From the NCBI GenBank assembly GCA_018666555.1, contig JABIZD010000149.1, forward strand, positions 1 through 33,623: a stretch of DNA of 33,623 bases, in the 5' to 3' direction. Made by a program: the position numbers and the translations under genes. The notes below the pieces were generated by a model. That model did no database searches and was not told the DNA's origin. It saw only the letters and a program-made list of their open reading frames with translations. Positions 1 through 33,623 of this stretch are shown piece after piece. This DNA is from Gammaproteobacteria bacterium (GTDB taxonomy: Bacteria > Pseudomonadota > Gammaproteobacteria > Pseudomonadales > Azotimanducaceae). The number at the start of each line of letters is the position of its first letter. Position 1 is the stretch's first letter.

Positions 1-757
1 AGAAGGTGCCGCTAGGATCACGCATGTACCAAAAAATGTTGCCGCCAATCTGGTGCCTGCCAGGCCCGGCTACTTGATACTCTTCACCATGTTCGCGGAG
101 GTAAAGCGTCGCTCCGCGCATGACGGAGTCAAAGTCATCTTGTTCCATTGCGTAGTGATTAAGATAAGGGACTGGTCCGGGTGTGATCAAGAGGTTGTGA
201 TGGTCTCGTGAACAACGCAGAAATGTTGCCATTCCTCCGCCAATGCTATCAGAGACTCGAAACCCTAAAGCAATGCACAAGGCTGTTGTTTTTTGCGGTT
301 CTGGGCTACCCATGACCACATGACCTAAGCGTCTTGGGGTTCTGGGTGTCACCTCTGTAATCACCTGGGCTCTTTCTCCGACTCGTTGTCGATTGCCGGG
401 TGTATTCAACAAGCGTCGGGGCATGGCTGGAACGTCGGAAATCGCGGCAGGCTCAAGCTGATATTGCCATTTGTTAACTGGGTCAGTCACATCAAGCTGG
501 CCGTTGGCGTATTGATAGGCAACGCCTAACTGGTCTAGTCTTGCCATGGCGGTGGTGATATCAGACTCATCTTCACAGGCCATTTTAATCGACTTTAGTT
601 GCCTGTAACCGGCCTCTGATATTTTGATCTGGCCTGGGTAGGCTTCGCTGCCCCATCCTTCCTGGTCACCAGTGAATCCTATTTCTTCATAGAAAGCATG
701 CAGTGCCGATGGATCGGGTACACCGACAGTCATTTCCATTAGTCTGTGCAACGCCAT
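1..757 (-). CDS. VOC-family (extradiol dioxygenase-like) protein, C-terminus cut by window edge
   Basis: Reverse-strand reading from ATG at 757 stays open to the window edge, giving 252 visible residues. The protein starts MALHRLMEMTVGVPDPSALH and has two vicinal-oxygen-chelate modules. The second opens with LGHVVMGSPEP (metal-ligand His type) and later has a GRHQIGGNIFWYMRDPSG stretch, which resembles the region before the last metal ligand in 2,3-dihydroxybiphenyl or catechol 2,3-dioxygenase-like proteins. The final Glu ligand would lie beyond the edge, so catalytic competence cannot be judged. The family cleaves catecholic rings with Fe(II) or performs related metal-dependent chemistry; the substrate here is unknown. 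It is divergent from a glutathione S-transferase gene with about 120 bp between them, a pairing that would suit aromatic compound breakdown (inference). Confidence 0.85.
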   Translation of the reverse strand, partial: MALHRLMEMTVGVPDPSALHAFYEEIGFTGDQEGWGSEAYPGQIKISEAGYRQLKSIKMACEDESDITTAMARLDQLGVAYQYANGQLDVTDPVNKWQYQLEPAAISDVPAMPRRLLNTPGNRQRVGERAQVITEVTPRTPRRLGHVVMGSPEPQKTTALCIALGFRVSDSIGGGMATFLRCSRDHHNLLITPGPVPYLNHYAMEQDDFDSVMRGATLYLREHGEEYQVAGPGRHQIGGNIFWYMRDPSGTF

Positions 758-880
758 AATGCCCTCACGAATCCCTATGCTGAACTGCCAAGTGAAGCCA
801 GTTTTCCTATACCTGTCAACAATTAGTTGCTAGGGGTTAGTGGCCAGGTTATCCATCTCTTGACCAATCGGGGCCAAGCA

Positions 881-1666
881 ATGCAGCTATACCACAACGC
901 AGTTTCCACCTGTTCACAAAAAGTGCGCATGGTCATTCATGAAAAAGGTCTGATGGTCGAAGATCACCTTATTGATCTTCAAAAAGGAGAACAGTTCAGC
1001 GAGGACTATGTCAGGCTCAATCCTAATGCCGTCGTGCCTACTTTAATCGATGATAACAAGGTGATGATCGAATCGACGCTCATTAACGAATACCTTGATG
1101 ATGCTTATCCGGAAAAAAACCTTAAACCAGAAAGTGAAGTGGAACGCTATCTAATGCGTTTGATCTGTAAAAAGATTGATGACAGTCTCCATCCCGCCTG
1201 CGGTATTGTTACCTATTCCATTGGTATGCGCCCGGGCTTGCTGGCTCGGCCTCAGGCAGAAGTGGAGGCTATGGTTGCAAAAATACCTAATCCAACTCGC
1301 CGCGCGACTCGGCGAGCAGTTATTGATTATGGCGTTGCTGCCCCCCAATTTCGTGAAGCTATGCTCTCGTTTCGTGCTTTGTTTGATTTGGCCGAAGCCT
1401 TGCTCGAAGAGCGTGAATGGCTTACTGGCTCGACCTTCAGTCTGGCAGATTGTGCGCTGATGCCTTATGTCCTCAGGCTTGACCATCTGCGTCAGGAGGA
1501 TGAGATTAATTCTCGAGTTAATCTCAGTCGTTGGTACGAGGCGATTCAGCAACGACAGAGTTATTCCAAGGCGGTTACTCAGTGGGCGCCAGCCGGGGCC
1601 ATAGCCATGTTGAACAAGACAGGACTGGCAACACAAGCTGAAATTGCTGCTGCAATGGAGAACTGA
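881..1666 (+). CDS. Glutathione S-transferase
   Basis: The 261-residue product has a thioredoxin-like N-terminal domain beginning MQLYHNAVSTCSQKVRM, in which S/C residues at positions 8-10 sit where GSTs bind the glutathione thiol. The cis-proline segment NAVVPTLIDD and the ESTLINEYLDD glutathione-binding motif follow, then an all-helical C-terminal domain with the ASLADCALMPYVLRL-type N-capping box (here TFSLADCALMPY). An upstream ATG at 827 is in frame, but the 18 extra residues do not look like GST sequence, so the start at 881 is preferred; no strong ribosome site was seen at either. Soluble cytoplasmic conjugation or dehalogenation-type activity is likely, substrate unknown. It is related to the broken GST at 11325-12230. 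Confidence 0.9.
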   Translation: MQLYHNAVSTCSQKVRMVIHEKGLMVEDHLIDLQKGEQFSEDYVRLNPNAVVPTLIDDNKVMIESTLINEYLDDAYPEKNLKPESEVERYLMRLICKKIDDSLHPACGIVTYSIGMRPGLLARPQAEVEAMVAKIPNPTRRATRRAVIDYGVAAPQFREAMLSFRALFDLAEALLEEREWLTGSTFSLADCALMPYVLRLDHLRQEDEINSRVNLSRWYEAIQQRQSYSKAVTQWAPAGAIAMLNKTGLATQAEIAAAMEN

Positions 1667-2098
1667 GCTCTGGTTATCTCCGTTGTAATAAAGACTGTGA
1701 CAACGTCCTTATCAAAAAAGACGATTCGCTAACTCCAGTAGGATCAGGACGTTTTGTTGCTGGTAGCTTACGGATTCCGGATTTTTTAACCCGCTCCTTT
1801 AAATAGCTAAGCCTGCATCACCTCAGGTGGTTATTTCTTCAGCTCGGCATAGTCTGTCGCGCTCCCTTTTGTTGGCATGGCTTTCTGCCCAGGAATTTGC
1901 GCATGCGTTAATGAAGGGTTTGTATAGACCTTGGTTGACTATTCTAATGCTGATGGGATGGCATTTGTCTCGAGGGCTGCGGTGAATCAATCCGGTGATT
2001 GTTTCAGTAAAGTCATGGTGAAGCCATTGAAGCGATTGCATCAAGGCTCTCATGACTAAATACCAGGCGGAATTAGGGCTTGCTGAGAACCTATTAAA
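1667..2098. other. Non-coding stretch between GST and hexR
   Basis: No convincing gene. Short open frames exist on both strands around 1823-2053, including a plus-strand frame reading roughly as a small hydrophobic segment (KGLYRPWLTILMLMGWHLSR), but none has a credible start with a ribosome site. It may hold decayed coding sequence. The last part is AT-rich and leads into the hexR control region. Confidence 0.4.
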
Positions 2099-2113
2099 AG
2101 TACTTTAACTACA
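2099..2113. promoter_or_regulatory. Candidate HexR operator 1 (distal)
   Basis: The sequence AGTACTTTAACTACA matches the HexR consensus as I recall it (TGTARTWWWAYTACA) at 13 of 15 positions. It lies 102 bp upstream of the hexR start in an AT-rich region. Its centre is 62 bp (about six helical turns) from the second site, so the two would face the same side of the DNA. Assignment is by sequence match only. Confidence 0.45.
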
Positions 2114-2160
2114 AATATTGCAATATATTAGGACATACGACCAAAATATACCTAAATATA

Positions 2161-2175
2161 TGTAGTTTACCTACT
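2161..2175. promoter_or_regulatory. Candidate HexR operator 2 (proximal)
   Basis: TGTAGTTTACCTACT has GTAG/CTAC inverted arms and matches the recalled HexR consensus TGTARTWWWAYTACA at 13 of 15 positions. It sits 40 bp upstream of the hexR ATG, just before a CATAAT hexamer (2184-2189) that could serve as a -10 box, so binding would probably block the promoter. This suggests autoregulation of the whole hexR-pyk-gap operon, with relief by 2-keto-3-deoxy-6-phosphogluconate as known for HexR. Confidence 0.5.
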
Positions 2176-2215
2176 ATATCTGACATAATGAGGTCACTAC
2201 TGCGAAAGGTATACT

Positions 2216-3061
2216 ATGAATAGCAATATACTCACAGATATTAGAAACCAGGCGGACAAGCTATCTAAGTCGGAGCGGATGGTGGCAGAGTGGCTGCTTG
2301 CCAATGGTCGCCGAGCCGTTGATCAGTCTATCGGTGAGGTCGCGGAAGCGGCCGGTGTCAGTGAGCCAACGGTAATTCGTTTCTGTCGATCAATTGGCTT
2401 ATCTGGCTTCAGGCAACTCCGAACTCACCTTATCGCCGCTCAGCAGAAACCGCAGAGCTATCTCCATAACGATGTTTCCCGGGATGATGTGGCGGAAGAC
2501 GCGGCGATGAAAGTGCTGGAGAACTCAATTCATGCATTGGTCGAATTAAGGGAGTCATTGTCTCAAATGCCTTTTGAAACGGCGGTACAATGTTTGCGAG
2601 ATGCCAGGCTGATTACTTTTGTAGGCCTTGGTGCTTCCGGGTGTGTTGCCAGGGATGCCAATCATAAATTTTTCAGGTTGGGTGTGCCCTGTACTGCAAC
2701 CTTGGATTCACAGACCATACTGCAGCATGCTGCGGTTGCGACTACAGCGGATGTCTACATAGCGATCTCACATACCGGCAACTGGCCTGAACTGATTAAA
2801 GGTATGCAACTCGCGCAGAAGCGGGGCGCGACGGTGATTGCTGTTACAGATCAATCATCAGATCTGGCGCAGACTGCAGACTTGACCTTCCACTGCCATC
2901 CTCCTGAGGATACTAATACGTTTACGCCGATGAGTTCGCGTCTCGCACAATTAACAGTTCTGGATGCCATTCAAGTTTGTCTTGCTATCTCGTTGGGAGA
3001 AGTTGCTGAAGAAAACCTGCGGCTAACCAAAGATGCGCTTATCTCACACCTGAATAGATAG
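2216..3061 (+). CDS. hexR: RpiR-family transcriptional regulator HexR
   Basis: The 281-residue protein has an N-terminal RpiR-type helix-turn-helix domain (about residues 1-77; ...VSEPTVIRFCRSIGLSGF... recognition region) and a C-terminal SIS sugar-phosphate isomerase domain (about 120-260; ITFVGLGASG start and the AISHTGNWPELI loop). HexR controls Entner-Doudoroff and lower glycolytic genes in proteobacteria and responds to 2-keto-3-deoxy-6-phosphogluconate. The start is supported by an AAGG ribosome site six bases upstream. It is the first gene of an operon: pyk begins 7 bp after its stop. In pseudomonads hexR neighbours zwf-pgl-eda; here the partners are pyruvate kinase and two GAPDH-type genes, so the regulator name rests on family features, context and the candidate operators upstream. 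Confidence 0.88.
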   Translation: MNSNILTDIRNQADKLSKSERMVAEWLLANGRRAVDQSIGEVAEAAGVSEPTVIRFCRSIGLSGFRQLRTHLIAAQQKPQSYLHNDVSRDDVAEDAAMKVLENSIHALVELRESLSQMPFETAVQCLRDARLITFVGLGASGCVARDANHKFFRLGVPCTATLDSQTILQHAAVATTADVYIAISHTGNWPELIKGMQLAQKRGATVIAVTDQSSDLAQTADLTFHCHPPEDTNTFTPMSSRLAQLTVLDAIQVCLAISLGEVAEENLRLTKDALISHLNR

Positions 3062-3068
3062 TAATCTC

Positions 3069-4493
3069 ATGCGATCGACAAAAATTGTTGCCACCCTTGG
3101 GCCAGCCAGTGATTCTCTGGTGACGGAACTGATCAGTGCTGGCGTTGATGTATTCCGTTTAAATTTTTCTCATGGTAGTCGTCAAGCGCATTTGGCCAGG
3201 ATCAGAGCTATTCGTAAGGCTGCCGGGGTCTGTGACCGTAGTGTCGCTATTCTAGCTGACCTGCAGGGCCCGAAAGTTAGAATTCGTGGTTTTAAAGAAG
3301 GTTCCATTAACCTGACTATTGGAGATACCTTCAGCCTTGACCCGTCCCTCGGAGCAGATGACGGCGATCAAACTCGAGTCGGTATCACTTACCCTGAACT
3401 GGCTGAAGATGTAGATGCCGGTGACAGGCTGGTTTTAGGGGATGGCAATCCACTTCTGGAAGTACGCAGTGTTAGTGATGGCACGACTCAATGTCTGGTT
3501 ATCATTGGTGGCGTTTTGTCTGCGGGTAAGGGTATTAACCTCGAGGGAGGCGGATTATCCGCTGCTGCGCTGACAGACAAAGATCTCGAGGATTTAAGGT
3601 TTTTGGCAACCCAGGATATCGATTATGTGGCTCTGTCGTTTGTACAAAATGCAGCCGATATCCAGCACGCACGGATGCTAATGGCTATGTCGGATAGCCG
3701 TGCCGGTTTGATAGCCAAAATAGAAAGAGCAGATGCGGTCAGTTCAGATGAGAATGTAGATGAACTGATTATGGCATCTGATGGAATCATGGTTGCTCGA
3801 GGCGACCTCGGCATAGAGATCGGGGATGCAGCGTTAATGGGCATGCAAAAACGACTGATTCAACGGGCGAGGGAATTGAACCGGACCGTCATTACTGCCA
3901 CCCAGATGATGGAGACTATGGTCAGTAATCCCTATCCAACGCGTGCCGAGGTTATGGACGTAGCCAATGCGGTTCTCGATGGTACCGATGCAGTAATGCT
4001 CTCTGCTGAAACGGCAGTGGGCCGATACCCGCTTGAGACGGTGCAGAGAATGGTTAGCGTGATCGAAGGCGCCGAAGCTAGTGCGCAGAGTTTAGAGATG
4101 GCGACGTCTCCGTATCGCTGTGAGAGCATCGATGAGTCGATTGCGATGGCGACGATGATCGTCGCTGAGAGACTGGCCAATATCAAGGCAGTCGTTTCAT
4201 TGACGGCATCAGGGAAAACCCCTCGTCTAATGTCTCGCAGTCGCTCACGCTTACCTATTTATGCTCTGGCGAACAATGAGGCAACCCTGGGGTCGATGGC
4301 TATTGTCCGCGGGGTGCATCCCCGGCTGTTTCGTTCCCAGAAAATCGATTACGACAGAGTTAATGAAGCGGCTATTGAGTTCCTTCAGGATCTCGGAACC
4401 CTATCCTCTGGAGATCGTGTAGTGCTATCAAAGGGGGATTACCGAGATGTTCAGGGCGGAACCAATACAATGAAAATTCTGGAGGTCGTATGA
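3069..4493 (+). CDS. pyk: Pyruvate kinase
   Basis: The 474-residue enzyme converts phosphoenolpyruvate and ADP to pyruvate and ATP. Visible active-site features are R30/N32/S34/H35 (VFRLNFSHGS), K217 and E219 (IAKIER), R244-G245-D246 (MVARGDLGIEIG) and the ATQMMETM helix at 277-284. The barrel is interrupted by a B domain (about 70-165), and a C-terminal regulatory-type domain (about 345-474) is present, so the protein is full length for the family. It follows hexR by 7 bp, and its stop overlaps the next start as ATGA. Co-expression with hexR and gap puts the lower part of sugar breakdown under one control signal. Confidence 0.97.
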   Translation: MRSTKIVATLGPASDSLVTELISAGVDVFRLNFSHGSRQAHLARIRAIRKAAGVCDRSVAILADLQGPKVRIRGFKEGSINLTIGDTFSLDPSLGADDGDQTRVGITYPELAEDVDAGDRLVLGDGNPLLEVRSVSDGTTQCLVIIGGVLSAGKGINLEGGGLSAAALTDKDLEDLRFLATQDIDYVALSFVQNAADIQHARMLMAMSDSRAGLIAKIERADAVSSDENVDELIMASDGIMVARGDLGIEIGDAALMGMQKRLIQRARELNRTVITATQMMETMVSNPYPTRAEVMDVANAVLDGTDAVMLSAETAVGRYPLETVQRMVSVIEGAEASAQSLEMATSPYRCESIDESIAMATMIVAERLANIKAVVSLTASGKTPRLMSRSRSRLPIYALANNEATLGSMAIVRGVHPRLFRSQKIDYDRVNEAAIEFLQDLGTLSSGDRVVLSKGDYRDVQGGTNTMKILEVV

Positions 4494-5503
4494 GCGGCAA
4501 AACAAAAATAGGATTAATGGGATTTGGTCAGATAGGACGTCAGCTGTATAAGCTGGCAATGCAGGATGAGCGTTTTGAGATCGTTGCTATTTCTGATATC
4601 GGGCGAGCTGAAATTCTGGCGCATCTGTTGACTAAAACCCTCGGTGAGTCGAGCGTGAGACTGGAAGGTAACTACCTGCTCGGTGATGGTCTGCGCACTA
4701 GATTGATGACTGCGGACAGCCCGACTGAAATACCATGGGATGTGTTCGATGTTGATGTTGTCATTGATGCAAGCGGTCAGTTCAGAACCAGGGAAGACCT
4801 TGAGCCGCATTTAAATAATGGCGTGAAGCGAGTCATTGTAGCAACCTTGCCTGATGGAGAGATTGACCGGGTCATTCTTTATGGTGTTAATAACTGCGCT
4901 GCAAGCAGCTCGGACACACTGATTTCTGCCGGGTCTGCCTCGACCACTGCAACAGCGCTGGCTCTAGACACGATTAGAAACAGGTTTGAAATAGCCCATG
5001 CGTCGATGACCTCTGTCCACGCTTATACCAGTGATCAAAGCCTGCAGGATTATGCAGGGGCCGACTATCGTTGTAGTCGGTCCGGCGCTGAGAATATTAT
5101 TCCTAATTTGACGCCTGCGCTGGAATGGCTACAGAAAACGCTACCCTTTTTGACGGGTAAAATGACAGGCTACGCGCTTAATGTGCCGGTTCAGTCTGGC
5201 TCCATGCTTGATATCACCGTCAGTCTGGTGGATCAAATTGACGAGGTCGGTGATTTAAAGGATCTTTTCGTTGAATCAGCCAAGGCATCTCCTTCGTTGA
5301 TCGGCGTCACTAGTGACCCGATTGTGTCATCTGATGTGAAGGGTTGCGATAAATCTCTGCTGGTCGACCTAACCGGATCGATTAAGGCAGGTAAACGAAT
5401 ATTTAAACTGATTGCCTGGCATGAGACGATGGGTCATGCAGCGCGGATACTAGATGTAGCCAGTTTATATCAGGGCCTTGATGCGATTGGAGGCCAACGA
5501 TGA
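4490..5503 (+). CDS. GAPDH-like paralogue lacking the catalytic cysteine
   Basis: The 337-residue protein aligns nearly without gaps to the gap product encoded immediately downstream. It has a Rossmann start (KIGLMGFGQIGRQL), the VHAYTSDQSLQDY segment with the active-site His177, and the conserved AENIIP segment. However, the SNASCTTNC catalytic box is replaced by SAGSASTTA, so Cys150 is Ala and Cys154 is Ala. Arg231, which binds the substrate phosphate in GAPDHs, is Asn (NVPVQSGS instead of RVPVPDGS), and the WYDNEWGY box with the nicotinamide-binding Asn is WHETMGH, one residue shorter. It therefore cannot use the normal thiohemiacetal mechanism. The frame is intact and both junctions are 4-bp ATGA overlaps, arguing against a decaying pseudogene. 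It may be a non-catalytic partner in mixed tetramers or a nucleotide sensor (inference). Confidence 0.88.
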   Translation: MSGKTKIGLMGFGQIGRQLYKLAMQDERFEIVAISDIGRAEILAHLLTKTLGESSVRLEGNYLLGDGLRTRLMTADSPTEIPWDVFDVDVVIDASGQFRTREDLEPHLNNGVKRVIVATLPDGEIDRVILYGVNNCAASSSDTLISAGSASTTATALALDTIRNRFEIAHASMTSVHAYTSDQSLQDYAGADYRCSRSGAENIIPNLTPALEWLQKTLPFLTGKMTGYALNVPVQSGSMLDITVSLVDQIDEVGDLKDLFVESAKASPSLIGVTSDPIVSSDVKGCDKSLLVDLTGSIKAGKRIFKLIAWHETMGHAARILDVASLYQGLDAIGGQR

Positions 5504-6504
5504 GAATTGCTATCAATGGCTTTGGCCGGATCGGTAGGGCGGTATTCAGAATTATAGAGTCGATGCCGGATATCGAAGTCGTTGCCATCAACGACCTTTT
5601 CGACACCGCAGCACTGCGTTACCAACTCCAGTACGATACGGTGATGGGGCCATTCGAAGGTGGAGTCACTCTCGAGCAGGATGAGATTATCACCCGCCAC
5701 ACCAGAGCCCGCATGTATCAGGAGAGGGATCCTGCTGATTTGCCCTGGGGGAAATTAGGGATTGATGCAGTAGTCGAGAGTACCGGCATCTTCCGCAAAC
5801 GTGAACAACTGCAAAAACATCTTGATGCAGGTGCAAAACGCGTATTGCTGACCGTTCCATCGGCTGACAAGATCGATTACACCGTGGTACTTGGAGTCAA
5901 TGACCAAGGTTTGTTACAGGACCACCGTCTCGTCTCAAATGCGAGCTGCACCACTAATTGTTTGGCACCCCTGGTAAAAGTACTGCATCAGGCTTTTGGC
6001 TTACGTGAGGGCGTCATCAATACGGTGCATGCTTACACGAATGACCAAAGTTTGGCAGACGTGCCGCATGCTGACTGGCGGCGCAGCCGAGCAGCAGCAG
6101 AAAACATTATTCCGACCTCGACAGGAGCGGCTAAAGCGGTTGGAGAGGTGCTGCCTGAGTTGAACGGTAAACTTGATGGAATTGCCTCGAGGGTGCCTGT
6201 TCCAGATGGGTCCGTGGTTGACCTTTATGCTGAACTGGAAACATTAACGACGACCTGCGGGCTGAATGAGGCGATTAGATCAGCGGCGGCAACAGATACT
6301 TTTAAAGCGGTGTTGCAGTACTCAACAGAGCCAATTGTCTCCTCCGATATTATTGGTAACCCTCACTCATCGATCTTCGATGCGTCCTTTACACAGGTGA
6401 TCGAGGGCCGTTATGTCAAAGTTCTGAGTTGGTATGACAATGAATGGGGATATGCTAACCGGGTTTGTGACGTACTGGCGCGGTTTGCGGCCTTTAGCAG
6501 CTAG
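5500..6504 (+). CDS. gap: Glyceraldehyde-3-phosphate dehydrogenase, type I
   Basis: The 334-residue NAD-dependent enzyme oxidises and phosphorylates glyceraldehyde 3-phosphate to 1,3-bisphosphoglycerate. It has the MRIAINGFGRIGR nucleotide-binding start, the intact SNASCTTNC box with Cys150, His177 in TVHAYTNDQSL, Arg231 in RVPVPDGS, and WYDNEWGY with Asn314. It is full length. Its ATG overlaps the TGA of the cysteine-less paralogue, so the two are probably translationally coupled and made in comparable amounts. It ends the hexR-pyk operon. Confidence 0.96.
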   Translation: MRIAINGFGRIGRAVFRIIESMPDIEVVAINDLFDTAALRYQLQYDTVMGPFEGGVTLEQDEIITRHTRARMYQERDPADLPWGKLGIDAVVESTGIFRKREQLQKHLDAGAKRVLLTVPSADKIDYTVVLGVNDQGLLQDHRLVSNASCTTNCLAPLVKVLHQAFGLREGVINTVHAYTNDQSLADVPHADWRRSRAAAENIIPTSTGAAKAVGEVLPELNGKLDGIASRVPVPDGSVVDLYAELETLTTTCGLNEAIRSAAATDTFKAVLQYSTEPIVSSDIIGNPHSSIFDASFTQVIEGRYVKVLSWYDNEWGYANRVCDVLARFAAFSS

Positions 6505-6635
6505 CGGCCTTGCCGAAAGAGTTTAGGTTGTTCTTCCCTTGAGGCGAGGGTGCGCAAACTAACTAGCCTGCTGCAAGAAGTCTGAGATTGATTATATAGG
6601 ACCACCGTCCAGGAACATGGGTCGGCAGAATCGTG

Positions 6636-6649
6636 TTGTCTGCAGACAA
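6636..6649. promoter_or_regulatory. 14-bp perfect palindrome upstream of the diiron gene
   Basis: TTGTCTGCAGACAA is a perfect inverted repeat with no spacer, 137 bp upstream of the next gene start and 131 bp after gap. It could be a regulator binding site. It could also act in the 3' end of the gap transcript, but no T-run follows directly. Confidence 0.3.
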
Positions 6650-6701
6650 TCAACCGGCTTTTTAGTCTTTCCGAAAATGACCCTGTGTCTGCCATAATGT
6701 G

Positions 6702-6720
6702 TCCTGTTTTGAAAACAGGA
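6702..6720. promoter_or_regulatory. 19-bp palindromic operator candidate
   Basis: TCCTGTTTT-G-AAAACAGGA is a perfect 9+1+9 inverted repeat, 65 bp upstream of the diiron protein start and just after a CATAAT hexamer (6693-6698) that could be a -10 box. The size and symmetry fit a dimeric repressor such as a TetR-family protein, but no such regulator is encoded in this window. A transcription terminator is less likely because no T-run follows. Confidence 0.45.
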
Positions 6721-6785
6721 TATAAGGGCGATAGTCGGTAATAGAATGCTGCCCTTGTCCTAAAAAACTAATATTCGGAGGAACC

Positions 6786-7934
6786 ATGGCCGTTAGATTT
6801 ACAGATCAAGCACCGCGTACGCTGCATTATACCCAGGCCTATAACGACAGTAATTCGGACTGGGAAAAACTCGACCCCGAGCTGGATATGAAAATCTCAG
6901 AACAGACTGTTGAAGAGCTGGCGGAAATTTTCAGGACGCCACTGACTGGTACTTACAACTGGGATTATCAGGTCCAGGATGATCGCATCAAGAAGCTTTA
7001 CAATCTTGGCAAGCAATTAAATTGGAATGCGGATTTTGATATTGATTGGAAGCAAGAAGTCCGGCAATTATCGGAAGACGAAATTGCATTTGTGCATCCC
7101 TTTCATGATTACGACGAGTACCTGGCTCTTTCTGCGCAGGCCCAGGAAAACTTTACCAAACACATGCACACCTGGACCATCAGTCAGTTCCTGCACGGCG
7201 AGCAAGGTGCTTTGCTGGTCGCCTCGCAATTAATCTCCTGTGCACCTACGTTCAACGCGAAGCTGTACGCCTCGTCGCAGGCGTTTGATGAAGCTCGCCA
7301 TGTGGAAGTATTTAATAAGTATCTAGACGAAAGGGCGGGCCTGCGATATCCCGTCAACAATGCCTTAAAGAGCTTGTTAGACAAAATCCTTACCGACGAG
7401 CGATGGGATTTGAAATTTATTGGCATGCAAATCGTCATCGAGGGCTTGGCATTGTCAGCATTTCAGGCCATTAAAGCCATCACGCCCGACCCATCGCTGA
7501 GCGATCTACTCGGATTGGTTATTCGCGACGAATCGCGACACGTGACCTTCGGCGTAAATTATCTGGAAGAATTCATCAAAACGTTAACTGAAGAAGAGAA
7601 AAACGAGCGGGCGATGTTTGCCTATGAAGCCTGCCTGATCAGCCGAGAGCGGTTGGTGCCAACTGATGTTTTCGAATATTGGGGCTGGAACCAGGACATG
7701 GCGCGAGAACTATTTTTAAAAGGTAACGTATTTGCAGATTTCCGAAAACTATTGTTTACTCGGGTCGTGCCAAACCTAAAGCGGATCGGTTTGCTTACCC
7801 CGGAAGCGCGCTTGAAATTTGAAGAAATGGATATACTCCAATACGAAAACATGGCCAATGATGGCGATATCGATTGGGCAGATTTATCGCGTCCGCTGGA
7901 TATCAAAGGTAGCCCTGAAGCGAGCTCCGGCTAG
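6786..7934 (+). CDS. Ferritin-like diiron protein (candidate N-oxygenase or hydroxylase)
   Basis: The 382-residue helical protein carries a full set of diiron carboxylate ligands: E139 (HGEQGAL), E169-x-x-H172 (DEARHVEVF), E219 (VIEGLAL) and E249-x-x-H252 (RDESRHVTFG). This is the ligand pattern of the ribonucleotide-reductase-like/ferritin-like superfamily, which includes AurF-type p-aminobenzoate N-oxygenases. No signal peptide is seen, so it is cytoplasmic. The start has a clear GGAGG site (CGGAGGAACC before ATG). It stands alone, with a 281-bp upstream region containing two palindromes. The substrate cannot be told from sequence; N-oxygenation, hydroxylation or desaturation are all possible for the family. 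Confidence 0.85.
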   Translation: MAVRFTDQAPRTLHYTQAYNDSNSDWEKLDPELDMKISEQTVEELAEIFRTPLTGTYNWDYQVQDDRIKKLYNLGKQLNWNADFDIDWKQEVRQLSEDEIAFVHPFHDYDEYLALSAQAQENFTKHMHTWTISQFLHGEQGALLVASQLISCAPTFNAKLYASSQAFDEARHVEVFNKYLDERAGLRYPVNNALKSLLDKILTDERWDLKFIGMQIVIEGLALSAFQAIKAITPDPSLSDLLGLVIRDESRHVTFGVNYLEEFIKTLTEEEKNERAMFAYEACLISRERLVPTDVFEYWGWNQDMARELFLKGNVFADFRKLLFTRVVPNLKRIGLLTPEARLKFEEMDILQYENMANDGDIDWADLSRPLDIKGSPEASSG

Positions 7935-8382
7935 CTCCGCGAACTGGCTTAAAAACCCGTATGGCAAGGGATGATTCCATTTTCATGCAAGGGAGAGGTA
8001 ATGGGTAACCAGATCACGGCGAAGGCTGCTAGTGCCGAATGAGCTTGCCTGGCGTTGAATTCTGAAAGTGCCTATTCGTTCACCGGATTCAGGGCCGGCG
8101 AAAGTAAGTTGCAAGGCCTGGACATGACTGGCAGTGGTTGTTCAATAGAACAAGATGTTTTCGCCTTAGCTTCCTGTTTCTCCGGGGCGTAGGCAGAAGG
8201 TGGTAATGCCAGGTGCCACAGCCATAGCAAAGTCAGAGATGGGGTTTTGACTATCACCTTCAGTTGTGGATTAGCTGGAGGCCCTGATAAGGTCGATATA
8301 GGGGGTATGCTGTTTGCCAACCCTAGATCAGGGCCTTACACTCGGAGTCAGACAGCAATCAATATCAGGAGCGGAGAGTTCA
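7935..8382. other. Non-coding stretch before the molybdenum hydroxylase genes
   Basis: No convincing gene. A minus-strand frame (8072-8320) reads as low-complexity, proline-rich protein without family features. A plus-strand frame here is interrupted by stops. The promoter of the downstream operon should lie here, but I could not identify clear -10/-35 boxes. Confidence 0.35.
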
Positions 8383-8916
8383 ATGGCGAGATATCAACTC
8401 AACATTAATGGCCGGGACCTTGAAGTCGATGTCGAGGCTCAAATGCCTCTTTTGTGGGTGCTTCGAGATGAACTTGGCCTTATAGGTACGAAATTTGGAT
8501 GCGGGATTGCACAATGCGGAGCCTGTACCGTTCATGTTGCCGGCAAACCGATTCGAGCCTGTGTTACCCCGGCATCTGCTCTTGTAGGTCAACCGATTCG
8601 AACCATTGAAGGCTTGGCTGATGGCACAGAACTACATCCCTTGCAGCAAGCATGGATCGATGTTGATGTCGCCCAATGCGGGTACTGCCAGTCTGGTCAG
8701 ATAATGTCAGCTGCCGCTCTACTTGCAGAAAAGCCAAGTCCAACCGATGAAGATATAGATGCGGCTATGGTCGACAACTATTGCCGATGTGGTACTTACA
8801 ACCGCATTCGCAAAGCTATTCATTTGGCTTCTGAAAATACCCCCTCGCAATTTTTTGATGCATCGCAAGGTGGTGGTGATTTTCATGTCAAACAGCGAAG
8901 TGAGGGTCAGTCATGA
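8383..8916 (+). CDS. Molybdenum hydroxylase [2Fe-2S] subunit (isoquinoline 1-oxidoreductase alpha-type)
   Basis: The 177-residue subunit has eight cysteines for two [2Fe-2S] clusters. A plant-ferredoxin-type site is formed by C40, C45, C48 ([11 protein letters not shown]) and C60, and a second site by C99, C102 (QCGYCQSGQ) and C134, C136 (NYCRCGTY). It passes electrons from the molybdenum centre to an acceptor. The start at 8383 is preferred to an in-frame ATG at 8314 because family members begin about ten residues before the beta-grasp fold, as [15 protein letters not shown] does, and a GGAG stretch lies upstream. The stop overlaps the next start as ATGA. No signal peptide is present; such subunits are usually exported by hitch-hiking on the Tat-signal large subunit. 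Confidence 0.93.
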
Positions 8917-11237
8917 ATGATCATGATTTCATGAGTGAATCTGACCGGGACATCGACCTTGTTCGTGCAGTTGAGCTCGAACTAAACGCCCTCGCGGAAA
9001 CGACTGATCAGGCAGAGCCGTTTTTAATCAAAAAACTGCATCGCCGGGCCTTCCTAAAGCTCAGCGGTGTAGCCGGTAGTAGCCTGGTTCTCGCCTCGGT
9101 GCTATCTGGCTATGGTACCGCAGCCAAAGCAGAAGACCTCGGTAGTTTAGTCGGCTCGATTGAGCTTAATGCGTTTATCAAAGTCTCTTCCGAAGGCAAA
9201 ATTGTTATTTATTCGTCAAACCCGGAAATGGGCCAGGGAATTAAAACCGCCTTGCCGATGATTATTGCAGAGGAAATGGGAGCGAACTGGGAAGATGTTG
9301 AAGTCCTGCAGTCTGATGTTGATGAGTCGCGATTTGGTCGGCATAGCGCCGGAGGTTCTACCACGATACCCAGGACATTCGATCAGATGCGAACCATGGG
9401 GGCATCAGCGCGCGAGATGTTCATCGGAGCTGCATCAATCTCCATGGAGCTCCCTCGAGATGAACTGCATGCCCAGAACAGTACGGTTTCACATCTTTTT
9501 TCAAGCAAGTCACTCACTTTTGGTGAGCTTGCCGCACTCGCTGTTAAACAGCCCTTACCCGATCCGAAGAATCTTATTTTTAAGGACAAGGCAGATTATA
9601 CGATTATCGGTACCTCGGTAACGGGAGTCGATAACCTTGAAATTGTCAGTGGCCTGGCACTATTCGGTATTGATGTGCGTGTACCCGAGATGCGATATGG
9701 CGCCTATCAGAAGTGTCCTGCATTTGGTGGCAAGGTTATAAGTGCAAATCTCGAAGAAGTGAAAAAATTACCGGGTATTACTGACGTTTTTATACTCGAG
9801 GGAAATGATAATGTTCGCGAATTATCTTCTGGAGTGGCGTTGGTCGGAACGTCTACCTGGGCGGTTTTTAATGCTAAAAAGCAGCTCAGGATAAACTGGG
9901 ACGAGTCCTCCGCGTCAAAAGACAGTTGGACCCAGATGGTGTCAAGAGCCAAGCGGCTTCACTCCCAGCCTGGAGAAACCCTGATCGCAGAAACCGGTGA
10001 CGTTCAGTCCAGTTACAGCAATCCTGATCATCAAACCATTGAAGCTTTTTACGAATACCCGTTCGTTGCTCACTTGTGTATGGAGCCCATGAATTGTACT
10101 GCGCATTATAAGGCAGGTCATGATGGAACCCCGGATAATTTAGAACTATGGATTCCGACTCAGGCTCCCACTCGTGCCTATCCCGTTGCCAAGTCGTTAT
10201 TTGGCCTTGACCAGGCACAAGTCAAAATTCATCAGATGAGATTAGGCGGTAGTTTTGGTCGCAGGGTCTATAGCGAATATATCTGTGAAGTGATAGCTAT
10301 GTCCAAGCAGGTCGGGGCGCCGGTTAAATTGACTTGGTCGCGGGAAGATGATTTACAGCATGATTTTTATCGCGTCGGAGGCTTTCAATCAGTAAAGGGA
10401 AGCATTGATCAGACAGGTAAGATTGTTGCTTTTGAAGATCACTTTATGGGTATGACCTATAAAGGTGGGCGTATCAGTGGCTCTGGCTTTCGTGCGACAG
10501 AGTTCCCCATGCTCAATCTGAAAAATACCCGCGCGACCCAGACTATGTTCGATATTCAGACGCCCTGTGGACCCTGGCGTGCTCCGGGAGCCAATACCAC
10601 AGCATTTGTTATCCAAAGTTTTATTCATGAACTGGCAGTTAAAGCAGGCCGGGATCATCTGGAAGTCTTACTCGAGCTCATGGGCGAACCACGCTGGTTC
10701 GATCAGGGTAATGTCCGGTCACTCAATACGGGCCGTGCTGCTGATGTCATTAGCCTTGCTGCCAAGAAAGCTAATTGGGGCAGGAGCCTGCCAAAGGGCC
10801 ATGGCCTCGGCCTGGCATTCCACTTTAGCCATGCGGCCCATGTGGCCGAAGTCGCAGAGGTTAGTGTTGATGCCAGCAAGAAACTCAAGGTCAACAGGGT
10901 AACGGTCGCCGTCGATGTGGGTCCAATTATTAATATGAGTGGAGCAACTGCCCAGGTTGAAGGGGCAGTCATTGATGGTTTGAGTACTATGCTGGGGCAG
11001 AAGATAACCATGGAGCAAGGTCGCATCCAACAATCGAATTTTCATGATTACCAGGTGCTTCGTTTACCCAATGCGCCAGAAGTCGATATTTACTTTATTC
11101 AAAGTGATTATAGCCCTACAGGATTAGGTGAGCCTGCTTTGCCACCATTGGCCCCGGCGATTGGTAACGCTATTTATGCGGCGACTGGTGAAAGAGTGCG
11201 GAAGATGCCGCTAACGGATGAGGGTTATACTATTTAG
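8913..11237 (+). CDS. Molybdenum hydroxylase large subunit (isoquinoline 1-oxidoreductase beta-type), Tat signal
   Basis: The 774-residue subunit binds molybdopterin and carries the hydroxylation site. A twin-arginine motif (R44-R45-A-F-L-K) and hydrophobic stretch predict Tat export, with cleavage near residue 73 (AAKAED). The motif is preceded by an unusually long 43-residue acidic n-region. Mo-cofactor segments such as GGSFGRR and [11 protein letters not shown] are visible, and the family catalytic Glu fits E740 in GLGEPALPP. The two-subunit arrangement without an FAD subunit matches isoquinoline oxidoreductase and related periplasmic aldehyde or N-heterocycle oxidoreductases, which use cytochrome c as acceptor. 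No cytochrome, maturation chaperone (XdhC-like) or molybdenum transport gene lies beside it. The substrate is unknown. Confidence 0.93.
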
Positions 11238-11324
11238 GTGCAGGCTTGACCGGGTGAGCGCTGTCAACACGCAGGTTTGCTGGCCAGGGGTTTGATTGGT
11301 TGTTATTGGGATTCCAGCAAGGCC

Positions 11325-12230
11325 TCACGAAAAGCAGGATGGGTTTTTTTCAGTGACGATTCGTGCAAGACCCGCTGCGACAGCCGGATGCTCGAATGCA
11401 CCAATAATAGCCTTGGTATAGCTTGGTCTTGCCTTTAATGCAGTCCAGTAAGCGCTTACATTGGCTCGGTGTTCGGTAAGAAAAACATCCTGCCAATCCA
11501 CCTCTGCCAGGCGTTCCAAATTGACCATCATGACGACCTCTGCCAAGGTAAATTGCGCACCCAGGATCCAAGGTCCGGTAGAGGCTGCAAAGGTGCTTTC
11601 CAGTTCGTCTAGGTGAGCGTGCATGGCATCTCGACTCTTTGCCATCAGATCCACCAGCGCCAGTGTTTTGGGAAGGCCGTCGAGACCACGAAACTTAAAG
11701 GCGAGGAACATTAACGGTCGCTGTTTGATCCGATGAAACAAAAGTCCCGCAGCGATCTTCAGATAGCTGATTGAATCGACCATAGCGATGAAGATGGGTA
11801 GTGTCAGCTCTGGGATCGCGTTACCGGCGCTTTCACGCATACCAGCGATAGGGTGGTCACCAACCAGTGACAACTGATGTACCCAGTATTGCATGAGTTC
11901 TAATTATTCAGGCTCGGTGGGCAAAAGTTCTTTTGCTGCTGAGTCAGCATGCTTAGCAGCAGATACTAACTGCTCGTGCGACACATAAACCGGGTGACCA
12001 TGATGTACCAGTACGGGTACAAGTGCGCCCGGGTACACGGTGAGATAATGCCGCGAGATATTCTCACAAGAACCTGTCTCGATGAGGTCAACATGATGCG
12101 CTTTAAAATCCAGCGCCAATTCTAGAAGGCAGACCCGGGTTTTCTTTGAGCATAGAGAGAAGTTGTTGTGATACAACTCCCATTCCTGGGTGTGGGGTAG
12201 CTCGGTATGCGCGTGCAGGCCACCGGTCAT
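11325..12230 (-). pseudogene. Glutathione S-transferase interrupted by one in-frame TAA stop
   Basis: Two adjacent minus-strand frames are one GST split by a single in-frame TAA (11904-11906). The upstream part (ATG at 12230, 108 residues) is a thioredoxin-like domain with WELYHNNFSLCSKKTRVCLLE and the VPVLVHHGHPVYVSHEQL segment. The downstream part, in the same frame three codons after the stop (LEL, then ATG at 11894), is the helical C-domain (MQYWVHQLSLVG ... TLAEVVMMVNLERL). Without the stop it would be about 301 codons. No ribosome site precedes the internal ATG. A recent nonsense mutation is the simplest reading; readthrough, a two-piece protein or a base-call error are alternatives. 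Both halves otherwise look intact, so the lesion is young. Confidence 0.8.
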
Positions 12231-12585
12231 GGCCTGGGTCCTGCGCTGACTGTATTCCCAAAGATATCAGCCGATGATACTAATCAGAAGGATCGTAGTA
12301 ATCATATTTTAGCCTTCCACCACATCAAACTTATCCTGATTTAAGGCTGAGAAATCGCTGCCAGTGTTTTGCAGAGCAATGTTTGTATTGTCGCTTTCAG
12401 CTCATTGGGTACGACCAGTTAGCTTTTTACGCGAATCCAGGGAGTGAAAGGTACTTGGTGTCCGTTAACGCCCTATGCTGTCACATAGGATAGGGAAAGT
12501 GAATTTCAAATGGATGCCTTGTACAATCTTTGATCAACAATTTCTGAACAATTTCTCAACCCTTTCTCAACAATGGAACGAAATC
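12231..12585. other. Divergent intergenic region between broken GST and M28 peptidase
   Basis: Holds the divergent promoters of the two flanking genes, but no clear promoter boxes were recognised. A 12-codon hydrophobic minus-strand frame (MITTILLISIIG, start at 12305) lies upstream of and in the same frame as the broken GST, ending at a TGA. On the plus strand the annotated peptidase frame can be extended to 12475, but that extension looks non-coding, with repeated TTTCT.AACAA words. Confidence 0.4.
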
Positions 12586-14040
12586 ATGCTTAGACCAAGA
12601 ATAATTAGCTATAACGAGGTATTGGCCCTGCTGGTTGCTGTGATGATCTTCCCGCTGATTGCTTGTGCTGGCCCGGCATCTGAAAATGGTAGTGTTATTC
12701 CCAAACAACTGGTGGATCAGGCTGTGTTACTGCGTGAACGTGCGCTTTTGGACAATCTGTCGGTTGATATTGTCGAGTCCCTGACGACAGAGGTCGGTGC
12801 CCGCCGGGTTGGTACCGAGGGTGATAAACGCGCTATTGCCTGGGCCCAGGCCAAGTTCAAGGAGCTGGGCTTCGATCGTGTCTGGACAGAGCCTGTGCCG
12901 GTCGAATACGGCTGGATCCGAGGTGATGCCAAAGCGGAAATTGTTTCTCCCTATCCCCACGATATCGTCCTGACTGCGCTCGGCTATAGTGTTGGCACAG
13001 CTGGTGATCTGCAGGGAGAGATTGTTGCATTCGACGATTTTGAGGCCCTTGAAGCGGTCCCTGAGGGTAACAGCCTCAAGGGCAAGATTGCCTTTGTCGC
13101 CTACAGCATGGCTGACTTTGTACCGAAACCTGGCGATTCGCGAATGGCGGGTTATGGTAAGGGCACACGGGCGCGTACCCGTGGTCATGTGGTCGCAGCA
13201 AAAAGAGGTGCGGAAGCTATCATCATCCGTTCGGTGGGTACAGACAATAACCGCTATGCACATACTGGCAGTGGCTATGGTTACGAGGAGGGCGTTAGAA
13301 AAATCCCGGCAGCGGCAATTTCACCCCCCGATGCCATACTCATTGAGAATATGCTGCGTCGTGGTGGGCCAGTGGTTTTCAAAATGAATATGACATCGCA
13401 AATCACTACATCAATCATGGGGGCCAATGTCATTGGCGAGATAACGGGGCGCTCGGATCCTGAAAACTATGTTGTCCTTGGTGCCCATCTTGATTCCTGG
13501 GATGAGGGCACCGGCGCAATTGATGATGGTGCAGGTGTTGGCTCCATGATGGCGGCCGCGGCGATGATTGGGCAGATGCAGCAACGACCCAAACGCAGCA
13601 TACGCGTGCTTTTGTTTGCTGCTGAGGAAATCGGCCTAATTGGGGTTAGAGAATACTATAAGGCTAATAAAATCAATCTTGACCATCATCTTCTCGGCGC
13701 TGAGGTTGATGGCGGTGGCGGTCGGCCGCATACCCTGATCTCTGGAGTAGGTGTAAATGCGCTGCCAGTGGTAAGGGAAATGCATAAGTTGATAGCACCG
13801 CTGGGCATTGCCTGGAGTGAGGCTAATGATGCTAAAGGCGCATCAGATATGAGCGTGCTTGGAAGGGCTGGTATGCCAGCACTTAACTTCATGCAGAATT
13901 CCAACGATTATTTCGATTATCACCACACACCTAATGATACCTTCGATAAAATTATTCCGGAAGATATGCGCAATTTGACGGCGGCTTATACCACTATCTT
14001 TTATCTGGCTTCCGAGATGGAGATTGATTTTCGTCAGTAG
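12586..14040 (+). CDS. M28-family zinc aminopeptidase, lipoprotein
   Basis: The 484-residue exopeptidase has a lipoprotein signal (hydrophobic stretch ending LIAC, lipid-attached Cys27), so it is probably membrane-anchored in the periplasm or outer membrane. The M28 two-zinc site is complete: H301 and D303 (GAHLDSWDEGTG), D313 (AIDDGAG), E347-E348 (FAAEEIG), D375 (AEVDGGG) and H447 (DYHHTPND). A protease-associated (PA) domain probably occupies about 140-265. The start at 12586 is chosen because a canonical signal sequence begins there; an in-frame ATG at 12475 would add 37 atypical residues. It should release N-terminal amino acids from peptides, as a carboxy-/aminopeptidase Q-like enzyme. 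It converges with the lipoprotein gene at 14269. Confidence 0.93.
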   Translation: MLRPRIISYNEVLALLVAVMIFPLIACAGPASENGSVIPKQLVDQAVLLRERALLDNLSVDIVESLTTEVGARRVGTEGDKRAIAWAQAKFKELGFDRVWTEPVPVEYGWIRGDAKAEIVSPYPHDIVLTALGYSVGTAGDLQGEIVAFDDFEALEAVPEGNSLKGKIAFVAYSMADFVPKPGDSRMAGYGKGTRARTRGHVVAAKRGAEAIIIRSVGTDNNRYAHTGSGYGYEEGVRKIPAAAISPPDAILIENMLRRGGPVVFKMNMTSQITTSIMGANVIGEITGRSDPENYVVLGAHLDSWDEGTGAIDDGAGVGSMMAAAAMIGQMQQRPKRSIRVLLFAAEEIGLIGVREYYKANKINLDHHLLGAEVDGGGGRPHTLISGVGVNALPVVREMHKLIAPLGIAWSEANDAKGASDMSVLGRAGMPALNFMQNSNDYFDYHHTPNDTFDKIIPEDMRNLTAAYTTIFYLASEMEIDFRQ

Positions 14041-14123
14041 TTTCGAGCTGATTATTCGACCAGCGGCATCGGTTTGGAATTGAGACCTCGAAGTGGAAAT
14101 GGTTCGATCATAGGAGTTCATCT

Positions 14124-14153
14124 CCGGGTTATGTCTATTAAAGTAATACCCGG
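14124..14153. terminator. Hairpin downstream of the M28 gene
   Basis: CCGGGT (14124-14129) pairs with ACCCGG (14148-14153) around an AT-rich loop, and the pairing extends as TTA/TAA with a bulge. It is 83 bp after the peptidase stop. No T-run follows, so it is a weak terminator candidate or a 3'-end stabilising hairpin. Confidence 0.35.
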
Positions 14154-14216
14154 CTGAGGCAGTCGTGGTTTTTGTGCTTGCAGGGTGTCGTTATTTGCTG
14201 ACCAGTTTTGCGGTAG

Positions 14217-14252
14217 CAGCCGATGAACGGGTGAGACCCCGTTCATCGGCTG
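14217..14252. terminator. 15-bp perfect hairpin between convergent genes
   Basis: CAGCCGATGAACGGG, a 6-base loop (TGAGAC), then CCCGTTCATCGGCTG: a perfect 15-bp stem with high GC. It ends 16 bp before the stop of the minus-strand lipoprotein gene (14269), so it would be in that gene's 3' end and would also be met by transcripts from the peptidase gene. The usual U-tract is missing on either strand, so it may act as a rho-independent-like stop, a 3' stabiliser or a protein-binding site. Confidence 0.5.
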
Positions 14253-14268
14253 GAGATGATGCAGTCAC

Positions 14269-14973
14269 TCATTCAGCTGTGTATATAATTTCACACATCT
14301 CGAAATTGTCAGAAACGATCTCTTCAATCAATGAGGTTGCAGCAGACCAAATACTCATCCAGGCTGCACCTGCATAGGCCTCTTCAAGAATCTTGCCGGA
14401 TTCGGTACTGGTCGGGCTTGCTGCTCGGAGGTGATACGCCTCGTGAACTCCACCGCCGATAGGTTGAAAAACGCCAAGATTGATTGAGTGGCCATTTGAC
14501 CTTAGTGCTTTTTCAAGTGCAGCAATCTGGGTAACAAACGCCTGAATATTTTCGTTTGTAATTTTCAATCTCCACAAACGTTCAAAGCCGGGCTCTAAGG
14601 TATATTCCTTTAACGGCTTAAATATCGCTGAGTATTTGACCTGTCGCAGGGCTGTTAACTCTGGTGAGGGGCTAAAAGGATCGTACTTGTCTGTTGCAGC
14701 AACGGCTTCGGTAATTGAGTCAAAGCCATTCCATACAAACATCTGTCCGGGATAGTCGTTACCCGTTTTGGTTACGCATACCCCGGCAACTGAAGAACCA
14801 ATCGCCTTGAACGGCGCATCATTGTTTTTTAAGGATTTGATGTAAGCCTGAACATCCACGGCTTGAACCATGAGCGTGGTTAATGCCCCATTACCAACGG
14901 GCACAGCTTCAAATTGATCGGCAGAGCCAGAGCAGGAAATCACTAACGCCAGAAAAAGAGTTACTACCTTCAT
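14269..14973 (-). CDS. Unrecognised lipoprotein with two similar alpha/beta modules
   Basis: The 234-residue product starts MKVVTLFLALVISCSGSADQ; VISC fits a lipobox, so Cys14 is probably lipidated, although simple secretion is possible. The rest looks like two modules of about 100 residues (about 28-125 and 130-234), each with a beta strand, helix, beta pattern and a W/F-rich centre (PGQMFVWNGFDSITEA; HEAYHLRAASPTSTES). This resembles tandem ferredoxin-like dimeric alpha-beta barrel (EthD/ABM-like) domains, but that is a visual impression. The last lines are cysteine-poor with no catalytic motif. It stands 201 bp downstream of the methyltransferase gene on the same strand. No function is assigned. 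Confidence 0.75.
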   Translation of the reverse strand: MKVVTLFLALVISCSGSADQFEAVPVGNGALTTLMVQAVDVQAYIKSLKNNDAPFKAIGSSVAGVCVTKTGNDYPGQMFVWNGFDSITEAVAATDKYDPFSPSPELTALRQVKYSAIFKPLKEYTLEPGFERLWRLKITNENIQAFVTQIAALEKALRSNGHSINLGVFQPIGGGVHEAYHLRAASPTSTESGKILEEAYAGAAWMSIWSAATSLIEEIVSDNFEMCEIIYTAE

Positions 14974-15174
14974 GCTTTATCTCCTAGTTTATTAATGAGA
15001 ATGGAGAATGCTCACGGTATAGTCAAGGATTAATGAAGTCCAGATTAGTTCGGTTTTGGTCAACCGGCTAAAGAGATGGATTATTGGTTTTCGATCTTGC
15101 ATTAAGCCAATTTCTGCAATTTCGTGGTCTGCTTGATGAGTAATTTTGCAAGGCTATGCAAATGGGTCAAGGCT

Positions 15175-16182
15175 TCAGTTTTTCTCAGCAATGATTCTCC
15201 AGTTCAAATCAGCTATTTTTGCTTTTTCGGCATCGGTCCAGGCTTGTCCTCCCTTTTGAAGTAGATCCAGGGATTCTTCGATCCAAGCTGGCAGAATTCT
15301 AATAGCTTCAAGCGCCCTGACGGCTTTGCGAGCCATTAAGATCAGATCGCGCTTTTGCTCGCAGATTGGCCACGCCTCGCTTTTTGATGGTGCCGATAAC
15401 AGAATTCTAAAACCGGCTCTTTCCAGGGCAGCACAGACGTCAGCGGGATACATCGATTGAGTGGCCGCCAGAGTGGGAAGATAGAGTTTATGCAGGGCCA
15501 CATGTTCCTCATTAGTCCAGTCGAAATGAGGGGTTAACAAGTATTCGGAGCAAGAATATCGCGCTCCAGATTTCAATACACGATACATTTCCCGGGCATG
15601 GGCATCGAGCTCGTTTTTTTTGAAAAACGGCCAGACGGCCTGGATGGAAAAACAACCATCAAAGCTACCAGAGTCGTATTGAAGCGGTTTGTGGTGATCC
15701 CCGGTTTTGAAGTGAAGTCGATCACTCATATGACACTCTGCAGCCCATTCGACTGCATTTTCGAGCTGATTCGGGTCGATGTTGTAGCCCGAGACCTGTC
15801 CACCGGTAATGGTGGCAAGGTAGTGTGCGATTCTTCCTCTTCCGCACCCCATGTCTAAGAGATGAGACTGTTCAGGCGTAGCAAGATTGAGCGTGTCTAA
15901 AAGAGCCTGTTCACACAGCAACTGATTGCCATATAAGCCCTCTTTCTCGTTCAGTTGCGGCGGAATGTAAAGTTTTTCCAGATCAAAGACGGAAAGCATG
16001 TTGTTGAGAACTTTGTAGTAGTCTGCGACAGCCTTGGTTTCATCTGCGGTATCAGTTTTCTCGCCTTGCTGCATACGCTGAAAGAAATGATGAGCATCGA
16101 TACAGGCTTGTTTGTCCTGATCAGACAGTGTCGCCAGGCGCTTGAGTCCAATAAATGCAGTTTTGATCCTGTACCAATTCAA
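15175..16182 (-). CDS. SAM-dependent methyltransferase, sterol/cyclopropane methyltransferase-like
   Basis: The 335-residue enzyme has class I motif I at 108-117 (LLDMGCGRGR), an acidic ribose-binding segment (SGYNIDPNQL) and motif IV-like SFDGCFSIQAVWPF, followed by EMYRVLKSGARY. The order of segments, the YYKVLNNMLSVF stretch before the SAM site, and the C-terminal extension after a CSEYLLT segment resemble Erg6-type sterol 24-C-methyltransferases. Related bacterial enzymes that act on other lipids or quinones cannot be excluded. There is no signal peptide or membrane segment. It is monocistronic by spacing (201 bp and 377 bp to its neighbours). Methyltransferase class is well supported; substrate is not. 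Confidence 0.85.
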   Translation of the reverse strand: MNWYRIKTAFIGLKRLATLSDQDKQACIDAHHFFQRMQQGEKTDTADETKAVADYYKVLNNMLSVFDLEKLYIPPQLNEKEGLYGNQLLCEQALLDTLNLATPEQSHLLDMGCGRGRIAHYLATITGGQVSGYNIDPNQLENAVEWAAECHMSDRLHFKTGDHHKPLQYDSGSFDGCFSIQAVWPFFKKNELDAHAREMYRVLKSGARYSCSEYLLTPHFDWTNEEHVALHKLYLPTLAATQSMYPADVCAALERAGFRILLSAPSKSEAWPICEQKRDLILMARKAVRALEAIRILPAWIEESLDLLQKGGQAWTDAEKAKIADLNWRIIAEKN

Positions 16183-16329
16183 ATGCTGAGCCCTTTTATT
16201 ATTATTTTATCCTGATAAGCGATACTGGAGCGAAAGTCGAAATCAGCACCCTGAAGCAATTGGTTTGACAGTTTACCCGTATTTACCTTATGGCCACAGC
16301 ATACGCTGATACTTTGCTTTAGGCTTTGC

Positions 16330-16406
16330 ATTGCTTTGGGCTTTGCATTGCTTTGGGCATTGCTTTGGGCATTGCTTTGGGCATTGCTTTGGGCATTGCT
16401 TTGGGC
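16330..16406. repeat. 12-bp minisatellite (ATTGCTTTGGGC)n
   Basis: Five contiguous perfect copies of ATTGCTTTGGGC occupy 16347-16406, and one more copy lies at 16330-16341, separated by TTTGC. The array sits in the 377-bp interval (16183-16559) between the methyltransferase start and the end of the symporter gene, 148 bp upstream of the methyltransferase ATG. The interval otherwise holds no convincing gene; a plus-strand frame through the repeat gives CFGH units but has no ribosome site. Perfect copies imply recent slippage and likely length variation between strains. Confidence 0.9.
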
Positions 16407-16559
16407 TTTGCTTTGCTGAGAGGCTTCCGGATATTTTACTCTTACTTCCGGCGCTCATGATGTTCAGGCCCCTGGCCTTTAGGTCAAGCTGGTTCGGTTA
16501 TGCGGGTCGCTAGGATGTAACCGTGATTTCAAAGATCTCGAGGTCCCCCGGTTGCATCT

Positions 16560-17984
16560 TTATTCAGTTGTCTTGGGTAATCGGATTGGCCTGTCAGGCA
16601 CAAAGTGCAATGCGGTAAAGACGCAAAAGGAGACCAGTAGACCCGGCCAAAGTGGATCCAGGCTGAATATGGGCGCTAGTTCCAGCCAGGAGGCAATGTA
16701 CCATGTTATGACCGTCGTCAATGCCAGTAAAATGCTCCAAAAAGCGGCTGAACTGTTGTTGCCCTTTATAGTCACCATGGCGATAGTCGGCACGAATAGT
16801 GCCGCCGAATTGATGGTAAATGCCATTAACAGGATATCGATGATATCTTGCATTTTCCAAGCCATAAGACTGGCGGCGATACCTATTAGGATGGCTAAAC
16901 CGATACTGAGACGAAACAGCTGGCGTGCTGTTACCAGGGGATTGATGTAACGCTGGTAGATGTCCCTGCTGCCGTTGGCTGATGCAGTGAGGATACAGAT
17001 ATCTGCGGTCGACATCAGTGCTGCCAGGATACCTACCAGAACCAAGCCCTTGAAACCAACCGGGAAGATGTCCAGTACGATTTTCGTCAGTATATCGCCG
17101 CTGTTTTCTACTTCGGGGTAGAGCAAAGCAGCGGTTAAACCTAACCATACGGCGCCTACTGCCAGTGGTAACAGAAACAGAACAGCCCAGAGTGTACCTC
17201 GCCGTGCTGCCTCCTCGTTTTTTGCCGCAAACATTCTGGTGTAGCTATCCATGGCGACAAAAAAGCTCATCGGAATGGAAACTCCCAACGCTAACATGGT
17301 CGGGAGGCCCCAACCGAGAGGGTCAAAATGTGCCGGTGGTAAATTTGATGTTAGTGCAGTCCAGGTGCCACCGTTTGCAATGGAAACCGGAATACCAACC
17401 AAGACAATACCAGTGAACAGTAAGATGAACTGAACCCAGTCGGTATAGGTAATAGCCATGAAGCCACCGGAGGCGGTATAAACGACGATGATCGCACTGA
17501 CCAGTAGCAAGGCCTCGGCATAGTCCCATCCCAGCAGGGTGCTAAGCACGGCGCCTCCTGCGGCTAGCTGCCCGGCGGCAAAGCCAATGAAAGCAAGAGC
17601 AGTAGAGATGGTCGCTACGATTCGTGTGCGACTGTCGTAGGTTGATTCGATCAGGTCAGGGTAGGTGAGCAGATTCTTTTGGCGAGCCCAGACTTTGACT
17701 CTTACCGAAAAGAACAATCCGAAAAGAAGGCATCCAATAGCCATACAGATGATATACCAGCCACCTGAAATACCCAGGTCATAAGTCTTTGAGGCCCCGC
17801 CGACAATGGCGGCTCCACCCACCCAGGAAGCCAACCAGAGGCAAGCAATGGAAAACGTGCCGACATTGCCGTTACCGATGAAGAATTCCTCAATACTGTT
17901 TTGTTTACGGCTGGCACTAAAGCCGATCAGGATCATAAGAATTAGATAGGCGAAGATAATTGCAGTGTCGATTGTGCCGAGCAT
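16560..17984 (-). CDS. Sodium:solute symporter (SSS family)
   Basis: The 474-residue protein has about 13 hydrophobic segments. It shows SSS features: an N-terminal helix followed by SIEEFFIGNGNVG, SIACLWLASWVGGAAIVGGASKTYDLG in helix 2, YTASGGFMAITYTDWVQ in the middle, and GLVLVGILAALMSTADICILTASANGSRDIY (the helix-8 sodium-site region). It would couple Na+ entry to uptake of an organic solute; the solute cannot be named. The gene is 127 bp downstream of the Tat-signal PLP enzyme on the same strand, so the transporter may import that enzyme's product or substrate (inference). Confidence 0.93.
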   Translation of the reverse strand: MLGTIDTAIIFAYLILMILIGFSASRKQNSIEEFFIGNGNVGTFSIACLWLASWVGGAAIVGGASKTYDLGISGGWYIICMAIGCLLFGLFFSVRVKVWARQKNLLTYPDLIESTYDSRTRIVATISTALAFIGFAAGQLAAGGAVLSTLLGWDYAEALLLVSAIIVVYTASGGFMAITYTDWVQFILLFTGIVLVGIPVSIANGGTWTALTSNLPPAHFDPLGWGLPTMLALGVSIPMSFFVAMDSYTRMFAAKNEEAARRGTLWAVLFLLPLAVGAVWLGLTAALLYPEVENSGDILTKIVLDIFPVGFKGLVLVGILAALMSTADICILTASANGSRDIYQRYINPLVTARQLFRLSIGLAILIGIAASLMAWKMQDIIDILLMAFTINSAALFVPTIAMVTIKGNNSSAAFWSILLALTTVITWYIASWLELAPIFSLDPLWPGLLVSFCVFTALHFVPDRPIRLPKTTE

Positions 17985-18111
17985 TGAGCCAGTATGACAG
18001 GATCTGCTTTAATTCACTCGTTGGTTTTTCGACTTTTTTTAGGGTTGTTTGTTAATCCAGTTGGCTGATGTGTTTATGGCGCAGGCTGAGAGCTGAATAA
18101 AGAAGTCCGGG

Positions 18112-19368
18112 CTAGGTCATGAGTTCTTTCAAGCCAACAATGGCTCGATCGATGTGCTCAGGAGAGTTATAGATAGTGGGGCAAAGTCGGACGCCACCCG
18201 TGGGGGCAGCGGCGATGCCATAGTCAGTATAGAGCTTATTTACAATAGTGCGGCCATCACCATCAGGTGCCCTGGTAATACAGACCCCAAAACTGAGTTC
18301 AGGGTCCATGGGCGTCACGAGTTCCAACCCGAGTTCAGAAATCCCGGCCTTTAATCGTTGCGATAGCGCTGTAATTCTTTGCTGGGTGCGTTGGCTTCCT
18401 ATGTCATTGTGCTCTCTGGCAGCGACGCCCAGAGCAGCAAGTCCGGCGTCATCACGCTGGCCAAGTGACTCGAATTTTCGGGCCCCGGGCAGGGTGGTTT
18501 TTACACCAGGACCCCAGCCAGGAGCGATTGTATTGGGCCAGATAGTGTCTATCCGCGATTTCTTGACATAAAGGAGCCCAGTTTCCTTGGGTCCCATATA
18601 CCATTTATGAGCACTGGCTGAAAAAGAATCCATGCCCAGGTCTTTTAGGTCCAGGGCCAGTGCACCCCATACCTGGGCACCATCAACATGCACGTAAATA
18701 TTTTTGGCGTGAGCCGCTGCAATGATTTCCTTGATTGGAAGTTTGATACCACTGAGGTTGGAAACGTGGGTAATGGATAGAACACGACTGCGTGGGGTGA
18801 ATTGGGATACGAAAGTATCTATCAGTTCCTGCTGGTTGGTTGGCTTTGCTGGCGTGGATACCCGCTTGATAGCATATCCAAACCGGGCTGCACGCACATC
18901 CCAGGCAATATTATTAGTAGGATGATTCTGGTCCCATAGCAATACTTCATCGCCTCGGTTCAGTTCCAGGCCGTTGTTGATAATATTATTGGCTTCGCTG
19001 GTATTGCGAACCAGCGCGATTTCCTCCTCACTGACGTTCAACTGGTTTGCGACGAGGTAACGCGAATGCTTCAGCAGATTTTTGAATTTAGCCCTGTTAT
19101 TAAAGGAGCAATCTTGATCAATATCATAGGTAAGTGTCTGTACTGTTTCGGCAACTGACCGAAATGAGGGGCACAGATTGGCGGCATTCATGGGAATGGA
19201 GGTTTCACTGAAGGCAAACTTTGATCTGACTAAAGCCCAGTAATCCGCGTTAGCGGGATTGGTTGCGGGCCGAGGCGCACCCTTCACTGTAGCAGTGCTC
19301 GCGGCCGCACCGAGCAGTAAGGTACCGGAAGATTGCAGGAATTGTCTTCTTGAAGTGGTTATGTCCAT
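18112..19368 (-). CDS. Class V aminotransferase-fold PLP enzyme with Tat signal
   Basis: The 418-residue protein begins with a twin-arginine signal (SRRQFLQSSGTLLLGAAAS, R7-R8), so it is predicted to be exported folded with PLP bound. The class V fold is evident: DQNHPTNN region, D229 in VHVDGAQVWG and the PLP lysine K255 in SASAHKWYMGPKETG. Overall it resembles isopenicillin-N-epimerase-like and cysteine-desulfurase-like proteins. Export of a PLP enzyme is uncommon but known for this group. It could act on a periplasmic amino acid or amine, by epimerisation, C-S or C-C lyase chemistry. The gene lies between the FAD hydroxylase (208 bp) and the symporter (127 bp), all on one strand. Confidence 0.9.
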   Translation of the reverse strand: MDITTSRRQFLQSSGTLLLGAAASTATVKGAPRPATNPANADYWALVRSKFAFSETSIPMNAANLCPSFRSVAETVQTLTYDIDQDCSFNNRAKFKNLLKHSRYLVANQLNVSEEEIALVRNTSEANNIINNGLELNRGDEVLLWDQNHPTNNIAWDVRAARFGYAIKRVSTPAKPTNQQELIDTFVSQFTPRSRVLSITHVSNLSGIKLPIKEIIAAAHAKNIYVHVDGAQVWGALALDLKDLGMDSFSASAHKWYMGPKETGLLYVKKSRIDTIWPNTIAPGWGPGVKTTLPGARKFESLGQRDDAGLAALGVAAREHNDIGSQRTQQRITALSQRLKAGISELGLELVTPMDPELSFGVCITRAPDGDGRTIVNKLYTDYGIAAAPTGGVRLCPTIYNSPEHIDRAIVGLKELMT

Positions 19369-19576
19369 GGCATCGCTCGCTTAATGTGGGTTCATTGTTA
19401 GAGATTAGCCAAGCTGTCGGGTCAAATCTAGTTTTTGGTGTCTTAAGGGAAAGGTATCAGAGGTGGCCGTTTACCTGCTGGGCGGCCTATTCCAGGGAGT
19501 CAATGTGAAGACGGATTATTTCTGGCGTCGTCGATAGAATAAGCTGGGCACGGGCATGCAGTCGCGCCAGCTGCGT

Positions 19577-21226
19577 TCAGGTAATGGGACTCTCCTGGAA
19601 GGGTAATTGTCCGCAGAGCGTTTGCAGTATCGTTTCGGAATCCTGTGGGTCGTGTTGTCCTCGCCAGGCCACGTGTTGATCTGGGCGTACCAGATAAAGC
19701 GCATGTTGGTGAAGCTTGGAAGTAGGGATGTCTACAATAGCCAGCGGGATATTCAACTGATTTGCAGCCTCAATTAAGGCGGCTCCTTTTCCAGCCAGCG
19801 TCCTCACCAGTGTGTAGCCCGGGCCGAGATGGTCATAAATTGAGGTTCCATCCGCCATGACGATATGGGCAAAGCGGCATCCAGGCACAGTGGAGGGTGT
19901 ATAATCTGCCATCGAATAGCTGGGGTGCTGCATGCTATCGTAGATAATGATGGGAGAGTTATCATAATAATACCCATAATTTAGGCCAGCACAGCAATAT
20001 TGGGGCATGTTAAGGTCGCGGGTCTGGGTGCCAAACCAGTTTTGAGCGGCTCGTCCTTCCGAGGAGTCATCTTCTATTTCATCCGGCACCGCAGCCCGGT
20101 TTTTGATCATGGCCTCGGCGGTTTCCATGGCAAAGTGAGAAACTTGCCTGGTGATGGTCAGTCGCTCAGCTGCATAGGCAGCCAGCAAGCTATTTCCACC
20201 CCAGCCTTTTAGTTTAGCGTCGATGAGCCAGGTGAGGCCGGCGGCATCGGCTATTCCGGCATTCATACCATAACCGCCCATGGGTACCCATATATGAGCT
20301 GCATCTCCAGCAAGGAAAACACAGCCCTTGGCGATTTTGTTGGTAACCAGGCGACGCCCTATCCAGTCCTCGTTACGGTTGAGTTGGTATTCGAAATTGT
20401 CGGGGACACCCAAAATCGTTCTCAGACAACTATCCCGGTCGACCGACTCAAATGCTTCGCCTGGACGAAGATAGTTGTGAACCAGAAATCGGTCATCGTT
20501 GTCGATGCTATAGACTGTACCGGAACGTCGCGGGTTAAAGTTGAGGATGCCCCAGCAGGGTTCTGCTTGCATCATAGCAGTCAGTCCAGGCGCATGGATA
20601 AAGGAGGACTGCACCCGCTGTACAATCGCATCACCCTCTAACTCAGCACCGATTTCCTTGCGCACAAGAGATCCACCGCCATCACAACCGATGAGGTAGT
20701 TGCTGGAGATTTCCCGCTTGATGCCTTTGCTTGAGCGAATCCCAGCCAGGACACGATCACCTAGATCGCTGATGTGAGTGACTTCCTGGTCGAACTGTAA
20801 CCGAAGCCCTTGGGTATTTTCTGCTTTTTCTTGCAGTATCGGCTCCAGGAAAATCTGGTTCATACGATGAGGTGGCTCCAGTGTCGGCCATTCGGCGTCC
20901 TCGCTCTGTTCACCTGCTTTTCGGCCCGCACGACTTGGGATTTTAATCCGCGCCATTTCTCGCCCCGTGACTGTTAAGCGGATAGACACGTCATGCGGGA
21001 AGCCGTCAGTAAAACCGCCGGCCCTAATCTCATCGGCAAGGCCAAGACGACGGAATATCTCCATAGAACGGGATGAAATATGGTTGCAGCGCACGGTCAA
21101 TGGATCGAAATTGGTACGCTGGTCGAGGACGATTACATCGATGCCGCGTTGAGCCAGATCAAGGCCGGCGACCAGACCCACTGGTCCAGCACCAACGATG
21201 AGTACCTGGCATGTGTCTTTATGCAT
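19577..21226 (-). CDS. FAD-dependent aromatic hydroxylase (PheA/TfdB family)
   Basis: The 549-residue flavoprotein has the dinucleotide-binding GAGPVG (12-17) followed by VIVLDQR, the GCDGGGSLVRKEIG motif (the DG motif that contacts FAD and NADPH) and VFLAGDAAHIWVPMGGYGMNAGIADA (the GD motif for FAD ribose). This is group A flavin monooxygenase architecture, as in phenol or 2,4-dichlorophenol hydroxylases, with a C-terminal thioredoxin-like part of about 130 residues. It would use NAD(P)H and O2 to hydroxylate an aromatic ring; substrate unknown. It is cytoplasmic, unlike the exported PLP enzyme downstream. The ring-cleavage-like VOC gene at the left end is too distant to be an obvious partner. 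Confidence 0.93.
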   Translation of the reverse strand: MHKDTCQVLIVGAGPVGLVAGLDLAQRGIDVIVLDQRTNFDPLTVRCNHISSRSMEIFRRLGLADEIRAGGFTDGFPHDVSIRLTVTGREMARIKIPSRAGRKAGEQSEDAEWPTLEPPHRMNQIFLEPILQEKAENTQGLRLQFDQEVTHISDLGDRVLAGIRSSKGIKREISSNYLIGCDGGGSLVRKEIGAELEGDAIVQRVQSSFIHAPGLTAMMQAEPCWGILNFNPRRSGTVYSIDNDDRFLVHNYLRPGEAFESVDRDSCLRTILGVPDNFEYQLNRNEDWIGRRLVTNKIAKGCVFLAGDAAHIWVPMGGYGMNAGIADAAGLTWLIDAKLKGWGGNSLLAAYAAERLTITRQVSHFAMETAEAMIKNRAAVPDEIEDDSSEGRAAQNWFGTQTRDLNMPQYCCAGLNYGYYYDNSPIIIYDSMQHPSYSMADYTPSTVPGCRFAHIVMADGTSIYDHLGPGYTLVRTLAGKGAALIEAANQLNIPLAIVDIPTSKLHQHALYLVRPDQHVAWRGQHDPQDSETILQTLCGQLPFQESPIT

Positions 21227-21565
21227 AGCAGCAGCCTCAATGTTTATGAACTATACATGACTCGTTACATGGCTTGTACGGTTCTAGGTTTGTATAGCAA
21301 ACTCATCACCTGCATAGCAAGTCAGGATCAGAATCTGTTTCACAGCATCTTGCCATCAGTAGAGTCGGAGTATCGACAACCTATTTTTTGGTTGCTGTTT
21401 TTCGCCATTTTGGAGGGTGGCTTATGGGCCAAACCACAATCGAACTATGCTTGCTAAATCCTCATTGTAAATAAATGCATGACTGGTGAAGCGGAAATGT
21501 GGTTAATTCTTCTTATACCCTGATTATTGTCGATAGAGGGATTTTTTTTTAAAACCATTATAGAA
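21227..21565. other. Intergenic region before the FAD hydroxylase gene
   Basis: No convincing gene; a plus-strand frame that runs into this area is the shadow of the hydroxylase. It should hold the promoter of the minus-strand hydroxylase. A run of nine or more T (21541-21550) on the plus strand and several AT-rich words are present, but no operator was recognised. Confidence 0.35.
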
Positions 21566-21585
21566 AAATGGGGACTGCCCCATTT
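21566..21585 (-). terminator. Intrinsic terminator after the carnitine cluster and small gene
   Basis: On the minus strand the RNA reads AAATGGGG-CAGT-CCCCATTT followed by TTCTATAATGG: a perfect 8-bp stem with a 4-base loop and a short T-tract, 67 bp after the stop of the 73-residue gene. This is a textbook rho-independent terminator shape and probably marks the end of the minus-strand transcript that includes the small gene and possibly the whole carnitine cluster. Confidence 0.75.
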
Positions 21586-21652
21586 AGATCAAGATTTATC
21601 AATATGCTGAAATTTCTAAAAGTGAGCCGTTGGCCTGCGTCGGTACCAGCAC

Positions 21653-21874
21653 CTAGTTTCGAGTTACGTGAAAGGTATCGTCATCGTTAAGGTTATCCAG
21701 AGTATACTGGACCTCAGCGACGATATCAGCACCAGAGCGACCGTTGTCCTTATACATTTCTAGGACTTTCCAGATCAGCGCCTGGCCATAAGCGTGTGAG
21801 TCGATGTTGTTGTTTTTGGCTTCAGTGACACCAGCAACTAGGTGCTGCTTGGCAAGAGAGTATGCATTGGTCAT
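21653..21874 (-). CDS. Small unrecognised protein (73 residues)
   Basis: The product starts MTNAYSLAKQHLVAGVTEAK and ends NLNDDDTFHVTRN; it is charged, mainly helical looking and has no signal or membrane segment. An AAGGA ribosome site lies 7 bases before the ATG at 21874, so this start is preferred to an in-frame ATG at 21919. A strong terminator follows. The segment DSHAYGQALIWKVLEMYKDNGRSGADIVAEVQYTLDNL reads like genuine globular protein, with amphipathic helices and no repeats. It lies 202 bp after the CaiD-like gene on the same strand, so it may belong to the carnitine transcript or be separate. I do not recognise the family. Confidence 0.7.
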   Translation of the reverse strand: MTNAYSLAKQHLVAGVTEAKNNNIDSHAYGQALIWKVLEMYKDNGRSGADIVAEVQYTLDNLNDDDTFHVTRN

Positions 21875-22076
21875 CTTGTTTTCCTTAGGTCGGTAGCAAT
21901 ATACCCGAATTAGTCCCAACCTCCTATGATCTCAGTCAAATAGAGTTAACTTCGATGGGTGCAATGGGGTGGATCACATGATCTGAAATTCTGTTGCAAG
22001 GGACAGGTTGTTTTGTCATTGCCTTTTGTTCCGCTGATGGCCGGTCTGTGTTTAGTATGAAGACCTGTCGTTCTGG

Positions 22077-22862
22077 TTATTGACCTTTCCAATTGGGATC
22101 CCGCTTTTCTGCAAAGGCGTTGAAGCCTTCCAGCATATCTTCACTGCCGTAAAGGGTATCAATGCTCTGTAATTGCCGGGTGGTAATGCGGTTTAGTGAG
22201 TCCTGGAATTTGGATGCCTCAGCATCCCTGACCACCTCTTTGATCGCTGCCATGACCAGTGGTGGGCCAGAGGCAAGTAGCCGTGCTAATTCCCATGCTC
22301 GTGTTATGAGTTGGTCTGCGACCAGAATTTCGTTAACGAAGCCCCAGTGGTGAGCTTCTTTTGCATCCAGCCAGCGGCCGGTTAAAAGCAGTTCCATGGC
22401 GATGTGATAGGGAATGCGTTTAGGTAATTTTATGGATGCAGCATCTGCAATGGTACCTGAGCGAATTTCCGGCAGCGCAAACGTGGCATGCTCAGCGGCG
22501 AGAATAATGTCCGTGGATAAGGCGATTTCGAGGCCTCCGCCACAGCATATGCCGTTGACGGCGCAGATAATGGGTTTGTTCAGTCGTGGCAACTCCTGAA
22601 GGCCACCGAATCCACCAACGCCGTAATCTCCATCAACTTCATCTCCATCGGCGGCTGCTTTCAGGTCCCAGCCAGGGCAGAAAAACTTGTCTCCTGCTGC
22701 GGTCAGGATGGCGACTCGCAATGCTGGATCATCACGAAAGAATTGGAATACTTCGCCCATCTTTCGACTGGTGATCAAGTCAACAGCATTAGCTTTGGGC
22801 CGGTCCAGGGTGACTTCAAGAATACCGTCTTCAATCTTGGTTTTTATGGGTTCATCAGACAT
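22077..22862 (-). CDS. caiD: CaiD-like crotonobetainyl-CoA hydratase (enoyl-CoA hydratase family)
   Basis: The 261-residue crotonase-fold enzyme shares long recognisable blocks with CaiD of E. coli as I remember it: LDRPKANAVD, the FRDDPALRVAI block, GWDLKAAADG and the C-terminal FAEKRDPNWKG. Oxyanion-hole glycines and the catalytic glutamates are present: E112 in GGGLEIAL and E132 in ALPEIRSG. CaiD adds water to crotonobetainyl-CoA to form L-carnitinyl-CoA. The gene lies 47 bp downstream of the acyl-CoA synthetase and is the last enzyme gene of the cluster. A general enoyl-CoA hydratase role is the alternative, but the neighbours support carnitine metabolism. Confidence 0.88.
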   Translation of the reverse strand: MSDEPIKTKIEDGILEVTLDRPKANAVDLITSRKMGEVFQFFRDDPALRVAILTAAGDKFFCPGWDLKAAADGDEVDGDYGVGGFGGLQELPRLNKPIICAVNGICCGGGLEIALSTDIILAAEHATFALPEIRSGTIADAASIKLPKRIPYHIAMELLLTGRWLDAKEAHHWGFVNEILVADQLITRAWELARLLASGPPLVMAAIKEVVRDAEASKFQDSLNRITTRQLQSIDTLYGSEDMLEGFNAFAEKRDPNWKGQ

Positions 22863-22909
22863 GGTTTGTCTCTTTTTGGGTTTTCTATGGGTGGGTGGCT
22901 GTCATGGGT

Positions 22910-25006
22910 TTAGCGACCTGCAACGGTAGGTGCTGGCGCAAGTCTTAGCAGGGCATCCGCAGCAATGGCATCTTTCGTTCTAGCGAGTAATGGATTGACT
23001 TCTAACTCAGACAACCGAAGCGCATTATCCTGGGCATAACTGCTGACCGCTTTTATAGCATCCACAATAGCTGCAATATCTGCCTTGGCTGCTCCCCTGT
23101 AGCCAGTTAGTAGTGGGTATAGCTTCAGCTGCGATAAGGCGCCTTTGATGTCGTCAGTTTGACAAGGTAATAATAAAGACACTGAGTCGCCGAGTAATTC
23201 GGTTGAAGTTCCGCCGAATCCGAGCGTCAGTACCATTAGACCGGTGGGATCGCGCGTAATACCGATTAACAATTCAGCGATAACATCGCTGACCATGCTT
23301 TCTACCAAAAATCCGTGACTATCTGATGACAGACGCAGAGCCATTTCCTCCGCCTCTGCCAGCAGTGTTTCTGCATTTTTAATATTTATGATCACAGCGC
23401 GGTTTTCACTTTTGTGGGCCAGACCCTGTGCTTTCAATACACAAGGGTATTTGACCGTTGAGATATGCTGGTGAAGATCCTTAAGGTTGCTGGCGGTAAT
23501 ACTGTCAGGGCTTTTTAAGCCATAGGCGTTCAGCGCTTGTTTAGCCGTATGCTCGTTGATGGTTTTAATAGCGGATAGTTGCTCAGGTTGCATCTGGGGC
23601 GTAGTGATCAGTCTATCTGGCAAGGCGCGGCGGCGAAGCAGCAAGCCGGCGCTTACCGCTGCTTCAGCGGCCTTCAGGCCGGTACGCATACCCGCCAGGG
23701 GTATGCATCCCATATCAATTAGGTCATGGGCTAATGCTTCGCTCATGTTGTCAGTAATGCTCGATAGTACAGCGATCGGGGCAGATGTGGCCTGTTTGGT
23801 GGCAAGCAGACTGGTTAATACGCAATCCCAGGCTGATGGATCGCAATGATCATTTCGAGGCCGATCAAAGATAAAGATGTTGAGTGCAGATGTACCCGAA
23901 CAGACAGCCGTAAAGCAAGCGGTCATAGCGGCGATATCCGACCAGATATAAGTGTGGTAGTCCAGGGGATTGGCGATGTTCACCTGAGGGCCAAGGCAAG
24001 CAGTGAGAGCCTGTTTTTGTTCCCTTGAAAACGATGCAAAATCCAGATTCAGGTCTGAACCGACATCAGCCATCAGACCGGCTTCACCACCAGAACAACT
24101 AACCGAACTGATGCAGTTAGACGTCAGCGGTCCTGAAAAATGTAGTATTTTCAGGGCCTCGATAAATACATCGAGATTATCGACTTCAACTATTCCGAGT
24201 CTTTTCAGCAAGGCTTTACCGGCGATGCTACTTCCAGTTAATGAAGCAGTATGGCTTAACGCTGCAGACCGGGAAGCCTCAGTCTTACCTGATTTAAGTG
24301 CCAGTAACGGCTTACCTAGTTTGTGTGCGAGATCAGCAATCCGTTCCAGTGATCGAATGTTTCCAAAACCTTCAAGATAGAAGCCGACAACACTGATTCT
24401 CTGGTCTGTCAGCAGACTCTCAGCAACGTTGGCAGCATCGGTTTGAGCCTGGTTTCCTACGGTAGCCAGGAATGCAACAGGCAGACCCCGCTGCTGCATG
24501 GTCAAGCTGATGGCAATATTTGAAGATTGAGCGATAATGGCGACACCACGCTCCACTTTAACGCCACCATGTTCATCAGGCCATATTGGTATATTCTCAA
24601 GATAGTTGACCAGGCCATAGCAATTTGGCCCCAGTATAGGCATATCACCGGCAGCAAGTAATAGTTCTTGCTGGAGCTCTGCCCCACCGGTTACGTCAGC
24701 TTCGCTTTCAAGAAAACCGGATGCGAAACAGACCGCACCGCCGGCCGCACGGCTGGACAATTGTTCTACAATTGAAATGGTCAGCTGTTTGTTGACGCCG
24801 ATAAAGCTGGCGTCTGGTGCTTCAGGTAGGTCACGGATAGAGGCATAGCATGGCAAGCCAAGGATTTGCGGCCGTTCCGGGTGAACCGGCCATATTTTCC
24901 CAGGGTAAGCCGCTTTTTGTAGTTGCTTGATCACATTTTCAGCCCATGATCCGCCAAAAATGGCGATCGATTTTGGGTTCAAGAGGCGGGAGAGATCCTT
25001 GGGCAT
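22910..25006 (-). CDS. NDP-forming acyl-CoA synthetase (betaine:CoA ligase candidate)
   Basis: The 698-residue protein fuses the alpha and beta parts of the acetyl-CoA synthetase (ADP-forming) family. It has a CoA-binding Rossmann domain (about 1-130; PKSIAIFGGS), the succinyl-CoA-ligase-like domain with the phospho-histidine candidate H252 in SHTASLTGS, and a C-terminal ATP-grasp domain (about 475-690). It would activate a carboxylic acid to its CoA thioester with ATP and CoA, giving ADP or AMP depending on subgroup. In this cluster gamma-butyrobetaine, crotonobetaine or carnitine are plausible substrates; the AMP-forming CaiC used in E. coli is absent. It starts 7 bp after the dehydrogenase gene ends, so the two are cotranscribed. 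Confidence 0.88.
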   Translation of the reverse strand: MPKDLSRLLNPKSIAIFGGSWAENVIKQLQKAAYPGKIWPVHPERPQILGLPCYASIRDLPEAPDASFIGVNKQLTISIVEQLSSRAAGGAVCFASGFLESEADVTGGAELQQELLLAAGDMPILGPNCYGLVNYLENIPIWPDEHGGVKVERGVAIIAQSSNIAISLTMQQRGLPVAFLATVGNQAQTDAANVAESLLTDQRISVVGFYLEGFGNIRSLERIADLAHKLGKPLLALKSGKTEASRSAALSHTASLTGSSIAGKALLKRLGIVEVDNLDVFIEALKILHFSGPLTSNCISSVSCSGGEAGLMADVGSDLNLDFASFSREQKQALTACLGPQVNIANPLDYHTYIWSDIAAMTACFTAVCSGTSALNIFIFDRPRNDHCDPSAWDCVLTSLLATKQATSAPIAVLSSITDNMSEALAHDLIDMGCIPLAGMRTGLKAAEAAVSAGLLLRRRALPDRLITTPQMQPEQLSAIKTINEHTAKQALNAYGLKSPDSITASNLKDLHQHISTVKYPCVLKAQGLAHKSENRAVIINIKNAETLLAEAEEMALRLSSDSHGFLVESMVSDVIAELLIGITRDPTGLMVLTLGFGGTSTELLGDSVSLLLPCQTDDIKGALSQLKLYPLLTGYRGAAKADIAAIVDAIKAVSSYAQDNALRLSELEVNPLLARTKDAIAADALLRLAPAPTVAGR

Positions 25007-25013
25007 AAGATTC

Positions 25014-26177
25014 TCAGGCTCCTAATGGTCGCAACAGCGCGCGCGAAATAATATGCCTTTGGATTTCAGAGGTGCCTTCCCAGATGCGTTCGATGCGAGC
25101 ATCCCGCCAGATACGTTCCAGGGGTAATTCATCCATAACACCCATGCCGCCATGAATCTGAATGGCTTCATCAGCGACGAAGGCGAGCATTTCTGATGCT
25201 TTGAGTTTCGCCATGGCCATGTCTGAATCAGTACACTGGCCCTGATCGAACTTCCAGCCGGCTTCCAGGGTGAGGAGTTCGGCAGCTTTGAGTTCGGTGG
25301 CCATATCAGCGAGCTTAAAACTCACGCCTTGAAACTTGCCGATCTTCTGCCCGAATTGTTCTCGTTCTGCTGCCCAGGACAGGGCAAGTTGCAGTGCCCG
25401 TTCGGCGCGGCCCAGGCAGGTGGCCGCGACCTGCAGCCGCGTTGCGCCCAGCCATTCATTGGCCACATCAAAGCCCTTGTGGACTTTGCCTAACAGGTTC
25501 TCCTGGGGGATACGGCAGTCGTCAAATTCTAATATTGAATTGGTGTAACCTCGATGAGACACATTGGTATAGCCTTGTCGTACAGTAAATCCTGGCGTAC
25601 CTTTGTCTACAAAAAAGGCAGAGATGAGTTTTTTGTTACCTCGGGGTGTCTGTTCTTCTCCTGTCGCCATGAAGCAGATTGCAAAATCTGCGATATCCGC
25701 GTGAGAAATAAAATGCTTGGTTCCGTTTAGGATCCAGTCCGTTCCTGAGGGTACTGCTGAGGCTTTCATACCACGCAGGTCAGATCCTGCTCCGGGTTCT
25801 GTCATGGCAAGGCAGTCCCAGGTCTCACCGCGTACACAAGGCAGCAGATATTTTTCTCTTTGTTGTGAAGTACCGGCGCAAAGAATATTCGATGGCCGGG
25901 CGACGCAGGTCCAGTGCAAGGCATAGTTTGCACGTCCTAACTCTCGCTCGTACAGCAGCCAGGATACCGTGTCTAACCCGGCGCCTCCGAACTCGGCTGG
26001 TATGTTAGCGGCATAGAGCCCAGCCGCTTGTGCTTTTGCCTGTACGTCCTTAATGATTTCAGGTGGGAGCACGCCGCGTCGCTCCACCTCAGCTTCATGT
26101 GGATATAACTCTTGTTCAACAAACTTTTTCGTCATATCAACGATCATTTGCTGTTCTTCAGTAAGTCCAAATTGCAT
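25014..26177 (-). CDS. Acyl-CoA dehydrogenase (gamma-butyrobetainyl-CoA dehydrogenase candidate)
   Basis: The 387-residue FAD enzyme has the two family signatures LAMTEPGAGSD (123-133) and the C-terminal IHGGMGVMDELPLERIWRDARI region, with the catalytic base probably E368 in IWEGTSEIQRHI. It desaturates an acyl-CoA between C2 and C3 and passes electrons to electron-transfer flavoprotein. Beside CaiD-like and carnitine genes, the likely reaction is gamma-butyrobetainyl-CoA to crotonobetainyl-CoA, as for CaiA running in the oxidative direction (inference). No ETF genes are in the window, so the housekeeping ETF would be used. It is flanked by 45 bp and 7 bp, consistent with an operon. Confidence 0.92.
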   Translation of the reverse strand: MQFGLTEEQQMIVDMTKKFVEQELYPHEAEVERRGVLPPEIIKDVQAKAQAAGLYAANIPAEFGGAGLDTVSWLLYERELGRANYALHWTCVARPSNILCAGTSQQREKYLLPCVRGETWDCLAMTEPGAGSDLRGMKASAVPSGTDWILNGTKHFISHADIADFAICFMATGEEQTPRGNKKLISAFFVDKGTPGFTVRQGYTNVSHRGYTNSILEFDDCRIPQENLLGKVHKGFDVANEWLGATRLQVAATCLGRAERALQLALSWAAEREQFGQKIGKFQGVSFKLADMATELKAAELLTLEAGWKFDQGQCTDSDMAMAKLKASEMLAFVADEAIQIHGGMGVMDELPLERIWRDARIERIWEGTSEIQRHIISRALLRPLGA

Positions 26178-26222
26178 GTGTAATCTCTCTAAGGTGGTTA
26201 TCGCCAGGAATTTTAAGTTAGT

Positions 26223-27644
26223 TCAGCTCAGATAATCGGGTTTTGGTAGACTCTTATGAGCGGCGGCTAACTGCTCGCTCTTGGCCAGGATATCTGCCTG
26301 GGGTAAACAGGCTCGTCGACTGTTCAGGTCTACGTGAATAAGCATTTGCTCTCCGGTCGCCAATAAACGACCATCTATATGATGCATTTCATGGAGTAGT
26401 TTAAGCTTCTTGCCGTCAGCAGTAAGCACTTGTGTATTGACATATATTCGTTCTCCGGACTTGGTTTCGTCCAGGTAGCGAATTCGGGTTTCGACGGTAA
26501 AATAACTCAGGCCAGACTCTATATAGGCTTGATCAGCACCGATATATTCCATAATTGCATCAGCGGCATCAGAAAACACCTGTCCGTAGCGGCTTTCGTT
26601 CATGTGTCCGTTATAGTCAATCCAGTCAATTGGAATGGATCGCTTGATGCTGACAAAGGGCTTATTTTCCGGTGCAGTCTGCTCAGGTCGAAGCTGCCGG
26701 TCATGCAGGTTTAATACCTCGCCAGCACCCCAGTTACGAGTTTTTAGTGCCCGTAAAATACCCACCAGATTATCGTCGCGAATTCGTTCTAATTCTCGAA
26801 TACTATGGTTTCCGGATTGATCATCGGATTGATCAGCTATAAGTTTGATTAATTCATCGGTTAACTCGGGAACATCCATCAACTTGGTCCAAGGCCATTT
26901 CAAGGCTGGGCCAAATTGAGCCAGGAAATGCGCCATGCCGGATTCGCCGCCAGCGACACGGTAAGTTTCAACCAGGCCCATCTGCGCCCACCGCAGCCCG
27001 AAGCCGAAGCGAATGGCATCGTCGATTTCACGCGTTGTGGCGATGCCGTCCTTGATAAGCCATAGCGCTTCACGCCAGACGGCTTCGAGGAAGCGATCTG
27101 CGATGTGCGCGTCGATTTCCTTGCGGACATGCAGTGGAAACATGCCAAGGTCGACTAACACAGTCTTGGCTACGGTGACGGTATCGATGTCTCCAACCAG
27201 CTCAACAAGGGGTAATAGATAGACCGGGTTGAAAGGGTGGGCAACGATTAACTGTGCAGGATTGTCCAGCAGTTTCTGGAGTTGCGAAGGTTTAAAGCCG
27301 GAGGTCGACGAGGCCAGTATGGCTTTGCTATCGCAGACAGCTTGCACATCAGCCAGGATTTTTTGTTTTAATTCGAGTTGTTCTGGAACACTTTCCTGTA
27401 TCCAACTGGCATCCTTAACTACTGCTTCCAGATTACTTCCAAAACTGAGTTTGCCTTCGGTAGGCAGGTCGGTCTCGAAGAGGCTGGGTAGTGAGCGTCG
27501 AGCATTGGCAAGTACTTCACCGATCTTACGCTCTGCTTCCGGGTCAGGGTCATATATATTGACATTCCAACCGGAGAGGAGGAAACGCGCTGCCCAACCT
27601 CCGCCGATAACGCCACCGCCAAGGATCGCGGCTGTCTGGGTCAT
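26223..27644 (-). CDS. lcdH: Carnitine 3-dehydrogenase fused to a betainyl-CoA thioesterase domain
   Basis: The 473-residue protein has two parts. Residues 1 to about 320 form a 3-hydroxyacyl-CoA-dehydrogenase-type NAD enzyme (GGGVIGGGWAARF at 9-21; AHPFNPVYLLPLVELVG motif with the catalytic His). Residues about 330-473 form a hotdog-fold thioesterase (IPIDWIDYNGHMNESRYGQ). This fusion is known for L-carnitine dehydrogenases in several proteobacteria. The first part oxidises L-carnitine to 3-dehydrocarnitine with NAD+, and the second is thought to hydrolyse betainyl-CoA to glycine betaine. Its start overlaps the stop of the cleavage-enzyme gene by ATGA, so the two are translationally coupled, matching consecutive pathway steps. 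Confidence 0.93.
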   Translation of the reverse strand: MTQTAAILGGGVIGGGWAARFLLSGWNVNIYDPDPEAERKIGEVLANARRSLPSLFETDLPTEGKLSFGSNLEAVVKDASWIQESVPEQLELKQKILADVQAVCDSKAILASSTSGFKPSQLQKLLDNPAQLIVAHPFNPVYLLPLVELVGDIDTVTVAKTVLVDLGMFPLHVRKEIDAHIADRFLEAVWREALWLIKDGIATTREIDDAIRFGFGLRWAQMGLVETYRVAGGESGMAHFLAQFGPALKWPWTKLMDVPELTDELIKLIADQSDDQSGNHSIRELERIRDDNLVGILRALKTRNWGAGEVLNLHDRQLRPEQTAPENKPFVSIKRSIPIDWIDYNGHMNESRYGQVFSDAADAIMEYIGADQAYIESGLSYFTVETRIRYLDETKSGERIYVNTQVLTADGKKLKLLHEMHHIDGRLLATGEQMLIHVDLNSRRACLPQADILAKSEQLAAAHKSLPKPDYLS

Positions 27645-28549
27645 CGTGGTGAGCGCTTGTTCAGTCCTAGATGATCACGTACTTCCTGTGGTTGCATGAT
27701 CTTCGCACCCATGGCTTCAATGATGGTGACAGCGTTTTTTACCAGATCAGCATTGCTAGCCAAAACCCCTTTATCAAGCCATAGGTTGTCTTCCAGGCCA
27801 ACTCTGACATTACCGCCTGCCAGCACTGCGGCAGCCACATACGGCATCTCGTTACGACCTAGAGAAAACCCTGACCATTGCCAGTCGGAAGGAACGTTAT
27901 TGACCATAGCCAGAAAGGTATTGAGGTCGTCAGGTGCTCCCCAGGGAACGCCCATGCATAGTTGCACCAGGGCGGGACGCTTGAGAATGCCATCATCAAT
28001 CAATTTTTTAGCGAACCATAAGTGGCCGGTATCAAAGGCCTCAATTTCCACCTGCACTCCAAGCTCGGTCATGATGCTACCCATGGCTTCGAGCATACTG
28101 GGGGTGTTGGTCATCACATAGTCCGCCTCGGCAAAGTTCATGGTGCCGCAGTCAAGGGTGCAGATCTCTGGAAGGCAGTCAGCAACATGCTCCAGACGTT
28201 CTTCTGCCGAGGCCATATCAGTTCCGGGCTGAAGTGGTAGGGGTGCTGACGCCGGTCCGAAGGTCAAGTCACCACCCATGCCGGCAGTCAGGTTCAGGAC
28301 CACATCTACCTCGGAGTCCCGAATCCGTTCAGTTACTTCTCGGTACAGTTTTGGATCTCTAGCGGGTGCGCCCGAATCAGGGTCTCGGACATGGCAGTGC
28401 ACTACTGCGGCTCCGGCCTGTGCTGCTGCTATCGCGCTATCAGCGATTTCTTTGGGTGATCTGGGTACGTGAGGACTGCGGTCCTGGGTACTACCCGAGC
28501 CAGTCACAGCGCAGGTGATAAAAACATTTCGGTTCATTTCCAAGGGCAT
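27641..28549 (-). CDS. BKACE-family dehydrocarnitine cleavage enzyme
   Basis: The 302-residue zinc enzyme belongs to the beta-keto acid cleavage (DUF849) family, shown by the NRNVFITCAVTGSG start, the metal-binding HCHVRDPDSG segment (H51, H53) and the C-terminal NVRVGLEDNLWL loop. The family transfers the keto-acid fragment to acetyl-CoA; the dehydrocarnitine member turns 3-dehydrocarnitine and acetyl-CoA into betainyl-CoA and acetoacetate. The specificity is inferred from the fused carnitine dehydrogenase directly downstream. The ATG at 28549 is preceded by AAGGA with six bases between, and is the first gene of the cluster; the promoter must lie in 28550-28671. No regulator gene adjoins. 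Confidence 0.93.
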   Translation of the reverse strand: MPLEMNRNVFITCAVTGSGSTQDRSPHVPRSPKEIADSAIAAAQAGAAVVHCHVRDPDSGAPARDPKLYREVTERIRDSEVDVVLNLTAGMGGDLTFGPASAPLPLQPGTDMASAEERLEHVADCLPEICTLDCGTMNFAEADYVMTNTPSMLEAMGSIMTELGVQVEIEAFDTGHLWFAKKLIDDGILKRPALVQLCMGVPWGAPDDLNTFLAMVNNVPSDWQWSGFSLGRNEMPYVAAAVLAGGNVRVGLEDNLWLDKGVLASNADLVKNAVTIIEAMGAKIMQPQEVRDHLGLNKRSPR

Positions 28550-28671
28550 ATTAAATCCTTATTTTCTGGCGGAAAGTGGGTCGCCTGATAACATTCTAAC
28601 GAGTATTCTTTTAACCTATTTAGATTAAAAACGAAATCATTGCGTTACCTGATATCAGTCTTACTTCAATT

Positions 28672-28974
28672 TTAGTTTTTCTCCGTGCTCGGTGATATTT
28701 TCGCCTCAGTCAGAGCCTTGCGAGAACCTGCTTTTTTTGGCTTTAGTAGCGATTCCATCGATTGCTTCAATGTTACTGATGCTTTGTGGATTATGACATA
28801 AGTAATCGTTCTCATTCGGCCGGTTTTTGCCTGGTTTAGCAGTCTGGACTGAAGCTCTGACCTATTTGGACTGAAGCGCTGACGCCAGTGAATTAAAGCA
28901 ACGACGAGGGCGGAATAGGCTAGGGCCTTTTGGTAGATTTCCAATTGTGAAGGGGGTGCAATAACCGCAGGCAA
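28672..28974 (-). CDS. Doubtful 100-residue open frame upstream of the carnitine cluster
   Basis: An open minus-strand frame, rich in Ala, Lys, Ser and Arg, with a short hydrophobic stretch near residues 17-27. No family is recognised and no ribosome site precedes the ATG convincingly. The frame overlaps a near-direct repeat (TGGACTGAAGC.CTGAC twice, around 28844-28885), which is unlike the composition of the confirmed genes. It ends 122 bp before the cleavage-enzyme start. It may be non-coding. Confidence 0.2.
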   Translation of the reverse strand: MPAVIAPPSQLEIYQKALAYSALVVALIHWRQRFSPNRSELQSRLLNQAKTGRMRTITYVIIHKASVTLKQSMESLLKPKKAGSRKALTEAKISPSTEKN

Positions 28975-29358
28975 TCAGCAGCATGCTGTAAAATTAATCG
29001 AAGCAGCCTGAGTTCTGCAGATGGTTTAAATCTCAGGTGATGAAGGTGCTTAAATGATTTGAGGAAGACACCACCAGGCACCTGACAGGGATCAAATAGT
29101 TGGTCATATGGGGATCCTGCTCAGTTCTGTGAATTCAATAAGAAGAGGTAGTTTTTGTTTGGGATGGGACTATTTCTCCACTGGATAATGATCCGTATGG
29201 GATTATGTTTGATCATCGTTCGGCGCTTTGGTCCTAGAATCAGGTCATTCCATCGTAATTTAGTAGTTGATATAAGTCGCTTTCGGGATAATGGCCATTA
29301 CAAATGGGCCGCTGCAGGGATTGGCGCGTAAATTTTTTCAAATCAGCAAGGTACATTC
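28975..29358. other. Intergenic region upstream of the GH16 gene
   Basis: No gene seen. It separates the divergent carnitine cluster from the GH16 gene and should hold the GH16 promoter. A ribosome site (AAGG, 29349-29352) precedes the ATG at 29359. I found no convincing operator, riboswitch or repeat. Confidence 0.4.
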
Positions 29359-31404
29359 ATGCTGGATCGATTTAGTCAGATACTACTATCTATATTATTC
29401 GCTTTATCTGTGGGGATGGTGAGTCCGGTTGCCGCGGATTTTACTTTAGATGTAGATGATGATGGCCAGGTAGACCCGTTGACAGATGGTTTGCTTATCA
29501 TGCGTTATCTTTTTGGGTTCTCGGGTGAAGCTCTGACTAAAGATGCTGTTGGAATTGGCGCGGGTCGCTTCGGTGCGGCTCAGCTAGTAGATCATCTGGA
29601 TCAGAATAAGAGTTATCTGGACATTGATGGCGATGCGACGGAATTGCCGTTAACCGATGGATTGCTGATTATTCGTTTTTTATTTGGATTCGAAGGCGAG
29701 CCCCTGCTAGAAGGAAGTCTTGATCCCGCCGCTACGCGAAAATTGCCAGCTGAAATAGCGAGTTATTTCACGACCATTATTGATACCGATGGCGATGGTA
29801 TCGTTGATAGTCTGGATGACAAGCCGCCGCTGCTGACCCTGCTCGGTGAGTCAACGGTCAACCTGGCTGTCGGTGACGACTATACTGACGCCGGTGTTTC
29901 GGTGGTTGATTTCGAGGATGGCGATCTTAGTATGAGCGTGATTGTTTTCGGTCTTTATGATCTCAATACGGGATTGGCGGGAGATTACCCGATTACCTAC
30001 GATGTGACCGATAGTGGTGGTAATAGCGTGTCGGTGACACGAATAGTTACCGTCAATGCAGTGAACGAGGGCCCTGAATCTTTGACCGTGTTTGCTGACG
30101 GGGGGGTTGATGATACCTGGGATCTCGGTATCGGTGCGTATGACCAGGGTATCAATTATAACAGTTGCGAAAATGATGGTGGTGAGGCCTGCCCGAATAT
30201 TGGATGGACGATTGTCACTGATGAGGCCAGGGGTAATGTTCTGCAGGTGACGCATTCAGCAGCGGAGAAAGTCACCGGGCTTTACATAAAAACATCATCG
30301 CCAGCCGATTTAAGTGAATACGCTGGTGGCACTATTGAATTCGATGTCAAAATTGTCTCAGGTGATACAGCCATGAGTATGAAGGTCGACTGCATCTATC
30401 CCTGTACTTCAGACAATTATGGGCTGGGAGTCGCTGACGGTGGTGATTGGGTTGGTTTTTCTGTGGCCATTAATGATTTGGTAGCCCAGGGCTTAGATTT
30501 AAAGACAATTGATACCGGTATCGTGATTTGGGCGAGTCAGTTCTCTGGTACAGTTTTTCTGCTGGATCGTGTTCGCTGGGTGGCGAATTCAGATGGTCCC
30601 ACGGATGGCTCTGGAGTTCTAGCACCTGGCACTGATTGGGTTAATCCAAATCCTCAGGCGGGCTTTGAAGGCAACCAAAGTTACCCTGGGTATTCTTTGG
30701 TCTGGGAGGATCAGTTTGATGGTACAGAACTTGATTCCACTGCTTGGAATTATGAAACCGGTGGTCATGGTTGGGGAAATAATGAGTGGCAGTATTATCG
30801 TTCTCGCAATGCCTATCTAAGGGAAGGCCTGCTGGTTATTGAGGCCAGAGAAGAGAATTACGGTGGTAGAAATTATACTTCGGCCCGACTGACCACAAAG
30901 GATAAGATTGAGTTTGTTTACGGTCGTGTTGATATCAGGGCCGCGCTACCGACAGGCCAGGGTGTCTGGCCTGCGCTTTGGTTGCTGGGCGCAAACTTTA
31001 CCGAAGTAGGCTGGCCGAGTAGTGGTGAAATAGATCTCATGGAGATGCTTGGCCAGGAAGACAGTCGCGTATATGGGACTGTTCACTGGAGTAGTAATGG
31101 CAGCAATGCTCAATACCCGCTGGGGGGGGCAGGCAAGAAGCTGGAGGGTGATGAGAACTACCATAATCGCTACCACGTTTTTAGTTTGCTATGGTCAGAA
31201 ACGCAATTGGAATGGTTAGTCGATGGCGAATCTTATCTCAGATTCGATATCACTGATGCGTCAGATTTAGCAGCTTTCAGGAAGGAATTCTTTTTGATAT
31301 TTAATGTCGCTGTCGGCGGCAACTGGCCTGGTTACCCGAATGCTAGTACGCAGTTCCCACAATACATGCTAGTGGATTATGTCCGTGTGTTTGAGCAAAA
31401 TTAA
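29359..31404 (+). CDS. Secreted multidomain GH16 endo-beta-glucanase (laminarinase-type)
   Basis: The 681-residue protein has a signal peptide (cleavage near A26, VAADFT; no lipobox). Two dockerin-like Ca-binding repeats follow, at 29-54 and 88-113 (each D.D.D followed by PLTDGLLI.R.LFGF). Next come a thrombospondin type-3-like Asp-rich motif (142-150), an Ig-like DUF5011-type domain (about 160-232), a galactose-binding-like beta-sandwich (about 240-408) that could bind sugar, and a C-terminal GH16 domain (about 440-681). The GH16 catalytic signature is SSGEIDLMEMLG, with nucleophile E557, D559 and acid/base E562. The family splits beta-1,3 or mixed beta-1,3-1,4 glucans with retention. The next gene encodes a repeat lipoprotein, suggesting a beta-glucan locus. 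The exact linkage specificity is not visible. Confidence 0.93.
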   Translation: MLDRFSQILLSILFALSVGMVSPVAADFTLDVDDDGQVDPLTDGLLIMRYLFGFSGEALTKDAVGIGAGRFGAAQLVDHLDQNKSYLDIDGDATELPLTDGLLIIRFLFGFEGEPLLEGSLDPAATRKLPAEIASYFTTIIDTDGDGIVDSLDDKPPLLTLLGESTVNLAVGDDYTDAGVSVVDFEDGDLSMSVIVFGLYDLNTGLAGDYPITYDVTDSGGNSVSVTRIVTVNAVNEGPESLTVFADGGVDDTWDLGIGAYDQGINYNSCENDGGEACPNIGWTIVTDEARGNVLQVTHSAAEKVTGLYIKTSSPADLSEYAGGTIEFDVKIVSGDTAMSMKVDCIYPCTSDNYGLGVADGGDWVGFSVAINDLVAQGLDLKTIDTGIVIWASQFSGTVFLLDRVRWVANSDGPTDGSGVLAPGTDWVNPNPQAGFEGNQSYPGYSLVWEDQFDGTELDSTAWNYETGGHGWGNNEWQYYRSRNAYLREGLLVIEAREENYGGRNYTSARLTTKDKIEFVYGRVDIRAALPTGQGVWPALWLLGANFTEVGWPSSGEIDLMEMLGQEDSRVYGTVHWSSNGSNAQYPLGGAGKKLEGDENYHNRYHVFSLLWSETQLEWLVDGESYLRFDITDASDLAAFRKEFFLIFNVAVGGNWPGYPNASTQFPQYMLVDYVRVFEQN

Positions 31405-31445
31405 CGCTACGGTGTGTTAGTTATAAGCAAACGCCTGAGCAAAAG

Positions 31446-31480
31446 AAGCGCTGGTATTTTTTTACCGTTACTAGCGCTTT
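31446..31480. terminator. Likely terminator after the GH16 gene
   Basis: AAGCGCT (31446-31452) pairs with AGCGCTT (31473-31479), and inside it GGTA can pair with TACC around a run of seven T. It begins 41 bp after the GH16 stop and is followed by TTGTTAACG. The T-run sits in the loop instead of after the stem, so it is an imperfect intrinsic terminator. Confidence 0.45.
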
Positions 31481-32102
31481 GTTAACGATTATTTGAGAGT
31501 TGTTGGGTTTACCCTGGTTCCTCAAGGGGTGTCTATAGTCGGTTTAACAATTCCGATAGTGTTTTTGCTGCTCGCAGGGATGCCGGTAGGCGCCAGAAGA
31601 TTTTACAATCGGCTGGCCTGTCTGTGGGCAACGAGCTAATTTGTGGTGCCTTGTAGTCTTACAACAGTAGTTGATAGTGGATAGATCAGGGCAAGAGCAG
31701 CATGGGGGGAGCGTTGAAGTGGTATGAGGCGCGCTCCCTGGCACTTCATTAATGTTTGTGGGTTGGATCCGATATGCTGAGCGTCTTATGGCTTATCTGA
31801 ATTGGCTTGTGGGGCAGTCTTTAGTCATCGAGTGAGGGTTTTGTTAGCTGAAAACAGAGTTCAAAGCGCATGAATGAGCTTTAAAAATGGTTCTCGTTAA
31901 CTTCCTTTACCCCGTAAACTCAGTCGTATCAGTCGATAGTGCTGCAAATGATTAAATTCACAGCCATAGTTTCCGTCTCACCGCATATATCTCCCTGTTC
32001 ACCGTTTTAGGCTGGAGGTCAGGCCCCAAGACGCAGAAACTATCGCAGTAAAAATCTATTCGAGCAATAGAGCAGACCCGCAAATATCACCTAGGGGAAG
32101 TT
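31481..32102. other. Intergenic region between GH16 gene and repeat lipoprotein gene
   Basis: No gene supported on either strand; a 66-residue minus-strand frame (31544-31744) is Cys/His-rich noise without a start site. The promoter of the lipoprotein gene should lie in the 3' part, and an AGGGGAA ribosome site precedes its ATG. The long (about 200 bp) stretch before the start could be an untranslated leader; I recognised no riboswitch fold in it. Confidence 0.4.
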
Positions 32103-33623
32103 ATGCAACAGCAAACACTGAGTAGTTCTGTGGACTGGATGTCCTGGTTTTTTAAATGTCGTCATTTTGGTTCATCGCTTGCACTTGCTGGCTTGTTCAT
32201 GCTTACAGCCTGTGGTGGCGGCGGTGGCGCGGTTATTACCAAAAATGATTTGGCAGAGCCTGGTACGGATGGCGTTGCTCCAACGCTATTGAGCGTCACG
32301 ATGAAGATGTCCAGGGATAAAGATCCCAAGGCGAACGGTACTGTTAAGTTAGGTCAAGCCGTCAGAATTGATATTGAAGCCAGCGAAGCGATCATGAAGC
32401 CAGAAGTCTTGGTTAATAGCATGCCAGCAGACGAGATTGGCGGAAAAGTGGGTGATTGGTACGCGATTTACAATATGACTGAAGCGGATGCAGAAGGCGT
32501 GGTGACCTTTTCAATTGCATTTGAGGATACCAGTGGTGAAGCTGGTGTCAGCGTTTCTGAGACAACCGACGGTAGCGCTGTAACCTATTGTAGAGAAGGT
32601 TGCTCCACAGGGGATAGTTCCCTGGCCGGAGAATGGAAATTAGCCGGGGAAGGTGCTGCTTCTGTAGGCCCATCTGCAGGAAGCGCTGAGTGGTGGGCAT
32701 CCACTAGTGCTAACGGTGGCGGGCCCGCAGAACGCGCATGCTGGTTTGATGATGTGTTCTACTTTAGCGAAGATGGATCATTCCAGAATCTCATGGATGG
32801 TGAAACCTGGGTTGAAGGCTGGCAGGGAGGTACTGATAGCTGTGGTGTCCCTGTTGCACCTCACGATGGTAGCGCGGTAGGAACTTACAGCTATGATGAA
32901 GATGCCGGAACGCTGGTAATTAATGGTCGAGGCTCGCACCTGGGGCTGGCCAAAGCGGCTAATGGTTCAGAGTTAGCTGCGCCTGGGGCAGCGCCAGATT
33001 CGATTACTTATACGGTTAGCACACTTGACGGTGACAACATGACAGTCACCCTGGAGACTGGAGCTGGCGTATGGTGGACGTTCCGTTTGGCTCGGACACC
33101 TAAGTCGCCTTTACTCGGTAAATGGAAATTAGATGGTGAAGGAGCTGCTTCTGTTGGGCCTTCGCCGGAGAGTGCTGAATGGTGGGCTTCAACCTCGGCA
33201 AATGGCGCTGGACCGGCTGAGCGTGCTTGCTGGTTTGATGATGTTTATCAATTTGATGCCGATGGGTCCTTCAGTAATGTGATGGATGATGAAACCTGGG
33301 TTGAGGGCTGGCAGGGAGGAGTCGATTCCTGTGGCGATCCAGTATCCCCTCATGATGGTAGTAATAATGCGATTTTCCAATACGACGCAGACGCTAGCAC
33401 GTTGAAACTAACTGGCTTGGGAGCTCATTTAGGCTTGGCAAAGGCAGTCAATGGGGCAGAATTGTCTGCACCAGGATCAGCACCGGGTTCGGTGACATAT
33501 CAGGTCACTACGCTGGATGGCGATAGCATGACAGTTACGCTGGAGACCGCAGGGGGAGTCTGGTGGACTTTCCGCTTGACGCGAGTTTCGAATTCTCCTC
33601 TGATGGGTAACTGGAAGCTGGCT
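32103..33623 (+). CDS. Surface lipoprotein of tandem 163-residue repeats, right end cut
   Basis: Open from ATG at 32103 to the window edge (507 codons seen), with an AGGGGAA ribosome site 4-5 bases upstream. A long n-region is followed by LAGLFMLTACGGGGG, a lipobox with a Gly-rich linker typical of lipoproteins. Then comes an Ig-like region (about 55-165) and tandem repeats that each start L.G.WKL. Each repeat contains GEGAASVGP, EWWASTSANG, a Trp/Cys-rich GPAERACWFDDV, ETWVEGWQGG, APHDGS/SPHDGS and HLGLAKA.NG. Two complete copies and the start of a third are present. I recall similar modules beside GH16 enzymes in marine bacteria but cannot name a family; a sugar-binding role is inferred from that and from the adjacent gene. 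Confidence 0.88.
   Translation, partial: MQQQTLSSSVDWMSWFFKCRHFGSSLALAGLFMLTACGGGGGAVITKNDLAEPGTDGVAPTLLSVTMKMSRDKDPKANGTVKLGQAVRIDIEASEAIMKPEVLVNSMPADEIGGKVGDWYAIYNMTEADAEGVVTFSIAFEDTSGEAGVSVSETTDGSAVTYCREGCSTGDSSLAGEWKLAGEGAASVGPSAGSAEWWASTSANGGGPAERACWFDDVFYFSEDGSFQNLMDGETWVEGWQGGTDSCGVPVAPHDGSAVGTYSYDEDAGTLVINGRGSHLGLAKAANGSELAAPGAAPDSITYTVSTLDGDNMTVTLETGAGVWWTFRLARTPKSPLLGKWKLDGEGAASVGPSPESAEWWASTSANGAGPAERACWFDDVYQFDADGSFSNVMDDETWVEGWQGGVDSCGDPVSPHDGSNNAIFQYDADASTLKLTGLGAHLGLAKAVNGAELSAPGSAPGSVTYQVTTLDGDSMTVTLETAGGVWWTFRLTRVSNSPLMGNWKLA
32622..33623 (+). repeat. Three in-frame copies of a 489-bp repeat
   Basis: Copies start at 32622, 33111 and 33600, exactly 489 bp (163 codons) apart, each at a Leu codon of L.G.WKL. 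The first two copies are highly similar in protein but differ at many third codon positions, so the duplication is not brand new, yet no length change has been tolerated. The third copy is cut by the window edge. Confidence 0.95.

Follow-up and report, generated by a model that had tools for sequence, protein, structure and literature searches.

We found that gapX, located directly upstream of an intact GAPDH gene (gap) in the window (the whole 33,623-nucleotide stretch of gammaproteobacterial DNA that was analyzed), encodes a GAPDH paralogue which, by its sequence, has lost Cys150 and Arg231 and retains the GAPDH fold, the dinucleotide-binding glycines and Asp, and much of the S-loop. The best explanation, to which we assign a probability of about 60%, is a hetero-oligomeric GAPDH in which GapX, itself catalytically dead, assembles with the live enzyme encoded by the next gene. 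By analogy, this oligomer could take the form of an A2B2 tetramer. The mixed oligomer, raised in the initial annotation as mixed tetramers, is the preferred reading because it best accounts for the strict pairing of gapX with gap.

In the proposed mechanism, GapX and Gap would associate, aided by coupled translation of their overlapping genes. GapX would still bind NAD(H) or a related nucleotide, yet form no thioester, and through the common subunit interface it would set the affinity, cooperativity or stability of the live subunit. The gapX-gap pair would be the glycolytic or Entner-Doudoroff GAPDH of these bacteria. More tentatively, at somewhat less than even odds, the pair may be an obligate two-subunit glycolytic GAPDH in which the dead duplicate is a built-in NAD(H)/nucleotide sensor, inherited and transferred as a unit and, in several lineages, placed inside Entner-Doudoroff/PEP-node clusters.

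GAPDH is among the most studied enzymes and, to our knowledge, is generally taken as a homotetramer outside plastids. Plastid GapA/GapB is an A2B2 GAPDH in which neither subunit has lost the catalytic Cys and regulation of GapB runs via a C-terminal extension. A two-paralogue hetero-oligomer with GapX would work alike, whereas GapX has no notable C-terminal extension and is dead by sequence. Dead paralogues also act as regulatory subunits in HisZ with HisG, the trypanosomatid AdoMetDC prozyme, and PDX1.2 with PDX1. Like gapX, each is a dead paralogue kept with a live enzyme as a presumed regulator, but none is a GAPDH, and those complexes were proven by experiment, whereas gapX is known here from sequence. 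For the AdoMetDC prozyme, the pairing of a dead paralogue with the live enzyme is also described in one report (PMC10211241). Dead regulatory paralogues are thus already known, and a dead bacterial GAPDH subunit would be new; we found no description of a natural Cys-less GAPDH paired with gap in searches of an open-access library.

If true, a bacterial GAPDH would be controlled through subunit duplication, via a natural, selected dead subunit. The fixed changes (loss of Cys150, R231N) would then give a handle on half-of-sites behaviour and NAD cooperativity, and an apparent second gap gene, as annotation of such genomes would call it, would in some cases not encode an isoenzyme.

Sequence and predicted structure of GapX

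The gapX frame starts with ATG and contains no internal stops. The initial annotation described it as clean and overlapping both pyk and gap by ATGA, which the ORF coordinates bear out (last base of pyk, 4493; first base of gap, 5500). The features of the locus are given in Table 1.

Table 1. Features of the gapX locus, in positions of the window
Feature	Position	Strand	Basis or conservation
HexR-like RpiR-family regulator gene	2216..3061	+	PRK11302 HexR top match, 236 bits, below cut-off 296
pyk, pyruvate kinase, upstream of gapX	3069..4493	+	PRK05826, 552 bits, cut-off 432
ATGA overlap, pyk stop / gapX start	4490..4493	+	ORF coordinates
gapX, predicted catalytically dead GAPDH paralogue, 337 aa	4490..5503	+	ORF, Pfam GAPDH domains, AlphaFold2/Foldseek
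gapX codons 11-16, GFGQIG dinucleotide-binding loop	4520..4537	+	Gly11, Gly13 and Gly16 invariant
gapX codon 36, Asp kept	4595..4597	+	Asp in 66/66 distinct homologues
gapX codon 150, Ala for catalytic Cys	4937..4939	+	A54, P7, S3, G2 among 66 distinct homologues
gapX codon 177, catalytic His kept	5018..5020	+	66/66 distinct homologues
gapX codons 178-201, S-loop region	5021..5092	+	Several residues common to gap; pLDDT <50 in monomer model
gapX codon 231, Asn for Arg	5180..5182	+	66/66 distinct homologues, 4/4 divergent forms
gapX codons 309-316, AWHETMGH	5414..5437	+	Alignment; His316 in 66/66 distinct homologues
ATGA overlap, gapX stop / gap start	5500..5503	+	ORF coordinates
gap, 334 aa, intact type I GAPDH (live partner of gapX)	5500..6504	+	TIGR01534; Cys150, His177 and Arg231 present

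Both Pfam GAPDH domains, Gp_dh_N (PF00044, 8.7e-18) and Gp_dh_C (PF02800, 2.5e-29), matched gapX above their cut-offs, in order and over the full length. A comparison with the PDB matched 140 distinct sequences at E values up to 0.001, the best being a solved GAPDH (3.9e-51, residues 5-314). On the TIGR01534 equivalog model (cut-off 367), gapX scored 218 bits and the window's gap 417 bits. We also considered gapX as a known GAPDH subtype (erythrose-4-phosphate, ArsJ-associated or PRK08289) and rejected this, as it fell under every curated model cut-off. gapX has the fold, dinucleotide-binding loop, catalytic His and much of the S-loop in common with type I phosphorylating GAPDH (TIGR01534; PF00044 and PF02800), but differs from it in lacking the catalytic Cys and Arg231, in its rewritten C-terminal box and in its score on that model.

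The identity between gapX and the window's gap is only 32-34%, and the numbering at positions 150, 177 and 231 is common to both. Their alignment agrees with the earlier description: Cys150 and Cys154 are both replaced by Ala, Arg231 is replaced by Asn, and His177 is kept. It also bears out the rewritten, shortened box, in which AWHETMGH replaces SWYDNEWGY with one residue fewer. The claim of a kept overall fold stood up in Pfam and in the predicted model; "almost without gaps" was slightly generous, since short gaps interrupt the alignment at the box and around residues 48, 53 and 267. In GAPDHs, Arg231 is the phosphate-binding residue, and the Asp at the position of Asp36 of gapX is the ligand of the NAD ribose. 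The predicted binding of NAD by GapX is uncertain, because the box that contacts nicotinamide in GAPDHs (309-316) is changed.

Given 10 gap sequences and 10 further gapX sequences, AlphaFold2 produced a full-length GAPDH model of the gapX monomer (mean pLDDT 86.8, pTM 0.87). An earlier model from 14 close gapX sequences was poor (pLDDT 54.8) and was set aside. The sole long segment with pLDDT below 50 was the S-loop region. In GAPDH, the S-loop packs against the neighbouring subunit and its NAD, so low confidence is expected in a single chain and proves nothing. In a Foldseek search with the gapX model, the best 50 rows were GAPDH-family entries matched over the whole length with TM-scores of 0.82-0.87, and some matches were engineered GAPDH Cys mutants. 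Such C149A, C149S and C150A enzymes (PDB 1npt, 1nq5, 7c5i and others) fold without the Cys and some were crystallised with NAD, indicating that Cys loss alone spares the GAPDH fold and NAD binding. They are laboratory-made, whereas gapX is natural and carries many further changes.

The main rival to the mixed oligomer is that GapX is a cysteine-independent enzyme, for example one catalysing NAD-linked sugar-phosphate oxidation or reduction via His177, with the substrate passed to or from Gap. The cleft residues Asn231, His177, Asp142 and His316 are invariant or nearly so, a conservation beyond the seeming need of a purely structural subunit. However, the gapX family has no new conserved cysteine (the best Cys column holds 27 of the 66 distinct sequences), and a replacement nucleophile was rejected on this ground; Cys195 of the window's gapX is Arg in 65 of the 66 distinct homologues. 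Moreover, the box on the nicotinamide side is rewritten, and a separate enzyme needs no pairing with one gap class at every locus. We consider a cysteine-independent enzyme unlikely.

Conservation and selection of gapX

We collected 69 alignment rows of gapX, representing 66 distinct sequences (three were entered twice), with the window's own among the 66. The initial annotation had asked whether a Cys-less group with Asn231 is conserved, and such a group was found: all 66 distinct sequences, drawn from many genera and families, belong to it. The dN/dS that it also called for was low, with a median of 0.128 for gapX and 0.092 for gap (Nei-Gojobori; medians from 56 pairs with dS of 0.05-1.5 for both genes). 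The gapX value was below 0.26 in all 60 pairs computed, out of 411 candidate pairs; the pairs share genomes, hence they are non-independent. By this measure of codon change, gapX is under strong purifying selection.

gapX changes faster than gap, with a mean pairwise identity of 56% versus 73% and 48 versus 122 invariant columns. Residues ~45-53 of gapX are rewritten in the main lineage, which may affect a subunit interface. gapX has lost several residues that are otherwise universal in GAPDHs, as would be the case if gapX were a functionless, decaying duplicate. However, open frames, low dN/dS and losses fixed across families and two orders refute decay or a frameshift and leave this reading a negligible chance; the same results uphold the earlier proposal that the dead enzyme is maintained.

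To describe the spread of gapX, we scanned one genome per species for 84,980 species and found 14 gapX loci at 61-66% identity. All 14 are from metagenome-assembled genomes (by record title, 9 Pseudomonadales, 4 Gammaproteobacteria and 1 Robiginitomaculum). In whole-genome searches (E values up to 1e-60), gapX was present in 38 of the 200 genomes covered for the window's family and in 32 of the 390 covered for its order, two overlapping sets. This distribution is a lower bound, since the E-value limits of these searches and of the class search described below miss forms as divergent as that of genome G018 (below). Within the window's genus, gapX was present in 1 of 15 genomes, the window's own. 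Among the other 14, 10 gave GAPDH matches of at most 37% identity and 4, all less than 90% complete, gave none. A protein search of plasmids returned 263 records, every one below 60% identity; the best 10 of the 263 reached at most 36.1%, and nine of these were annotated as GAPDH.

Pairing with gap and genomic context

The position beside gap, noted earlier for the window, recurred throughout: in 68 of 68 loci, a set that leaves out the copies of the window itself (L001, L002), the next gene is gap, read from the same strand. The two genes overlap by 1 base in 45 loci and by 4 bases in 14, and are 0-17 bases apart in 9; start codons were script-chosen, so overlap lengths are approximate. The gap partners keep Cys150, His177 and Arg231 in 68 of 68 rows reaching those columns, and one more is cut at a contig end.

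In the family and order searches, the partners belong to one gap class, whose members show an identity of 66% or more to the gap of the window. In the order search, partner-class gap and gapX were found in exactly the same 32 of 390 genomes, and the next best gap was 58% identical. In the family search, partner-class gap was present in 36 of the 38 gapX genomes (next best gap, 59%). In the remaining two (G042 and G178), gapX lies at, or no more than 577 bases from, the contig end on the gap side. Partner-class gap without gapX was not seen in the 200 family or 390 order genomes, which are overlapping sets. One contig (C1 of G128) carries two separate gapX-gap pairs (L098 and L099), ~2.5 Mb apart on 4.3 Mb.

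Judged from these gene arrangements, it is difficult to account for the pairing without an action of GapX on Gap; on the other side, operon-level selection or co-transfer could produce it without contact. Another way for GapX to act would be as an assembly or stability factor that binds Gap during folding and stays outside the final enzyme. The upstream position and the overlapping genes suit such co-translational binding, but the retained nucleotide-binding and cleft residues would be unnecessary, and we regard this role as improbable.

We compared 41 regions that carry the main-lineage pair. They include the window, several are short, and at least one genome is represented twice. All 41 contain gap, whereas ppc was detected in 11, hexR in 10 and pyk in 4, and some regions also contain eda, edd, zwf, pgl or glk; gene detection was strict and these counts are lower bounds. 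The adjacency of pyk to gapX is not conserved, and a gapX role tied to HexR or pyk was rejected on these counts. GapX could also be a free-standing sensor or a moonlighting protein (regulatory, or RNA- or scaffold-binding) that is merely co-transcribed with gap; its nucleotide-binding fold is kept without catalysis, and GAPDHs are known moonlighters. However, gapX keeps to one gap class, whereas the presence of hexR, pyk, ppc and the Entner-Doudoroff genes varies among regions. A free-standing moonlighting scaffold, as raised in the initial annotation, fits less well because gapX and its partner were never seen apart in the searched genomes except at contig ends, and we give it little credence.

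One region (L114) has the order zwf-pgl-edd-eda-gapX-gap-ppc with a divergent hexR. In 9 of the 41 regions (L108-L114, L119, L120), gap is followed on the same strand by a PEP carboxylase-like gene, named from its motifs. A PEP carboxylase-like gene lies upstream of the pair in two others (L098, L123).

The genus relatives without gapX have a different gap, ~48% identical to the window's, beside a divergently read hexR. Around this other gap are zwf, pgl and eda, plus edd and glk in most (four larger regions read). Since these relatives have another gap beside hexR and Entner-Doudoroff genes, their gap and the gapX-gap pair look like alternatives for one metabolic slot. In genome G014 (L126, 6066-7248), the ordinary gap beside hexR is split across two overlapping frames, by a frameshift or an assembly error.

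Besides gapX and gap, the window's genome (assembly 97.6% complete) has one ArsJ-associated and one long PRK08289-type GAPDH gene, and the window's gap is the sole GAPDH found there outside those subtypes. An Edd-like gene (56% identical to a relative's) and a PFK-family gene are present. The ArsJ-associated GAPDH is encoded on the minus strand of contig C151 (L003, 1480-2499; NF033735, 523 bits, cut-off 450). Directly after it on the same strand (272-1483) is a multi-spanning transporter-like ORF of 403 aa, presumably ArsJ.

Divergent forms and origin

A search at class level, covering 369 genomes, brought in three more, all from another order (G681, G797 and G895). Their form carries SCGSSTTH in place of SNASCTTN, changing Cys to Ser, and has Asn231, a nearly intact box (YDNGWGY) and an intact gap next to it. 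This doublet was found in 3 of 17 genomes of that order, all of one genus. In the window's family, the G018 form, which came to light while a neighbouring locus was read, has Cys changed to Gly and Asn231, and lies immediately before a gap 58% identical to the window's. The divergent forms scored 324 and 318 bits on TIGR01534, again under the cut-off. When the G018 form served as the query, it was recovered from 1 of 114 genomes, and the remaining matches (E up to 1e-90) were gap genes. The Cys-to-Ser form, searched against the phylum, matched 89 of 299 genomes at no more than 44%, and the 19 of these loci that were read, apart from the window's, all keep the Cys motif.

In a tree of 55 sequences, the 16 dead copies form one side of a branch (bootstrap 100, SH-aLRT 98; 200 of 200 bootstrap trees), and a quick tree of 120 rows gave the same grouping with support 99. 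The live side is less clear, as the partners, including that of G018, came out as a single group in just 30% of bootstrap trees. Asn31, Cys150, Gly209, Arg231 and Glu315 are among the residues that nearly all live GAPDHs have and that none of the 73 dead rows retains; Asn6 is also absent from all 73. Asn147, Cys154 and Pro157 are lost in the dead rows except the G018 form. In gap numbering, Gly7, Gly9, Gly12, Asp32, His177, Asp182, Arg194, Ser196 and Arg197 are kept in at least 71 of the 73.

gapX and its partners have Ser196, Asn202 and Gly237 in common, which occur in 2, 4 and 5, respectively, of 39 ordinary GAPDHs (a set that leaves out 13 rows of the ArsJ-associated and long subtypes). These common residues suggest a duplication on the partner's own stem, with the position of the root left unfixed. 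When trees were built from 32 sequences each of gapX and gap, 11 of 29 splits were common to both, compared with a shuffled mean of 0.27 and a largest value of 2 in 300. The 9 strong gapX splits are all compatible with the strong gap splits, but as there are only 3 of the latter, the test is weak. This agreement partly reflects common species history. In both trees, one genome of the window's family (G062) falls with another family (f40), a placement that transfer of the gapX-gap pair as a unit would produce.

We also examined the surroundings of the locus in the window. A HexR-like palindrome pattern was rejected, with 1 match at three mismatches versus 1.46 in shuffles. A promoter scan gave two sites, both within pyk, versus 6.8 expected. 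Downstream of gap on the plus strand, positions 6786-7934 encode a ferritin-like protein with a weak AurF match (PF11583, 36 bits, cut-off 29.6). Further along the same strand (8314-11237), a [2Fe-2S] protein gene overlaps by ATGA a 774-aa ORF, which we take to resemble a molybdopterin aldehyde-oxidase-type large subunit.
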